64,000 bases of DNA, from positions 1 through 64,000 of the forward strand of contig JALSSC010000008.1 in assembly GCA_026984455.1 (NCBI GenBank). The letters are read 5' to 3'. Shown piece by piece: positions 1-64,000 of the stretch. The notes beneath the pieces were generated by a model that made no database searches, was not told the DNA's origin, and saw only the letters and a program-made list of their open reading frames with translations. The position numbers and the translations under genes were made by a program. This DNA comes from Chromatiaceae bacterium (GTDB lineage: Bacteria; Pseudomonadota; Gammaproteobacteria; Chromatiales; Chromatiaceae). The stretch's first letter is position 1, and each line of letters opens with the position of its first letter.

Positions 1-207
1 GATCTTGAAGTAACCGGACATACCGGCCATTCCGCTCATGCCACTCATGCCGGACATGCCGGACATGCCGGACATGCCGCCCATGCCGGACATGCCGCCC
101 ATGCCGGACATGCCCGTCATCGCGCAGGCCGCACCGGCGCCGGTCAGGCCCAGGCTGACGGCGGCGGCGATGGCGGCCTTCTTAAACACTTTCATAGTCG
201 CTTTCAT
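1..207 (-). CDS. Met-rich secreted repeat protein (3' end outside window)
   Basis: I do not recognise this gene. The reading frame opens at an ATG at 207 preceded by a strong Shine-Dalgarno (GGAGGAAAC, about 6 bases away) and runs off the window start after 69 codons. Residues 1 to about 28 look like a Sec signal peptide: several lysines, then an alanine-rich hydrophobic stretch ending near AGAAC/AM. The visible mature part is almost only GMSGMGG/GMSGMS units, about a dozen methionines alternating with Gly and Ser, then GYFKI at the edge. Methionine-rich periplasmic segments can bind Cu(I) or Ag(I) in known metal-handling proteins; applying that here is inference. It lies 43 bases downstream of another small secreted protein on the same strand, so the two may be co-transcribed. 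The repeats may vary in number between strains. Confidence 0.7.
   Translation of the reverse strand, partial: MKATMKVFKKAAIAAAVSLGLTGAGAACAMTGMSGMGGMSGMGGMSGMSGMSGMSGMSGMAGMSGYFKI
16..117. repeat. tandem 9-bp repeat array (Gly-Met-Ser coding)
   Basis: Near-perfect 9-base units of the type catgccgga/catgccgcc follow one another. They encode the Gly-Met-Ser/Gly-Met-Gly units of the minus-strand protein. The period of 9 bases keeps the frame, so unit gain or loss by slippage would change protein length without a frameshift. Confidence 0.85.
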
Positions 208-250
208 TGCGTTTCCTCCAAATGGCAGTGTGTCAGGACGACTTACTGCA

Positions 251-553
251 TCAGTTGTGATACCAACCACGGATGTCATACGGGCCATGTAGCCCCGGGT
301 GATTGAAAGGCGTGTACCAAGCCCCTTGGTTCTCAAGAAAATGCAGACTTGCGGGATAGGGTTGACTGATCCCATGCAAGGCCCGAACGAACCACGCATG
401 GTCCTTATGAAATTCCCGGATGACCGGCGCCCCCGCCGGCCGGTGCCAAGGCTCGACACCCGCGATAGGGTAGGCGGCTGCCGGAGCGATCTGGATCGCG
501 CTCAACAAGGCCCCACAGGCGCAGGCCTTGAGCAGAGTCTCGATGGATTGCAT
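251..553 (-). CDS. small secreted protein of unknown function
   Basis: A 100-residue protein. I chose the ATG at 553 because a clean Shine-Dalgarno (CAGGAGG, 5 bases away) precedes it; an upstream in-frame start at 685 adds 44 residues that look non-coding. Residues 1 to about 30 form a signal peptide (hydrophobic core LLKACACGALLSAIQ, cleavage near AAA-YP). The mature part is rich in Trp, Pro, His and Tyr (GVEPWHRP, GAWYTPF, IRGWYHN), which suggests a small compact periplasmic protein. No cysteine pair or heme motif is present after the signal. It stands 43 bases upstream of the Met-rich repeat protein in the same direction, so the two probably share a transcript. I do not recognise a named family, and no function can be assigned. 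Confidence 0.65.
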   Translation of the reverse strand: MQSIETLLKACACGALLSAIQIAPAAAYPIAGVEPWHRPAGAPVIREFHKDHAWFVRALHGISQPYPASLHFLENQGAWYTPFNHPGLHGPYDIRGWYHN

Positions 554-976
554 GAATGCCTCCTGGAGAGTGACTGGTCTTGCCGTGGCGCGACGCAACT
601 CGCGCGCAGCCGCCCTGCCCTCAGCATTTATCGTGCCGCATTCGATAACATACTGTTTCATAAGCCACCTCCCCCCCATCCCCACACCGGCTCAAGGCTG
701 CTGCAAATGCAAACCCTGCCTTCGTGTCAGGACCCTTCGGGGGAAAGGGTGAAATGGCTTCCAAACTAAGGGGGCCAAGGCCATTGGCCTGCGCTGTGCA
801 CCACGCCATGGAACACGTGAATTCAGTGGGTTGGGATCTGACGTTGTGGCATCCCCACGGAAATTGAAAAGGGTTTCTTGTAATCCTGCCAAGGTGGCAG
901 ACAGAGGGGCAGGAAGCAAAGGTCGCCCGAGCAAGCACACCCGCCATACGCAGAGTGAAGCGGCTGCAAGCGATGC
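554..976. other. intergenic stretch without a convincing gene
   Basis: Reading frames here are short, have no Shine-Dalgarno and look like shadows. A small inverted repeat (ACCCTT at 732-737 with AAGGGT at 745-750) is the only structure seen. It has no U-tract, so it is not a clear terminator. The promoter of the two small secreted-protein genes should lie on the minus strand here, but no good -35/-10 pair was found. Confidence 0.4.
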
Positions 977-1876
977 TCAATCCACCAGGAACACCCTGCC
1001 GTCCCGACGCCGGACCACGATCTGATGACGCAGCCGATGGGGCCGCCGCTTCTCCACGATACTGATGAGATAGACGCGCAGCACATGGCGGATACGCCCC
1101 ACGATGACGCCTCTTTCGCCCCGCCGGTCGATCCAGGCCACCGCCACCCGATGGGCCTTGGCCCAGGTATCCACCGGCGGGACGACCCCCGCATCCACCA
1201 CCGTACCCGGACAGGAAGACGCGCCACTGGCGCCCCCGCCCCCCGCCGTCCTGACAGACTCGGCCACCTCTTTGGCCGCCCCGGGCGGGTACAGGCTGAC
1301 CGAACCATCGGCGGCCTCGACCACCCGCCAGCCCTTCGCCCGTAACGCCGCCCAACGACTCGACGCGGCCGGCGGGGCGGTCGCGGCCCGGCGCCTGAAG
1401 ACGACACCACCATCGGCGGTGCGCCTCGCCTTCCAGCCAGTGCTGCGCATCGCGTCGATCAAGGCATCGGTATCGAACGCGATCCCGGAAGAAGACGGTC
1501 CGGTGCCCTTTTTGGCGACGGACCCGGCCGGTCGCGAATGACCCCCTTCGTCCCCCACGGTCGAAGTCGTCTCCTGGACGGCGGCGGGGGGATAGAGGGA
1601 CACCGTGCCATCCGCCGATTCCACCACCCGCCAGCCGCGGGCGCGCAGCGGAGCCCAGCGATCCACGGCGGTCGCCTTTGGCGCCGACGGCCCTGAAGCG
1701 GTGACAGGCGAGTCCTGGCGACGCAGCAGCAGGCCGCCGTCCGCCTCATGAGTCACCTTCCATCCAGCGGCCCGCAGGGCGTCGTCGAGGGCCGGAGTCC
1801 CGGCCAGGGATTGCCCGAAAAACAGGAAGGTTCCGATGAGGTAACCCGTCAGGTATCGATGTTTCATTCCACGCAT
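977..1876 (-). CDS. secreted protein with duplicated Gly-Trp/ADG modules
   Basis: A 299-residue protein I do not recognise. It starts at ATG 1876 or, better spaced from the GGAGAGG sequence, at ATG 1867 (296 residues). A signal peptide covers the first 25 or so residues (GYLIGTFLFFGQSLAG). The rest is built from two kinds of short module arranged A-B-A-B. Module A (about residues 30-52 and 140-162) has the pattern GWK...ADGG(L/V)(L/V)(L/F)RR. Module B (about 72-95 and 172-195) has RGWRVVE(S/A)ADG(T/S)VSLYPP. The A-B pair has therefore been duplicated, separated by low-complexity linkers. The last 100 residues are basic and end in IVVRRRDGRVFLVD, perhaps a decayed fifth unit. The gene is divergent from the two-component system across a 326-base gap. 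A cell-envelope location is likely from the signal; function is unknown. Confidence 0.6.
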   Translation of the reverse strand: MRGMKHRYLTGYLIGTFLFFGQSLAGTPALDDALRAAGWKVTHEADGGLLLRRQDSPVTASGPSAPKATAVDRWAPLRARGWRVVESADGTVSLYPPAAVQETTSTVGDEGGHSRPAGSVAKKGTGPSSSGIAFDTDALIDAMRSTGWKARRTADGGVVFRRRAATAPPAASSRWAALRAKGWRVVEAADGSVSLYPPGAAKEVAESVRTAGGGGASGASSCPGTVVDAGVVPPVDTWAKAHRVAVAWIDRRGERGVIVGRIRHVLRVYLISIVEKRRPHRLRHQIVVRRRDGRVFLVD

Positions 1877-2202
1877 CCTCTCCAGCGATCATTGGGTAGT
1901 CGTTTGGCGCATGGATGCCTAGCAATAACGACGCCAAACACCAAGCCTCCCGGAATCGCCCGCGTGCCGCCCGGAAAACTCCTGTGAATCCAGGTGGTTC
2001 CAGAATAAGGCAAGCCATATCATGCACTTCGCATCCCCTTCCTCCGCCCCCGGCTCGCACGGGTATCTGCCAATATGGCAGAGATTTGCAACCTCAACTC
2101 TCTATACTGAGACCCGTGTCAGAGGCCGGCAAAGCACTTTCCCCTCAGGGATCGACCCCACGGGGGAACAGATACCGACCGACGTGGCATCGGAGACCCC
2201 CT
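1877..2202. promoter_or_regulatory. divergent intergenic region with palindrome and -10 box
   Basis: This gap separates the duplicated-module protein (minus) from the sensor kinase (plus). It holds a perfect inverted repeat, TCTGCCA-ATA-TGGCAGA, at 2066-2082 and a good -10 hexamer, TATACT, at 2103-2108. If transcription starts near 2115, the palindrome is centred near -41, the usual place for a class II activator site. No -35 box is visible at the right distance, which fits activator dependence. This is inference from spacing only. Confidence 0.4.
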
Positions 2203-4044
2203 ATGCACTGGTTCCAATCCAGTCTCAATCGCAAGTTCGCCCTGGGTACCGCCTCGGGGCTGGTGGCCAGTTCCCTGGTATTCCTGGTGCTGTTCATCGG
2301 CTTCTACCGCCACGAACTCGCCCAGCAGCGCACCGAAGCGGCGTCCCAGGTCACCCGCCTGCTGCGTACCTCGCTAGAGAACGCCATGCTCAAGCGCGAC
2401 CTAGACGGCCTGCGCACGATCCTCATCCGCCTGGGCGAACAACCGGGGATCGACTCGGTGATGATCGTCAACCCCAAGCGCGAGGTGCGTTTCGCCAGCG
2501 ACCCCATCCTCCTCGGGCGGCGTCTGGACGATCTGGTGTTCGGCGACCGGCCCGAGACCCTGTTCCTCACCCGTGCCAGCGGCGCTGAGACCCTGCGCAG
2601 CGTCCACCCGGTGCACAACCGCCGCCCCTGTCAACCTTGTCATGGCCCCATAGCGAAGCATCCCATCAACGGTGTCCTCCTGGTGGACTTCGATGCCGCC
2701 CCGATCCGTGCCCGGGCCCGGCACACCACCCTCCTGTTGATGGGTGCGGGTGCCCTCATCGTGCTGATCAATCTGGCCGGCGGCTGGTGGTTCATCCACC
2801 GGTACGTGGTCCGGCCGGTGGAACGGCTGGGCGAGACCGCGGCCCGCTTCGCGGAGGGTGATCTGGAGGCCCGCGCGCGGCTGCCGGGCAACGACGAACT
2901 CGCCACCCTGGGCCGGACCTTCGACACCATGGCGAAACGAGTGCAGTGGCAGATGCGCATCCTGGAAGAGAAAGAGCATTTCCTCCAGGCCCTGGTGGAC
3001 GCGATCCCCGACGGCATCCGCATCATCGCCCCGGACCACCGGGTTCTGTTGGCCAACCGCACCTATCGGGAGCAACTCGGGGTGGATACTGCGCAGGCCC
3101 TGACGACCCCCTGCCATACGCTCACCCACGGCCTGGACAGCCCCTGCCCCACCACACTGGTGACCTGTCCCCTGGAACAGGTCCTGAAGAATGGCACCTC
3201 CCTGCGCACGATACACCGCCACCGACGCACCGACGGTCGTCCCCTGGATGTGGAGATCTACGCCGCCCCCATGCACGTGACCCAGGAGGGAAGGGAACGC
3301 CGCTTGGTGGTAGAGGCCATCCGCGACCTGGAACAAGAGATCCGTTTCTCCCACGAACAAAAGCTGTCCGAACTCGGCCGCCTGGCCGCCGGCGTCGCCC
3401 ACGAGATCCACAATCCCCTGGCCTCGGTACGGCTCGCCCTGCACGGCTGCCAACAACGCCTGGCCCAAGGCGAGACCGAGGCCGTCCTGGAGCACCTCGA
3501 ACTCGTGGACCGTGAGGTGGACGCCTGCATCGAGGTGACCCAGCGCCTGCTCAAGCTCAGCCTGTCGCCATCGGAGCGACAGGAACTGGTGGACGTCGGG
3601 GCCTGTCTCGACGACACCTTGAAGCTGCTGCAATGGGAGGCCGACCAACAGGCGGTACGTATCCGCCTGGATCTGAAGGATCGCCCCTTGCGCATCCTCG
3701 CGCACGACAACGACCTGCGCATGATCGCCCTGAACCTGATCCAAAACGCCCTGCATGCCATGCCTGAAGGCGGTACGCTGAAGGTGCGGGCCTACAGCGA
3801 CCATGGGTGGGTGCGGATCGAGTTCGCCGACACCGGCCATGGCATCCCCGAGGACGACCTGCCCCACATCTTCGCCCCCTTCTTCAGCCGCCGGGCCGAT
3901 GGGGTCCGCGGGACCGGGCTGGGCCTCGCCATCACCCGCTCCCTGGTGGAGGCCCACGATGGCCGTATCGAGGTAGAGAGCCTGGTGGATCAGGGGGCCT
4001 GCTTCCGAATTCAATTTCCCGACCCCGACCGGAGCGCGTCATGA
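2203..4044 (+). CDS. sensor histidine kinase with periplasmic CxxCH motif
   Basis: Membrane histidine kinase, 613 residues from ATG 2203; the longer frame upstream has no typical start. Order of parts: transmembrane helix about residues 13-35; periplasmic sensor about 36-165 holding C143-Q-P-C146-H147, a c-type heme attachment motif, followed by INGVLLVDFD; second transmembrane helix about 172-195; HAMP linker; a PAS domain with a Cys-containing segment (PCHTLTHGLDSPCP); HisKA with H400 in VAHEIHNPLAS; and HATPase_c with N-box NALHAMPEGG, G1 DTGHGIPEDD and G2 GTGLGLAI. It overlaps the response regulator by 4 bases, so the pair is translationally coupled. Sensor kinases with such periplasmic CxxCH motifs are known from redox-versatile bacteria and can carry heme c. 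Its place beside the nap operon suggests redox or nitrogen-oxide sensing, but the signal is not shown by sequence. Confidence 0.92.
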   Translation: MHWFQSSLNRKFALGTASGLVASSLVFLVLFIGFYRHELAQQRTEAASQVTRLLRTSLENAMLKRDLDGLRTILIRLGEQPGIDSVMIVNPKREVRFASDPILLGRRLDDLVFGDRPETLFLTRASGAETLRSVHPVHNRRPCQPCHGPIAKHPINGVLLVDFDAAPIRARARHTTLLLMGAGALIVLINLAGGWWFIHRYVVRPVERLGETAARFAEGDLEARARLPGNDELATLGRTFDTMAKRVQWQMRILEEKEHFLQALVDAIPDGIRIIAPDHRVLLANRTYREQLGVDTAQALTTPCHTLTHGLDSPCPTTLVTCPLEQVLKNGTSLRTIHRHRRTDGRPLDVEIYAAPMHVTQEGRERRLVVEAIRDLEQEIRFSHEQKLSELGRLAAGVAHEIHNPLASVRLALHGCQQRLAQGETEAVLEHLELVDREVDACIEVTQRLLKLSLSPSERQELVDVGACLDDTLKLLQWEADQQAVRIRLDLKDRPLRILAHDNDLRMIALNLIQNALHAMPEGGTLKVRAYSDHGWVRIEFADTGHGIPEDDLPHIFAPFFSRRADGVRGTGLGLAITRSLVEAHDGRIEVESLVDQGACFRIQFPDPDRSAS

Positions 4045-5390
4045 AACGTCGAATCCTGCTGATCGAAGACGACCGCACCCTGAACCGCCTGTTGGCCACG
4101 GAACTCCGGCGCGAGGGCTTCGCAGTCACCTCTGTCGATACCTGGGCCGCGGCGGATGCCTGGTTGGCAGATCACGAACCCCACCTCCTGATCACCGACG
4201 TCCGCCTGCCTGATGCCGACACCCTCGAGCGCCTCCGCGCGGAACCCTTCGACTATCCGGTGGTGGTGCTGACCGCCTACGGATCCATCCGTGACGCCGT
4301 GGAGGCCATGAAGGCCGGGGCGGTGGAATACCTGGTCAAACCGGTGAACACCGACGCCCTGCTCATGGTGATACGCAAGGCATTGGATCAGGCCGACCTG
4401 AGGCGCGAACACCAATTCTGTTTGCGCCGCCTCGAGGCCAAGGAGGGAAACCAGCGTTTCATGGTGGGGATCAGCCCGGCCCTGGACCGAGTCAAGGAGC
4501 TGATCGAGGCGGTGGCACCCAGCGACATGAGCGTCCTGATTCAGGGGGAGAGCGGCAGCGGCAAGGAACTGGTGGCCCGGGCCATCCATGACCAGAGCCC
4601 GCGGGCCAAGCGCGCCTTCGTCGCGGTGGATTGCTGCACCCTACAGGAAAAGTTGTTCGAATCGGAACTCTTCGGCCACGAGCGAGGTGCCTTCACCGGC
4701 GCCGAGCGGCAAAAGAAGGGCCTCATCGAGGGTGCCGAGGGTGGCACCCTCTTTCTTGACGAGATCGGCGAGATCGACCCTTCGATCCAGGCCAAACTAT
4801 TGCGGGTGCTGGAGACCGGTACCTTTCGCCGGGTGGGTGGCACCCGCGACCTGGAGGCCCACGTGCGCGTGGTGGCGGCCACCAACCGCGACCTCGAGGC
4901 CATGAGCCACGCAGGAAGCTTTCGCGCCGATCTCTATTTCCGCCTCAGCGGCTTCATCATCGAGACCCCACCCCTGCGCGAGCGGCGTGAGGACATCCCC
5001 TATCTGGTGGAACATTTCCTGCGCCACCACAATTTCTCCCGCCGGGTGAACAAGACCTTCTCCAATGCCGCCATCCGCGAACTGGTGGCCTACGACTGGC
5101 CGGGCAACGTCCGCGAACTCAAAAACGTGGTGGAACGGGCCGTGATCCTCTCCCGCGACAAGAAGACCGTGCGCCCCGAGCACCTCACCTTCGGCCGCGG
5201 CGGCAGGCAGCAGGCGAAGGTCGTCCTCCGTTTCGACCACGATCCCACATTGGAGGAACTGGAGGCCGCCTATCTGCGCCTACAACTGGAGAAGCAATCC
5301 GGACGGCGCGCACGCGTCGCCGAGGTCTTGGACGTGAGCGAGCGCAACATCTACCGGCTCATCAAGCGCTACGACCTGGCCAATGCCTGA
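4041..5390 (+). CDS. sigma54-dependent response regulator (NtrC family)
   Basis: A 449-residue transcription activator, partner of the kinase with which it overlaps (ATGA at 4041). Receiver domain residues 1-120 has the acidic pair D10-D11, phosphoacceptor D53 (LLITDVRLPD) and the conserved Lys in YLVKP. The AAA+ domain, about 140-380, has Walker A GESGSGKE, the sigma54-contact loop GAFTGA, Walker B GGTLFLDEIGE and the arginine-finger region RADLYFRL. The C-terminal Fis-type helix-turn-helix reads RVAEVLDVSERNIYRLIKRY. It should therefore activate RNA polymerase-sigma54 when phosphorylated. The target is unknown. No perfect -24/-12 element was found upstream of nap or of its own operon, so the regulon is probably elsewhere. 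Confidence 0.95.
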   Translation: MKRRILLIEDDRTLNRLLATELRREGFAVTSVDTWAAADAWLADHEPHLLITDVRLPDADTLERLRAEPFDYPVVVLTAYGSIRDAVEAMKAGAVEYLVKPVNTDALLMVIRKALDQADLRREHQFCLRRLEAKEGNQRFMVGISPALDRVKELIEAVAPSDMSVLIQGESGSGKELVARAIHDQSPRAKRAFVAVDCCTLQEKLFESELFGHERGAFTGAERQKKGLIEGAEGGTLFLDEIGEIDPSIQAKLLRVLETGTFRRVGGTRDLEAHVRVVAATNRDLEAMSHAGSFRADLYFRLSGFIIETPPLRERREDIPYLVEHFLRHHNFSRRVNKTFSNAAIRELVAYDWPGNVRELKNVVERAVILSRDKKTVRPEHLTFGRGGRQQAKVVLRFDHDPTLEELEAAYLRLQLEKQSGRRARVAEVLDVSERNIYRLIKRYDLANA

Positions 5391-5513
5391 GGTCTTCCGA
5401 CCGGCGCCCGTATCCACCACCCAGGCATCCCGTGAGGATCCGCTACGATCTCTGGTTGCTGAGGTGCCTGCGGCTTTGGACTGGCCTGCGTGGGAGGTCA
5501 CCTCCGCGCAGAC

Positions 5514-5535
5514 AAAAAAGGGGGCCGAAGCCCCC
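5514..5535 (-). terminator. rho-independent terminator of the nap operon
   Basis: Read on the minus strand this is GGGGGC-TTCG-GCCCCC followed by TTTTTT: a six-pair GC stem, the very stable TTCG tetraloop and a U-tract. It lies about 30 bases after the napC stop and should end the nap transcript, keeping it apart from the convergent regulator gene. Confidence 0.92.
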
Positions 5536-5563
5536 CGTCTGCGCGATCGATGCATACCCGCCC

Positions 5564-6139
5564 TTACTGATAATAGATGCTCTCGCCGGGGTTGTCCTGG
5601 TCTGGATCGTATTCCTCGGGCAGCTGATGGGCAATGCCCTTATGACAGTCGATACAGGTGTAGCCCTTGTCCCCAGCCTCTTCGTGCATTTCCTGGGCAC
5701 GCGGTTCTTGGCGCTCGAAGTCCATGGATTCATAGTCGTGGCAGTTGCGGCACTCCCGCGAGTCTGTGCGCTTCATAGTCTTCCAGACATGTTTGGCCAA
5801 CTCGAACTTCTTGGCCTCGAACTTCTCCGGGGTGTCCACCGTCCCCTTGAGGTGGTGATACAGCTCGTTGGACGCCTGGATCTTGCGAATGACCTTGTAG
5901 ATCCAGGGCCGCGGCACATGGCAATCCGGGCAGGTGGCCCGTACGCCCGTACGGTTGGTGAAATGGATGGTGTCCTGGAGGTCGGGATAGGGGTTGTCGC
6001 GCATCTCGTGGCAGGAGATACAGAACTGCTCGGTATTGGTAAGGGCCAATGCCCAGTTGAATCCACCCCAAAGGATGACGCCCAGAACGATACCGATGAG
6101 GAGGATCCCGAAGATACCCTTCTTTTGATTCGTGGTCAT
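5564..6139 (-). CDS. napC: NapC tetraheme c-type quinol dehydrogenase
   Basis: Membrane-anchored tetraheme cytochrome of the NapC/NirT family, 191 residues. It takes electrons from the quinol pool and passes them to NapB-NapA. The ATG at 6139 is preferred because GGGAG lies 5 bases upstream; a GTG at 6145 is too close to it. One N-terminal helix (about residues 8-33) anchors the protein, followed by four CxxCH motifs: CISCH, CPDCH, CRNCH and CIDCH. The motif CISCHEMRDNPY is typical of the family. It is the last gene of the operon, followed by a strong terminator. With NapGH also present there are two possible quinol entry points to the nitrate reductase, as in Escherichia coli. Confidence 0.95.
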   Translation of the reverse strand: MTTNQKKGIFGILLIGIVLGVILWGGFNWALALTNTEQFCISCHEMRDNPYPDLQDTIHFTNRTGVRATCPDCHVPRPWIYKVIRKIQASNELYHHLKGTVDTPEKFEAKKFELAKHVWKTMKRTDSRECRNCHDYESMDFERQEPRAQEMHEEAGDKGYTCIDCHKGIAHQLPEEYDPDQDNPGESIYYQ

Positions 6140-6384
6140 GGCCACTCCCTAAATTTGTGAATAAGACCTGATTCTAATGCGCTAGGTCCGACAGGACAAC
6201 GCGGCGCCACTTCTCAGCCGGAATACCCCACCACACGCGCGCCCCGAGCTGAAGGCGGGCCGATCTCCCGGATCCCGCAAGATCCATGCGCGTGTGCGAT
6301 TGTGGAGCGGCGACCGGATCTGCCCCCAGGGCGTGCCCCGGAGACAGATCCAAATCTCAGGCACACTCCCCGGCCCGGCTCCGC

Positions 6385-6813
6385 CTACTTGGCCCCCACG
6401 AATTGATTCTCCACCAGCGGCTTCGCATCCAGCTGAGGGATATGGCACTGGTTACAGAAATAGCGGCGTGAGGACACCTTCGTCAGACGTTTGCCATCAC
6501 GATCCAGGAAATGACTGTCGCCCACCTTCGGGGCCTTCTCCTTCTTGTAGGTCTTGGGGCTGTGGCACTTCAGACAGCCGTTGTTCTTGCGCGTGATCCT
6601 GTATTTGTCGATCTTGTGGGGAATAATCGGCGGCTGGATCTTGTAGTTGCGCTCGATCCCGCCCTGCACCACCACTGGTTTGGCCTTGGCCGGCTTGGCG
6701 GATTCCTTGGCCACGGCATCGCCTCGAAGGGATTCCACATCCACCGCCGCAGAGACGCTCATGGAAAGCCCCATGGCCGCTGCCGCAATAATCACGAGGG
6801 TCTTCTGTCTCAT
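6385..6813 (-). CDS. napB: NapB diheme cytochrome subunit of nitrate reductase
   Basis: Periplasmic diheme cytochrome c that hands electrons to the catalytic subunit NapA. It has 142 residues from ATG 6813, which has AGAGGTGG at a suitable distance; a GTG at 6825 lies too close to it. A signal peptide covers about residues 1-23 (LVIIAAAAMGLSMSVSA). Two heme motifs, CLKCH and CNQCH, are separated by the usual distance, with the family sequences YRITRKNNGCLKCH and SRRYFCNQCHIPQ. Between NapH and NapB there is a 106-base gap and between NapB and NapC a gap of 245 bases without a gene. The order NapH-NapB-NapC is the standard one. Confidence 0.95.
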   Translation of the reverse strand: MRQKTLVIIAAAAMGLSMSVSAAVDVESLRGDAVAKESAKPAKAKPVVVQGGIERNYKIQPPIIPHKIDKYRITRKNNGCLKCHSPKTYKKEKAPKVGDSHFLDRDGKRLTKVSSRRYFCNQCHIPQLDAKPLVENQFVGAK

Positions 6814-6919
6814 CACTGTATCCACCTCTCAAATGTCTCGCCTATTCGTTACGGCCGCCCCTCCCAGGGCGCCCCATACCCCAAGGGCCGGTATCGTCTC
6901 CTCTCCCGAGGCCGAGGCC

Positions 6920-7828
6920 TCAAGACGACGATGCCTTTCCCCCCTCCGTCACCGGATCCCCGGCGGACTCGATTCGGTTCTTGAACCGGGTCGAAAATTC
7001 GAATACATCCTGGTCGCAGACGTCGATACAACGTCCGCAATTGGTGCAGTTGATATCCAGGATCACCGGGCCGAACCCCTTCCCCTCACCCTTGAGGGCG
7101 GGACGGATCACGTGGGGTTCGGGGCAGACGTTGAAGCAATCCATGCAGTCGTCGCACTGTTGGCGCCGGCGCGCCGAGACACGCCACACACTCTTCCAGG
7201 CCAGGAGGCTGTAGAAGGCGCCGACGGGACAGAGGCGCCCGCACCAGCCCCGCTTGCTGACCAGAAGGTCGAACAGGAACACCGCCAGGATCACCGTCCA
7301 GGCCAGCCCCATACCGAAGATGATGCCCCGATGGAACAGGGAGACGGGGTTGATCAGTTCCCAGGCGATGGTACCGGTGACCGGCGGCAGAACCAGGGTC
7401 AGCCCGAGCATCCAGTAGCGGGTGTTGCGGGAGAGATTGGCGCTCTGCCGGATCCCCAGGCGCCGCCGCAGCCAGGCCGCGAGGTCCGTGACCAGATTGA
7501 CCGGGCAGACCCAGGAGCAGAACAGGCGGCCGCCGACAAGGAGATAGAAGAGCAACACGATCCCGGCCCCGATCCAGCCGCTCCACTCGGGGATCTGGCC
7601 CGAGGCCAGCACCTGCAGGAGCAGGTGAGGATCGGTGAGCGGCAGGGTATCGAGGGTCAGGCTGGAGGACAAGTTGCCCTTGACGATCCAGATGCCGGCC
7701 AGGGGGCCGAGCAGGAAGAGGCCAAGGATACCCACCTGGCTGAGGCGTCGCAGCAACAGCCACCTGTTGGCTGCCAGCCAGCCCCTGGACTCCCGCTTCT
7801 TCCGCCCCGGTTGGGTGTTGGCCGCCAT
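6920..7828 (-). CDS. napH: NapH membrane ferredoxin-type quinol dehydrogenase
   Basis: Integral membrane iron-sulfur protein, 302 residues, which with NapG oxidises quinol and delivers electrons to the NapAB system. Four membrane helices are visible (starting near residues 30, 84, 138 and 176). Cytoplasmic Cys motifs CSWVCPVNL and CGRLCPVGA follow helices, as in the NapH/NosR family. Two C-terminal [4Fe-4S] ferredoxin motifs follow: CDDCMDCFNVCP and CTNCGRCIDVC. The start codon overlaps the stop of napG by one base (TGATG-type junction), so the two are coupled. The length matches the family. Confidence 0.95.
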   Translation of the reverse strand: MAANTQPGRKKRESRGWLAANRWLLLRRLSQVGILGLFLLGPLAGIWIVKGNLSSSLTLDTLPLTDPHLLLQVLASGQIPEWSGWIGAGIVLLFYLLVGGRLFCSWVCPVNLVTDLAAWLRRRLGIRQSANLSRNTRYWMLGLTLVLPPVTGTIAWELINPVSLFHRGIIFGMGLAWTVILAVFLFDLLVSKRGWCGRLCPVGAFYSLLAWKSVWRVSARRRQQCDDCMDCFNVCPEPHVIRPALKGEGKGFGPVILDINCTNCGRCIDVCDQDVFEFSTRFKNRIESAGDPVTEGGKASSS

Positions 7829-8718
7829 CAGGGCCTCCCCAGGGAACTGTTGTTGAGGGTGTCCAGCGGATTACTGGAGAAGGGCGTCTCAGGGACTCCG
7901 CCCTTTGCCTTCCCCGCCTGATCCTCGATGATGAGGCCTTTACCCTGGAGGTCGTATTCGACCCCCTTGGGAAGGTTGTAGTGATGTTCCACGTCCGGGG
8001 TGACCAGGGCGCCGCCGTGCTTGGCCTTCTCCTTCCAACCCAGACGATAGTGCTTACCCAATTCGCCCTTCGCCAGCTTGAGGGGGAAGACCTTGATGGC
8101 CGCCTCGTCGAGAATGCAGGCGTGCTCGCACAGGCCGCATCCTGTACAGGCGTCCGAATGGACGATGGGCAGGAACAGGGCGTGCTTGCCCGAGCGCGGA
8201 TTGTGGCGGTATTCCAGGGTGATGGCCTCGCCGCGGATCGGGCAGATGTTGAAGCAGACCTCGCAACGCAGACCCAGGTAGGCGATGCAGGTCTCCTGGT
8301 CCACCAGCACGGCCAGGCCCATGCGCGACTCGTTGATGTCATCGAGCCCTCGATCCAGGGCCGGGGTCGGACAGTGCTGGATGCAGGGGATGTCTTCGCA
8401 CATCTGGCAGGGATCGGTGCGGGCGATGAAATAGGGGGTCCCCGTGGCCAGGTCCTGATCGGCCACATCCGCCAGATGCAGGATGTCGTAGGGACAGTCC
8501 CGCACACAGAGCCCGCAACGGATGCAGGCGGCCTCGAACTCCCCCTCGGGCAGGGCGCCCGGGGGACGCAGCCGCATGGCGGGCAGAGAGGAAGCGCGAC
8601 CTGAGAACAACCCGAGACCGAGTCCGAACAGGCCCACACCACAGGCGCTTCTGAGGGTGTCCACCAGGAACTGCCGGCGACCGGCATCTCTCGGGGGTCG
8701 GTCTGTCTGGGTCGTCAT
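7828..8718 (-). CDS. napG: NapG ferredoxin-type protein
   Basis: Periplasmic iron-sulfur protein, 296 residues, partner of NapH. The N-terminus carries a Tat signal (GRRQFLVDT, then a hydrophobic segment [13 protein letters not shown]). Four ferredoxin-like cysteine clusters follow: [35 protein letters not shown] and [11 protein letters not shown], as expected for a protein with four [4Fe-4S] centres. It begins 66 bases after the napA stop, beyond a strong intercistronic hairpin. It overlaps napH. Confidence 0.95.
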
Positions 8719-8741
8719 CGGAATCGGAGCCTCGAATTCCT

Positions 8742-8773
8742 GGGCGCGGAAGTCCCTGGGGACTCCCGCGCCC
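8742..8773 (-). promoter_or_regulatory. intercistronic hairpin between napA and napG
   Basis: An 8-pair outer stem (8742-8749 with 8766-8773, GGGCGCGG/CCGCGCCC) and a 6-pair inner stem (8751-8756 with 8759-8764) separated by a one-base mismatch. There is no U-tract, so it is more likely an mRNA-stabilising or attenuating hairpin between napFDA and napGHBC than a terminator. The role is inference. Confidence 0.55.
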
Positions 8774-8784
8774 GGTTCAGGCCA

Positions 8785-11328
8785 TCAGGCCTTGGTGATG
8801 CGCACGGCGCACTTCTTGTAGTCCGTCTCCTTGGACAAGGGATCGGTGGCATCCAGGGTGAGTTTGTTCACCAGACGGCCGGCATCGAACCAGGGGATGA
8901 ACACCAAGCCCTCCGGAGGGCGATTGCGCCCACGGGTCTCCACCCGGCAGATGATCTCGCCACGGCGGGACTGGATCTTGGCCAGGGAGCCATTCCGCAA
9001 ACGGCGCTTGCGGGCGTCCTTGCGGTTCATGAACACCGGGGCATAGGGCACCGCCCGGAAAAGTTCCGGCACCCGCCGGGTCATGGAACCCGAGTGCCAG
9101 TGCTCCAGGACCCGACCGGTACACAGCCAGAGGTCGAACTCGTGATCCGGACTCTCGGCTGGTGGCTCGTAGGGGGCGGTGATGATGTTGGCGCGCCCGT
9201 CCTTCTTGCCATAGAAGTAGACATCGCCCGCGGCCACCTGGGGATTCTTGACCTTCACATAGGGGTCATAACCCTCGCGGTAACGCCACAGGGTCTCCTT
9301 GCCGTCCACCACCGGCCAGCGCAGGCCGCGGGCCTTGTGGTACATGTCGAAGGGCGCCAGGTCGTGGCCCTTCTTGGGGGCCTCGGGGGCGGCATTGAAC
9401 AGCCGGTATTCCTCGAACAGGCCCTTCTGGACGTAGTAACCGAAATGGGCCGATTCGTGATTGTCATAGGCGTTGCCCCGCTCGTCCATGATCTTGCCCT
9501 CGAAGGGGAATCTATTCACCTGGCCGTTCTCGAACAGGATGTCGTACAGGGTCTTGCCCTGGTACTCGGGCTTCTTGGCCAGCAGGTCCGCCGGCCAGAC
9601 CTCCTCCACCTTGAAGCGCTTGGCGAACTCCAGGATCTGCCACAGGTCAGACCTGGACTCGCCGGGCCCCTTGACCTGCTCGCGCCAGAACTGGGTGCGC
9701 CGCTCGGCGTTGCCGTAGGCGCCCTCCTTCTCGATCCACATGGCGGTGGGCAGGATGAGGTCGGCGGCCTGGGCCGAGACCGTGGGATAGGGATCGGAGA
9801 CGGTGATGAAGTTTTCGGGCCGGCGGAATCCAGGGTAGGACTCGTTGTTGAGATTGGCCGCCGCCTGGAGGTTGTTGTTGCACATCTGCCAGTAGCAGTT
9901 CATCACCCCGTCGTGGAGCTTGCGCATCATGAGCACGGCATGGAAACCGGGCTTGGGGTTGATGGTCCCCTCGGGGAGCTTCCACACCTTCTCCGCATAG
10001 TCGCGGTGGGCCTTCTTCTTCACCACCAGGTCGGACGGCAGGCGATGGGCGAAGGTGCCCACCTCGCGCGCGGTGCCACAGGCCGAAGGCTGACCGGTGA
10101 GGGAGAAGGGACTGTTGCCCGGCTCGGAGATCTTGCCCATCAACAGATGCACGTTGTACAGGAGTCCGTTCACCCAGACGCCACGGGTGTGCTGGTTGAA
10201 GCCCATGGTCCAGTAGGACGACACCTTCCGTTTGGGATCGGCGTAGGCCTTGGCCAGACGTTCCAACTTGTGCTTGGAGACCCCCGAGAGCTTGGCGACA
10301 TAGTCCAGGGTATAGGGCTCCACCGACTTGGCGTACTCCTCGAAACTGATCTTGGTGAGCTTGCCCTTGGCGCGGTTCTTGGCCTTCTTTTCGCGTGGAT
10401 CCTCGGGCCGCAGGCCGTAACCGATATCGGTGGGGGTCTTGGTGAAGTTGACGTGCTTCTCGATGAATTCCTTGTTGTAGGCCTTGTGCTGGATGATGTA
10501 GTTGGCGATGTAGTTGAGGATCGCCAGATCGGTCTGGGGCACGAACACCATGCCGTTGTCGGCCAGTTCGAAGCAGCGATGTTTGTAGGTGGAGAGGACG
10601 TGCACCTCGCACCCGGGCTTGGTGAGGCGGGTATCGGTGAGGCGCGACCAGAGGATGGGGTGCATCTCGGCCATGTTGGACCCCCAGAGGACGAAGGTGT
10701 CGGCCATCTCCAGGTCGTCGTAGCAGCCCATGGGCTCGTCGGCCCCGAAACCGCGCATGAAGGCCCCCACCGCCGAGGCCATGCAGTGGCGGGCGTTGGG
10801 ATCGAGGTTGTTGGAGCGAAGGCCCCCCTTTATGAACTTGGAGGCGGCGTAGCCTTCCCACAGGGTCCATTGACCGGAGCCGAACATGCCCACGGCGGTG
10901 GGCCCCTTCTTCTTCAGGGCCTGTTTCCACTGATCGGCCATGACGTCGAAGGCCTCGTCCCAGGAGACGGGTTCGAACTTGCCGTCCTTGGCGTACTTGC
11001 CGTCCTTCTTGCGCAGCAGGGGCTGGGTGAGGCGGTCCTTACCGTAGAGGATCTTGGGCAGGAAGTAGCCCTTGATACAGTTGAGGCCCTTGTTCACCGG
11101 GGCGTCGGGATCACCCTGGCTGGCCACCACGCGCCCATCCCGGACACCCACGAGCACCGAGCAACCGGTGCCGCAATAGCGGCAGGCAGCCTTGTCCCAG
11201 CGGATCCCCTTCTCCCATTCGTCATCGGCCGCCAGGGCGGTCTTGGACGCCGGCAGGGTCACACCGGCCACGGTCGCGGCGGCCACCGCGGCCTGGGTCT
11301 TCACGAATTCACGTCGAGTAACTTTCAC
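8785..11328 (-). CDS. napA: NapA periplasmic nitrate reductase catalytic subunit
   Basis: Molybdoenzyme reducing nitrate to nitrite, 847 residues from a GTG at 11328 preceded by GAGGAGGGG. The Tat signal TRREFVK (residues 4-10) runs to [11 protein letters not shown]. The [4Fe-4S] site is C49-x2-C52-x3-C56-x27-C84 (CRYCGTGC ... NCIKGYF). The bis-MGD domain follows, with the probable Mo-ligand Cys in [10 protein letters not shown] and family blocks [15 protein letters not shown] and [14 protein letters not shown]. Length and layout match the NapA family. The start lies inside the end of napD (20-base overlap), which fits the need for the NapD chaperone to bind the Tat signal. MobA, encoded near the other end of the window, is part of the pathway making the cofactor. 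The gene is intact. Confidence 0.98.
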
Positions 11329-11578
11329 GGTTCCCCTCCTCTTCAGAATCGCCTTCACCGTAGTGATAGATGAGCACGGCGTTGATGACGCCCTCGATAT
11401 CCTGGACCTTGTGCACCGTGTCGGCGGCCGCGACCTCGGGCGCATCCTCCACGGTGACGATCAGCTTGCCCTCGGCCTGGCCTCCATGTACCTCCACCCC
11501 GGGCAGGGCCTCCAGCCCGGAGACGACCTCGGCCACCCGTTCCGGGCGGGCGTTGACCACCAGACTACAAATCTCCAT
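11309..11578 (-). CDS. napD: NapD chaperone for the NapA Tat signal
   Basis: Small cytoplasmic chaperone, 89 residues, ferredoxin-like fold family. It opens with [15 protein letters not shown] and has the conserved stretch [11 protein letters not shown], then VEDAPE and [14 protein letters not shown]. NapD binds the twin-arginine signal of NapA and holds back export until the cofactor is in. The gene overlaps napF by 14 bases and napA by 20 bases, so translation of the three is coupled. The tail after IYHYGEG is acidic and not conserved. Confidence 0.93.
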
Positions 11579-12110
11579 CGTTTGCCTCCGGCGTGCATGC
11601 CGCGGCCATGCGGCAGGATGGATCCAAACGAACGGCCTGTACCGGACAGGCGGGAATACAGGCCCCGCAGCCGGTACAGGCGTCTGGGGAATATTCGGGC
11701 CGCGCCGCACCACCCACCCGCAGACGGAATTCGATGGCCTCGAAATCGCAGGCATCGCCGCAACTCCGACAGACCACGCCGCGCTCGGCGATGCAACCAC
11801 CGCCCAGGGCGATCCCATGGGACCAAGCCCCGGCCTCGTCTTCCGGGTCACCCACCAGGGCGCGCCCCCGGCACGCCCCCAGACAGGCGCCGCAGAAGTC
11901 ACACCCGCCCCGTGCGAAGGCCATGCCGGGGAAGCCGCCGTTGGCACGCACGATGAGGCCGTCCGGACAGGCCTCGATGCAGTCGTCACAGCGCTGGCAA
12001 CGTTCGGTGAATTCGTCTTCGGGCAGCGCCCAGGGCGGTCGGATCGCGCCGGCGCCCCCGGGCGACAGGGCCCGGCGAAGGAATGCGCGACGTTCGTTGG
12101 CGAGCTGCAT
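11565..12110 (-). CDS. napF: NapF ferredoxin-type protein
   Basis: Cytoplasmic iron-sulfur protein, 181 residues from the ATG at 12110 (MQLANERRAFLRR). A longer frame from 12149 is possible, but the predicted transcription start at about 12138 lies inside it, so the shorter one is favoured. Neither start has a strong Shine-Dalgarno. Three groups of cysteines fit [4Fe-4S] ferredoxin sites: CQRCDDCIEACP, CDFCGACLGACRG and CTGCGACIPACP, plus CRSCGDACDF. NapF is known to interact with NapA and may help mature its iron-sulfur centre. It is the first gene of the operon, directly downstream of two FNR-type boxes. Confidence 0.92.
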   Translation of the reverse strand: MQLANERRAFLRRALSPGGAGAIRPPWALPEDEFTERCQRCDDCIEACPDGLIVRANGGFPGMAFARGGCDFCGACLGACRGRALVGDPEDEAGAWSHGIALGGGCIAERGVVCRSCGDACDFEAIEFRLRVGGAARPEYSPDACTGCGACIPACPVQAVRLDPSCRMAAACTPEANDGDL

Positions 12111-12144
12111 GGAGCATTGCGATCGGGTGGCAAAACTGGGGGGA

Positions 12145-12150
12145 ACCATA
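12145..12150 (-). promoter_or_regulatory. -10 element of the nap promoter
   Basis: On the minus strand this reads TATGGT. A start near 12138 would put the nearer FNR-type box (centre between 12179 and 12180) at about -41.5, the canonical class II activation distance. The fit of spacing is the evidence; no -35 box is needed for that type of promoter. Confidence 0.55.
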
Positions 12151-12172
12151 GGTCGAGAGCACTCGCGGGTTC

Positions 12173-12186
12173 TTGAGCAAGATCAA
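12173..12186. promoter_or_regulatory. FNR/DNR-type box 1 upstream of napF
   Basis: TTGA-GCAAGA-TCAA is a perfect TTGA-N6-TCAA palindrome, the core consensus of FNR/DNR-family sites. It lies at about -41.5 from the proposed start of napF transcription. Confidence 0.75.
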
Positions 12187-12211
12187 GCCCAAATCCTAAT
12201 CCCATCCAGAC

Positions 12212-12225
12212 TTGATCTGAGTCAA
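12212..12225. promoter_or_regulatory. FNR/DNR-type box 2 upstream of napF
   Basis: TTGAT-CTGA-GTCAA matches the FNR consensus TTGAT-N4-ATCAA at nine of ten positions. It is centred 39 bases from box 1, close to four helical turns at about 10.5 bases each, so both would face nearly the same side of the helix. It lies three bases past the stop of the Crp/Fnr gene. Confidence 0.75.
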
Positions 12226-12227
12226 TA

Positions 12228-12917
12228 TCATCTCCTCGATCTCAAGGCCCCCAGGTCGTCGATCCAGATACAGCGCCGCTCCACCCGGATGACGCTCGCC
12301 TCCACCAGGCGGTGCAGTTCCCGGGAGAAGGTCTCGGGGGTGAGATTCAGGCTGGAGGCCACTACCGCCTTGCTCGCGGGAAGGTCCAGGCGGCCGCGGT
12401 TGTAGTCCACGGGTATCGCCATGGCGAGCAGGTAGTTCCTCACCCGCTGCTGGGCGCTCTCCAGACAGCAGGCCTCCACGTCCCGCACCAGGGACTGGAG
12501 ACGTATGGACATGCCACCGAGCAGGGCCAGGGCGAGATCGGGGAAACGCACCAGGGCGGCCTCGATGTGTTCCCGGCCGATACGCATCAGACGACTGTCT
12601 TCCAGGGTCTGGGCCAGCAGCGGGCAGGGTTGGTCGAGGAACATGAGGGCGGCGCCGAACATGCCCCCCACCTGGACGATCTCCAACACCCGCTCGTTGC
12701 CTTCGGCAGAGAGGACCGCGAGCTTGACCTTTCCCGACAACACACAGAACAGGCCGGGCGCGGGCTCTCCCTTGTGGCAGAGGATCTCGCCCTTGGGCGC
12801 ATGGATCTGTTCGCAACCCTGGCCGAGAAAGCCCAGGGCCGCCTCCGATACCTTGCGGAACAGAGGCTGTCCCCTGAGGATGAATCGGGTCGTCTCGTCT
12901 ATGGCGGCATGATTCAC
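12228..12917 (-). CDS. Crp/Fnr-family regulator, probably of the DNR type
   Basis: Transcription factor of about 229 residues from a GTG at 12917; a frame open to 13055 overlaps nagZ and is unlikely. The N-terminal cyclic-nucleotide-binding-like barrel covers PLFRKVSE through FLDQPCPLLAQ, and the C-terminal winged helix has LPASKAVVASSLNLTPETFSRELHRL. The E..SR pattern in the recognition helix (PETFSRELHRL) is that of FNR and DNR proteins, which read TTGAT. The N-terminal cysteine cluster of true FNR is absent, so it is not an obvious [4Fe-4S] oxygen sensor; a heme-dependent NO sensor of the DNR kind is one option. It is directly upstream of two TTGA-N6-TCAA boxes and the nap operon, a strong reason to think it regulates nap. 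Confidence 0.88.
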   Translation of the reverse strand: MNHAAIDETTRFILRGQPLFRKVSEAALGFLGQGCEQIHAPKGEILCHKGEPAPGLFCVLSGKVKLAVLSAEGNERVLEIVQVGGMFGAALMFLDQPCPLLAQTLEDSRLMRIGREHIEAALVRFPDLALALLGGMSIRLQSLVRDVEACCLESAQQRVRNYLLAMAIPVDYNRGRLDLPASKAVVASSLNLTPETFSRELHRLVEASVIRVERRCIWIDDLGALRSRR

Positions 12918-12964
12918 CGGATGAAGGACCTCGACTGGGATGGTGGCCTGAGCCCGGGAGCGGA

Positions 12965-14056
12965 TCAGGCCCGTGGAAACAGATCCGCCTCGGCCGGAGG
13001 GCGCGTGCCGAATTCCCGGGTCAGTCCGTCCAGGACCTGTAACGCACGGCGCCAACGGGGATCGCCCATCAGTCCCGCCCGATCGTCGGCGGGCGGGGGG
13101 CGGCCATGCATCCGCAGATAGCGGAGATGGGCCGCCGGATCGCGATGATCCACCAGTGCCTCCAGCACCTGCACGGCGGCCTTCCGGTCATTGCAGACCA
13201 GGACCATGTCGCAACCGGCCTCCAGGGCCTGGTGGGCACGCTCGGGCGGATCGCCGGCGGCGCCCGCGGCGGCCATGCTGAGATCGTCGCTGAAGATCAT
13301 CCCCTGGAACCCGAGGCGGCCACGCAGGACATCGCGCAGCCAGAAGGAGGAAAAGCCCGCGGGGTGCGGATCGGCGGCGGGATAGAGCACATGGGCCGGC
13401 ATCACGGCCTCCATGCCCGCATCCACCAGGCGCTCGAAGGGCACCAGGTCATCCATGAGCAGATCGCGCAGGGGCCGCGGGTCCACCGGCAGCTCCTCAT
13501 GAGAGTCGGCGCTCACCCCGCCGTGCCCGGGAAAGTGCTTGCCCACGCCCGCCATACCGGCCCCATGCATACCCCGGTACCAGGCGCGGGCCAGGTCGGC
13601 CACCACCAGGGGGCGGTGCTCGAAGGCACGGTCGCCGATCACCTGGTTGAGGCCCCGGTCCAGATCGAGCACTGGGGCGAAGCTGAAGTCCAGGCCGCAG
13701 ACACGCAGTTCCGCCGCCATCAGCCAGCCACCCAATTCCGCCGCCTCGCGGGCGCGCTGGGCATCCCGGGCATAGAGCCGGCCATAGGCCGCGGCCGGCG
13801 GCAGGGCGGTGAACCCCTCCCGGAAGCGTTGTACCCGGCCGCCTTCCTGATCGACGGCGAGCAAAAGTTTCGGCTCGCGCAGCCGATGAATCTCCCGAGC
13901 CAGTCGCCCAAGGGGTTCCGGCGCAAGGTAGTTGCGGCTGAACAGGATCACCCCGCCCACCGCCGGATGGACCAGGAGTTCACGTTCCTCAGCACTGAGT
14001 TCGGTGCCTTCGATATCCAACATCACCGGGCCGAGGGTCTGAGGCTTCTCGTGCAT
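12965..14056 (-). CDS. nagZ: NagZ beta-N-acetylglucosaminidase
   Basis: Cytoplasmic GH3 glycosidase, 363 residues, that removes GlcNAc from muropeptides during cell-wall recycling. The family blocks are LLAVDQEGGRVQR, KHFPGHGGVSADSHEELP (carrying the His/Asp acid-base pair of NagZ) and IFSDDLSMAAA with the nucleophile Asp. The length fits NagZ, which is shorter than two-domain GH3 enzymes. It lies upstream of the Crp/Fnr gene with a 47-base gap. It works in the same pathway as the AmpG-like permease encoded near 60.7 kb. Confidence 0.95.
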   Translation of the reverse strand: MHEKPQTLGPVMLDIEGTELSAEERELLVHPAVGGVILFSRNYLAPEPLGRLAREIHRLREPKLLLAVDQEGGRVQRFREGFTALPPAAAYGRLYARDAQRAREAAELGGWLMAAELRVCGLDFSFAPVLDLDRGLNQVIGDRAFEHRPLVVADLARAWYRGMHGAGMAGVGKHFPGHGGVSADSHEELPVDPRPLRDLLMDDLVPFERLVDAGMEAVMPAHVLYPAADPHPAGFSSFWLRDVLRGRLGFQGMIFSDDLSMAAAGAAGDPPERAHQALEAGCDMVLVCNDRKAAVQVLEALVDHRDPAAHLRYLRMHGRPPPADDRAGLMGDPRWRRALQVLDGLTREFGTRPPAEADLFPRA

Positions 14057-14121
14057 CCACGGACCTTAGCCGTGAACCGCCCCGGTGGCAACCCGCCAGC
14101 CAATCTGTTAAGGAGTCCATC

Positions 14122-14520
14122 ATGCGCATTCCTGTTGTGTTCCTCGCCCTGTGCCTCGTCCTGGGCCCCCTCACCGGCATCCAGGCCGGGGAAGGCGCCA
14201 CCCCTCCCCAGCCCAGCTATTTCGAACTCAAACCCTCGCTCATCACTAATCTCGCCAAGGGAGGCAAATACGTCCGCGCCGACATCCAACTCATGACCCT
14301 GGACCCCGAACTGCTGCCCGACATCGAACTCCATGCCCCGGCGGTGCGCGACGCACTCCTGATGCTTCTCAGCGAGCAGGACGGCAAGGTCCTGCGCACG
14401 CCCAAGGGGAAAGAGGAACTGCGTCAACGGATGATGGAGCAGGCCCGCAAGGTGATGCGCGACATCACCGGCAAGAGCAGTATCGACGAACTGCTGTTTA
14501 CGGCGTTCTTCGTGCAGTGA
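14122..14520 (+). CDS. FliL-like secreted protein
   Basis: A 132-residue protein with a clean Shine-Dalgarno (AAGGAG, 7 bases before ATG) and a signal peptide (IPVVFLALCLVLGPLTGIQAG). The mature part resembles the FliL periplasmic domain: YFELKPSLITNL, then KYVRADIQLMTLDPEL, then IELHAPAVRDALLMLLSEQ and [19 protein letters not shown]. FliL proteins sit around the flagellar stator, but this one has a cleavable signal in place of a membrane anchor, and no flagellar gene is near. Relatives of this stand-alone type occur widely in Gammaproteobacteria without known role. Its 3' end overlaps the convergent RpfE-type gene by 23 bases. Confidence 0.8.
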   Translation: MRIPVVFLALCLVLGPLTGIQAGEGATPPQPSYFELKPSLITNLAKGGKYVRADIQLMTLDPELLPDIELHAPAVRDALLMLLSEQDGKVLRTPKGKEELRQRMMEQARKVMRDITGKSSIDELLFTAFFVQ

Positions 14521-15481
14521 AATCGGCCGGGCAGGGAGGAGGCCGCCGCCACCAGCGCCACCGGTCACTCGGACGATAGCACCAGCGCCGCCCGTTACAG
14601 GGGTAGAGATACAACCGCCCCCAAGGGGGCATCCTGGCCACCGTCACATCCAGGTCGAGCACGGCCTGCCGCCAGGCCTCGGTGTCGGCCCGCACCGAGG
14701 ACTGCCAGAGTGCATCCAGGTAACACAGGGCATCACCCCGATCCGGCCCCGCCCCAGGCGCCCCCGAGGCCGCCTCCGAGCCACTCGCCCGCAGCAGCCC
14801 CGCGAGCAGATCACCCGCGCCCCAGACGGCTTCGAACCGCCGCCATGAGACCCTGGTGGGCAGCCGCCCTCCGCCCCACAGCCAGAGACCGTTCACCGTC
14901 GGCCGGCCCCGGGCCTCACGGGCCGCGTTCTCGGGGGCGTCGTGGAGCGCCATCTGCGCCTCGTTGAGCAGGGCGCGCCAGGGGCGGCCCTCGGGACCCG
15001 ACGGCAGGAATGGATGCACCGCCCTCCCCTGCACCCGATCCAGCGGGTGGGTCTCTACCCGAGGCGCCTGGGACAATCCCAGCCACCCGCGGCCCCCCCT
15101 ACCCGGTTCCCACACCCAGCCCCGTTCGGCAAAGTGTCCCGCGAAACGCGCGAACAGGGCCCGGGCCTCTTCCGGCGACACCTCCAAGCCCTCGCCCACC
15201 AGGATCAGACGGTCCATGTCCACATAGAGATGGACCAGATCGGCGTGGAACCAGTAGCGCTCCCCAGTGGGCAGATCCGCCCCCAGCCGGCTGAGGGCGG
15301 CATGGGGGAGCGGCCCCTGTTCGATACCGAACAGACGGCCCAGGACCTCGGGACCGCTCCCTCCCGGGAAGGCCACGGCGCGCCCCCGGAACAGGCGCCG
15401 CAGATGCCTCGGCAAAGGACACCCCGGCCCATCGTCCGTTGCCTCCAAGAGGCCCGGGACGACCAGATGAAGCGCGCTCAC
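14498..15481 (-). CDS. RpfE-type protein / phosphoglycerate mutase-like
   Basis: A 327-residue protein translated from a GTG at 15481 that overlaps the thrC stop (GTGA), so it is coupled to thrC. Motifs match the proteobacterial family annotated as RpfE-type regulatory or cofactor-independent phosphoglycerate mutase-like: [11 protein letters not shown] at the start, then [35 protein letters not shown] and [15 protein letters not shown]. The true metal and active-site residues of iPGM are not obvious. The link to thrC is common in this group and may mean a homoserine or threonine phosphate role, but that is inference. The C-terminus is Trp/Arg rich (RWRWWRR) and the 3' end overlaps the FliL-like gene. 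Confidence 0.72.
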
Positions 15482-16560
15482 GCCTCCATGTTGGCCAGGA
15501 TGGTGTCCTTCACTGCGGCCAATTCCGCGGGGATCTTGATGGGCTCGGCCGAGGCCTGACGGATGGCGGTGTCGGGGTCCTTGAGGCCGTGCCCGGTGAG
15601 GGTGCACACCACCTTGCTGCCCTCCGGAATGCGTCCGCCGGCGATGTCCTTGAGCGCCCCGGCCAGAGAGGTGGCGGAGGCGGGTTCGCAGAACACGCCC
15701 TCCTTCTCGGCGAGGAGCCTCTGGGCGGCAAGGATCTCGGCATCGCTGCACTCGTCGAACCAGCCGCCCGAACGCTCCTGCACCCGCCAGGCCTTGTCCC
15801 AGGACTGGGGGTGACCGATGCGGATGGCGGTGGCCACGGTCTCGGGGTCGTCCACCATGCGTCCGCGGATGAAGGGCGCGGCGCCGCTGGCCTGATAGCC
15901 GAGCATCTTGGGGGCGCGGTTGACGATCCCGTGATCGCGGTATTCGGTGTAACCCATCCAGTGGGCGGTGATGTTGCCGGCATTGCCCACCGGCAGGCAA
16001 TGGAAGTCGGGCGCCCCCTCCAACTCCTCGATGATCTCGAAGGCGGCGGTCTTCTGGCCCTGGATACGATAGGGATTGATGGAGTTGACGATGGTCACCG
16101 GGGCCTCTTCCGCCACCTCCTTGACCAGTTGCATCCCGGCATCGAAGTTGCCCTGGATCTGGATCACCACCGAACCATGCATCATGGCCTGGGCCAGCTT
16201 GCCCATGGCGATCTTGCCGTCGGGGATGAGCACGAAGGCGGTGATCCCGGCGCGCGCGGCATAGGCCGCGGCGGAGGCGGAGGTGTTGCCGGTGGAGGCG
16301 CAGATGATGGCCCGGCTGCCGGCCTCCACCGCCTTGGTGACGGCCATGGTCATGCCCCGGTCCTTGAAGGAACCAGTGGGGTTCAGGCCCTCGTATTTCA
16401 CGTACAGGTCCACCTCGCGGCCAAGTTCGCGGGGGATGTTGTTGAGCCGGATCAGGGGGGTGTTTCCCTCCCCCAGGCTGATGAGCCGGGTGTCGTCACG
16501 GACCGGAAGGCGGTCGCGGTATTTGGCGATGAGGCCGGTGTAACGGGGTCGGAACGGCAT
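15478..16560 (-). CDS. thrC: threonine synthase
   Basis: PLP enzyme converting O-phosphohomoserine to threonine, 360 residues from ATG 16560 (AGAGGT upstream). The N-terminus has the LGEGNTPL signature; the PLP lysine sits in [20 protein letters not shown] and PVGNAGNI bind cofactor phosphate and substrate. The size is that of the short bacterial ThrC class. It follows hom by 38 bases in the same direction, and the RpfE-type gene follows with a GTGA overlap. Confidence 0.95.
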
Positions 16561-16598
16561 GGCGGGACCTCTGAGTTGAAATGGGGAGGGGGTGCGGA

Positions 16599-17912
16599 TC
16601 AGCCGCCCAGGCCTTCCACCCGGATACGGACGATGGGGGCGGTGACTGCGTCCAAGGCCTCCATCTCGGCCAGGGCGGTGTTCATGAGGCCCTCGCGCAC
16701 CTGGTGGGTGAGCAGCACCAGGGTCACCTCGGCGCCGTCCTCGTGGGGCTCCTTCTGCTGAATGGCCTCGATGCTGATGCCCGCCTCGGCGAGGATCCCG
16801 GCGATGCGTGCCACCACCCCGGGACGGTCCTGGACCTGAAGACGCAGATAACAGGCGGTCTCCACCGCCTCCATGGGCAGAATGGGCAGATCGGCCAGTT
16901 CCCCGGGCTGGAAGGCCAGATGCGGCACGCGGTTGCCCGGGTCGGCGGTGAGGGCCCGGGTCACGTCCACCAGATCGGCCACCACCGCCGAGGCGGTGGG
17001 TTCGGCGCCGGCGCCGGCGCCATAGTACAGAGTGGGTCCCACCGCATCGGCCTGGACCAGGACGGCGTTCATCACCCCGTCCACATTGGCGATCAGGCGG
17101 CGCTCGGGGATCAGGGTCGGGTGCACCCGCAGCTCCACCCCCTCGCCGCTGCGGCGGGTGATGCCCAGGTGTTTGATGCGGTAGCCGAGGGCCTCGGCAT
17201 AGGCCACGTCGCGGGCCTCGATGCGGGCGATGCCCTCGGTGTAGACCTGCTCGAAGCGGAGGGGTATGCCAAAGGCGATGGCGGCCAGGATGGTGAGCTT
17301 GTGGGCGGCGTCGATGCCTTCTACGTCGAAGGTGGGATCGGCCTCGGCATAACCCAGGGCCTGGGCCTCGGCGAGGACCTCGGCGAAGGCCCGGCCCTTG
17401 TCGCGCATCTCGCTGAGGATGAAGTTGCCGGTGCCGTTGATGATCCCGGCGATCCACTGGATACGGTTGGCGGCGAGGCCCTCGCGGACCGCCTTGATGA
17501 TGGGGATCCCCCCGGCCACTGCCGCCTCGAAGGCCACGGTCACGCCCTGGGCCTGGGCCGCGGCGAAGATCTCGTTGCCGTGGAGGGCGATCAGGGCCTT
17601 GTTGGCGGTGACCACGTGCTTGCCGTTGGCGATGGCCTGGAGGACCAGTTCCCGCGCCGGGGAATAGCCGCCGATCAGCTCCACCACGATGTCCACTTCG
17701 GGATCGTTCACCACCGCGAAGGCGTCGTCGCTGATGCGGCCCACCCGATCCAGGCCCGGCAGATCGGGCAGGTACTCGCGCGCCGCGGCGTGGGAGATGC
17801 GGATGCCGCGACCGGCCCGACGGGCGATCTCGTGGGCATTGCGGGCGAGCACGCTGACGGTGCCGCCGCCGACGGTGCCCATCCCAAGAAGTCCGACGTT
17901 CACTGGATCCAC
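16599..17912 (-). CDS. hom: homoserine dehydrogenase
   Basis: NAD(P)-dependent reduction of aspartate semialdehyde to homoserine, 437 residues from a GTG at 17912 with GGGAG upstream. The Rossmann motif [12 protein letters not shown] opens the protein. The catalytic core has [21 protein letters not shown] and [13 protein letters not shown]-terminal ACT domain (about residues 355-430; [17 protein letters not shown]) is present, as in threonine-feedback-inhibited single-domain enzymes. It lies 27 bases downstream of the alaC-like gene and upstream of thrC. Confidence 0.96.
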
Positions 17913-17939
17913 GGCTCTACTCCCAAGACATTGTAAAGA

Positions 17940-19145
17940 TCAGGCCCCCGCCCGGGCATCGCGGCGGAACATCTCACGGATGCCGCGGATGGCCTGGCGG
18001 GTGCGGTGTTCGTTCTCGATCAGCCCGAAGCGGACGTGGTCGTCGCCGTAGTCGCCGAAGCCGATGCCCGGGGAGACCGCCACCCGGGCCTCGCGCAGCA
18101 GGCGCTTGGAGAATTCCAGGGAGCCGAGCGCGCGGTAGGGTTCCGGGATGGGCGCCCACACGAACATGGTGGCCCGGGGCCTGTTCACGTGCCAGCCCAG
18201 GTGATCCAAGCCGTCGCAGAGGACATTGCGGCGACGCTGATACATGTCGCGGATGGCGGCGACGCACCCCTGGTCCCCCTCCAGGGCGGCGATGGAGGCC
18301 ACCTGGATAGGGGTGAAGGTCCCGTAGTCCAGGTAGGACTTGATCCGCGCCAGGGCGCCGATGAGGGTGCGGTTGCCACACATGAAGCCCACCCGCCAGC
18401 CCGGCATGTTGTAGCTCTTGGACAGGGAGAAGGACTCCACCGCGACCTCCTCCGCCCCCGCCACCTGGAGGATCGACGGGGCGCGATAGCCGTCGAAGAC
18501 GATGTCCGCGTAGGCCAGGTCGTGGATCACCCAGATGCCGTATTCCCGCGCGATGGCCACCACCTTCTCGAAGAACTCCAGTTCCACGCACTGGGTGGTG
18601 GGGTTGCCGGGAAAGTTGAGCACCAACATCTTGGGCCGCGGCCAGGTCTCGCGGATCGCCCGTTGCAGCTCGTCGAAGAAATCCACCCCGGGCACCAGCG
18701 GGACATGGCGCACATCGGCCCCGGCGATGATGAAACCATAGGGATGGATGGGATAGGCCGGATTGGGCACCAGCACCGTATCGCCCGGGCCCATGGTGGC
18801 CAGGGCCAGATGGGCCAGCCCCTCCTTGGAACCGATGGTGACGATGGCCTGGGTCTCCGAATCCATCTCCACCTGGTAGCGCTCCCGGTACCAGTTGCAG
18901 ATCGCCCGGCGCAGACGGGGGATGCCCTTGGACTGGGAGTATCTGTGGGTATCCTTGCGCCGGGCCACCTCCACCAGCTTCTCCACCACGTGGGACGGGG
19001 TTGGCTGATCGGGATTGCCCATGCCGAAATCGATGATGTCCTCGCCACGCGCGCGCGCCGCCGCCTTGAGTTCATTGACGATGGCGAACACATAGGGCGG
19101 CAGGCGCTCGATACGCGGAAACTCTTCGATCCGGGGTGCGGCCAC
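17940..19145 (-). CDS. alaC: AlaC-type alanine/valine aminotransferase
   Basis: Class I/II PLP aminotransferase, 401 residues, GTG start with CAGGAG 5 bases upstream. Family features: [13 protein letters not shown] near the N-terminus, [14 protein letters not shown]-like NFPGNPTTQ, and the PLP-binding lysine in [15 protein letters not shown]. This gene typically precedes hom in the group, and the gap to hom is only 27 bases. It transfers amino groups between alanine and glutamate; related enzymes also act in the aspartate pathway, so the exact substrate is not certain. Confidence 0.9.
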
Positions 19146-19248
19146 TGGAACTCCTGGCGGACGGAGGGCAAAAACGCTAAGTTTACCGGGCGAAGGGAAA
19201 GATTCAATCGCGCCGGGACGGCGCCTTCACCCTCACGAAGCGAGCGCC

Positions 19249-19635
19249 ATGAGATTCACCGAGGCCGATGCCACCGACGGCCCCTTGATCCGCGCCTACG
19301 GGCCGGGCTGGATCCGGGTGGACGACACCGAATACCGCCACTCCCTGGCCCTCGGGCCCGACCGGATCCGTCCCTGGAGACCGGAGGCCGTCACGGACCT
19401 GGAGACCGCCGATCTCGACTACCTGCTCGACGACGGCCCGGAGATCCTCATCCTGGGCACCGGGGCCCGTCAGTGTTTCCCCCCGCCCGCCCTCCTCGCC
19501 CGGCCCGCGCGGCGGGGTATCGGCATCGAGGTCATGGACACCCCCGCCGCCTGCCGCACCTACAACATCCTGGCGGGCGAGGGCCGGCGGGTGGCCGCCG
19601 GACTGATGACCATCAGCGCGGAGGACGCCCGATGA
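19249..19635 (+). CDS. Mth938-like (NDUFAF3/DUF498) domain protein
   Basis: A 128-residue single-domain protein. The pattern YGPGWIRVDDTEYRHSLAL, then ILGTGARQCFPPPAL and GIGIEVMDTPAACRTYNILAGEGR, matches the Mth938/DUF498 fold whose eukaryotic relative NDUFAF3 helps assemble respiratory complex I. The bacterial role is not known. It overlaps the next glycosyltransferase gene by 4 bases (ATGA). The gene is divergent from alaC. Confidence 0.88.
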   Translation: MRFTEADATDGPLIRAYGPGWIRVDDTEYRHSLALGPDRIRPWRPEAVTDLETADLDYLLDDGPEILILGTGARQCFPPPALLARPARRGIGIEVMDTPAACRTYNILAGEGRRVAAGLMTISAEDAR

Positions 19636-20792
19636 ACAGGCCGAAGTGCCGCCTGCTGGTGATCACCCAGCTCTTCCTGCCCACCAAGGGGGGCACGACG
19701 GTGTGGTTCTCGGAGGTCTACCCCTACCTGGGCGGCAAGGAGATCCATATCGTCACCCAGTCGGTCCCGGGAGGGGATGAGATCGACCGCAGTCATCCCA
19801 ACCGGATCCACCGGCTGCGCCTGGAGCGGCGTCCCTGGCTCCGCCCTGAGTCGCTGGTGATCTACCTCAAACTCCTGGCGAAGTCCCTGGCCGTCGCCTT
19901 CTCCCACCGCTTCCAGGCGGTCCACGCCGCCCGCGCCCTGCCCGAGGGCCTGGTCGCCTGGGCAGTGGCCCGTCTGCGCGGCCTGCCGGTGCTGATCTAC
20001 GGTCACGGCGAGGAATTCACCACCTGGGGCCGGGGTCTCAAGTACAAGGTCATGTGCTGGACCCTGCGCCACGCCGACGTGCTCATCGCCAACAGCGACT
20101 ACAGCCGCGACCTGATGCTGGCCATGGGCGTGCCGGCGGAACGGCTGCACCTGGTCTATCCAGGCGTGAACCTGGAGCGCTTCCGCCCCGGCCTGCCTTG
20201 CGCCGATCTGCGCGAAGGCCTGGGCCTCGGCCCCGGTGCCCGTCTGATCCTCTCGGTGGGGCGCTTGCAGAGACGCAAGGGCTTCGACCAGGTGATCCGC
20301 AGCCTCCCCCATCTCGTGGACAAGGGCCTGGACGCACACCTGGCCCTCATCGGCATCGGCGAGGACGAGGCCTACCTGCGCGGCCTGAGCGAAGAACTCG
20401 GGGTGAGCGGACGGGTCCACTTCCTCGGCCACGTGGACAGCGCCGACCTGCCCCGCTGGTACAACGCCTGCGACTGCTTCGCCATGCCCAACCGCGAGGT
20501 GGACGGCGATACCGAGGGCTTCGGCATGGTCTTCGTGGAGGCCGCGGCCTGCGCCAAACCGGTGGTGGCGGGCGAGGCCGGGGGTACTGCCGCGGCGGTG
20601 ATCGACGGCGAGACCGGCCTGCGCGTGGCGGGTGAGGACCGGGCCGCGGTGAGCGCCGCCCTGGAGCGTATCCTGAGCGACCGGGACCTCGCCCGCGCCC
20701 TGGGGGAAGGGGGCCTGACACGGGCCCGGCGCGAACTGGGCTGGGAACGGGTGGCGCGCCAGACCCGCGCCCTGCATCCCGGGTGCGGCTGA
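19632..20792 (+). CDS. GT4-type glycosyltransferase
   Basis: A 386-residue GT-B glycosyltransferase. The N-terminal domain starts VITQLFLPTKGGTTVWFSEV, the acceptor-side glycine loop. The donor-side domain has ILSVGRLQRRKGFDQVI and the E-x7-E motif in EGFGMVFVEAAACAKPVV, both typical of family GT4 retaining enzymes. The sugar and acceptor cannot be told from sequence. It follows the Mth938-like gene by an ATGA overlap. It probably works on cell-surface polysaccharide, in line with the UDP-sugar genes elsewhere in the window. Confidence 0.9.
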   Translation: MNRPKCRLLVITQLFLPTKGGTTVWFSEVYPYLGGKEIHIVTQSVPGGDEIDRSHPNRIHRLRLERRPWLRPESLVIYLKLLAKSLAVAFSHRFQAVHAARALPEGLVAWAVARLRGLPVLIYGHGEEFTTWGRGLKYKVMCWTLRHADVLIANSDYSRDLMLAMGVPAERLHLVYPGVNLERFRPGLPCADLREGLGLGPGARLILSVGRLQRRKGFDQVIRSLPHLVDKGLDAHLALIGIGEDEAYLRGLSEELGVSGRVHFLGHVDSADLPRWYNACDCFAMPNREVDGDTEGFGMVFVEAAACAKPVVAGEAGGTAAAVIDGETGLRVAGEDRAAVSAALERILSDRDLARALGEGGLTRARRELGWERVARQTRALHPGCG

Positions 20793-20793
20793 C

Positions 20794-20961
20794 TCAGGGA
20801 CGCCTTTCCAGGTCCTTCGCCTTCGCCGCCTGGTTACGCGAGTACAGGTAGACGACGAGGTTCTTGGAGAGGAACATCACGGCGAAGAAACCGAAGCCGA
20901 TGAGGATGCCCCACCAGGGCTCGTCGCGCAGGATATGAATGAACCAGGAGGTATCGGTCAT
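20794..20961 (-). CDS. 55-residue single-helix membrane protein
   Basis: A short gene with a good Shine-Dalgarno (TTGGAGCCCACTC before ATG 20961). The protein begins MTDTSWFIHIL, has one hydrophobic helix at about residues 18-41 (GILIGFGFFAVMFL) and ends in a charged tail rich in Lys and Arg (AAKAKDLERRP). It lies 1 base past the convergent glycosyltransferase stop and is divergent from the next plus-strand gene. Coding potential is supported by the start signal and the membrane-helix-then-basic-tail layout. The family is not recognised and the role is unknown. Confidence 0.6.
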   Translation of the reverse strand: MTDTSWFIHILRDEPWWGILIGFGFFAVMFLSKNLVVYLYSRNQAAKAKDLERRP

Positions 20962-21049
20962 GAGTGGGCTCCAAAGGCAAGGATTGACAAGAAGGGTAGG
21001 TCAAGGCACCGTCCCCCGCCCATGACAATCCGCAACCCCGGAGCCCCCC

Positions 21050-21793
21050 ATGGAACGCAAACTGGTCCTGTGGATCCTCGGCCTGACCCTGATGGCCCTA
21101 GGGGTGGGCATCTTCCTGATCCCCGGGCGCGCCCCCGACCCGGACCTCAAGCTCCCCTGGCGGATCGAACCCACCCCCGGTGGCGGCTCCCGGGTCTTCG
21201 GCCTGACCCTCGGTGAAAGCACCCTGAGCGACGCCCGGCACATCTTCCAGGATCAGGGCACGCTGGACCTGCTGGAGGACCGCTCGGGCCGGCGGGTGGT
21301 GGAGGCCTATTTCGAGCGGGTCATCCTCAATGGCCTGCGGGCGGATTTCGTGCTCAGTCTGGCGGTCCCCAGGACGGAGGTGGACGCCATGTACGACCAG
21401 GGCCTGCGGGTCAGCACCCTGGCCAGCGGGGTGCGCAAGGTCGAACTGCGCCCCGAGGACGCCGCCGGCCTGGCCTCCGCCCCGGTGGAGCACATCACCT
21501 ACCTGCCCAAGGCCGATCTCGACGCCGACCTGTTGCGCAAACGTTTCGGCAGTCCGCGCCAGCGCATCCGCGAGCCCGACCAAGAAATCGAGCACTGGCT
21601 CTATCCGCACAGGGGGCTGGACATCGCCTACGCGCCCGAGGGCCAGGAGGTGTTCCAGTACGTGCGTCCGGCCGACTTCGAGCGCCTGATCCTCCGGCCC
21701 TTGCAGGCAGCGCGACGGACACTCACTCCAGATTCTGGATCTGCTCGCGCATCTGTTCGATCAATACCTTCATCTCCACCGCATGGCGGGTGA
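21050..21793 (+). CDS. membrane-anchored protein of unknown function
   Basis: A 247-residue protein with one N-terminal transmembrane segment (VLWILGLTLMALGVGIFLI) and a large outside domain. The domain contains FGLTLGESTLSDARHIF, then LNGLRADFVLSLAVP and RFGSPRQRI...EIEHWLYPHRGLDIAY. The phrase LGESTLSDAR and the fold-like pattern resemble proteins that compare a trimmed ligand, but I cannot name a family. The last 23 codons or so (after AARRTLTPDS) overlap the convergent yicC gene by 71 bases, an unusually long convergent overlap. The C-terminal part is Ser/Pro rich and may be extra coding beyond the conserved domain. Confidence 0.65.
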   Translation: MERKLVLWILGLTLMALGVGIFLIPGRAPDPDLKLPWRIEPTPGGGSRVFGLTLGESTLSDARHIFQDQGTLDLLEDRSGRRVVEAYFERVILNGLRADFVLSLAVPRTEVDAMYDQGLRVSTLASGVRKVELRPEDAAGLASAPVEHITYLPKADLDADLLRKRFGSPRQRIREPDQEIEHWLYPHRGLDIAYAPEGQEVFQYVRPADFERLILRPLQAARRTLTPDSGSARASVRSIPSSPPHGG

Positions 21794-22589
21794 CCTCCAC
21801 GTCGGAGGTCTTGGAAGTGAGGGTGTTGGCCTCGCGGTTGAGTTCCTGCATGAGAAAGTCCAGACGTCGGCCCACCGCCCCCCCCTGATCCAGGACCCGC
21901 TCCAACTCGTCCAGGTGGGCGGCCAGGCGTTCCATCTCCTCGTCCACGTCCAGGCGCTGGGCGAGGATCACCATCTCCTGCTCCAGGCGGCCGGGGTCCA
22001 GGGGCGTGGAGAGTTCGGCGAGGCGCCGCTCCAGGCGCTCGCGCACCTCGGCCAACACCTGGGGCAGGCGTCGCTGCACCATCCGCACCCGCTCGCGCAT
22101 CGCCCGACAGCGATCGCGGATCACCTCCGCCATGCGCGCCCCCTCCCGTTCCCGGGTCGCCACCAGTTCGTCCAGGGCGGCCTCCAGCAGCGCCATGGCC
22201 CGTGTCTGCGTCGGGCTCAGGTCCCGGGGCACCTCTTCCAGGACCCCGGGCCAGACCATCAGATCCATCGGTGGCGGAATCTCCACCCCACCGGTCATGC
22301 GCCCCAGCTCGGTGACCGCGGCCAGCAGGGCCTCCACCAAGGGCCGGTTCAGGCGCAGCTCCCGCGCCGCCCCGGACCCCGGGCGATAACGCAACTGACA
22401 GTCCAATTTGCCCCGGGCGAGGCGTGCGCCCAGGCGCTCGCGCACCCGCGGCTCGAGGGCGCGCAGGTCTTCGGGCAGGCGCACGAACACCTCCAGGTAA
22501 CGGTGGTTGACCGAACGGAGTTCCCAGATCAGTTCCCCTTCGTCGCCCCGGTATTCGCTCCGTGCGAAGGCGGTCATGCTCCGAATCAT
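21723..22589 (-). CDS. yicC: YicC-family endoribonuclease-like protein
   Basis: A 288-residue protein from ATG 22589, where the family N-terminus MIRSMTAFARSE begins; the open frame extends 29 codons further without a good start. Conserved blocks: RSVNHRYLEVFVRLPE, ALEPRVRERL, and the C-terminal FLMQELNREANTLTSK and EMKVLIEQMREQIQNLE. E. coli YicC is reported to be an endoribonuclease acting on RNA. It is divergent from the Ser/Thr kinase across about 69 bases, and its 3' end overlaps an unknown plus-strand gene. Confidence 0.93.
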   Translation of the reverse strand: MIRSMTAFARSEYRGDEGELIWELRSVNHRYLEVFVRLPEDLRALEPRVRERLGARLARGKLDCQLRYRPGSGAARELRLNRPLVEALLAAVTELGRMTGGVEIPPPMDLMVWPGVLEEVPRDLSPTQTRAMALLEAALDELVATREREGARMAEVIRDRCRAMRERVRMVQRRLPQVLAEVRERLERRLAELSTPLDPGRLEQEMVILAQRLDVDEEMERLAAHLDELERVLDQGGAVGRRLDFLMQELNREANTLTSKTSDVEVTRHAVEMKVLIEQMREQIQNLE

Positions 22590-22658
22590 CGTCTCTGCCC
22601 GTTGTTGCAATGGGTAGGGTATGATAGCCCGCGACGCCTGCCTCCGCACCGCCATCTC

Positions 22659-23567
22659 ATGTCCAAATCCAGGCACTCACTGCCGGCTGGTACCCGTATC
22701 GACTGCTACCGGATCCGCAAGCTCATCGGCCGCGGCGGATTCAGCCTGATCTACCTCGCCGATGACGAGGACACGGGCGCCGAGGTGGTGATCAAGGAGT
22801 TCATGCCCAAAAAGCTCGCCCGCCGCGACAGCCACCTGCGGGTCGAACCCCAGAAATCGCGGATGACGGCCAACCTCAATCGCAGCTTGCGCCTATTCTT
22901 CCAGGAGGTGAAGGTCCTGGCCGCCCTGAGGCACCCCAACGTGGTCGAGATCCAGGGCGTGGTGCGCGAGAACGGCACCGCCTACATCGTCATGACCTAT
23001 TATCGGGGCAAGAACCTCGCCTACTACATCAAGAAGCACGGCGGCGGACTCAGCAGCCGGTTCCTGTTGCGGGTATTCGTGCCGCTGCTCGAGGCCCTGG
23101 ACATGATCCACCGGCGCGGATACCTCCACCTCGACATCAAACCCAGCAACATCCACCTGCGCGCAGGTCAGGAGCCGGTCCTGCTCGACTTCGGTGCGGT
23201 GCACCAGATGAACGCGCACAGAGGCCGCCATGGCGGCCAGGTCGTCACCGCCGGCTATTCCCCTGTGGAACAGTATTACAAGGGGGGATTCATCGGGCCC
23301 TGGAGCGATATCTATGCGGTCGGCGCCAGTCTCCGCGCCTGTATCGATGGCCGCACGCCCCCCACCTCCATCGAACACCATGCCGAGGACAAGTTCAGGC
23401 CTGCCGTCGAGATCCACGCCCATCGCTATCCGCGCTTTCTCCTGGAACTGATCGACTGGTGCATGGAACTCGATCCCCTGAATCGCCCACAGAATGCCGG
23501 TGAACTGCTAAACCATCTGCGCGCCCGGACCGGACGTCCCCTCCCCGCCGTCGAGACAGACCCATGA
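22659..23567 (+). CDS. Hanks-type Ser/Thr protein kinase
   Basis: A 302-residue soluble kinase from ATG 22659. The glycine loop is IGRGGFSLIYLA, the ATP lysine lies in VVIKEF, the catalytic loop is HLDIKPSNIHL, the metal-binding loop DFG is in LLDFGAVHQ, and the activation segment ends in SPVEQYY in place of APE. No transmembrane or PASTA domain follows, so it is cytoplasmic. It is followed by a PP2C phosphatase gene with a 4-base overlap, a classical reversible phosphorylation pair. No T6SS gene is near, though such pairs often accompany T6SS. The substrate is unknown. Confidence 0.93.
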   Translation: MSKSRHSLPAGTRIDCYRIRKLIGRGGFSLIYLADDEDTGAEVVIKEFMPKKLARRDSHLRVEPQKSRMTANLNRSLRLFFQEVKVLAALRHPNVVEIQGVVRENGTAYIVMTYYRGKNLAYYIKKHGGGLSSRFLLRVFVPLLEALDMIHRRGYLHLDIKPSNIHLRAGQEPVLLDFGAVHQMNAHRGRHGGQVVTAGYSPVEQYYKGGFIGPWSDIYAVGASLRACIDGRTPPTSIEHHAEDKFRPAVEIHAHRYPRFLLELIDWCMELDPLNRPQNAGELLNHLRARTGRPLPAVETDP

Positions 23568-24418
23568 GCACCGAGACCGCGAGTATCAGCCTGCGCGGCA
23601 ACCGCAAGAAGAACCAGGATCGCTGCCTGGTCCTGAGCGACAAGGATACCCACCTGCTACTGCTGGCGGACGGCATGGGCGGACACCCGCGGGGCGAGGA
23701 CGCCGCCCAGATCCTGATCGACTGTGGACGGCAGTTGTTTCGGCAAACCCCCCGTCCCATCCTCTACCCCGAGACCTTCCTGGCCACCCTGCTCGAGACC
23801 GCCAATACCGAGATCACGGCCTATGGCCAGCGCCAACACCCCCCTATCGATCCTCGTTGCACCGCCGTCGTGGCCCTGGTGCAAGACGGCCACGCATGGT
23901 GGGCGCATGTCGGTGACAGCCGTCTGTACCTGTTTCGCGAATACCAGATCCTGGTCCGCACCCAGGATCACTCCTTCGTCGAGGAGATGCACCAGCTCGG
24001 CCTGATGGAGGCCGCCCAGACCCACACCAGCCGGTACCGCAACCTGGTCACCCGTTGTCTGGGTGGAAAAGGGGAGCAATTCGCCTTCGCCCAGGACGGC
24101 CCCCGGCGGCTCGAACCCAGAGACATCCTCCTGCTCTGCACCGACGGCCTCTGGAGCCAGATGCAGGACGAACAACTGCGCGGACTCCTGCGCCACCATG
24201 GCTCCCTCACCCGCATGGTGCGTGAACTGGCCCTGCTGGCCGAACGCAACGGCCACCCAAGGAGTGACAACATCACCGCCCTGGCCATGCGTTGGGATCC
24301 GGAGGAAAAGAAGCCGCTCCCCCTCCAAGGATCCCCTGGGACAGATGCTTCCGACCCCCTCGACGCGGCCATCGCCGATCTACGCGCGGCCATCGCCCAT
24401 TTCGACGACTCCGATTGA
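23564..24418 (+). CDS. PP2C-type protein phosphatase
   Basis: A 284-residue PPM-family Ser/Thr phosphatase. Metal-binding motifs are visible: NQDRC near the N-terminus, [17 protein letters not shown], and the last acidic motif in [14 protein letters not shown]. It is coupled to the kinase by an ATGA overlap and should reverse its phosphorylations. The C-terminal 40 residues are proline- and aspartate-rich and not part of the fold. It lies 23 bases upstream of rph. Confidence 0.94.
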
Positions 24419-24441
24419 TGCTCACCCAGAGAGGTACCCCC

Positions 24442-25170
24442 ATGCCCCGACCTTCCGGCAGGGCGCCCGACCAGCTGCGCCCCATCGACATCCTCCCGGG
24501 CTTCACCGACCAGGCCGAAGGCTCGGTGCTCATCTCCTGCGGCCGTACCCGGGTGATCTGCACCGCCAGCGTGGAAGAGCGCGTCCCCCCCTTCCTGCGC
24601 GACGGCGACCAAGGCTGGATCACCGCCGAGTACGGCATGCTCCCGCGAAGCACCGGCGAACGCACACCGCGCGAGGCCGTCCGCGGCAGACAAGGGGGAC
24701 GGACCCTGGAGATCCAACGCCTCATCGGCCGTTCCCTGCGCGCCGCCGTGGACCTCCAGGCCCTCGGCAGACGCACCCTGACCCTGGACTGCGACGTGAT
24801 CCAGGCCGACGGGGGCACCCGCACCGCGGCCATCACCGGTGCCTGGGTGGCCCTGCGCCTGGCCGTGAACGTCCTGCTCGAAGAAGGCAGGCTCAATGCC
24901 GACCCCATCCGCAGGGGCGTGGCCGCGATCTCCGTGGGCATCCACCAGGGCCGGCCGGTGCTCGACCTGGACTACCCCGAGGACTGCGCCGCCGACACCG
25001 ACATGAACGTGGTGATGGACGACACCGGCGGACTCATCGAGATCCAGGGCACTGCGGAGGGGGCCAGTTTCAGCCGCAAGGAAGTGGACAGCCTCCTCGA
25101 CATGGCGGCCAAGGGCATCGGCGAACTCTTCGCCGCCCAGCGCCGGGCGCTCGCCGGGGGCCCGTCATGA
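24442..25170 (+). CDS. rph: RNase PH
   Basis: Phosphorolytic 3' exoribonuclease that trims tRNA precursors, 242 residues from ATG 24442 (AGAGAGGT upstream). Core blocks: [62 protein letters not shown] and [19 protein letters not shown]. It is followed by rdgB with an ATGA overlap. The gene is full length, and the order rph-rdgB is common in Proteobacteria. Confidence 0.97.
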
Positions 25171-25769
25171 GCCGCCCCGGGCGTATGGTGCTGGCCACCA
25201 ACAACCCCGGCAAGATCCGCGAACTGGGCGGACTCCTTGCCGGCAGCGGCTGGGAGATCCTGCCCCAAGGGCGTTTCGAGGTACCCGAGATCGAGGAGAC
25301 CGGCCTCAGCTTCGTCGAGAACGCCCTCCTCAAGGCACGCAATGCCGCCGCCCACTCCGGCCTGCCAGCCATCGCCGACGACTCCGGGCTCGAAGTGGAC
25401 GCCCTGAACGGCGCCCCCGGGATCCGCTCGGCCCGCTATGCTGGCGACGACGCCGACGACCAAGCCAACTGGCGCAAGCTCCTGACCGACCTCGAAGGCA
25501 TCCCCGAACGGGATCGCACGGCCCGTTTCCAGTGCCTCATGGTCTATTTGCGCCATCCCCGGGATCCCGTGCCCCTGATCGTCCAGGGCACCTGGGAGGG
25601 GCGTATCCTGGAGGCCCCGCGGGGGGCCAACGGTTTCGGCTACGACCCGGTATTCTGGGTCCCGGACGAGGGTTGCAGTGCCGCCGAACTGCCCGCCGAG
25701 CGCAAGAACACCCTCAGCCACAGGGGACAGGCATTGCGGGCGCTGGTGACCGCTTTGCGATCCCACTGA
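25167..25769 (+). CDS. rdgB: dITP/XTP pyrophosphatase RdgB
   Basis: Removes non-canonical purine nucleotides from the pool, 200 residues. It begins [14 protein letters not shown]. Conserved blocks are [48 protein letters not shown] and [18 protein letters not shown], as in the Ham1/RdgB family. It is coupled to rph by a 4-base overlap. Confidence 0.97.
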
Positions 25770-25944
25770 CGAACGGTCCGGAAACGCGATACGACCTGTC
25801 GTCTGGCACGAAGGCCTTGCCTGGCGCACCGTTCCGCGCCCATGGACACTGTTACGGCCCTACCTACACCGCGCACATCCACGAGATCCGCCTGCCCCTG
25901 GTGCCTTTGCCGCAGGGGTGACCACCCGGCACCGCCCCAGACAG

Positions 25945-25979
25945 GCCGCGGGCCTCCCCCCATGGCCGAGGCCCGCGGC
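25945..25979. terminator. GC-rich hairpin between convergent rdgB and truD
   Basis: A perfect 12-pair stem (25945-25956 with 25968-25979) with an 11-base loop lies midway between the ends of rdgB and truD. No U-tract is present, so it is at best a factor-assisted, bidirectional terminator. The rest of the 256-base gap shows no gene. Confidence 0.5.
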
Positions 25980-26025
25980 ACGTCATGGAAAACGTCCGGC
26001 GGGTGGGCAACCGCGCCTCGAACCC

Positions 26026-27054
26026 TCACAGCAGCTCCCGCAACAGGGCCGAGGCATAGGCCCCGCGCGGCAACTCGAAGCGGACGAGCAGATCACGGCC
26101 CTCCCAGGCCCATTCCAGGTGGCGCACCACCACCCGTAAGGCCCGCCGCTCCTGTTCCAGGCCCGCCGCCGCCAGACCTTCGGCAAAGGCCACGCGGTCT
26201 GCGGCAAGGGTCTGTTCCAGGGCCGCCACCCCATCCCGACATGCGGGGTCCCCGGCCCCCCACAGGGGCCCAGTGGGGTGGATGTCGAGGGCCGCAGCAC
26301 GCCTTGCCGTCTCCGTATCGGCCCGCTCCACCAGGAAACCCGAGCGGCTTCCCTCCAGCTGCACCCAATCGCCATCGCCCACCCGGTTCCAGTCGCCCCG
26401 CCCCAGGCGCAGCCCCAGGACCTCGTTGAACAGTTGCGCCCGGGCCGCCGACAGGTACAGGCCACGCAGATGGCGGCGAGGGCGGATCTCCCCCCGAAAC
26501 AGGCGCAGGGCGGCCTGGAGATTGCCGTACCCGCGACCGAAACGCTGTTCTCCGAAGTAATGGGGCATCCCCCCTTCGGCCAGGGCGACGAGGATCCGCG
26601 CGGCCTGTTCCCTGTCCCCCTCCACCTTCCGCACACGAATACAGAAACGATTGCCCCGATGCACTCCAGGGCGCAACTTGCGGCGCCCACGGACCCGCGC
26701 CACCACCTCTACCCCGGGAGCGTCCAGGTTCAGCGTCGGCGGTGCCTCGCGCCCCGCCAGATGGAGGGAGAACCACTGTTCCGTGACGGCCCGACGGTCC
26801 TTGAGGCCCGCCCAGCTCACCCGTTCGAGCGGTACCGAGGCCCAGGCCGCCAGGCGGCGCGCCACCCATTCGGTGTTGGCGCCGGTCTTGCGCACCCGCA
26901 GCCAGAGGTGTTCCCCCTCGCCCTCGGGAGCGAAGCCGAGGATCTCCTCCACCCGAAAGTCTGCGAGTGAGTCGCGCAGGACGCCTTCGAGGCAGGGTCC
27001 ACCCCAGGCACGGGGCAGGGCCGCCAGGGGGCGCCAGGGTTGCGTATCCGTCAT
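26026..27054 (-). CDS. truD: tRNA pseudouridine(13) synthase TruD
   Basis: Forms pseudouridine at position 13 of tRNA-Glu, 342 residues. The catalytic Asp is in GLKDRRAVTEQWFS. Further family blocks are FRVEEILGF, HLWLRVRKTGANTEW, GNRFCIRVR, FGEQRFGRGYGNLQAA and the insertion region LYLSAARAQLFNEVL. Shine-Dalgarno AGAGG lies before the ATG at 27054. A 164-bp palindromic repeat lies 42 bases upstream and may sit in the 5' region of its transcript. Confidence 0.96.
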   Translation of the reverse strand: MTDTQPWRPLAALPRAWGGPCLEGVLRDSLADFRVEEILGFAPEGEGEHLWLRVRKTGANTEWVARRLAAWASVPLERVSWAGLKDRRAVTEQWFSLHLAGREAPPTLNLDAPGVEVVARVRGRRKLRPGVHRGNRFCIRVRKVEGDREQAARILVALAEGGMPHYFGEQRFGRGYGNLQAALRLFRGEIRPRRHLRGLYLSAARAQLFNEVLGLRLGRGDWNRVGDGDWVQLEGSRSGFLVERADTETARRAAALDIHPTGPLWGAGDPACRDGVAALEQTLAADRVAFAEGLAAAGLEQERRALRVVVRHLEWAWEGRDLLVRFELPRGAYASALLRELL

Positions 27055-27095
27055 CCACGGGCCTCTGGGTACGTCTCCGGCTGCGATCCGGGGAC

Positions 27096-27259
27096 TATAC
27101 CCGTCGCACCTGAGTATTTCGCTACTGCGGTCGCCCCTCGCACCCCTGGGCTGTATGGCGAGTGCTCGCCATAGTCCCCGCGATGACTCGCTTCTGCGCC
27201 TTGCCCAGGGGCACGAGGGACACCCTCGAAAAACGGAATATTCACGTGCGACGGGTATA
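27096..27259. mobile_element. palindromic MITE-like element, copy A
   Basis: A 164-base non-coding element bounded by inverted ends of about 26 bases (TATACCCGTCGCAC-TGA-TATT...) matching at roughly 24 positions. Inside it is a second near-palindrome (CCCCTCGCACCCCTGGGC with GCCCAGGGGCACGAGG) and a small hairpin TGGCGA-GTGC-TCGCCA. It ends in TATA on both sides, so a TA target duplication is possible. It codes for no protein. Copy B has the same length at 46407. Confidence 0.75.
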
Positions 27260-27454
27260 TTTAAAGACTGGCGCTGACGATGCGCACCGCCCCTGTTGGA
27301 GAGCGGATGCGAAATCTGAGCCTTTTATCCCATTTAGGAAGGGGAATGCATCGGGAAGGGGGATGGGACCTCTGAATCGTGTCTGACTGGAGCCAACACC
27401 ACCCCAAAATAAGCCACGATTTAGACGCGATGGGCAGCTAAGCCATTGATTATA
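27260..27454. other. spacer between MITE copy A and tRNA-Ser
   Basis: About 195 bases with lower GC than neighbours and no reading frame supported by a start signal. Any tRNA-Ser promoter would lie on the other side of the tRNA. Confidence 0.3.
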
Positions 27455-27545
27455 TGGCGGAGAGGGAGGGATTCGAACCCTCGATGGGCTATTAACCCAT
27501 ACACACTTTCCAGGCGTGCTCCTTCAACCACTCGGACACCTCTCC
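27455..27545 (-). tRNA. tRNA-Ser (anticodon GGA)
   Basis: Class II tRNA of 91 bases with an encoded CCA end. The acceptor stem GGAGAGG pairs with CCTCTCC, the anticodon arm is CACGC-CTGGAAA-GTGTG giving anticodon GGA (reads UCC/UCU), a long variable arm (GGGTTAATAGCCC) follows, and the T arm has GTTCGAATCC. All features fit tRNA-Ser. Confidence 0.97.
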
Positions 27546-27655
27546 CGGGACGGGATTCGATGGCGCCACCATCGAAGGTCGGGAAGGATAGCCAATCCGT
27601 AAGCGGCGTGCAAATCGGTATACTTCCCCTCCGCTGAGGCCCCCTGGACGACCGC

Positions 27656-28450
27656 ATGAATCCACCCGATCGCCACCGTCTCTATGAACTCTCGGTGCAA
27701 TGCGCCGAAGCCGAGATCGATTTCGTGGACGAGACCTTCACAACCCTGCGTAGCCGCCGCGCCCGGTTGTTGCGTGAGGACTTCTGCGGCACCGCGACGG
27801 TGTGCTGCGAATGGGTCGCGCGGAGACCGCACAACCGCGCCATCGGGGTCGATCTCGACCCGGAGGTCCTGGCCTGGGGGCGCCGCCACAATCTCGCCGG
27901 GCTGGCGCCGCACCTCGCCCGACGGGTGGAGCTGATCCAGGGGGACGTGCTCGCCACGGAGACGGAACCGCCCGACCTGATCCTGGCCATGAACTTCAGC
28001 TACTGGCTGCTGAGCGAGCGCGCCCTGCTGCTGGACTACTTCCGCCGGGTGCACCGGCGGCTGGCGGCGGACGGGGTGTTCTTCCTGGACGCCTACGGCG
28101 GTTACGACGCCTTCCGCGCAATCGAAGAGGAGCGCGCGGTGGAGGCCGGGGGGCTGCGTTTCACCTATGTCTGGGAACAGGAACGCTACGACCCAATCAG
28201 CGGCCGCCTGATCTGTCACATCCATTTCCGCTTTGCCGACGGTTCGGCCCTGGAGCGTGCCTTCAGTTACGACTGGCGGCTCTGGACCCTGCCGGAGATC
28301 CGCGACCTCCTGGCCGAGGCGGGATTCTCCCGGATCCAGGTGTACTGGCAGGGCTGGGACGAGGACGGCGAGCCGGACGGGATCTTCGTGCCGGTGCAGC
28401 AGGGCGAGGCCGAGGCGGGCTGGATCTGCTACCTCACGGCCGAGAAATAG
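27656..28450 (+). CDS. class I SAM-dependent methyltransferase
   Basis: A 264-residue methyltransferase. The SAM-binding core starts with EDFCGTATVCCEWV (motif I), then AIGVDLDPEVLAWG (motif II), and an acidic/aromatic segment PPDLILAMNFSYWLL (motif IV). It ends FVPVQQGEAEAGWICYLTAEK. Substrate is not recognised; SAM-dependent methyltransferases of this shape act on small molecules or proteins. It starts about 110 bases from tRNA-Ser on the opposite strand, with no strong Shine-Dalgarno. A gap of 95 bases separates it from dgt. Confidence 0.85.
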   Translation: MNPPDRHRLYELSVQCAEAEIDFVDETFTTLRSRRARLLREDFCGTATVCCEWVARRPHNRAIGVDLDPEVLAWGRRHNLAGLAPHLARRVELIQGDVLATETEPPDLILAMNFSYWLLSERALLLDYFRRVHRRLAADGVFFLDAYGGYDAFRAIEEERAVEAGGLRFTYVWEQERYDPISGRLICHIHFRFADGSALERAFSYDWRLWTLPEIRDLLAEAGFSRIQVYWQGWDEDGEPDGIFVPVQQGEAEAGWICYLTAEK

Positions 28451-28545
28451 CCGTTCGGGTCCCGATCGGGCGGCAGCCCCTGCCCGGCGGACGGCCCGTA
28501 AGTTTCCCGGGAACAGGACAGAGCAAAGGGGTTAGACTTGACCCC

Positions 28546-29904
28546 ATGCACTGGCCCACCCTGCTCTCACGTAAACGCCTCGGCGCCGAGACGCCGCCCC
28601 GGTCGTCCACCGCGCGCACGGATTTCCAGCGCGATCTGGACCGCATCGTGTTCTGCTCGGCCTTCCGCCGGATGCAGGACAAGACCCAGATCTTCCCCCT
28701 GTCGAAGATCGACTACGTCCGCACCCGCCTCACCCATAGCCTGGAGACCTCCAGTGTGGGGCGCTCGCTGGGCACCCTGGTCGGTGAGGTGGTGATCGCC
28801 CGCCATGGCCTGAAGGGCTACGAGGCCTCCGACTTCGGCGACATCTGCGCCGCCGCCTGCCTCGCCCACGATATCGGCAACCCCCCCTTCAGCCACGCGG
28901 GGGAGGACGCCATCCGTCAATGGGCGGCGCAGGCCCCGTACGGGCGCCAGCGGGTGGCGATGCTGCGCAACAGCGAGCAGGAAGACTTTCTCGCCTTCGA
29001 AGGCAATGCCCAGGGCTTCCGCACCCTCACCCGCCTGCAGAACCGGGACAATCCCGGCGGCCTCCAGCTCACCTGCGCCACCCTCGCGGCCTTCACCAAG
29101 TACCCACGCGAATCCTGGCTGGGCGGCAACGGCTGGGAGGGGGTGAGCACCCGCAAACACGGCTTCTTCGCCGAGGACCGGGAGGCCTTCGAGACGGTGG
29201 CTGCGGCCACCGGCCTGCAACGGCGCAACGAACGCTTCGCCATCTGGCGACGCCACCCCCTGGCCTTTCTGGTGGAGGCGGCGGACGATATCTGCTATCG
29301 GGTGATCGACATCGAGGACGGCTACCGCCTGGGCCACATCGGCTTCAGCGATGCCCTGGAACTCTACCTGGACACCCTCCAAGACCCCGACCGCCAACGC
29401 CGGCGCATGGCCGGCATCGCCGGGGAGAAGGAACGGGTGGAATTCCTGCGCGCCAAGGTCATCAACCAGGCCATCCTCCAGACCCGTGACTGTTTTCTGG
29501 AGGTGGAGGACGATCTCCTCGCCGGGCGCTTCGACGCCCCCCTCCTCGCCCACATCCCCAAGGCGGCGGAGCTGCGGCGGCTGTTGGAGCGGGCCGAGGA
29601 GCGCATCTACACCGCCCCCGAGGTGGTGGAGATCGAGACCGCGGGCTTCGAGGTCATCGGCGAACTGCTGGAACGCTTCGCCCGGGTGGTGGACGATGTC
29701 GCCGAACACGGTGACGCCGCCCCGCCGCGCAGCCGCATGACCTACCTGTTGATCCCGGAGCAGTTCACCGGTTCCGGAAGGAGGCCCGCCGCGAACCCCT
29801 ACACCCGCCTGCTGCGACTCACCGATTTCGTGGCCGGCATGACGGACTCCTACGCCGTCGCCCTCTACAAGAAGCTCAAGGGCATCTCCCTGCCCGGGGG
29901 GTGA
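28546..29904 (+). CDS. dgt: dNTP triphosphohydrolase (Dgt family)
   Basis: HD-domain enzyme that splits dGTP or other dNTPs to nucleoside and triphosphate, 452 residues from ATG 28546. Metal residues appear in RLTHSLETSSVGR and in the HD pair CLAHDIGNPPFSHAGE; further blocks are EGNAQGFRTLTRLQNR, LEAADDICYRVIDIEDG and the C-terminal FVAGMTDSYAVALYKKL. This length and layout match class 2 dNTPases. It ends 14 bases before the convergent sulfate-activation gene. Confidence 0.93.
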   Translation: MHWPTLLSRKRLGAETPPRSSTARTDFQRDLDRIVFCSAFRRMQDKTQIFPLSKIDYVRTRLTHSLETSSVGRSLGTLVGEVVIARHGLKGYEASDFGDICAAACLAHDIGNPPFSHAGEDAIRQWAAQAPYGRQRVAMLRNSEQEDFLAFEGNAQGFRTLTRLQNRDNPGGLQLTCATLAAFTKYPRESWLGGNGWEGVSTRKHGFFAEDREAFETVAAATGLQRRNERFAIWRRHPLAFLVEAADDICYRVIDIEDGYRLGHIGFSDALELYLDTLQDPDRQRRRMAGIAGEKERVEFLRAKVINQAILQTRDCFLEVEDDLLAGRFDAPLLAHIPKAAELRRLLERAEERIYTAPEVVEIETAGFEVIGELLERFARVVDDVAEHGDAAPPRSRMTYLLIPEQFTGSGRRPAANPYTRLLRLTDFVAGMTDSYAVALYKKLKGISLPGG

Positions 29905-29918
29905 GGCCCCGGACGGCC

Positions 29919-31613
29919 TCACTCCTCGTCCAGGAACCCCTCCCGGAACAGATAGAGCAGGATATCCTGGGCGGCCTCGGCGGGTTCCAGGGTGCTGGTG
30001 TCGATGCGCAGCTCGGGCCTCTTGGGGACCTCGTAGGGATCGCTGATACCGGTGAATTCCTTGATGATGCCCTTGCGCGCCTTGGCGTACAGGCCCTTGC
30101 GATCACGCGCCTCGCACACATCGAGGGGCGTGGAGACATGGATCTCGATGAAGGCCCCGCCCTGTTCGATCAGTTCCCGTACCGCCCGCCGGGTCTCCTC
30201 GTAGGGGGCGATGGGGGCACAGATGGCCACCCCCCCGTTCCTGGTGATCTCGCTGGCCACGAAGCCGATGCGGCGGATGTTGATGTCGCGGTCGCGTTTG
30301 GAGAACCCCAACTCGCTGGAGAGGTTCTGGCGCACGATATCTCCGTCGAGCAGCGAGACCGGCCGGCTGCCGTGCTCCACCAGCTTGGCGAAGAGGATGT
30401 TGGCGAGGGTGGACTTGCCCGACCCCGACAGGCCGGTGAAGAACAGGGTGAATCCCTGGCGGCGGCGCGGCGGATAGGCCAGACACAGTTCGTCCAGGAC
30501 CTCGGGAAAGCTGAACCAGTCGGGGATCTCCCGGTCACGGGTGAGGCGTTCCTTGAGTTCCTGGTGGCTCAAGGTCTCGGACTCCAGGCCCTCGGCCTCG
30601 ATCCGGTCCACCGGCAGGAAACGTCGCCGGGCGGGGACGTAGCGGCGCTCCTTCGGGGTGAGGATCTCCATTCCGAGTTCCTCCGCGAAACCGGCGACGT
30701 ATTCCTGAGCGGCATAGGGCGCATAGCAGCGGCCGCCGTCGGCCATGCGCGGCGGCGAGGCGTGATCCGGTCCCACCAGGAAGTGGCTGCAACCGAAGTT
30801 GCGGTTGACCAGGGCGTGCCACAGGGCCTCGCGCGGCCCGGCCATGCGCATGGCCAGGGGCAACAGGGAGAGCATGGCGAGGTCATGGGGGAAGTGCCTG
30901 CGAATGGCCTTGTAGCAGCGCACCCGGGCATAGTAGTGGAGATCGCCGGGCTTGGTGGGGCCCACGGCCGGATGGAGGAGGATATGGGTCCCGGCCTCAC
31001 GCGCCTGTTCGAGGATGAGTTCGCGCTCCAGGCGGTGCATGGGGCGGCTGCTGTGGCAGGCCAGCACCCGCCGCCAGCCGCGCTTGCGGAACAGGTGGCG
31101 CAACTCCGCGGGGGTGTCCCAGAGGCTCTCGAAGTCGTGGTGTGCGGGCAACTGGACCCCCAGCACCCGGCCCCCCAGACGCACCGGGCGGGTCCCGTCG
31201 AGCAGGCGCATCACCCCCGGATGGTCAGGAGAATCGGTCCCGTAGACGGCCTCGGCCTCGGCCTTCGGGTCCGGTTCCCACACCGCCGTCAGTTCCAGCA
31301 CCGCGGGCATGAAGCCCTCGGCGTCGCGCAGGGCCACCCGGTCGCCGGGTGAGAGCCCCTCGGCGAAGGTCCGCTCCACGTCCAGGGTGATGGGGATGGG
31401 CCAGAGACGGCCGTCGGGGAGACGGGCCTGGCTCAACACCGAGGCATAGGCCTCGGGCCCCATGAAGCCATCGAGGGGGGCGAAGCCCCCGTTGAGCAGG
31501 AGTTCCAGATCGCAGAGCTGGCGCCGGTCGAGGGTCAGGGAGGGGTAGCCCAGAGAGGCCTTCCGCAGGGTCTCGGCGGTCTCCGCGTCCACCAACAGGT
31601 CTTCTTTCTCCAC
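29919..31613 (-). CDS. Sat/CysC fusion with degenerate sulfurylase motifs
   Basis: A 564-residue fusion, GTG start with AAGGAGACGAAC upstream. Residues about 1-370 are an ATP sulfurylase (PUA-like N-domain then catalytic domain); residues about 385-560 are an APS kinase with intact P-loop GLSGSGKST (394-402), DGDIVRQNL and the FSKRDRDINIRRI motif. In the sulfurylase half the Q-T-R-N signature is replaced by H-S-S-R (187-190), the second His of the HxxH pair is Glu (MHRLE, 192-196), and GRDHA reads GPDHA (281-285). The fold blocks LLPLAMRMAGPREALWHA and YYARVRCYKA remain. The kinase half should make PAPS, while the sulfurylase half may be inactive or altered. It lies 59 bases downstream of galE on the same strand. 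Confidence 0.9.
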   Translation of the reverse strand: MEKEDLLVDAETAETLRKASLGYPSLTLDRRQLCDLELLLNGGFAPLDGFMGPEAYASVLSQARLPDGRLWPIPITLDVERTFAEGLSPGDRVALRDAEGFMPAVLELTAVWEPDPKAEAEAVYGTDSPDHPGVMRLLDGTRPVRLGGRVLGVQLPAHHDFESLWDTPAELRHLFRKRGWRRVLACHSSRPMHRLERELILEQAREAGTHILLHPAVGPTKPGDLHYYARVRCYKAIRRHFPHDLAMLSLLPLAMRMAGPREALWHALVNRNFGCSHFLVGPDHASPPRMADGGRCYAPYAAQEYVAGFAEELGMEILTPKERRYVPARRRFLPVDRIEAEGLESETLSHQELKERLTRDREIPDWFSFPEVLDELCLAYPPRRRQGFTLFFTGLSGSGKSTLANILFAKLVEHGSRPVSLLDGDIVRQNLSSELGFSKRDRDINIRRIGFVASEITRNGGVAICAPIAPYEETRRAVRELIEQGGAFIEIHVSTPLDVCEARDRKGLYAKARKGIIKEFTGISDPYEVPKRPELRIDTSTLEPAEAAQDILLYLFREGFLDEE

Positions 31614-31672
31614 GTTCGTCTCCTTCAGCTTGCCCGGGGTGGACCGGGGTCGGGTCCCACGGATGACGGCTG

Positions 31673-32680
31673 TCAGTACCCCTCTGGATTGGCTGACTGC
31701 CAGCGCCAGGTGTCGCGCACCATGTCTTCGATGCCGTGGGTGGCGCGCCAGCCCAGTTCACGCCGGGCCAGACCGGGATCGGCATAGCATTGGGCCACGT
31801 CTCCGGGGCGCCGCCCGACGATCCGATAGGGCACCTCGACACCGTTCACCTCGGCGAAGGCGCGCACCATCTCCAGCACCGAGTAGCCCTGCCCCGTGCC
31901 CAGGTTGTACACCACCCGGCCGGGATGGCCCTGGAGGCGCTCCAGGGCGGCCAGGTGGCCGCGCGCCAGATCCACCACGTGGATGTAGTCGCGCACCCCG
32001 GTGCCGTCGGGGGTGGGATAGTCGTCGCCGAAGACCTGGAGCCGTTCCAGCCGCCCCACCGCCACCTGGGCGATATAGGGCATCAGGTTGTTGGGGATGC
32101 CGTTGGGGTCCTCGCCGATGCGCCCGCTGGGATGGGCCCCCACGGGATTGAAATAGCGCAGCAGGGCGATGTCCCAATCCGGCTCGGCGGCGTGCAGGTC
32201 GCTCAGGATCTCCTCGATCATGAGCTTGGTGCGGCCGTAGGGGTTGGTGGCGGTGGTGGGGAAGTCCTCGCGGATGGGTACCCTGGCGGGGTCGCCGTAG
32301 ACCGTGGCGGAGGAACTGAACACCAATCGGCGGACACCGGCCTCCCCCATGGCCCGACACAGGTTGAGGGTGCCGCCGACGTTGTTTTCGTAGTAGTCCA
32401 GCGGGATCTCGCTGGATTCGCCCACCGCCTTGAGGCCGGCGAAGTGGATCACCGCCGCGCAGGGATGGGCGCGGAAGACGGCGCGCAAGGCCGGCAGATC
32501 GCGCAGATCGGCCTGCACGAACGTCAACTCGCGCCCGGCGAGGTCCTGGACCCGCGCCAGGGCCTCCGGTTTGCTGTTGCTGAGATTGTCCACCACTACC
32601 AGGTCGTGACCGGCCTGGAGGAGTTCGACGCAGGTATGGCTGCCGATGTAGCCGGCGCCGCCGGTGACCAGGACACGCAT
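31673..32680 (-). CDS. galE: UDP-glucose 4-epimerase
   Basis: NAD-dependent epimerase interconverting UDP-glucose and UDP-galactose, 335 residues. The Rossmann motif is GGAGYIGSH, the catalytic Ser/Tyr/Lys triad lies in FSSSATVYG and NPYGRTKLM, and family blocks FNPVGAHPSG, DGTGVRDYIHV and YNLGTGQGYSVLEM follow. It provides nucleotide sugars for surface glycans. It lies between the sulfate-activation gene and purA, all minus strand; whether they share a transcript is not clear. Confidence 0.95.
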   Translation of the reverse strand: MRVLVTGGAGYIGSHTCVELLQAGHDLVVVDNLSNSKPEALARVQDLAGRELTFVQADLRDLPALRAVFRAHPCAAVIHFAGLKAVGESSEIPLDYYENNVGGTLNLCRAMGEAGVRRLVFSSSATVYGDPARVPIREDFPTTATNPYGRTKLMIEEILSDLHAAEPDWDIALLRYFNPVGAHPSGRIGEDPNGIPNNLMPYIAQVAVGRLERLQVFGDDYPTPDGTGVRDYIHVVDLARGHLAALERLQGHPGRVVYNLGTGQGYSVLEMVRAFAEVNGVEVPYRIVGRRPGDVAQCYADPGLARRELGWRATHGIEDMVRDTWRWQSANPEGY

Positions 32681-32691
32681 GCTGCTCTACC

Positions 32692-33993
<1,302 letters not shown>

Positions 33994-34087
33994 TTACCTC
34001 CCGTACTGCCCGGACCCCTGGTCCGGTATGAATCTATTCGCCCCGTCGGCGAGGGCGGCCGCTTCCCCCCGGGGCGCGGCCCCTCGA

Positions 34088-35257
34088 TCACTGAATCCGC
34101 CAGTCGCCATCCACCGACGCCAACACCTCGACCGCCCCTTCCGGGGCAGTCTGGCCCGGCAGGCCCTGGATCACCCGCCGGCCCGCGGCCCTCAGGGCGG
34201 CCACCCGCTCGCGCAGGGCCGCATCGTCCAGCGCCGGGGCCCACACCGCGGGCGCCTGGGGGTAGCGCGCCTCCAGGCCCGCGCCCGCGGCCACCAGGGT
34301 CTTGAGGTCGCTGCTGAAGCCCACCGCGGGCCGGGCACGACCGAAGACCTCGCCCACCGCGTCGTAGCGGCCGCCCCGGGCGATCTCCTGGCCGGAACCG
34401 GGGACGAAGGCGGCGAACACCACTCCGGTCTTGTAACCGTAGCCACGCAACTCCGCCAGGTCGTAATGCACCGGCACCCCGGGCAGGACCCGGCCCAGGT
34501 GTTCGGCCAGGCGTTCGAGGTGGTCGATGGCCTCCATCACCTCCCCGCCGGCGCCGGCCAGGACCCGGCGGCCACGCTCCAGGGCATCGCTGCCGTTGAG
34601 TTCCGCCAGGCGCCACAGGCGCTCGCCCTGGGGCCCGGCCACACCGAAGGAACTCACCAGATCCTCCAACTCGGGAATGGCCTTGCGTTGCAGGGCCTCG
34701 AACAAGGTCTGCTCCTGACCTCCATCGAGCCCCGCCTCGCGGGCCAGGCGGCGGAAGATGCCCACATGGCCCAGGTCCAGGTAACAGTCACCGACCCCGG
34801 CCAGGGCCAGGGCCTCCAGCATGAGTTGCAGTATCTCCGCGTCGCTCTCCACGCCCTGGTGACCGAAGATCTCGGCACCGATCTGCAAGGGCGCCCGGGT
34901 GCCGGCATAACCACGGGAACGGGCATGGAGCACGGTACCCAGGTAACACAGGCGCGCCGCCCCCTCGAGCCCGAGTTCATGGGCATCGATACGGGCCACC
35001 TGGGGTGTGATGTCGGCGCGCACCCCCAGTTGGCGGCCGCTGGCCGGATCGGTAAAGCGGAAGGTATCCAGATCCAGATCACGCCCGGTACCGGTGAGCA
35101 AGGACTCCGGATATTCCACGAAGGGGGGGATGACCAGGTCGTAACCCCAGGCATGAAACAGGTCTAGGATATCGCGCCGAAGCCGCTCCATGAGCCAGGC
35201 GCGCGGCGGCAGTACCTCTTCCATCCCTTCCGGGAGCAACCAGCGTTCGCTTTGCAT
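34088..35257 (-). CDS. hisZ: ATP phosphoribosyltransferase regulatory subunit HisZ
   Basis: HisRS-like protein without aminoacylation that activates short-form HisG, the first enzyme of histidine synthesis. It has 389 residues from ATG 35257. Class II synthetase motifs: WLLPEGMEEVLPP, YDLVIPPFVEYPESL, FTDPASGRQLGVRADITPQVARI, and RGGRYDAVGEVFG. The anticodon-binding domain of real HisRS is missing, as expected. Common neighbours of HisZ in this group are purA and the HflKC genes, as here. Confidence 0.94.
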   Translation of the reverse strand: MQSERWLLPEGMEEVLPPRAWLMERLRRDILDLFHAWGYDLVIPPFVEYPESLLTGTGRDLDLDTFRFTDPASGRQLGVRADITPQVARIDAHELGLEGAARLCYLGTVLHARSRGYAGTRAPLQIGAEIFGHQGVESDAEILQLMLEALALAGVGDCYLDLGHVGIFRRLAREAGLDGGQEQTLFEALQRKAIPELEDLVSSFGVAGPQGERLWRLAELNGSDALERGRRVLAGAGGEVMEAIDHLERLAEHLGRVLPGVPVHYDLAELRGYGYKTGVVFAAFVPGSGQEIARGGRYDAVGEVFGRARPAVGFSSDLKTLVAAGAGLEARYPQAPAVWAPALDDAALRERVAALRAAGRRVIQGLPGQTAPEGAVEVLASVDGDWRIQ

Positions 35258-35352
35258 CGGTTTACCGTGAAAGATTGGAGCAGCCGCCTTCAGCCGTTCC
35301 CTGGCCGGTGGGAAGCCCAGGCTCCCGGCAGGCCGCGGCCGATCAGCCGGCC

Positions 35353-35541
35353 TCAATTCACCAGATAGAGCAACGCCACCCCCGCGAGCATGCTCACCAG
35401 GCCCATGATGCGCAGTACCCGGTTCTCCTGCTTGGCGATGGCAAGCATCGCCCGGCGCATGCTCAGAGGGTTGAGAAAGGGCCAGATGCCCTCGATGACC
35501 ATGACCAGGGCCAGGGCGACCCAGAGGTCGTGCCATATCAT
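35353..35541 (-). CDS. YjeT-like (DUF2065) membrane protein
   Basis: A 62-residue protein with two helices (about 4-21 and 43-60). The conserved pattern is WVALALVMVIEGIWPFLNPLSMR ... VLRIMGLVSMLAGVALLYLV, typical of DUF2065. It follows hflC by 6 bases and belongs to the hflK-hflC gene group in many Gammaproteobacteria. The role is unknown. Confidence 0.9.
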   Translation of the reverse strand: MIWHDLWVALALVMVIEGIWPFLNPLSMRRAMLAIAKQENRVLRIMGLVSMLAGVALLYLVN

Positions 35542-35547
35542 AGCGGC

Positions 35548-36429
35548 TCACTCTGTGGGGAACTTACCCGTCTGGCTCTTGAAGTAACGGAAGAACTCCG
35601 AGTCCGGACTCAGCAACATCAGGTTGTCACCCTTGCCGAACACCGCCCGATAGGCGTTCAGACTGCGATAGAAGGCGAAGAAACCGGGATCGCGGGTATA
35701 GGCATTGGCATAGACGTCGGTGGCCTTGGCGTCGCCGTCGCCGCGCAGTTCCTCGGAGGTCCGGCGGGCATCGGCGAGAATCACGATACGCTTGCGGTCG
35801 GCCTCGGCGCGGATCCGTTCGGCCGCCTCCGCGCCCTTGGCGCGCAGGTCCTTGGCCACCCGCTCGCGCTCGGCACGCATGCGCTCGAACACCGAGCCGC
35901 TCACCTCGGGGGGCAGGTCGATGCGCTTGATGCGCACATCGATGACCTCCACCCCCAGTTCGTTGGCCTGGGTGTCCGCCTCCTTTGTAAGGCGCTGCAT
36001 GATCTCGGAACGCTCCCCGGAGACCACGTCGCGGATGGTGCGGCGGCCGAACTCGTCACGCAAACGGGCGTTGATGCGCTCCGCCAGGAGGCGCCCGGTC
36101 TTGACCAGGGAACCCCCCGTGGAACGGTAGTACTGGGCCCCATCCGAGAGGCGCCACTTGGCGAACCAGTCCACGATCACGTCCTTCTTCTCGCTGGTGA
36201 GAAAACGCTCGGGACGGGCATCCAAGGTCTGGATACGGCCATCGAACTTCTTGATCTGGTGCAGTCCCGGCACCCGGAAGTGTAGGCCCGGCGCATAGTC
36301 CGCAGTGACGATCTCGCCGAGACGCAGCTTGAGGGCCACCTCCCACTGATAGACCACGAAGGTGAAGGCGTAACCGCCCACCAGGAGGGCGGCCAGGGCC
36401 GCGCCGATCAGGATCTTGCCACGACTCAT
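35548..36429 (-). CDS. hflC: HflC, FtsH-modulating SPFH protein
   Basis: A 293-residue membrane protein with one N-terminal helix (about 5-24) and an SPFH/band-7 domain facing the periplasm, then long charged coiled-coil segments (RMRAERERVAKDLRAKGAEAAERIR). With HflK it forms a cage around the AAA+ protease FtsH. It overlaps hflK by 4 bases (ATGA). The C-terminal part LLSPDSEFFRYFK is the typical end. Confidence 0.96.
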   Translation of the reverse strand: MSRGKILIGAALAALLVGGYAFTFVVYQWEVALKLRLGEIVTADYAPGLHFRVPGLHQIKKFDGRIQTLDARPERFLTSEKKDVIVDWFAKWRLSDGAQYYRSTGGSLVKTGRLLAERINARLRDEFGRRTIRDVVSGERSEIMQRLTKEADTQANELGVEVIDVRIKRIDLPPEVSGSVFERMRAERERVAKDLRAKGAEAAERIRAEADRKRIVILADARRTSEELRGDGDAKATDVYANAYTRDPGFFAFYRSLNAYRAVFGKGDNLMLLSPDSEFFRYFKSQTGKFPTE

Positions 36430-37571
36430 CGACGTACCCTCCGGCCGCGATCGACCTCACGTAGGGGGACCTGGGGTCCATGAGAGACCGGCTCGTCCCT
36501 GCCGAGCGAGGCAGAAGGGCCGGGCGTCCCCATATCCCCGGAGACTTTCAGTAGTTTGTCCAAGGGCAGATACATCAGGTTGTTGCCTCCAGGGATGTCC
36601 ACCAGGACCTTGCCGGTACGTGTCAGAACGCGCTCCATGGTATCCAGATAGAGCCGCCGGCGGGTGACCTCCGGGGCCTTTTTGTACTCGTCGAGCACCT
36701 TGATGAAGCGTGACGCGATGCCCTCCGCCTCGGCGATGGTCTTGTCCCGGTAGGCCTTGGCGTCGGCCAGGATACGTGCCGCCTCGCCCCGTGCCTGGGG
36801 GATGATCTGATTGGCGTAGGCCTCGGCCTTGTTCTCCAGGCGTTCCTTGTCCTCGCGCGCCTTGATGGCATCATCGAAGGCGGTCTTGACCTGCTCCGGT
36901 GGCTTGGCCGGTTGCATGTTCACGCTGGTGATGACCAGTCCGGTCTTGTAGGTGTCCACCAGGGCCTGGGCACGTTCCTTGATCTCCGCGGCCACCCGCC
37001 CGCGACCCTGAGTGAGGATGAAGTCCAGGTCATTCTTCCCCACCGCCTCGCGCACCGCCGTCTCGGTGGCGTCACGCAGGGTCTTTTCGGGATTCCAATC
37101 CTGGAACAGGTAGTTCACGGGATCCTGGATGCGGGACTGGACAGTGAGTTCCACATCCACGATGTTCTCGTCCTTGGTGAGCATCTCGGCCTTGTGGCTG
37201 AAGGTGGAGACCTGATCCACGTTGACCTTGATCACCCGTTCGATGGGGAAGGGGATATGCCAGTGGGGTCCGGGCGCGGTCACGTCCTGATAGGCGCCGA
37301 AACGCAGAACCACCCCCCGCTCGGCCGGCTCCACGATGTAGATGCCCGAGGCGAGCCAGATCGCCGCCACCACCCCGACGATCCACCACAGGCCCTTGCC
37401 CATGGGGCGCGGCAGGCTCGATCTGCCACCACCACCGCCGCGACCGAAGAGACCGCCGAAACGCTCTTGGAGCTTCCGCACCACCTCATCCAGATCCGGC
37501 GGCCCCTGGTCGGGGCGTCCACCGCTCCAGGGGTCCTTGTCGCCGTTGCCTCCCGGCTCGTTCCAGGCCAT
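36426..37571 (-). CDS. hflK: HflK, FtsH-modulating SPFH protein
   Basis: A 381-residue partner of HflC from ATG 37571 (TGAGG 8 bases upstream; a further upstream start is weaker). The cytoplasmic N-terminus is Gly/Pro rich with FGRGGGGGRSS; one helix (WIVGVVAAIWLASGIYIV) follows and then the SPFH domain (PAERGVVLRFGAYQ, MLTKDENIVDVELTVQ). Coiled-coil follows, ending LPLDKLLK. It is the first gene of this cluster and lies after the repeat-bearing gap near 37.8 kb. Confidence 0.96.
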   Translation of the reverse strand: MAWNEPGGNGDKDPWSGGRPDQGPPDLDEVVRKLQERFGGLFGRGGGGGRSSLPRPMGKGLWWIVGVVAAIWLASGIYIVEPAERGVVLRFGAYQDVTAPGPHWHIPFPIERVIKVNVDQVSTFSHKAEMLTKDENIVDVELTVQSRIQDPVNYLFQDWNPEKTLRDATETAVREAVGKNDLDFILTQGRGRVAAEIKERAQALVDTYKTGLVITSVNMQPAKPPEQVKTAFDDAIKAREDKERLENKAEAYANQIIPQARGEAARILADAKAYRDKTIAEAEGIASRFIKVLDEYKKAPEVTRRRLYLDTMERVLTRTGKVLVDIPGGNNLMYLPLDKLLKVSGDMGTPGPSASLGRDEPVSHGPQVPLREVDRGRRVRR

Positions 37572-38037
37572 GGAATACCTCATTATTTATAGTCTGTTGA
37601 ATGCCTTGTAGACATAGGCAAAAATCGCGCCGTGGGCGCACTACATCCCTCTCTCCGTCGGAGTCGGCTCAGGCACAGAGGAAGGATCCGGAGCAAGGTG
37701 GGGGATTCTAGGGACGCCTGGCCATGGGGGCAAGTGGAAAGACGCACATTCGTGTTGCGCCGACCACGCCCCGGCACACATGGAGTTCCCGTCTGTGACA
37801 GACGGGTCGGCCACTACGGCCACCCCTCGCGCCCCCGGGACGTGCAGGCACTGCTCGCGATGGTCCCCGCTCTGACCCGCTTGCGCCCCGCCTGCCACCG
37901 CCTGGGCCTTTTCCGGGGGCATGAGGAAAGCCCCAGAAAGACGAGGAGTAACGTAGGAAGGTGCCGTTCACGGACCGAACGACGGACAAAATCAGGCACG
38001 ACAGGTATACTCGGCCTCCGTCCCTCAGGATCCCGCC
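37572..38037. other. intergenic gap between divergent hflK and dioxygenase gene
   Basis: A 466-base gap without a supported gene. It contains a perfect 8-pair hairpin CCCGTCTG-TGA-CAGACGGG (37788-37806) and the decayed repeat copy D. The hflK promoter (minus) and the promoter of the plus-strand dioxygenase must lie here; neither is clear. Confidence 0.5.
37806..37946. repeat. decayed copy D of the palindromic element
   Basis: The stretch TCGGCCACTACGGCCACCCCTCGC matches the interior of copy C (TCGACCACTGTGGCCGCCCC) and of copies A/B. The second half (GGGGGCATGAGGAAAGCCCCAGAAAGACGA) is a worn version of GGGGCACGAGGAACACCCTCGAAACACGAA. No terminal inverted repeats are left. Confidence 0.6.
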
Positions 38038-38913
38038 ATGCAGGACCACCCCTTCGACCTCCACCGACCCGAGGCCTACGCGCGCTGGCGCGAAGCCAGG
38101 CTCGCCGCCCACCCCCGCAGCCTGGACGAACTCACCGTCGAGATCCGCGACCCCTACGACCTGCGCGCCTCCGAGCGCGAGGCCCTGCTGACCCAGTGCC
38201 GGCGCTGCAATTTCGTCGTCTATGTACTCGCGCAGCGCTACGCCGCGGACCGCGGCGCCGTCCGCGCCCTCGCCCGGCAAATGGGCCTGAAGCGCCTGGA
38301 CCACAACGAGGGCGCGGACGCCGACGACATCACCCGCCTGACGGTCCAGGATGACCCCTACCACCGCCATTACATCCCCTACACCGACCGCCCCATCGCC
38401 TGGCATACCGACGGCTACTACAACGCCATGGAGCGTCAGATCCACGGCATGGTACTCCACTGCGCGCGGCCCGCCCGCCAGGGGGGCGAGAACCGGATCC
38501 TGGACCACGAGATGCTCTACATCGCCCTGCGCGACCGGGATCCGGAGACCATCCGCGCCCTGATGCGCGCGGACGCCATGACCATCCCCCCCAACGTGGT
38601 GAACGGAGTGGAGACCCGGCCGGCGCGCTCCGGCCCGGTGTTCTGGACCGCCGCCGACGGCCACCTGCACATGCGATACACCGACCGCAAACGCAACGTG
38701 ATCTGGTCCGACGCCCCCGGCATGGCCGCGGCGGTGGCGGCCCTCAAGGAACTCCTGCACCGCCCCGTGCCCTGGGCGTTCCGCGCCCGTCTGGAGAGCG
38801 GTCAGGGGCTGCTCTGCAACAACGTGCTCCATACCCGCGCCGCCTTCGAGAACGGTGAACCCGGTCGACTGCTGTTCCGGGCGCGCTCTCTCGACCGCAT
38901 CCAGGGGACCTGA
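38038..38913 (+). CDS. TauD/TfdA-like Fe(II)/2-oxoglutarate dioxygenase
   Basis: A 291-residue protein from ATG 38038 (AGGA upstream). The iron triad is visible as His-x-Asp in IAWHTDGYYNAMERQ and the distal His in LLCNNVLHTRAAFE, the layout of TauD-like enzymes. Substrate is unknown; relatives act on taurine, sulfonates, aryl acids and some natural-product intermediates. It is divergent from hflK across 466 bases and convergent with yrfG (7-base gap). No sulfonate transporter is nearby. Confidence 0.85.
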   Translation: MQDHPFDLHRPEAYARWREARLAAHPRSLDELTVEIRDPYDLRASEREALLTQCRRCNFVVYVLAQRYAADRGAVRALARQMGLKRLDHNEGADADDITRLTVQDDPYHRHYIPYTDRPIAWHTDGYYNAMERQIHGMVLHCARPARQGGENRILDHEMLYIALRDRDPETIRALMRADAMTIPPNVVNGVETRPARSGPVFWTAADGHLHMRYTDRKRNVIWSDAPGMAAAVAALKELLHRPVPWAFRARLESGQGLLCNNVLHTRAAFENGEPGRLLFRARSLDRIQGT

Positions 38914-38920
38914 CGGGCCC

Positions 38921-39577
38921 TCAACCCGACGGGGTGATGGACGCAAAGTCCTCGATCGCGGGAAACTCCCTCGCCTCCTTCGGTGGCGCCTGGGAATCCG
39001 GCCGCCGTACGGCCAGCAGCCAGCGGATCCCGTAGGCCCGCGCCGCGCGCAGCACGGCCGGGCTGTCGTCCACGAACAGGGTGCGGTCCGGATCGAAGGG
39101 CGCGATCTCCTGCAAGGATGGCCAGAATCCCGGATCTTCCTTGGGCCGGCCCAAGTCGTGGGCACAGATCACGGCGTCCAGCAGCCCCGCCAGGCGGGTG
39201 CGCTCCAGCTTCAAGGCGAGGGACTTCTGGTGGGCGTTGGTCACCAGCACCCGGCGCCTGCCCGAGCGCCCGAGGGCCCGCAGAAACCCCCGCACGTGGG
39301 GATGGACGGCGATCAGGTGATCCACCTCGGTCTTGAGCAGGGCGATATCCAGATCGAGTTCCCGGCTCCAGTGGTCCACGCAGTACCACGCCAGGGTGCC
39401 TTCGCAGGCCCGGTAGCGGTCCGCCAGTTCCCGCCGTGCCTGCTCCAGGGGCAGGCCATGGGCCTCGGCGTAGCGCCGGGGGACGTGTTCCAGCCAGAAA
39501 TGGTTGTCGAAGTGGAGGTCGAGGAGGGTACCGTCCATGTCCAGGAGGACGGTGTCTATGAGGTTCCATGGGATCAT
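38921..39577 (-). CDS. yrfG: HAD-family nucleotidase (YrfG-like)
   Basis: A 218-residue HAD phosphatase from ATG 39577. The nucleophile Asp is in VLLDMDGTLLDLHFDN; motif II is RRVLVTNAHQKSL; motif III/IV residues are GRPKEDPGFW and LFVDDSPAVLRAA. YrfG is a GMP/IMP 5'-nucleotidase in E. coli. It is divergent from nudE, as is usual in Gammaproteobacteria. Confidence 0.9.
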   Translation of the reverse strand: MIPWNLIDTVLLDMDGTLLDLHFDNHFWLEHVPRRYAEAHGLPLEQARRELADRYRACEGTLAWYCVDHWSRELDLDIALLKTEVDHLIAVHPHVRGFLRALGRSGRRRVLVTNAHQKSLALKLERTRLAGLLDAVICAHDLGRPKEDPGFWPSLQEIAPFDPDRTLFVDDSPAVLRAARAYGIRWLLAVRRPDSQAPPKEAREFPAIEDFASITPSG

Positions 39578-39647
39578 CGCACTTGCGCCCGAAGGGAATG
39601 AAGGCCGATGATACGGGCAGTCGAGCCCCCAGGCGAGAACCCCGTCC

Positions 39648-40211
39648 ATGCCCGAAAAGCCCCGCATCCTGAAGCGTGAACTGGTCGCCCGCACCCGGGT
39701 CTTCCGGGTGGAGGGCCTGGACCTCGAGTTCGCCAACGGTGAGCGACGCCGCTACGAGCGCCTGCTCGGGGGGCCCGACGGTGCGGTCCTGGTGGTGGCC
39801 CTGGACGCGCAGGAGCGGGTCCTGATGATCCGCGAGTATTCGGCCGGCAGCGAGCGCTATGAACTGGCCCTGCCCAAGGGCCGGGTGGAGCCGGGCGAGG
39901 CGCTGGAGGCGGCCGCCGGACGCGAGTTGCAGGAGGAGGTGGGCCGGGGAGCGCGTGACCTGCGCCTGTTGCGCAGCGTGAGCCTGGCACCCGGTTACAT
40001 CCAGCACGTCACCCACATCGTACTGGCCCGCGACCTCTACCCCGCGCGCCTGCCCGGTGACGAGCCCGAGCCCATCCTGGTGGAGCCCTGGCCCCTGGCC
40101 CGCCTGGATGAACTCCTGACCCACCCCGACCTGACCGAGGGCCGTTCCCTGCTCGCCCTGTTGTTGGCCCGGCGTCACCTCGACCGTGAGACCGCGGGGG
40201 GCGTCGCCTGA
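39648..40211 (+). CDS. nudE: NudE ADP-ribose/ADP compounds hydrolase
   Basis: A 187-residue Nudix hydrolase that splits ADP-ribose, Ap3A and NADH. The Nudix box reads GRVEPGEALEAAAGRELQEEVG, with the RELQEEVG metal site intact. The N-terminal REL-like part and YELALPKG precede it. Its stop shares one base with the start of the following thioredoxin gene (TGATG), so the two are coupled. Confidence 0.94.
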   Translation: MPEKPRILKRELVARTRVFRVEGLDLEFANGERRRYERLLGGPDGAVLVVALDAQERVLMIREYSAGSERYELALPKGRVEPGEALEAAAGRELQEEVGRGARDLRLLRSVSLAPGYIQHVTHIVLARDLYPARLPGDEPEPILVEPWPLARLDELLTHPDLTEGRSLLALLLARRHLDRETAGGVA

Positions 40212-41227
40212 TGAGCGCCCGCACCCCCTGGGCGGTCCTGGGCGCGGTCCTGATCCTCATCGGCCTGGTGGTGTCCGCGCGGGCCACCGACGACCCCCAT
40301 CGCTTCGACGACTTCCCGCTCAAGGAGCCCCTGCACCACCCCGACTGGTTCAAGCGGAGTTTCATGGAACTCCAGGACGACCTCGCCGAGGCCGTGGCGG
40401 CGGGCAAAGACGGCATCATCGTCTATTTCGGCCAGAAGCGCTGCGCCTACTGCCGCATGTTGCTGGAGGTCAACTGGCGCCTGCCCGACATCGTCGCCTA
40501 CACCCGCCGGCACTTCGATGTGATCGCCGTCGATATCTGGAGCCCCGAGGAGGTCACCGACGTCCATGGAGAGACCCTCAGCCAGCGCCAGTACGCCCTG
40601 CGCGAGAAGACCAACTTCACCCCCTCGCTGATCTTCTACGACGCCCAGGGCAGAGAGGCCCTGCGCCTGCGTGGCTACTATCCCCCCTATCAGTTCCGCG
40701 CCGCCCTGGAATACGTGGTGGACGGCTACTATCGCAAAGAACCCTTCGCCGACTACCTGGCCCGCGGCGACAACGCCCCCAAGTTCGAGCCGGGCGATCT
40801 CAACGAAGAGGACTTCTACACCCCGCCCCCCTTCGACCTGGATCGCAGCCGCCTGCCCGGGGAACGCCCGCTGGTGGTGTTCTTCGAGCAGGGGGAGTGC
40901 CACGCCTGCGACATCCTCCACGGCGAAGTGCTCAGGGACCCGGAGATCCACCGCCAGTTCGAACGCTTCGACGACGTCCAGCTCGATATCCGGGCGGACA
41001 CGCCGGTCGTCACCCCGGACGGCAAGCGGACCAGCGCACGCGCCTGGGCCCACGACCTGGGGCTGTTCTACGCCCCCGCGCTGTTGTTCTTCGACGAACA
41101 CGGGCGGGAGATCATCCGGGTGGATTCGGTGGTACGCTTCTATCGTCTGCGCAACGTGCTCGAATATGTCACCAGCCGCGCCTATCTCACCCAGCCCGAC
41201 TATCAGCGCTGGCGGGTGAGCCGCTGA
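40211..41227 (+). CDS. secreted double thioredoxin-fold protein
   Basis: A 338-residue protein with a signal or anchor helix (WAVLGAVLILIGLVVSARA) and two thioredoxin-like domains. The first has KRCAYCRML (CxxC at C-A-Y-C), followed by NFTPSLIFYDAQG (cis-Pro region). The second has GECHACDILH (C-H-A-C), then FYAPALLFFDEHG. Such tandem periplasmic SoxW-like thioredoxins occur with sulfur-oxidising and cytochrome-maturing systems, but no such gene is adjacent. It should act in the periplasm in disulfide chemistry. Confidence 0.82.
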   Translation: MSARTPWAVLGAVLILIGLVVSARATDDPHRFDDFPLKEPLHHPDWFKRSFMELQDDLAEAVAAGKDGIIVYFGQKRCAYCRMLLEVNWRLPDIVAYTRRHFDVIAVDIWSPEEVTDVHGETLSQRQYALREKTNFTPSLIFYDAQGREALRLRGYYPPYQFRAALEYVVDGYYRKEPFADYLARGDNAPKFEPGDLNEEDFYTPPPFDLDRSRLPGERPLVVFFEQGECHACDILHGEVLRDPEIHRQFERFDDVQLDIRADTPVVTPDGKRTSARAWAHDLGLFYAPALLFFDEHGREIIRVDSVVRFYRLRNVLEYVTSRAYLTQPDYQRWRVSR

Positions 41228-41331
41228 CGTTCAGGGCCTCCGCGGCGCCCTCCCGGCGGGCAAGGGCGATACGGCCGGTGGACAGCACATCCTCACAATA
41301 ACCGACAATCGACGCCCCCTGGAGGACGCTC

Positions 41332-42873
41332 ATGTTCGAAGCCACCAAACTGGGACGCAGGATCCCCAAGGACGCCTTCAAGGCCGAGGTGCCGGAGCTG
41401 CGCACCCGCCTGCTCGCCGCCCAACGCGCCATCCGCGAGGCGCGGGTGCCGGTGATCGTCGTCGTGTCCGGGGTCGAGGCCGCCGGCAAGGGGGAACTGG
41501 TGAACCGCCTCAACGAATGGCTGGATGCCCGCGGGGTACAGACCTTCGCCTTCTGGGACGCCACCGACGAAGAACGCCAGCGCCCCCGTTACTGGCGCTT
41601 CTGGCGCAGCCTGCCGCCGCGCGGCGAGATCTGCAACCTGTTCGGTGGCTGGTACCAGGCCCCCATCGAACGGCGCTTCCGCGAACTCTGCAACGATGCG
41701 GAACTGGACGCCGAACTCAATCGCATCGTGGACTTCGAACGCATGTTGAGCCAGGACGGGGCGCTCATCGTCAAGTTCTGGTACCACCTGCCCCAGAAGG
41801 AACAGAAGCGGCGCCTCAAGGAACTCGCCCGGGACGACCGCAGCCGCTGGAAGATGCTGCCCGACAAGAGCAAGTTCGCCGAACAATACCGCAAGTTCGA
41901 ACAGGTGGCCGAACGGGTCATCCGCATCACCGACCGCGGCATCGCCCCCTGGCACCTGATCGAGGCGACCGACCGCCGCTACCGCGATCTCACCACCGGT
42001 CGCACCCTGCTCGCCGTACTCGAGGCGCGTCTGGCCGAGATCGCCGCCACCCGGGAGTCCCCCGCGGCGGCCGTACCGGCCCCCGAACCGGTGGCCGCCG
42101 AGCCCGAGGCCCAGATCACCATCCTCGACCGCATCGACCTGTCCCAACGCTTGGAGCGGAATCTCTACAAGGTACGCCTGAAGAGGCTCCAGGCCGAGGC
42201 CAACGAACTCGCCTGGCAGGCCTACAAGGCCAAACGCTCCACCGTGCTGGTGTTCGAGGGGGTGGACGCCGGCGGCAAGGGCGGCGCGATCCGGCGCATC
42301 ACCAACGCCGTCGACGCCCGCCTCTACCGGGCCATTCCCATCGCCGCCCCCAGCGACGAGGAGAAGGCCCACCACTACCTGTGGCGTTTCTGGCGGCAGA
42401 TCCCCAGGGCCGGTTACATGACCATCTACGACCGCTCCTGGTACGGACGGGTCCTGGTGGAGCGGGTCGAGGGTTTCGCCTCGCCCCACGAGTGGCAACG
42501 GGCCTATGCCGAGATCAACGAATTCGAGGATCAACTGGTGGAAAGCGGCACCGTGCTCATGAAGTTTTGGATGCACGTCAGCGAGGACGAGCAACTCCGC
42601 CGCTTCAAGGAACGCGAGGACACCCCCTACAAACGCCACAAGATCACCGACGAAGACTGGCGCAACCGCGAACGCTGGGACGACTACAAACTGGCGGCCA
42701 ACGAGATGGTGGCCCGCACCAGCACCGAGATGGCGCCCTGGACCCTGGTGGCGGGCAACGACAAGCCCTTCGCCCGCATCCAGGTGCTGGACACCTTCTG
42801 CCGGCAGATCCGGCGGGCCTTGGAGGCAGGCCCCCGCGGCGACGGCTATCTGACCTGCGAGACCACGGGCTGA
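41332..42873 (+). CDS. pap: PPK2 two-domain polyphosphate:AMP phosphotransferase
   Basis: A 513-residue tandem PPK2 protein, GGAGG 6 bases before ATG. The N-domain has Walker A SGVEAAGKGE and the C-domain EGVDAGGKGG, with RPRYWRFWR and HYLWRFWRQ in the same positions of each half. In known PAP enzymes of this layout the C-domain is the active one, making ADP from AMP and polyphosphate. It stands alone with the convergent PEP-CTERM-like gene overlapping its 3' end by 28 bases. Confidence 0.9.
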   Translation: MFEATKLGRRIPKDAFKAEVPELRTRLLAAQRAIREARVPVIVVVSGVEAAGKGELVNRLNEWLDARGVQTFAFWDATDEERQRPRYWRFWRSLPPRGEICNLFGGWYQAPIERRFRELCNDAELDAELNRIVDFERMLSQDGALIVKFWYHLPQKEQKRRLKELARDDRSRWKMLPDKSKFAEQYRKFEQVAERVIRITDRGIAPWHLIEATDRRYRDLTTGRTLLAVLEARLAEIAATRESPAAAVPAPEPVAAEPEAQITILDRIDLSQRLERNLYKVRLKRLQAEANELAWQAYKAKRSTVLVFEGVDAGGKGGAIRRITNAVDARLYRAIPIAAPSDEEKAHHYLWRFWRQIPRAGYMTIYDRSWYGRVLVERVEGFASPHEWQRAYAEINEFEDQLVESGTVLMKFWMHVSEDEQLRRFKEREDTPYKRHKITDEDWRNRERWDDYKLAANEMVARTSTEMAPWTLVAGNDKPFARIQVLDTFCRQIRRALEAGPRGDGYLTCETTG

Positions 42874-43829
42874 CGCCGCCTCAGCCCCAGCAGGCCGAGG
42901 CCGACCAACAGCCAGGTGCCGGGCAGGGGGACGCTCTCGGTGTGAGTCACCGCCCCGCCGCGGATCCGCAGATGCCCCCAATCGTTGGCACAGGCCATGG
43001 TCCAGTGTAGATCGATGGCCTCGGGCCGCACGGCCAGGCCCAGGAGGTCCAGCGGGACCCGCGTCTCGATCACATAATGTCGGCCGTAACCGCTGGAATA
43101 GGCGCCCAACTGGGTGGGGACGGCGCCGCCGTAGGTGGCCTCGGTATAGGTCAGACTGGTGTGGCCGACGGGACTGCCGGCGGTGACCACCGTGGGATGG
43201 GCCGCCTGGTAGGCCGTCCCGGCCCCGGCCAGGGACTGGGGGGGGTGGTGCCAGTCGGCGATGTGCTCGCCGGGTTGGGTCCAGAGTCCCAAGGCCCAGT
43301 CGTCCGCGCGATAGACGTCACCCGCCACGCCCAGCCCCAGGCCGCCGGCGAAGGTGACGATGGCGTAGTCGTAGAGGCCGTCGCCGTCCAGGTCGAGGCC
43401 GATGTCCCCCGGCTCCCAGCTGCCACTCGCAGGGGCCTTGCCGGTGACGATGGCCAGATAGAGGTCGCTTCCCACATAGGTGGCGTAGAAGGCCTCCATG
43501 TCATAGTGCTGACCGCCGTACCCCGGGCCGAGATAGGAGTGAATCTGATCTTCCTCGCTCCAGGCGATCCCCGGCCGGGGTGTCCAGTCGGCGACCGTAC
43601 CCGCGGGTGCGGCGGCGAGCCAGTCCGAGAGGTCGCCGTCGATCGTCATGGCCGCCGCGGGCAAGGCCAGGCCGAACCAGGCCAGGAAGGCAAGCACCAC
43701 CGTCACGGCGCCTGCCCCGGCCCGGATGTCCACAGGGCGCGGGTGCTTGGAATCCCCCCTCACCCCCAGACCCGGATGGGGTGGGTGTGTGCACGGCGCC
43801 GCGCTCTCGGCAACGAATGGAAATCGCAT
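42846..43829 (-). CDS. PEP-CTERM-like secreted protein with VPLP anchor
   Basis: A 327-residue protein from ATG 43829 (GGAGG 8 bases upstream). A long N-terminal region precedes a hydrophobic signal (VTVVLAFLAWFGLALPAAA). The body begins MTIDGDLSDWLAAAP and includes DIGLDLDGDGLYDYAI, resembling carbohydrate- or calcium-binding beta domains. The C-terminus VPLPGTWLLVGLGLLGLRRR is a sorting tripartite: a VPLP motif in place of VPEP, a hydrophobic helix, and an Arg cluster. The exosortase gene is not in this window. The C-terminal 28 bases overlap pap. Confidence 0.78.
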   Translation of the reverse strand: MRFPFVAESAAPCTHPPHPGLGVRGDSKHPRPVDIRAGAGAVTVVLAFLAWFGLALPAAAMTIDGDLSDWLAAAPAGTVADWTPRPGIAWSEEDQIHSYLGPGYGGQHYDMEAFYATYVGSDLYLAIVTGKAPASGSWEPGDIGLDLDGDGLYDYAIVTFAGGLGLGVAGDVYRADDWALGLWTQPGEHIADWHHPPQSLAGAGTAYQAAHPTVVTAGSPVGHTSLTYTEATYGGAVPTQLGAYSSGYGRHYVIETRVPLDLLGLAVRPEAIDLHWTMACANDWGHLRIRGGAVTHTESVPLPGTWLLVGLGLLGLRRRQPVVSQVR

Positions 43830-43982
43830 GAAACAGGCCTCCAATCACGGGTTGTGTGACCTGCTTCGCAGTTTTCATGCCATGTGCCGCATCCACGGTA
43901 TACACTGGGCAAAGGACACCGAGCCGTCGGCCGGTGGCAGCCTCCAGCCTGTCATCCACTGCCATCCGCGACAGAGAATGTC

Positions 43983-44150
43983 ATGAATCCCAAGCCCCGC
44001 CGCCCAGCCAGAGAAAAGCCGCGACCGTCGGGAACGCCCTTCATCCGTTTCCGTCAACGCCGCGGGGACCGGGGGCGACCCGGCGACCCCGGGCCGAGAC
44101 AGGGACCGGAGCACAGACCCTGGGCCTTGCCCAGTAAGGACCGCCCATGA
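43983..44150 (+). CDS. possible 55-residue coupled leader-like ORF
   Basis: A short frame from ATG 43983 with a weak Shine-Dalgarno that ends by an ATGA overlap with the start of the sigma54 regulator. The product is very basic (MNPKPRRPAREKPRPSG...). The overlap is the main support; composition is compatible with chance in GC-rich DNA. It may be a translational coupler or nothing. Confidence 0.3.
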   Translation: MNPKPRRPAREKPRPSGTPFIRFRQRRGDRGRPGDPGPRQGPEHRPWALPSKDRP

Positions 44151-45463
44151 GCCGGGTATTCACCTTGCAGACCCTGTTGGAGAGCCAACCCCATCCCCTG
44201 CTGATCGTGGATGTGGGGTTGCATCTCGCCGCGGCCAACAAGGCACTGGAGACCGCGCTGGGCCATCCCGCCGCGAAACTCGTGGGGCAGGCGTGCTGCG
44301 CCCTGGACGCCGAACCCCAACCCCACTGCCGCCACCGGCGCTTCTTCCAGGACCTGGAACCCTACACCACCACGGTACCCCTGGCGGGCGGCCTCGCGGC
44401 CGTGGCCCAGGTCCAGGGATTCCCCCTGCTCGACACCGACGGCCGCCTCTTCCTCGCCGAGGCAGTGCGTCCCATCGGGCGGACAGTGACGGACGACCTC
44501 ATGCTGGGCCGCTCCCCGGGCTTCCAAAAGATACGCGAGGAACTCTTGCGCCTGGCCGCGAGTGACGTACCCATCCTGCTGCGTGGCGAGACCGGGGTCG
44601 GCAAGGAGGTGGCGGCCGAGTTCGTGCACCGGCATTCGCCGCGCAAGCGGGGCCCTTTCGTGGTGGTGGACTGCACCGCCATCGCCGAAGACCTGTTCGA
44701 GAGTGAACTCTTCGGCCACCAAAAGGGGGCATTCACCGGTGCCCTGAACGACAAGACCGGCCTGTTCGAAATGGCCGATGGCGGCACCCTGTTCCTCGAT
44801 GAGATCGGCGAACTGCCTCTGTCCCAGCAGCCCAAGCTGTTGCGCGCCCTGGAGACCGGACGTTTCCGGCCCGTGGGTGGTACCCGCCAACACCAGGCGC
44901 AGGTGCGGGTGGTGAGCGCCACCCACCGCGATCTGCGCGCCCTGATCGCCGAGGGCGGTTTTCGTCAGGACCTCTACTACCGCCTCGCCGTGGCCCCGGT
45001 GGAGATCCCGCCCCTGCGCGAGCGGCGCGAGGACATCCCTGTCATCGCCGACCATCTCCTCGCGGCGATCGCCCATGGCCTGGGGAGGCCCTTGCGCATC
45101 GACGCCGAGGCGGCACGTAAGTTGCTGAATTACTCCTACCCAGGCAACGTCCGGGAGCTGCGCAACCTGCTTCACCTCGCAGCCAGCCTCAGCACCGACG
45201 GGATCGTCCGCGCCGACCTGATCCGCCTGCCCGAGGCCACAGGGGGCGGTGCCGGCCCGGTATTGGAGCAACTGCGCACCCTGCCCGGCCTGTCACCCCT
45301 GGAAGCGGCCGAGGCCGGGCAGATCCTGGAACTGATGCAGTCCCTGGGCGGCAACCGCCGGCGCGTGGCCGCTGCCCTCGGGGTGAGCGAACGTACCCTC
45401 TACCGCAAACTCAAACGCTACGGACTCAACCGGACCGCCTATGCCGACCCAACCACCACCTGA
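44147..45463 (+). CDS. sigma54-dependent activator with PAS sensor
   Basis: A 438-residue regulator without receiver domain. Residues about 12-105 form a PAS domain (HPLLIVDVGLHLAAANKALE), then AAA+ about 115-340 with Walker A GETGVGKE, sigma54 contact GAFTGA, Walker B GGTLFLDEIGE, and a Fis-type HTH RVAAALGVSERTLYRKLKRYG at the end. Sensing of a small ligand or redox state by PAS is expected. It overlaps the HDOD gene by 23 bases. Confidence 0.93.
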   Translation: MSRVFTLQTLLESQPHPLLIVDVGLHLAAANKALETALGHPAAKLVGQACCALDAEPQPHCRHRRFFQDLEPYTTTVPLAGGLAAVAQVQGFPLLDTDGRLFLAEAVRPIGRTVTDDLMLGRSPGFQKIREELLRLAASDVPILLRGETGVGKEVAAEFVHRHSPRKRGPFVVVDCTAIAEDLFESELFGHQKGAFTGALNDKTGLFEMADGGTLFLDEIGELPLSQQPKLLRALETGRFRPVGGTRQHQAQVRVVSATHRDLRALIAEGGFRQDLYYRLAVAPVEIPPLRERREDIPVIADHLLAAIAHGLGRPLRIDAEAARKLLNYSYPGNVRELRNLLHLAASLSTDGIVRADLIRLPEATGGGAGPVLEQLRTLPGLSPLEAAEAGQILELMQSLGGNRRRVAAALGVSERTLYRKLKRYGLNRTAYADPTTT

Positions 45464-46370
45464 TGCGGCACCCCAGGGACTGCTGCGCTGGAACCTGGGC
45501 GCCCTCACCCTGTACCCCGGGGAACTGCCACCTCCCAGTGACATCCGCACCCTGATCCGTTCCACGGAGCAACTGCCGCCCCTGCCCGAGATCGCCCTGC
45601 GCCTGCTGCGCCTGCTCGACGACCCCGACGCCGATGCCGTGCGCCTGGCCGGGATCCTGGAACTCGATCCCCTGATCACTGCCCAGGTCCTGCGCCGGGC
45701 CAACTCGGCCTACTATGTCTCGAGGGATCCGGTGACATCGGTACGCGACGCCGTAGGCCGGGTGCTGGGATTCGAGACCGCCCTCAGCCTGGCCCTCGGC
45801 CTGGCCATGACCGAACCCCTGCGTGTCCCCCCGGGAGGCCCCCTGGGACGCGAGGAGGTCTGGCGGCACGGTCTACTCTGCGGCCAGCTCACCCAGACCC
45901 TGGCGGCCGCCCTGCCCCCCGCCCGCCGGCCCGCCTCCGGCCAGGCCCAGCTCGCCGGGATACTCCAGAACATCGGCTACCTGCTCCTCGGCCACCTATT
46001 GCCCGACCCCTACCGCTTCCTCAACCGCATGGTCCTGGCCAACCCGGCCCTGCCCCTGCCCGCCCTGGAACGCTTCAGCCTGGGGCTGGAGCACGGCCAG
46101 CTCGGGGCCTGGCTGCTGGAGGCCTGGGGGCTCCCCGCACCCCTGTGTGCCGCCGTCCGTCACCACCACACTCCCGGATACACGGGGGCCGGCGCCGACC
46201 TGGTGCGTCTGAGCGGATTGGCCGACGCCCTGCTCACCGCACGGGGGCTGGGCATCGGCCCGGTCCCGGACGACGAGGCCATGACCCGCTGGCACCAGGC
46301 TCTGGGCCTGAGCCCGGAAACCACCGAGGCGCGCCTGGCCGGGTTGCTGGAGCGGGTGATGCCGCAGTGA
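45441..46370 (+). CDS. HDOD-domain protein
   Basis: A 309-residue protein. The HDOD core spans about 30-230: LPPLPEIALRLLRLLDDPDADA, LAGILELDPLITAQVLRRANSAYY, SVRDAVGRVLGFETAL, AGILQNIGYLLL and LCAAVRHHH. HDOD proteins lack the metal HD catalytic pair and act as signalling scaffolds. Translationally coupled to the sigma54 activator, it may modulate it. The system it controls is not seen. Confidence 0.88.
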   Translation: MPTQPPPDAAPQGLLRWNLGALTLYPGELPPPSDIRTLIRSTEQLPPLPEIALRLLRLLDDPDADAVRLAGILELDPLITAQVLRRANSAYYVSRDPVTSVRDAVGRVLGFETALSLALGLAMTEPLRVPPGGPLGREEVWRHGLLCGQLTQTLAAALPPARRPASGQAQLAGILQNIGYLLLGHLLPDPYRFLNRMVLANPALPLPALERFSLGLEHGQLGAWLLEAWGLPAPLCAAVRHHHTPGYTGAGADLVRLSGLADALLTARGLGIGPVPDDEAMTRWHQALGLSPETTEARLAGLLERVMPQ

Positions 46371-46406
46371 AGGGATGCCCCGCCGCCGCGATTCTCTCTG
46401 TATTGG

Positions 46407-46570
46407 TATACCCGTCGCACATGAATATTTCCCGACTGCGGCCGCCCCTCGCACCCCTGGGCTGTGTGGCGATTGCTCGCCATAGTCCCTGCGATGACTC
46501 GCTTCCGCGCCTTGCCCAGGGGCACGAGGAACACCCTCGAAACACGAAATATTCACGTGCGACGGGTATA
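46407..46570. mobile_element. palindromic MITE-like element, copy B
   Basis: Same 164-base length as copy A with inverted ends TATACCCGTCGCACATGAATATTT and AAATATTCACGTGCGACGGGTATA that match at nearly every position. The interior hairpin is TGGCGA-TTGC-TCGCCA, so loop differs from copy A while the stem is kept. It sits between HDOD and the hyf operon. Confidence 0.8.
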
Positions 46571-46717
46571 TTTTCGACCACTGTGGCCGCCCCTCGCCCC
46601 CCTGGACCGGGTTGCGGACGCCCTCCATAGTCCCAACCATGACTCGCGCCGTGCCTTGCCCAGGGGCACGAGGAACACCCTCGAAAAACGAAGCTGTTGG
46701 CGTGCGACGGGTTTGAC
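46571..46717. repeat. truncated copy C joined to copy B
   Basis: A partial copy abuts copy B and keeps the interior (GGCCGCCCCTCGC..., TGCCCAGGGGCACGAGGAACACCCTCGAAAAACGAA) and the right end (GTGCGACGGG), but the left inverted repeat is missing and its internal hairpin is lost. It may be the result of element insertion next to a copy or of tandem duplication. Confidence 0.6.
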
Positions 46718-46822
46718 CCGAATATTGCACCATCGCGATCGAGGCGTTCGTGAAAAAGAGGACAAGATTGGCCGGGAGCGGGAAAGACATCCCTGAGGAA
46801 CCTTCATGTGCCGTCTCTCCCC

Positions 46823-46852
46823 TGGACACGCCGATCCTCCAGGCCATAGAAT
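46823..46852 (+). promoter_or_regulatory. candidate promoter for hyf operon
   Basis: TGGACA (46823-46828), an 18-base gap and TAGAAT (46847-46852), about 28 bases before the first hyf ATG. Matches to sigma70 hexamers are only fair, and spacing of 18 is acceptable. No Shine-Dalgarno is visible before ATG 46881. Confidence 0.35.
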
Positions 46853-46880
46853 GGTCCTTTAACGCTCACTACCACGGCAA

Positions 46881-48860
46881 ATGCCCGCAATCCTCGCCCC
46901 GATCCTGGCCCTGCTCTCCGCCGCCGGCGCCCTGGCGGGGGCGCGGGGACTGCGCCTGCTGGGCTTTCCCCTGTTCGGCCTGGCGGGCCTGGCGGCGATC
47001 CTCTCTGGCCTCGGCCATCTCCTCGACCCCACTCCCTGGTCCCTGGTCCTGCCCATGGGCCTGCCCTGGCTGCACTGGCACCTGCGCCTGGACACCCTGG
47101 GCGGGGTGCTGTTCCTGCTGATCGGCCTGGTCACCCTGGCCGTCGCCCTGTACGGTCCCGGTTACGTGCGCGAGTTCGAACACGGCCGCAGCCGGCCCGA
47201 GGCCCTGGCCCTGTTCGGGGGGCTGTTCCTGGCGGGGATGCTGCTGGTGGTCCTGGCGGACGATGCCTTCGCCTTCATGGTCGCCTGGGAGTTGATGTCC
47301 CTGTCCTCCTATTTCCTGGTGACCTACCGCCACGACCAGGCCGCCAACAGGCGCGCCGGCTTCCTCTATCTGCTCATGGCCCACATCGGCGGGCTCTCCA
47401 TCCTGCTTGGTTTCGCGGTCCTCGCGGCCTTCGCCGGGGGCTTCGATTTCGCCGCCATGCGCGCCGCGGAGGTACCCCTGGCATGGCGCACCATCGCCTT
47501 CTCCCTGGCCTTCCTCGGCTTCGGCATGAAGGCCGGCCTGGTGCCCCTCCATGCCTGGCTTCCGGAGGCCCACCCGGTGGCCCCCTCCCATGTCTCGGCG
47601 CTGATGTCCGGGGTGATGCTCAAGGTGGCGGTGTACGGCTTCGTGCGCATGACCTTCGACCTGGTGGGCGGGGTCCACTGGGGCTGGGGGGTGGCGGTGC
47701 TGATCACGGGCAGCGTCTCGGCCCTGCTGGGGGTGCTCTACGCCCTGATGCAGCACGACCTCAAGCGTCTCCTGGCCTATCACTCGGTGGAGAACATCGG
47801 CATCGTCTTCATCGGCCTGGGCCTGGCCCTGGTGTTCTTCGGCACGGGCCATCCGGTACTCGGCGCCCTCGGCCTGGTGGCGGCCCTCTACCACACCCTC
47901 AACCACGCCCTTTTCAAGGCCTTGCTGTTCCTGGGCGCCGGGGCGGTGCTGCACGCCACCCACGAAAGGGACATGGAACACATGGGCGGCCTGCTCAAGG
48001 CCATGCCCTGGACCGGAGGGTTCTTCCTCGTCGGCTGCATCGCCATCGCCGCCCTGCCCCCCTTCAACGGCTTCGTCTCCGAGTGGCTCACCTTCCAGGC
48101 CGCCCTCCAGGCCTGGGTCCTGGATTCCGGGGTCCTGCGGGTGCTGCTGCCGGTGAGCGCCGCCATGCTGGCCCTCACCGGGGCCCTGGCCGCGGCCTGC
48201 TTCGTCAAGGTCTACGGGGTCGCCTTCCTGGGCCTGCCGCGCGGCCGCCACGTGCGCAAGGCGCGCGAGGTGGGCCTGGGCATGCGCCTGGGCCAGGGCC
48301 TGCTCGCCCTGGCCTGCCTGGCCTTCGGGATCCTGCCCACGGTGGTCGCCGGCCTCCTCGCCGGGGTCCCCCGGCAACTCATGGGCACCGGCCTGCCCGA
48401 GGCGGGCGCCCAGGGCTGGCTCTGGCTGACCCCCATCTCCCCGGCCACCGCCAGCTATGCCGCGCCCCTGGTGGTGCTGGGGCTGGCCCTGGCCTGGGCC
48501 ATCGCCGCCCTCTGGCTGCGTCGCGGCGAGGTGCGCGAGGTGAGCCGTTGCGAACCCTGGGACTGCGGCTTCTCGCGCCCCGGCCCCGGCATGCAGTACA
48601 CCGCCACGGCCTTCGCCCAGCCCATCCGCCGGGTCTTCGGGATGCTGTTCCAGATCGACGAGGGGATGCGTGGGGAACAGGGCCGGCAGCGCTTCCACCT
48701 CCAGGTGGGCGACCGCTTCTGGGGCTGGCTGTACCTGCCCGTGGAGCGCCTGGTCAACGCCGCCGCCCGCCGCGTCACCTTCCTCCAGGCCGGCCGCCTG
48801 CGCGCCTATCTGGGCTGGTCCCTGGGGACCCTGCTGGTGCTCCTGTGGGTGGCGGCGTGA
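46881..48860 (+). CDS. hyfB: HyfB-like proton-antiporter subunit
   Basis: A 659-residue membrane protein of the NuoL/M/N antiporter family, the proton-pumping arm. The central domain has YGPGYVREFE, MVAWELMSLSSYFLVTY, MKAGLVPLHAWLPEAHPVAPSHVSALMSGVMLKV (with the essential Lys/Pro/His helix) and LKRLLAYHSVENIGIV. The C-terminal segment PWDCGFSRPGPGMQYTATAFAQPIRRVFGMLFQ is the HyfB/HycC-type tail. It is the first gene of a six-gene operon; the next gene starts at GTGA. Confidence 0.9.
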   Translation: MPAILAPILALLSAAGALAGARGLRLLGFPLFGLAGLAAILSGLGHLLDPTPWSLVLPMGLPWLHWHLRLDTLGGVLFLLIGLVTLAVALYGPGYVREFEHGRSRPEALALFGGLFLAGMLLVVLADDAFAFMVAWELMSLSSYFLVTYRHDQAANRRAGFLYLLMAHIGGLSILLGFAVLAAFAGGFDFAAMRAAEVPLAWRTIAFSLAFLGFGMKAGLVPLHAWLPEAHPVAPSHVSALMSGVMLKVAVYGFVRMTFDLVGGVHWGWGVAVLITGSVSALLGVLYALMQHDLKRLLAYHSVENIGIVFIGLGLALVFFGTGHPVLGALGLVAALYHTLNHALFKALLFLGAGAVLHATHERDMEHMGGLLKAMPWTGGFFLVGCIAIAALPPFNGFVSEWLTFQAALQAWVLDSGVLRVLLPVSAAMLALTGALAAACFVKVYGVAFLGLPRGRHVRKAREVGLGMRLGQGLLALACLAFGILPTVVAGLLAGVPRQLMGTGLPEAGAQGWLWLTPISPATASYAAPLVVLGLALAWAIAALWLRRGEVREVSRCEPWDCGFSRPGPGMQYTATAFAQPIRRVFGMLFQIDEGMRGEQGRQRFHLQVGDRFWGWLYLPVERLVNAAARRVTFLQAGRLRAYLGWSLGTLLVLLWVAA

Positions 48861-49804
48861 GCGCCTGGTGGGCGGCTGCCATGCAGCTCGCGCTGGTCGT
48901 CGCGGGCGCGCCCCTGCTCGCCGGCTGGGTGAAGTCGGTCAAGGCGCGCCTGCAGAATCGCCGCGGGCCGGGGCCGTTGCAGCCCTACCGTGACCTGCGC
49001 AAGCTGTTCATGAAACAGGTCCTGGTGGCCGACAGCGCCTCCATCGTCTTTCGCGCCGCCCCTTACGTGGTCTTCACCTCCACCCTGCTCGCCACCGCCG
49101 CGGTGCCCCTGGCGGTCCGCGACCTGCCCACGGCGCCCGTGGCGGATATCATGGTGGTGGTGGGCCTGCTCGCCCTGGGACGCTTCTTCCTCGCCCTGGC
49201 GGGCATGGACGTGGGCACCGCCTTCGGCGGCATGGGTGCCTCCCGGGAGATGCTCATCTCGGCCCTGGCGGAACCCGCCACCCTGATGGCCATATTCACC
49301 CTCACCATGAGTGCCCACAGCACCAACCTGTCCACGGTGGTGGGCTTCCAATTGACCCAGGGGCTGGTGTTGCATCCCTCCTATCTGTTCGCCCTCATGG
49401 GCCTGGTCCTGGTGGCGGTGGCCGAGACCGGGCGCATCCCGGTGGACAACCCGGCCACTCACCTGGAACTCACCATGGTCCACGAGGCCATGATCCTGGA
49501 GTACTCGGGCCGCCACCTGGCCCTCATGGAATGGGCGGCATGGCTCAAGCTCACCCTCTACGGCGTGCTCATCGCCAACGTCTTCTTCCCCTGGGGGATC
49601 GGCGAGACGACGGACCCGGGCGCCTTCGGCATCGGCCTGGCCGTGATCGTGGCCAAGCTCGCCCTGCTCGGGCTGGCCCTGGCGGTCTCGGAGACGGTCC
49701 TGGCCAAGATGCGCCTGTTCCGGGTGCCCCAGTACCTGAACCTGGCCTTCCTGTTCGCCCTGCTGGGGATGTTGTCGTTCCTGATCCTGGAGGTGGCGGC
49801 ATGA
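48857..49804 (+). CDS. hyfC: HyfC-like NuoH-family membrane subunit
   Basis: A 315-residue NuoH/HycD-family protein from GTG 48857 overlapping the previous stop. The quinone-side motifs are KSVKARLQNRRGPGPLQPYRDLRKLF near the N-terminus and GRIPVDNPATHLELTMVHEAMILEYSG, the conserved E-rich loop. Eight helices can be traced. It links the peripheral arm with the pump modules. Confidence 0.92.
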   Translation: MSAWWAAAMQLALVVAGAPLLAGWVKSVKARLQNRRGPGPLQPYRDLRKLFMKQVLVADSASIVFRAAPYVVFTSTLLATAAVPLAVRDLPTAPVADIMVVVGLLALGRFFLALAGMDVGTAFGGMGASREMLISALAEPATLMAIFTLTMSAHSTNLSTVVGFQLTQGLVLHPSYLFALMGLVLVAVAETGRIPVDNPATHLELTMVHEAMILEYSGRHLALMEWAAWLKLTLYGVLIANVFFPWGIGETTDPGAFGIGLAVIVAKLALLGLALAVSETVLAKMRLFRVPQYLNLAFLFALLGMLSFLILEVAA

Positions 49805-50484
49805 ACCTCACCCAGCTCTCCCTGCCGGAACAGGCCATCTTCGTGCTCGCCGCCCTGGTGTTGCTGGTCTCCTTCATCCTCCTGTCCCAGACCCGTCTCA
49901 CCGCGGCCATCCACGCCTTCGCCTGGCAGGGCGCCCTGGTGGCGGTGGTGGCCGCCCTGGTGGGTTGGGTGGGCGCCGATGCCCATCTCTATCTGTCGGC
50001 GGGCCTGACCCTGGCCCTCAAGGCCCTGCTCATCCCCTGGATGCTGCACCGCCTGGTGCGCCGCCTGGACATGGACGCCGAACGCGAGGCCCTGGTGCAT
50101 CCGGCCCTGGTGGCCCTGACCGGGACCCTGCTGGTGGTGTTCGCCTACTGGCTGGTGCTGCCCCTGGAGCGCCTGGCGGTGACCGATACCCGCAACCTCC
50201 TGGCCATCTCCCTGGCCACGGTCCTGATGGGCTTCTGGATGCTGGTGGTGCGCGCCCAGGCGGTGGCCCAGGTGCTGGGCTTCATGTCCATCGAGAACGG
50301 CCTCTTCCTGGGGGCGGTGGCGGCCACCCGGGGGATGCCCCTGGTGGTGGAACTGGGGGTGGCCTTCGACGTCCTGGTGGCCATGATCCTGTTCGGGGTG
50401 TTCTTCTTCCAGATCCGGGAGAGCATCGACAGCCTGGACACCGACCGCCTCGACCGCCTGGCGGAGACGGAGGAAGAGGCATGA
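49801..50484 (+). CDS. hyfE: HyfE-like membrane subunit
   Basis: A 227-residue membrane protein. Six hydrophobic helices; N-terminal LPEQAIFVLAALVLLVSF, central KALLIPWMLHRLVRRLDMDAERE and C-terminal LGFMSIENGLFLGAV, which carry the NuoK-like motif. This fits HyfE, a NuoK-like subunit. It is flanked by ATGA overlaps on both sides. Confidence 0.88.
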   Translation: MNLTQLSLPEQAIFVLAALVLLVSFILLSQTRLTAAIHAFAWQGALVAVVAALVGWVGADAHLYLSAGLTLALKALLIPWMLHRLVRRLDMDAEREALVHPALVALTGTLLVVFAYWLVLPLERLAVTDTRNLLAISLATVLMGFWMLVVRAQAVAQVLGFMSIENGLFLGAVAATRGMPLVVELGVAFDVLVAMILFGVFFFQIRESIDSLDTDRLDRLAETEEEA

Positions 50485-51953
50485 CCTGGCTCTGGCTGTG
50501 TGTCTTCACTCCGGCGCTGGGCGGCCTGGCGCTCGCCCTGGTGCGCTCCCTGCGCTGGGCCGGCTGGATCAACCTGGGGGTCTCCACCCTCAGTTTCAGC
50601 GCCGCCCTGGCGTTGGCCGTGCAGGTGGCCGCCGACGGCGGTTTCACCCGCGGCGGTTTCGTGGTGGATGCCTTCAACGTCTATCTGGTGGTGCTCACCA
50701 GCTTCGTGGCCCTCACCACCGGCATATTCTCGCGCCCCTACATGGCCCACCTCTGTCACGAGGGGCGGCTCACCCGCAGGCGTATGCGCCTCTACCATGC
50801 CATGTACCAGGGTTTCATGTTCACCATGCTGCTGGCCCTGACCACCGACAACCTGGGCATCCTCTGGATCGCCGTGGAAGGGGCGACCCTGTCCACGGTG
50901 CTGCTGGTCTCCCTGTACCGCACCCCGGGGGCGGTGGAGGCGGCCTGGAAGTATTTCATCCTCTGCGGGGTGGGCATCGCCATGGCCCTGTTCGGCACCC
51001 TGCTGGTCTATTTCGCCGCCCAGCGGGTGATCCCCGACCCCGAGGCGGGGCTGAGCTGGACCCACCTGCACGCCCTCGCCCACCAGTTGCAGCCCGGGGT
51101 GATGGGGGTGGCCTTCGTCTTCCTGCTGGTGGGCTACGGCACCAAGGTGGGCCTGGTGCCCCTGCACAACTGGCTGCCGGACGCCCATTCGGAAGGCCCC
51201 ACGCCGGTCTCGGCGGTGCTCTCGGGGCTCCTCCTCAACGTCGCCCTCTATGCCGTGGTGCGCCTGAAGATGCTCACCGACGCCTCCCTCGCCGGGGCCG
51301 GGGGGGCGCAACTGACGGGCCATCTGATGATGGGCTTCGGCCTGGCCTCCTTCCTGGTGGCGGGGCTGTTCCTGCACCGTCAGCGGGACATCAAGCGCCT
51401 GTTCAGCTATTCCTCCATCGAACACATGGGCCTGATGACCTTCGCCTTCGGCATCGGCGGGCCCCTGGCCACCTTCGGCGCCCTCCTGCACATGCTGGTG
51501 CATTCGCTCACCAAATCGGCCATCTTCGTCACCGTGGGCCACGCCGCCCACATCGCCGGCACCCAATCGCTGGCCCGTATCCGCGGCCTCATCCACACCC
51601 AACCCGGGGTCGGTTGGGGCCTGCTCCTGGGGGTGGCGGCCATCGCCGGGTTTCCACCCTTCGGGCTGTTCACCAGCGAATTCCTGCTCCTCTCGGCGAC
51701 CATGGATACCTGGCCCTGGCTCGCCCCCACCCTGCTGATGGGCCTGGCGGTGGCCTTCGCCGGCCTGTTCCGGCAGATCCACCCGGTGGTCTACGGCCAC
51801 GCCCCCGAGGGCCAGAGGGCGGTGACCGCCAACATGATCCCGGTGGGGCTCCACCTGCTCCTGGTCCTGGTCCTCGGGCTGTACATCCCCGCCCTGCTCA
51901 CCCAGTGGCTGGACCAGGCCACCCGCCTGATCGCCGGAACGGGGGTGCTGTGA
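50481..51953 (+). CDS. hyfF: HyfF-like antiporter subunit
   Basis: A 490-residue NuoN/M-type proton antiporter subunit. Signature segments are NLGILWIAVEGATLSTVLLVSLY, GTKVGLVPLHNWLPDAHSEGPTPVSAVLSGLLLNVALY and IKRLFSYSSIEHMGLM. With HyfB it gives two pump modules. It shares one base with the stop/start of the next gene (TGATG). Confidence 0.92.
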   Translation: MTWLWLCVFTPALGGLALALVRSLRWAGWINLGVSTLSFSAALALAVQVAADGGFTRGGFVVDAFNVYLVVLTSFVALTTGIFSRPYMAHLCHEGRLTRRRMRLYHAMYQGFMFTMLLALTTDNLGILWIAVEGATLSTVLLVSLYRTPGAVEAAWKYFILCGVGIAMALFGTLLVYFAAQRVIPDPEAGLSWTHLHALAHQLQPGVMGVAFVFLLVGYGTKVGLVPLHNWLPDAHSEGPTPVSAVLSGLLLNVALYAVVRLKMLTDASLAGAGGAQLTGHLMMGFGLASFLVAGLFLHRQRDIKRLFSYSSIEHMGLMTFAFGIGGPLATFGALLHMLVHSLTKSAIFVTVGHAAHIAGTQSLARIRGLIHTQPGVGWGLLLGVAAIAGFPPFGLFTSEFLLLSATMDTWPWLAPTLLMGLAVAFAGLFRQIHPVVYGHAPEGQRAVTANMIPVGLHLLLVLVLGLYIPALLTQWLDQATRLIAGTGVL

Positions 51954-53506
51954 TGACCAACTTCGCCTGGTTGCCGGCCTTCAAGGCCCACCTGGAACGC
52001 GAGCATCTCCTCATCCGGGGCGAGTCGGGCACCTGCCTGGCGCCCGCCCGCTGCCTGGAGATCGACCCCGAGGACTGGGCCAAGGGCGGGGCCGAGGCGG
52101 CCCGTTTCGGCCTGCGCTGGGCCGGCCTGTGGGCCGACAGGGACGCCCTGGGTGAGCGCTGTACCTGCGTCCTGGAGAACGCCGGCGACTACCTGATCCT
52201 CAGCACCCGGCCGGATGGGGAGGCCCTGGCCTCGCACAGCCCCTGGTATCCGGCCGCCGGGCGCCTGGAACGCCATGCCCGGGATCTCTTCGGCCTGCGC
52301 TTCGAGGGACTGGACGAACGCCGCTGGACCCGCCACCAGGCCTGGCCGGAGGACCGCCATCCCCTGGTGGACGCCCTGCCCGCCCCGGGGGAGACGCCGC
52401 CGGACGGCGACTACCCCTTCGCCCATATCCCGGGCGAGGGGGTCTACGAGATCCCGGTCGGGCCGGTCCACGCGGGGATCATCGAGCCCGGTCATTTCCG
52501 TTTCAATGCGGTGGGCGAGACCATCCTCGGCCTGGAGGAACGCCTGGGCTACGTCCACAAGGGGATCGAACACCTGGCCCGGGGGCGCGACCCCGCGGGT
52601 CTCGCCCGCCTCGCCGGACGGGTCTCCGGGGACAGCACGGTGGCCCACGCCTGGGCGGCCTGCCAGGCCATGGAACGCGCCGCGGGCCTGACCCCGCCAG
52701 CGCGGGCGGTCTGGTTGCGCGCCCTGTTCGCGGAACGCGAGCGGGTGGCGAACCACCTGGGCGACATCGGCGCCATCTGCAACGACGTGGGTTTCGCCTT
52801 CGCCCAGTACCAGTTCCAGCGCCTGCGCGAGGTCTGGACGCGCCGCAACGCCGACCTCTGCGGCCACCGCCTGCTCATGGACCAGATCGTCCCCGGTGGC
52901 GTGGCCTGCGAACCCGAGGCCCTGGCCGCCCTGGAATATGACCACCGCCACCTGCGCAAGGCCCTCGCGGGCCTCTTCGATATCCTCGAAGACCACCCCT
53001 CCCTGCGCGACCGCCTCCAGGGGACGGGCCGACTCAGCCCCCTGACGGCGGCCGAACTGGGGGTCACCGGTTACGTGGGCAAGGCCTCGGACCAGGCCTT
53101 CGACCTGCGCCGGGACGATCCCTATCCCCCCTACGACCGCTATCCTCCCGATGTGCCCCGCTATCAGGCGGGGGACGTGGCCGCGCGGATGCGGGTACGG
53201 ATGGACGAGATCGGGATCTCTCTCGACCTCATGGACCGCCTGCTGGGCGATCTCCCCAAGGGCGACCTGGCGGTACCCTTCACCACCCCGGAAGAGGGCG
53301 AGGGCCTGGGCTGCATCGAGGGCTGGCGCGGCGAGATCCTCAGCCACGTGCGCTTCGCCCATGGCCGGGTGGCGCGCTTCTTCCCCCGCGACCCCTCCTG
53401 GTTCACCTGGCCGGCCCTGGAGCACATCGTCCAGGACAACATCGTCCCCGACTTTCCGGTGTGCAACAAGTCGGTGAACGCCTCCTATTCGGGGGTAGAC
53501 CTCTGA
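51953..53506 (+). CDS. hyfG: HyfG-like large subunit without N-terminal NiFe Cys
   Basis: A 517-residue fusion. Residues about 1-165 are the 30-kDa NuoC-like part; about 170-517 the NuoD/hydrogenase-large part. In NiFe hydrogenases the large subunit has R-x-C-G-x-C early and D-P-C-x-x-C at the end. Here the first reads R223-V-S-G-D-S228 and the end is DFPVC504-NKSVNASYSGVDL, so the first cysteine pair is gone and the last retains only one Cys out of place. The protein cannot bind a NiFe site in the known way. The context HKGIEHLARGRD and AERERVANHLGDIGAICNDVGF is conserved. It fits an Ehr-like complex. Confidence 0.92.
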   Translation: MTNFAWLPAFKAHLEREHLLIRGESGTCLAPARCLEIDPEDWAKGGAEAARFGLRWAGLWADRDALGERCTCVLENAGDYLILSTRPDGEALASHSPWYPAAGRLERHARDLFGLRFEGLDERRWTRHQAWPEDRHPLVDALPAPGETPPDGDYPFAHIPGEGVYEIPVGPVHAGIIEPGHFRFNAVGETILGLEERLGYVHKGIEHLARGRDPAGLARLAGRVSGDSTVAHAWAACQAMERAAGLTPPARAVWLRALFAERERVANHLGDIGAICNDVGFAFAQYQFQRLREVWTRRNADLCGHRLLMDQIVPGGVACEPEALAALEYDHRHLRKALAGLFDILEDHPSLRDRLQGTGRLSPLTAAELGVTGYVGKASDQAFDLRRDDPYPPYDRYPPDVPRYQAGDVAARMRVRMDEIGISLDLMDRLLGDLPKGDLAVPFTTPEEGEGLGCIEGWRGEILSHVRFAHGRVARFFPRDPSWFTWPALEHIVQDNIVPDFPVCNKSVNASYSGVDL

Positions 53507-54012
53507 TGTTGCGCATCCTCGCCCGCGTCGCCCGCACCGGCAACCTGGCCGAGCCCCTGGAGGCGGATCTGGAGGCCCTGGGGGCGCAGATGAAGACCCT
53601 GGCGGAGCGCCGCTTCGCCGGCAGCCTGGCCCTCCGCGCCGTGGACGCCGGCTCCTGCAACGGCTGCGAGTTGGAGATCCATGCCCTCAACAACCCCTAC
53701 CATGACATCGAACGCTTCGGCGTCCACTTCGTGGCCTCGCCCCGCCACGCCGACGCCCTCCTGGTGACCGGCCCGGTGAGCCGCCACATGGAGGCCGCCC
53801 TCAAACGCACCTGGGCCGCCACCCCGGCCCCCCGCCTGGTGATCGCCGCCGGGGACTGTGCCTGCACCGGGGGGGAATTCGGTGTCTCCTATGCCAGTTG
53901 CGGGCCGGTGGCGGGGGTGATACCGGTGGACGCGCGCATCCCCGGCTGCCCGCCCACCCCCAAGGCCCTGCTCGCGGGCATCCTGGCGGCGGCGCGGGGG
54001 CGGCGGGACTGA
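53506..54012 (+). CDS. hyfI: HyfI-like PSST subunit
   Basis: A 168-residue NuoB/HycG-type subunit. All four cysteines for the N2-type [4Fe-4S] are present: C51 and C54 in GSCNGCELE, C118 in GDCACTGGE, and C148 in IPGCPPTP. The cluster is therefore expected to bind iron-sulfur although the large subunit lacks NiFe residues. It is the last gene of the operon. No NuoI/HyfH or HyfA ferredoxin gene is present in this cluster. Confidence 0.93.
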   Translation: MLRILARVARTGNLAEPLEADLEALGAQMKTLAERRFAGSLALRAVDAGSCNGCELEIHALNNPYHDIERFGVHFVASPRHADALLVTGPVSRHMEAALKRTWAATPAPRLVIAAGDCACTGGEFGVSYASCGPVAGVIPVDARIPGCPPTPKALLAGILAAARGRRD

Positions 54013-54065
54013 GGTCCGCCAGGGCTCCAGCCACCTCGTGCCCGCGCCGCACCGAGAACGGCCCC

Positions 54066-55073
54066 TCAGGCCTCGAAATACGCCCGGTACCAGTCCACGA
54101 AGCGGCCCACCCCGTCCTCGACGCTGGTGTCGGGCCTGTAACCGGTGTCGCGCACCAGGTCGCTCACGTCGGCATAGGTGTCGGGCACGTCCCCCGGCTG
54201 CAGGGGCAGCAGGACCTTCTCCGCTTCGCGGCCGAGGCAGCGCTCCAGCACCTCGATGTAGTGCATCAGCTCCACCGGCCGCTGGTTGCCGATGTTGTAC
54301 AGGCGGTAGGGGGCGGTGCTGCTGGCGGAGTCGGGATGGGCGCCGTCCCAGTCCGGGTTCGGCTCGGGGATGCGGTCGAGGACCCGCACGACCCCCTCCA
54401 CGATGTCATCGATGTAGGTGAAGTCGCGGCGGTGCTTGCCGTAGTTGAAGACCTCGATGGGCTCCCCGGCGAGGATCGCGCGGGTGAACTTGAACAGGGC
54501 CATGTCGGGCCGCCCCCAGGGACCGTAGACGGTGAAGAAGCGCAGACCGGTGCTGGGCACCCCGTAGAGGTGGCTGTAGGTGTGGGCCATGAGTTCGTTG
54601 GCCTTCTTGCTGGCCGCGTACAGGCTCACCGGATGGTCCACGTTGTGGTGCACCGAGAAGGGCATGTTGGTGTTGGAGCCGTAGACCGAACTGCTGGAGG
54701 CGTAGACCAGGTGCTCCACCCCCTGGTGGCGGCAGCCTTCGAGGATGTTGGCGAACCCCACCAGATTGGTCTGCACGTAGGCCATGGGGTTTTCGATGGA
54801 ATAGCGCACCCCGGCCTGGGCGGCCAGGTTCACCACCCGCTCGGGGCGGTGCCGGCGGAAGGCCTCGGCCACGCCGGCGGCGTCCTCGATATTCAGGCGC
54901 AGGTCGGTGTAGCCGGAAAAGGCACGGGTGCGCTCCAGGCGCGCCTCCTTGAGGGCGACGTCGTAGTAGTCGTTGAGATTGTCGACACCGATGACCTCGT
55001 CACCCCTTTCGAGCAGACGCAGGGAGAGGGCCGAACCGATGAAACCGGCGCTGCCGGTGATCAGAACCTTCAT
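54066..55073 (-). CDS. UDP-glucuronate 4-epimerase-like SDR
   Basis: A 335-residue nucleotide-sugar epimerase. Rossmann motif GSAGFIGSA, the catalytic S-x-Y-x3-K as YASSSSVYG and [12 protein letters not shown], and [27 protein letters not shown], typical of UDP-GlcA 4-epimerases (CapI group). Its partner for acidic sugars is the UDP-sugar dehydrogenase gene upstream. The two genes share a strand with a 29-base gap. Confidence 0.9.
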
Positions 55074-55102
55074 GGGAATTCCTCAGGAACGTTGCACGGG
55101 TG

Positions 55103-56392
55103 TCAGAGGCGGCCGTCCACCTGGGCGGCGGGCAACAACTGCTTGACGTCGTAGAGGATGGCGCCCGGCTTGCCGAAGCGGCGGATGCCCTCCGCCCCCA
55201 GCGCCGCGAACTGGCGGTGGGCCACCGCCAGGATCAGGGCGTCGTAATGCCCCTCGGGCGGCTCGGCCACCGGATCGATGGCATATTCGCGCCGCGCCTC
55301 GGCCGGATCCACCCAGGGATCGTGCACGTCCACCTCGATGCCGTAGTCACGGAACTCGGCCACCATGTCCACCACCCGCGTGTTGCGCAGATCCGGGCAG
55401 TTCTCCTTGAAGGTCAGGCCGAGGATCAGCACCCGGCTGCTCCCGTCCAGCCTGTGACTCTGGAGCATGAGCTTGATGACCCGCCCCACCACATAGGCGC
55501 CCATGCCATCGTTGAGGCGGCGGCCGGCGAGGATGATCTCCGGGTTGTAGCCGATCTCCTGGGCCTTGTGGGTCAGATAGTAGGGATCGACGCCGATGCA
55601 GTGGCCACCCACCAGGCCGGGACGGAAGGGGAGGAAGTTCCATTTGCTGCCGGCGGCCTCCAGGACCTCCTGGGTGTCGATGCCCAGTTTGTTGAAGATG
55701 ATGGCGAGTTCGTTGATGAGGGCGATGTTGAGGTCGCGCTGAGTGTTCTCGATCACCTTGGCGGCCTCGGCCACGCGGATGCTGCTGGCCCGGTGGGTGC
55801 CGGCGGTGATCACCCTGCCATAGAGGGCGTCCACCAGGTCGGCCACCTCCCGGGTGGAGCCCGAGGTGACCTTCTTGATGGTGGTGACCCGGTGCTCCTT
55901 GTCCCCGGGGTTGATGCGCTCGGGGCTGTAGCCGGCGTAGAAGTCCTGATTGTAGGTCAGCCCCGAGACCGACTCGATGAGGGGGATGCAGACCTCCTCG
56001 GTGGCCCCCGGATAGACCGTGGACTCGAACACCACCACGTTCCCGGGCCGCACCCAGCGGCCCAGCATCCGGCTGGCCGATTCCAACGGACTGAGATCGG
56101 GACGCTTGTGCTCGTCGATGGGGGTGGGCACGGTGACCACATAGAAGTTGCAGCCCGCCAGGTCGCGCTCGTCGTCACTGTAGGTGAGATGCTCCGCCCT
56201 GGCGAGTTCCTCCGGCTCCACCTCCAGGGAGCGGTCCCGGCCGGCACGCAGTTCGGCCACCCGTTCGCTGTCGATGTCGAGACCGAGGGTGGGGAAGTGC
56301 CTGCCGAACTCCACCGCCAGGGGCAGACCCACATAGCCCAGGCCGAGCACGCCGATATGGATGGATTCGAGGTCTGGGATCTTGCTGTTCAT
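55103..56392 (-). CDS. tviB: TviB-type UDP-sugar 6-dehydrogenase
   Basis: A 429-residue NAD-dependent UDP-sugar dehydrogenase. The NAD motif is [14 protein letters not shown] and the catalytic Cys lies in [12 protein letters not shown], with FVVTVP-like VVTVPTPID and SPERINPGD, as in Vi-type UDP-GlcNAc/GalNAc dehydrogenases. It supplies uronate sugars for surface polysaccharide. Whether it prefers UDP-Glc or UDP-GlcNAc is not determined; the TviB assignment is from motifs. Confidence 0.88.
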
Positions 56393-56495
56393 GAGTGATC
56401 GGATTCCCTCTCGGCGGGGGGTTGCCCCCAGAATTGAAAAGGTGGAATGATAGCCCCTAGTCCCGCTCCAACGCGAGCGCTGGAGGGCCTCCGCG

Positions 56496-58001
56496 ATGAA
56501 ATGGGCAATCCTGTTCTTGTTCTTCGGCCTGTGCCCGGCCCTGGCGGATGAGGTACGACCGCCCGCGGTGGCCGGCTCCTGGTACCCCGGCGATGCCGAG
56601 ACCCTGGCCGATTACGTCGACGGCCTGCTCGACGCCGCCCCGGCGGCTGCGCGCGGGGCGCGCCCGCCGCGCGCCCTGATCCTGCCCCACGCCGGCTATC
56701 CCTTCAGCGGCGCCACCGCCGCCGCCGGCGTCGCCCGGGTGCGCGGCGCCGCCTTCGAGCGGGTGATCCTCCTGGGCCCCGCCCACAGAGTGGGCTTCCA
56801 CGGGCTGTCCATCGCCCGGGTGAAGGCCTACGCCACCCCGTTGGGCCAGATCCCGCTCGATCTGCAGGCGGTGGCGCGCCTGCGCCGGGACCCGCTGGTC
56901 ACCCGCGTGCCCGAGGCCCACGCCCGCGAGCACAGCCTGGAGATGGAACTGCCCCTGCTGCAACGGGCCCTGAAACCGGGCTGGCGGCTGGTCCCCATCC
57001 TGGTGGGCCGCTTAGAAGGCGGCGAATACGCACAGGCCGCCGACCTCCTGCGCCCCCTGTGGGACGCACACACCCTGGTGGTGGTCTCCAGCGACTTCAC
57101 CCATTTCGGCTGGCGTTACCGCTACCAGCCCTTCCCATACGACGCCACCCGCCTGAAGGCCCTGGACACGGGCGCCTTCGCCGCCATCGAGGCCGGTGAC
57201 GCTCAGGCCTTTCTCGACTACCAGGCGCGCACCGGCGACACCATCTGCGGCTACCGGCCCATCGCCATCCTGCTGCATCTGCTCCCCCCCGGGAGCCGGA
57301 TCGAACGCCTGGCCTATACCACCTCGGCCGAGGTCACCGGCGAGACCGGCAACAGCGTCAGCTACGCGGCCTTCGCGCTCTGGCCGGCGGCGAAGGCGGA
57401 CCCGCACGGCACGCCTCCACGCCTCGGCGAGGCCGATCTGCGACGCCTGCATCGCCTGGCCGAACTGGCCGTCACCCTCGCCGTGCATCCCGGCGACGAG
57501 GGCCTGAAACGGCGCCTGGAGGCCGAGCGGGCGGCCCTGCCGGAACGCCTGAAGCAGTCGGCCGGGGCCTTCGTCACCCTGAAGCGTCAGGGGCGCCTGC
57601 GCGGTTGTATCGGCACCATCCGGCCGATACTGCCCCTCGACGAGGCCGTGGTGGAGAACGCCCGCCATGCGGCCCTGCACGACCCCCGTTTCCTGCCCCT
57701 GGACGGGCGCGAACTCCAGGGCCTCGACCTGGAGGTGAGCGTCCTCACCCCCCCGCGCCCCATCCCCTCGTGGCAGGCATTCCGTCCCGGGAAGGACGGC
57801 ATCGTCCTGGAGCTGGACGGCCGGCGGGCGGTCTTCCTGCCGGAGGTGGCCAGCGAGCAGGGCTGGAACCGCCGACAGACCCTCACCCACCTGGCGCGCA
57901 AGGCCGGCCTGCCGGGCGATGCCTGGCGCTCGCCCCGGGCGCGCTTCTGGGTCTTCCAGACCCAGATCTATGCGGCCCCCTACCAGCGGCCCGCACCCTG
58001 A
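56496..58001 (+). CDS. secreted Memo/AMMECR1 fusion (AmmeMemoRadiSam B-A)
   Basis: A 501-residue fusion with a good Shine-Dalgarno (GGAGGG 8 bases upstream). Residues 1-18 are a signal peptide ([15 protein letters not shown]). Residues about 20-300 are the Memo domain: [56 protein letters not shown] and [11 protein letters not shown]. Residues about 315-495 are AMMECR1 with hallmark [11 protein letters not shown]. The known AmmeMemoRadiSam trio has a radical SAM partner, which is not here. The signal suggests the pair acts in the periplasm. The function of the family is unknown. Confidence 0.9.
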
Positions 58002-58016
58002 GCCGGGGCGCTCCGC

Positions 58017-58739
58017 TCAGTCTGCAACGGCGGCGTCCGGCCCGATCAGCTCCATCCGCCACAGATGCCCGCCGTAGCGGCGCTCGATCCGCACCGGCAG
58101 CCAGCCCCGCGCCGGGGAGAACCACAGGCGGTAATCGGTCCCGCCGGCATCCTTCGAACGACGCACCCGCACGCGCCGCTCCGTGCCCTCGCCCTCGACG
58201 GCGTCGATCTCATAGGCATAGGTCTTGATGCGCCCGCCATCGGCCACCGGGTAACTCACCAGCGGCCCGCCGACCGGCAGGGGCCGGGTCCGCGCCAGGT
58301 CCAGGCTCAGCGCCCATTGCTGAACCAGCTTGTCGAGGGTGCCCGGGGGCAGGCGCGCCGACCAGCCGCCTCCGTCGCCGCTCACCCGCAGGCGCCCCTC
58401 TTCCCAGTCGAAGCGGATCTCCAGGGCGCGCGGGGCCCCGCCGTGGCGGTGGTAGCTGTAGTACCGGGGCCGCGGCCGCCCCTCCACCAGGTCACCCTCG
58501 CTGACCTCTTCGACGAGGTCGTCCCGCCACAGGCCGGTGAGGGCGTTGGGCCGGGTGAAGGCGCTGTAACGGTAGCCATCCTGGGGCAGGCGTTCCAGGC
58601 GCACCCGGGTCTCGCCCACCGGCAGGCCGTCACGGCTGAGGCGGTAATGGGCCTCGAAGGGCCGCAAAGCGGCGCCCGGGGCGCCGCACCAGAGGAGCCA
58701 TGCCAGGAGGACGCAACACCACCGCCGCCCCGCCCCCAT
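58017..58739 (-). CDS. DUF3108 secreted protein
   Basis: A 240-residue protein with a signal (CCVLLAWLLWCGAPGAA). The domain features FEAHYRLSRDGLPVGETRVRLE, ARPRYYSYHRHGG and YRLWFSPARGWLPVRIER, matching DUF3108. It is 4 bases downstream of purN; this order (purM-purN-DUF3108) is common in Gammaproteobacteria. Role unknown, probably envelope. Confidence 0.9.
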   Translation of the reverse strand: MGAGRRWCCVLLAWLLWCGAPGAALRPFEAHYRLSRDGLPVGETRVRLERLPQDGYRYSAFTRPNALTGLWRDDLVEEVSEGDLVEGRPRPRYYSYHRHGGAPRALEIRFDWEEGRLRVSGDGGGWSARLPPGTLDKLVQQWALSLDLARTRPLPVGGPLVSYPVADGGRIKTYAYEIDAVEGEGTERRVRVRRSKDAGGTDYRLWFSPARGWLPVRIERRYGGHLWRMELIGPDAAVAD

Positions 58740-58743
58740 GGTC

Positions 58744-59403
58744 TCACGCCCGCGGCGCGCCGGGCCGCCAGACCACGGGTTCGGCGAGGAGGCCGCCGTC
58801 CAGACGCACCCCTTCGGTCTCCAGGGAGAGGCGGCGTTCGGCGAACCAGCGCACCACCTGGGGATAGATGCGGTGTTCCTCGGTCAACACCCGTGCGGCG
58901 AGGGTCTCGGCATCGTCGTCCGCCCGCACCGGGACCCGTACCTGGAGGATCAGGGGGCCGCCGTCCAACTCCTCGGTGACGAAGTGGACGCTGGCCCCGT
59001 GCACGGTATCGCCCGCCGCCAGCACCCGGGCATGGGTGTGCAGGCCACGGTAGCGCGGCAGCAGGGAGGGGTGGATGTTGAGCAGGCGCCCCTGGTAATG
59101 GGCGACGAACGCCGGCGTGAGGATGCGCATGAACCCGGCCAGGGCCACCAGGCCCGGACGGTGGCGGTCGATCCGTTCCATCAGCGCCCGGTCATAGGCC
59201 GCGCGATCGCTGAAGGCGGAGTGCTCCAGGACCTCGGCGGGGATGCCGGCGGCGCGCGCCCGCTCCAGGCCGAAGGCCCCGGCCTCGTTGGAGATCACCG
59301 CCACCACCTCGGCCGGAAGGCCTTGGGCGCAGGCATCCATCAGGGCCTGGAGGTTGCTGCCGCCCCCGGAAATCAGCACCACCAGGCGCAGAGGGGGTCT
59401 CAT
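58744..59403 (-). CDS. purN: phosphoribosylglycinamide formyltransferase PurN
   Basis: Transfers formyl to GAR in purine synthesis, 219 residues. The start [18 protein letters not shown], the catalytic [24 protein letters not shown] and [18 protein letters not shown] are all present. It overlaps purM by 4 bases. Confidence 0.96.
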
Positions 59404-60455
59404 GCGCCCCCCGCGCCGACGAAGCGCACCCCGGGCCCGCCCTCCGCGGCCACCACGCGGCCCAGGCGCCAGGCCGTCTCACCGGCGGCCTCCAGGCGTT
59501 GCAAGGCCTGCCCCACGCGCGCCTCGGGCAACAGCGCCACCATCCCCACACCGCAATTGAAGGTGCGCAGCATCTCCTCCCGCGGGACCCGCCCCTGGTC
59601 CTGCAACCAGCGGAACACCGCGGGCCAGGTCCAGGAGGCCAGGTCCACCTCGGCCATGGTCCCTGCGGGGAGCACCCGCGGCAGGTTGTCGGTGAGGCCA
59701 CCGCCGGTGATGTGGGCCAGGGCATGGATCTCCAGGGCGGGGATCAGCGGTTGCAGGGACCGGCAATAGATACGGGTGGGGGCGAGCAGGGCCTCGCCCA
59801 GGGTGGCGCCCTCCAGGTCCAGGTCCAGGGGCTCGCCCGCGCGTTCGAGGATCTTGCGGATCAGGGAATAGCCGTTGGAATGGGGGCCGGAAGAGGCGAT
59901 ACCGATCAGGGCGTCCCCGGCCCGCACCCGCTCGGGACCGAGCAGGGCCGAGCGCTCCGCGATGCCCACCGCGAACCCGGCGAGGTCGTATTCCCCCTCG
60001 GCATACATCCCCGGCATCTCCGCCGTCTCGCCCCCGGTGAGGGCGCAGCCGGCCCGGCGGCAGCCCTCGGCGATGCCCCTCACCACCGCCTCCCCCACCT
60101 CCAGTTGCAAGCGTCCGGTGGCGAAGTAGTCGAGGAAGAACAGGGGCTCGGCGCCGGTCACGAGGATGTCGTTGACACACATGGCCACCAGATCGATGCC
60201 CAGGGTGTCGTGGCGCTGGAGGCGCCAGGCCAGTTTGAGCTTGGTGCCCACGCCGTCGGTCCCCGACACCAGCACGGGCTCCCGGTAACGGTCCAGGGGC
60301 ACTTCGAACAGGGCGCCGAAACCGCCCAGGCCGGTGAGCACCCCCGGGCGGAAGGTGCTGCGGGCCAAAGGCGCGATGCGCTCCACCAGAGAGACCCCGG
60401 CATCGATATCGACACCGGCGTCACGATAGCTCAGGGGGCGTTCGGATGAGGTCAA
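59400..60455 (-). CDS. purM: phosphoribosylaminoimidazole synthetase PurM
   Basis: Converts FGAM to AIR, 351 residues from TTG 60455 with GGAG 9 bases upstream. Blocks: [78 protein letters not shown] and [13 protein letters not shown]. The TTG start is slightly unusual. The order with purN is standard. Confidence 0.95.
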
Positions 60456-60691
60456 TGCACAGGCTCCGAGGCAGTGGGGAAGGATCAATCTTACCAAACC
60501 GGAGATGCCATACCCGCCGCATGTGGTTTTTCCATCCTTCGGTCCGCCAACGGCTGCGGCGCCGCCTCCGATCCAGGCGACCAGGTTGCCGAAAAGCCCA
60601 GCGCACCGGGTGTATCGCATTGGACAGAAAAGCCCACCCCTGGGTTTTTCCGCCGCTATATACTCTGTCACCTTTCATCCCTGGAAACGCC

Positions 60692-61960
60692 ATGCCCCCC
60701 AGCGCCACCCGCCCCCGCCACCCCTGGCGTGAGATCCTGCGCATCCTGGTGAGCGCGCGCATGTGGATCACCCTGGCCCTGGGCTTCTCCAGCGGTCTGC
60801 CCCTGTTGCTCACGGGCTCGGTGCTCCAGGCCTGGATGCAGCAGGAACGCCTGGATCTCGGGACCATCGGCCTGTTCGCCCTGGTGGGGCTGCCCTACAC
60901 CCTCAAGTTCCTGTGGGCGCCGATCCTGGACCGCTACACCTGGCCGGTGCTGGGGCGCCGCCGCGGCTGGCTGCTGGCGGCCCAGGGCGGGCTGATCCTG
61001 GCCCTCACGACCCTGGCCTTCTCCCGGCCCGCACAGGCACCGATGGGCCTGGCCCTGGCCGCCCTGGCGGTGTCCTTCTTCTCCGCCAGCCAGGACATCG
61101 TGGTGGACGCCTACCGGCGCGAGGCCCTGGCCGACGACGAGCTAGGGCTGGGGGCCTCCCTGTACGTGAACGGCTACCGCGTGGGGATGCTCCTGGCCTC
61201 GGGCGGCGGCCTGATCCTGGCCGACTTCATCCCCTTCCGCGGGGTCTATCTGCTGATGGCCGGGTTCATGCTCATGGGTGTGCTCACCACCCTGGCCGCG
61301 CCCGAACCGAAACCCTCGGCCGGCCGCCCGCAGACCCTGCTGGAGGCGGTGTGGCACCCCTTCGTGGACTACTTCCGCCGCCGCGACGCCCTCGCCATCC
61401 TGGCCTTCATCCTCCTCTACAAGATCGGCGACACCATGGCCAGTCACCTGAGCACGGTCTTCTATCTGGACCTGGGCTTCAGCAAGACGGAGATCGGCAC
61501 GGTGGTGAAGCTGTTCGGCTTCTGGGCGGTGCTCGGGGGCGGCTTCCTCGGCGGCCTGTGGATATTGCGTCTGGGGATCCAGCGGGCCCTGCTCTGGTTC
61601 GGGGTCTTGCAGGGGGTGTCCACCGCCGGCTTCGCCGTCCTCGCCCTGCTCGGCGACAACCTGCCCGGACTGGCCGCGGTGGTGGCCTTCGAGAACCTCA
61701 CCGGGGGCATGGGCACGGCGGCCTTCGTGGCCTTCATGGCGGCCCTCACCAACAGACGCTTCACCGCCACCCAGTATGCCCTGCTGTCCAGTTTCATGGG
61801 GGTGCCGCGGGTGATCCTGGCGGCCCCCACCGGCTACCTGGCCGAGGCCAGCGGCTGGCCCGGCTTCTTTCTGATCTGCGCGCTGCTGGCCTTGCCCGGC
61901 CTGGTCCTGTTACGCTGGTTGCAGGGCCGCGGGCTCACTGACGGGGAATCGATACCATGA
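60692..61960 (+). CDS. AmpG-like MFS permease
   Basis: A 422-residue MFS transporter with 12-like helices from ATG 60692. AmpG features: MWITLALGFSSGLPLLLTGSVLQAWM, LDRYTWPVLGRRRGW, SASQDIVVDAYRREAL and GASLYVNGYRVGMLL. AmpG imports anhydromuropeptides for recycling, which would feed NagZ (coded at 13 kb). It overlaps the TauE/SafE-like gene by ATGA. It is divergent from purM across 236 bases. Confidence 0.88.
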   Translation: MPPSATRPRHPWREILRILVSARMWITLALGFSSGLPLLLTGSVLQAWMQQERLDLGTIGLFALVGLPYTLKFLWAPILDRYTWPVLGRRRGWLLAAQGGLILALTTLAFSRPAQAPMGLALAALAVSFFSASQDIVVDAYRREALADDELGLGASLYVNGYRVGMLLASGGGLILADFIPFRGVYLLMAGFMLMGVLTTLAAPEPKPSAGRPQTLLEAVWHPFVDYFRRRDALAILAFILLYKIGDTMASHLSTVFYLDLGFSKTEIGTVVKLFGFWAVLGGGFLGGLWILRLGIQRALLWFGVLQGVSTAGFAVLALLGDNLPGLAAVVAFENLTGGMGTAAFVAFMAALTNRRFTATQYALLSSFMGVPRVILAAPTGYLAEASGWPGFFLICALLALPGLVLLRWLQGRGLTDGESIP

Positions 61961-62643
61961 TGGAGATCCAATGGGCCGCGGCCCTGGTGGTGGGACTGCT
62001 CGGCGGGGTGCACTGCGTGGGCATGTGCGGTGGCATCGTCAGCGCCCTGACCTTCGGACTGCCCGCGGAACGGCGCGCCAGCCTGGCGCGCATGTTGCCC
62101 CTGGTCCTGGCCTACAACCTGGGGCGTATCCTCAGCTACGGCCTGGCCGGGGCCGTCGCCGGCGGCTTCGGCTACCTCCTGGCCGAATCGCTGCCGTTGT
62201 GGCAGGCGCAACGGGTGCTCTACGGGTTGGCGGGCCTGTTCATGGTCCTCATGGGGCTCTACCTGGGCGGCTGGTGGGCCCTGCTGGGCCGCCTGGAGCG
62301 CCTCGGCGGACGCCTCTGGTCGCGCCTGGAGCCCCTGGGCCGACGCCTGCTGCCGGTGAGTTCGCCCCCCCGCGCCCTGGTGCTGGGCCTGGTGTGGGGT
62401 TGGATACCCTGCGGCCTGGTCTACAGCACCCTGGTCTGGGCGTTGTCCTCGGGCGGGGCCTGGCAGGGGGCGGCCCTGATGCTGGCCTTCGGCCTCGGCA
62501 CCCTCCCCAATCTGCTGGGGATGAGCTTCCTGGTGGGCGGCCTGGCGCGCTGGTCACGGCAGCCCTGGGTCCGCCGCCTCGCCGGCGGCCTGGTGACCGC
62601 CTTCGGGCTCTGGACCCTGTGGCAGGCCCTGGCGCCCGCCTGA
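61957..62643 (+). CDS. TauE/SafE-family membrane protein
   Basis: A 228-residue membrane protein with six helices. The motif LGGVHCVGMCGGIVSALTFGLP at the start is hallmark of the TauE/SafE-like 'UreH domain' group found with cytochrome cbb3 maturation genes; a second motif, GWIPCGLVYSTLVWAL, repeats the fold. Metal or sulfur transport is possible. It overlaps the AmpG-like gene and lies 4 bases upstream of mobA. Confidence 0.8.
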   Translation: MMEIQWAAALVVGLLGGVHCVGMCGGIVSALTFGLPAERRASLARMLPLVLAYNLGRILSYGLAGAVAGGFGYLLAESLPLWQAQRVLYGLAGLFMVLMGLYLGGWWALLGRLERLGGRLWSRLEPLGRRLLPVSSPPRALVLGLVWGWIPCGLVYSTLVWALSSGGAWQGAALMLAFGLGTLPNLLGMSFLVGGLARWSRQPWVRRLAGGLVTAFGLWTLWQALAPA

Positions 62644-62647
62644 GCCC

Positions 62648-63274
62648 GTGGGCACCCCGGAATCGTGGAGATCCCGCCGCCTCACCGGCGTCATCCTGGC
62701 GGGCGGCAGGGGACGGCGCATGGGCGGCCGGGACAAGGGCCTGCTGGAGGTCGGCCAGCGCCCTCTGGTGGCCCGGGTGATCGACCGCGTGCGCCCACAG
62801 GTGGGGGACCTGCTGATCAGCGCCAACCGCCACCTGGAACGTTACCGGGCCCTGGGCTTCCCGGTGGTGGAGGATCGCGTGGGCGCATTCCTCGGCCCCC
62901 TGGCCGGGCTGGCCGCTGCCCTGCAGGCCGTCCGCACCCCGTTCCTGCTCAGCGTGCCCTGCGACTCACCCTGTCTCCCCCTGGACCTGGCCTCCAGGCT
63001 CTTGCAGGCCCTCAACGCGGCCGATGCGGAGGTGGCCGCGGCCCACGACGGCGAGCGGACGCATCCCGTCTTCGCCCTGCTCAGGCGCGACCTGCGGCCC
63101 GACCTACTGGACTATATCGAGCATGGCGGTCGCGGTCTGGGTGCCTGGTACCGGCAGCGGCGCCTGGCCCTGGCGGACTTCTCCGACCGGCCCGAGGCCT
63201 TTCTCAACCTCAACACGCCGCAGGACTGGGCCGCCTGGCAAGGGGGCCTCAGACCGGATTCGGGATGTCGATGA
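62648..63274 (+). CDS. mobA: molybdenum cofactor guanylyltransferase MobA
   Basis: Joins GMP to molybdopterin to make MGD, 208 residues from GTG 62648. The nucleotidyl loop is GVILAGGRGRRMGGRDKGLLEV; further blocks are LGPLAGLAAAL, LSVPCDSPCLPLDL and HPVFALLRRDL. NapA in this window needs bis-MGD, so MobA is functionally linked. Its 3' end overlaps the convergent Nif3-like gene by 26 bases. Confidence 0.94.
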   Translation: MGTPESWRSRRLTGVILAGGRGRRMGGRDKGLLEVGQRPLVARVIDRVRPQVGDLLISANRHLERYRALGFPVVEDRVGAFLGPLAGLAAALQAVRTPFLLSVPCDSPCLPLDLASRLLQALNAADAEVAAAHDGERTHPVFALLRRDLRPDLLDYIEHGGRGLGAWYRQRRLALADFSDRPEAFLNLNTPQDWAAWQGGLRPDSGCR

Positions 63275-64000
63275 ACCGCCACTCCAGGCCGAAGCGCACG
63301 GCCAGGTGCGCCCCCAGGGCCTCGACCCCGCCGCGTTCGGTGGCGTGATGTCCCGCGGCCAGGTAGTGGATGCCCAACTCCCGCGCCAGATGGGTGGTCT
63401 GCTCGGAGACCTCGCCACTGAGGAAGGCATCGACCCCCAGGGCCGCCGCCTGTTCGATGTAGCCCTGGGCGGCGCCGCTGCACCAGGCGATGCGGGTCAG
63501 CGGCCGCCCGTGCCCCGGGATGACCAATGGCTCGTGCCCGAGCCGTTGCGCCACCTGCTCCGCAAAGGCATCCAATGGCAGGGGCCGGGGCAGGCGCCCC
63601 TGCCAGACGAGGCCCTCGCCGGCCTCGCTGGGAGAGGCGTCGAGCAACCCCAGGGCCTCGCCCAGACGGCGGTTGTTGCCCAGTTCCGGATGGGCGTCCA
63701 GGGGCAGGTGGTAGGCCAGCAGGCCGATGCCGTTGCCCATCAGGGCGGCGGCGCGCCGCCCCTTGAGGCCGCGCAGGGGGGCTGGCTCCCCCTTCCAGAA
63801 CCAGCCGTGGTGCACCAGCAGGAGATCGGCCCCGGCCTCCACCGCGGCATCCACCAGGGCCTGGCAGGCGGTCACCCCGCCCACCAGCCGGGACACCTCG
63901 GCGCGGCCTTCCACCTGGATGCCATTGGGGCAATAATCACTGAAGCGGGAGGCCTCCAGGAGGCTGTCGCAGTAGGCCTCGATCTCGAACAGGTCCGCCA
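63249..64000 (-). CDS. Nif3-like dinuclear metal protein (5' edge cut)
   Basis: The frame runs to the window end. From the sequence the start ATG is probably one base beyond 64000 (the last base pair reads TG-GCG-GAC on the minus strand), so only the first base of the gene is missing. The protein, about 250 residues, has CPNGIQVEGR, GADLLLVHHGWFWKG, WCSGAAQGYI and HYLAAGHHATERGGVEALG, the metal-binding pattern of the NIF3/YbgI family. Role unknown. It overlaps mobA by 26 bases at the 3' ends. Confidence 0.9.
   Translation of the reverse strand, partial: ADLFEIEAYCDSLLEASRFSDYCPNGIQVEGRAEVSRLVGGVTACQALVDAAVEAGADLLLVHHGWFWKGEPAPLRGLKGRRAAALMGNGIGLLAYHLPLDAHPELGNNRRLGEALGLLDASPSEAGEGLVWQGRLPRPLPLDAFAEQVAQRLGHEPLVIPGHGRPLTRIAWCSGAAQGYIEQAAALGVDAFLSGEVSEQTTHLARELGIHYLAAGHHATERGGVEALGAHLAVRFGLEWRFIDIPNPV

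Follow-up and report, generated by a model that had tools for sequence, protein, structure and literature searches.

A predicted APS kinase with a sulfurylase-like N-terminal half in a Chromatiaceae bacterium, and the co-occurrence of such fusions with a second source of APS

Two-domain APS kinases with an inactive sulfurylase-like half have already been described, in T. denitrificans and in Entamoeba. According to later papers that cite them, Gay, Segel and Fisher (2009) reportedly described the T. denitrificans APS kinase (3CR8) as being without sulfurylase activity, and they are said to have proposed that its sulfurylase-like half stabilises a hexamer. In the case of the Entamoeba histolytica APS kinase (23VK, 23VL), the dead sulfurylase-like half boosts kinase activity, and removal of that half, or mutation of Y133 or of the interdomain contact E90, lowers kcat by 20-fold to about 100-fold, the authors cautioning about aggregation of the deletion mutant (PMC13213808). 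The opposite loss is found in the Penicillium chrysogenum ATP sulfurylase (1I2D, 1M8P), where an active sulfurylase is joined to a dead kinase-like half that binds PAPS. What is new here is the spread of proteins of the first kind and their coupling to a second source of APS; no earlier survey of degenerate fusions was found in the literature searched, the coverage of which did not extend to subscription journals.

The protein considered here is encoded in a window of 64,000 nucleotides from a Chromatiaceae bacterium, the window being the whole stretch of DNA that was analysed. The features of the gene and of its upstream neighbour are as follows.

31613..29919, minus strand: APS kinase with an N-terminal ATP-sulfurylase-like domain; 564 aa, GTG start, one open frame.
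30462..31613, minus strand: ATP-sulfurylase-like half, predicted non-catalytic; residues 1-384, with PUA_2 at 5-152 and ATP-sulfurylase at 163-376; complete modelled fold.
29922..30461, minus strand: APS kinase half, predicted active; residues 385-564; PF01583 at 206.6 bits.
31044..31055, minus strand: HSSR, replacing QTRN (Q195 T196 R197 N198 of yeast ATPS); residues 187-190.
31026..31043, minus strand: PMHRLE, with Glu at the second His of the HxxH motif; residues 191-196.
30759..30773, minus strand: GPDHA, replacing GRDHA (R290 to Pro); residues 281-285.
30552..30569, minus strand: SHQELK, replacing the conserved SG[T]E[LI]R (SGxExR) motif; the fourth altered motif.
31317..31319, minus strand: E99, placed by alignment opposite T. 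denitrificans E106 and Entamoeba E90.
30408..30434, minus strand: kinase P-loop GLSGSGKST, intact; residues 394-402.
30339..30347, minus strand: kinase DGD motif, intact; residues 423-425.
31673..32680, minus strand: galE-like sugar-nucleotide epimerase, upstream of the fusion gene on the same strand, with a gap of 59 bp.

The motif coordinates were checked by re-translating the window DNA. The Pfam order is PF14306 (PUA_2), PF01747 and PF01583, and the protein scores 783.7 bits against NF004040, the NCBIfam model of the bifunctional enzyme, for which the cut-off is 669. A frameshift or assembly error is excluded by the single open frame and by the occurrence of the trait in 61 related sequences. 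Upstream of the fusion gene lie hflK-hflC-hisZ-purA (hflK and hflC being identified by eye) and then galE, and it is possible that the galE-like gene and the fusion gene form an operon.

When aligned with the Penicillium, Aquifex and T. denitrificans enzymes, HSSR, HRLE and GPDHA sit without gaps in the QTRN, HxxH and GRDHA columns, and therefore a canonical sulfurylase motif elsewhere in the protein is excluded. The earlier note, made from the DNA letters, had reported these three substitutions, the retention of GLSGSGKST and a full-length protein without frameshift, and had called for an alignment to Sat proteins; each of its observations holds, the DGD motif being intact as well. It had missed the minus strand, the change in SGxExR, and the fact that this is a known kind of protein with a clade-wide trait, and its interpretation was thus supported in part. 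Positions 189 and 282 of the window protein correspond to R421 and R522 of human PAPSS1, the latter paired by motif rather than by alignment; these two arginines neutralise sulfate in PAPSS1, where mutants of the HxxH histidines lose sulfurylase and keep kinase activity (PMC11697783). As judged from its sequence, the sulfurylase half of the window protein is probably catalytically inactive, and the C-terminal half is likewise predicted to be an active APS kinase. The intact kinase motifs argue against a loss of kinase function. The window protein still has H193, G281, H284 and P287, so that some ligand binding is possible.

The closest likeness among the known systems is in T. denitrificans (Q3SM86, PDB 3CR8), which shares with the window protein its domain order, substituted sulfurylase motifs, an intact kinase and, most likely, a sulfur-oxidising host, with 50% identity over 486 aligned residues. 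However, the substitutions themselves differ (QARQ, HRAQ and GGEHQ in T. denitrificans; HSSR, HRLE and GPDHA here). The Entamoeba enzyme is alike in joining a dead sulfurylase-like half to an active kinase, both states being predictions for the window protein, but it has lost the substrate loop, has a shortened linker and is a dimer, whereas the interdomain linker of the window protein is full length and aligns to the active enzymes without deletion. In a comparison confined to the active enzymes, residues 181-301, around the active site, show no deletion. The Aquifex aeolicus SAT/APS kinase (2GKS) and the PRK05537/NF004040 fusions have the same architecture, but those fusions that are classed as intact keep QTRN, HxxH and GRDHA, all of which the window protein lacks. 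A fungal-type ATP sulfurylase, with an active sulfurylase and a degenerate P-loop, is excluded, as the window protein shows the reverse.

An AlphaFold2 single-chain model (65 aligned sequences; mean pLDDT 93.7, pTM 0.86) has a complete fold in both halves. Its best fold match over both halves is the Penicillium enzyme (Z 53, 561 residues, 2.5 A), with matches also to the yeast, Aquifex and T. denitrificans enzymes, and the kinase half superimposes on ligand-bound APS kinases at 1.2-1.4 A rmsd. Residue E99 is a glutamate in all 60 members of the main degenerate clade (see below) that have a residue there, and intact fusions, too, have it almost without exception; its partner, position 159, varies between Y, F and H.

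The window's genome (2.8 Mb, 79 contigs) is 94% complete, so that absences from it are provisional. Its organism is most likely a sulfur-oxidising gammaproteobacterium, since the closest named relatives are Chromatiaceae, Sedimenticola and further sulfur oxidisers. No APS kinase other than the window protein was found in this 94% complete genome. The earlier note had suggested that another Sat might lie elsewhere, and a canonical standalone ATP sulfurylase, with QTRNPMHRAH and GRDHA, is indeed present on contig C55 (G000:C55). In addition, aprA is found on contig C11, where a small ferredoxin-like ORF, aprB-like by sequence, stands in front of it, and two sulfotransferase genes are located on contigs C46 and C54. 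A search with PF01507, the Pfam family of both CysD and CysH, gave no match in the window's genome, the control being found in all 14 genomes; CysDN as the source of APS, and the use of PAPS for cysteine synthesis via CysH, are provisionally rejected on this basis.

The survey for the fusion family covered 369 genomes belonging to the window's class, together with a set of 55 relatives. Fusion proteins were read from 70 class genomes and 80 further named loci, and the label intact was reserved for fusions that retain all four of R197, H201, H204 and R290 (yeast numbering). The 146 distinct sequences comprise 67 intact and 79 degenerate fusions, and the P-loop residues G, G, K, S and T and the LDGD of the kinase are invariant in all 146. 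The 70 class genomes with a fusion divide into 33 with a degenerate fusion and 37 with intact fusions only. Of the 33 degenerate genomes, 27 carry a standalone sat, versus none of the 37 intact-only genomes; the corresponding counts are 32 of 33 versus 3 of 37 for sat or cysD, and 21 of 33 versus 0 of 37 for aprA. In the five degenerate genomes without a standalone sat but with cysD (G144, G260, G263, G359 and G360), cysD is the candidate source of APS. For standalone sat, Fisher's test gives P = 6e-14 but ignores relatedness, and such P-values overstate the case because the class genomes are related and provide only one phylogenetically independent pair on well-supported branches, which agrees with the rule. 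The sole degenerate class genome without another APS source, G349, is fragmented (410 contigs), and a second sat does occur in a close relative of it (L112, G403).

The same pattern is seen in 38 genomes hand-picked from the 80 named loci, a few of which (G404 and G019, for instance) duplicate class-set genomes. A second Sat-like gene is found in all 24 with a degenerate fusion, including sulfate reducers (Desulfobacteraceae, Desulfomonile and Desulfopila), that of G414 being just a fragment at a contig end. None of the 14 intact genomes has a standalone Sat, 13 having the fusion only and one having two intact-sized fusions. Each of the 37 standalone Sats that were read, by tblastn, keeps the R, H, H and R. 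Across about 100 genomes, loss of the catalytic sulfurylase residues is thus nearly confined to those in which APS can be had from another enzyme.

One fused-gene match (G060:C28:75636-76958) has seven in-frame stop codons and is probably a pseudogene. In G263, a degenerate fusion (L099, contig C31) and a cysD are divergently oriented, some 0.2 kb apart, and in a second fusion of that genome just the second histidine of HxxH is replaced (HRAY). In G031, the sulfurylase half of the fusion (L107) is eroded and the GRDHA region is missing, with an intact kinase and a normal standalone sat elsewhere in the genome.

Mapped on a tree built from just the kinase half, the intact and degenerate states require at least nine changes on the best tree, of which well-supported branches force just two. 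The window protein falls in a clade of 61 degenerate sequences from many families (SH-aLRT 99), referred to here as the main degenerate clade. Its members share replacements, and the Q, T and N of QTRN are kept as well in 67 of 67 intact fusions, so that the motif changes are not due to chance. Outside this clade, with weak support, lie T. denitrificans, some Desulfobacterota, two gammaproteobacterial families and a few singletons, and T. denitrificans possibly represents a separate loss, as judged from this tree. Three loci from assemblies named Gemmatimonadetes, Desulfocapsa and Desulfobulbaceae (L138, L140 and L143) nest in the main clade, which is mostly gammaproteobacterial; binning error or gene transfer would account for their placement.

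The reading that we consider probable is that the window protein is a monofunctional APS kinase that acts on APS from other enzymes, that its PAPS goes to sulfotransferases, and that its sulfurylase-like half is an oligomerisation and interdomain scaffold. The C-terminal half would phosphorylate APS to PAPS, and the N-terminal half would be unable to make APS because other residues stand in place of both sulfate-holding arginines and of the second histidine of HxxH. The APS would be supplied by the standalone canonical Sat and/or by AprBA of the sulfur-oxidation pathway; since a standalone Sat in a sulfur oxidiser may run in the direction of ATP, AprBA may be the source of APS instead. The folded sulfurylase-like half would be retained to build the oligomer and contact the kinase, as has been proposed for T. 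denitrificans and Entamoeba. Such a scaffold was among the roles that the earlier note had offered and is consistent with the evidence, whereas its suggestion of a new role was not borne out. The PAPS would most likely be used by sulfotransferases, because no CysH-family PAPS/APS reductase was found; like the scaffold, this use is what we infer. Of 16 genomes that were checked, 15 have sulfotransferase genes; in G113, G155, G366 and G409 such a gene lies within 5 kb of the fusion. In nine relatives, the fusion gene is adjoined by a gene for a DHH-family protein, with a weak Pfam match, which at a guess might be a pAp-phosphatase. Taken over all the relatives, the surroundings of the gene are not conserved. 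In one group of them, a conserved block of a metal ABC transporter-like gene, a PPK2-like kinase, the fusion and the DHH-family protein is found at L118, L123, L124, L129, L132 and L139.

A less likely role for the sulfurylase-like half is that of a regulatory sensor, one that binds APS, PAPS, ATP or sulfate non-catalytically and tunes the kinase, in a mirror image of the fungal ATP sulfurylase; we regard this as improbable. The pocket has not been replaced at random in the main clade (n=61), where the R197 column is changed from R to S in 84% of members, the R290 column from R to P in 92% and G288 to P in 92%, H193 being retained in 100%. A sensor would also fit the complete fold of the model, nearest to the allosteric Penicillium enzyme, and the Entamoeba precedent that a dead half can control the kinase rate (PMC13213808). 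However, the pocket columns (190, 195, 196 and 283, for example) vary more in the degenerate clade than in the intact enzymes, and the half has evolved about 1.7 times faster relative to its kinase than in intact fusions, as expected of a scaffold. The combination of S at R197, P at R290, P at Gly288 and a retained H193 is a doubtful candidate for the signature of an APS, sulfate or PAPS sensor pocket in organisms whose energy metabolism passes through APS, a state that was possibly reached more than once.

That the half is roleless and merely decaying towards loss is quite unlikely, in line with the view of the earlier note that the changes are not simple decay. The degenerate half evolves under purifying selection that has been relaxed, as evidenced by a dN/dS of about 0.42 (kinase, 0.19) versus 0.29 in intact fusions (kinase, 0.24), values from overlapping pairs in which dS is often above 1 and near saturation, and by a ratio of sulfurylase to kinase amino-acid distance of 2.71 versus 1.56 (non-overlapping pairs; Mann-Whitney P = 1.5e-7). 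Relaxation of this sort, and the strongly eroded half of the relative G031, are what decay would produce, but dN/dS remains below 1 and the frame is open at full length across the 61-sequence clade and its many families. Moreover, of 81 sulfurylase positions that are invariant in intact enzymes, the main clade keeps 46, has a new consensus at 3 (R189S, R282P and G288P, numbered as in the window protein) and is relaxed at 32, many of the latter surrounding the active site. Retention of ATP sulfurylase activity through an altered active site is hardly credible, for although the first HxxH histidine and most of the fold remain and the NF004040 model labels the protein bifunctional, both sulfate-binding arginines and the second histidine are lost, 32 of the 33 degenerate class genomes have another source of APS, the T. 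denitrificans enzyme with comparable losses reportedly lacks sulfurylase activity (Gay 2009, as cited in later papers), and the human PAPSS1 HxxH mutants are dead (PMC11697783).

The preferred reading, a monofunctional APS kinase with a scaffolding partner, bears on how this family is annotated. The NF004040 equivalog model scores degenerate members above its cut-off, and these would be named as bifunctional despite their substituted sulfurylase motifs. Roughly half of the fusion-bearing genomes in the sampled class hold the substituted version, which goes with an independent source of APS and above all with the dissimilatory Sat/Apr pathway. Many genes annotated as 'bifunctional sulfate adenylyltransferase/adenylylsulfate kinase' probably cannot make APS, and pathway reconstructions that count degenerate fusions as sulfate-activating would be wrong, the rule being one that can be tested for annotation. 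The degenerate fusions also provide a natural series for studying how a disused catalytic domain may serve the domain to which it is joined.
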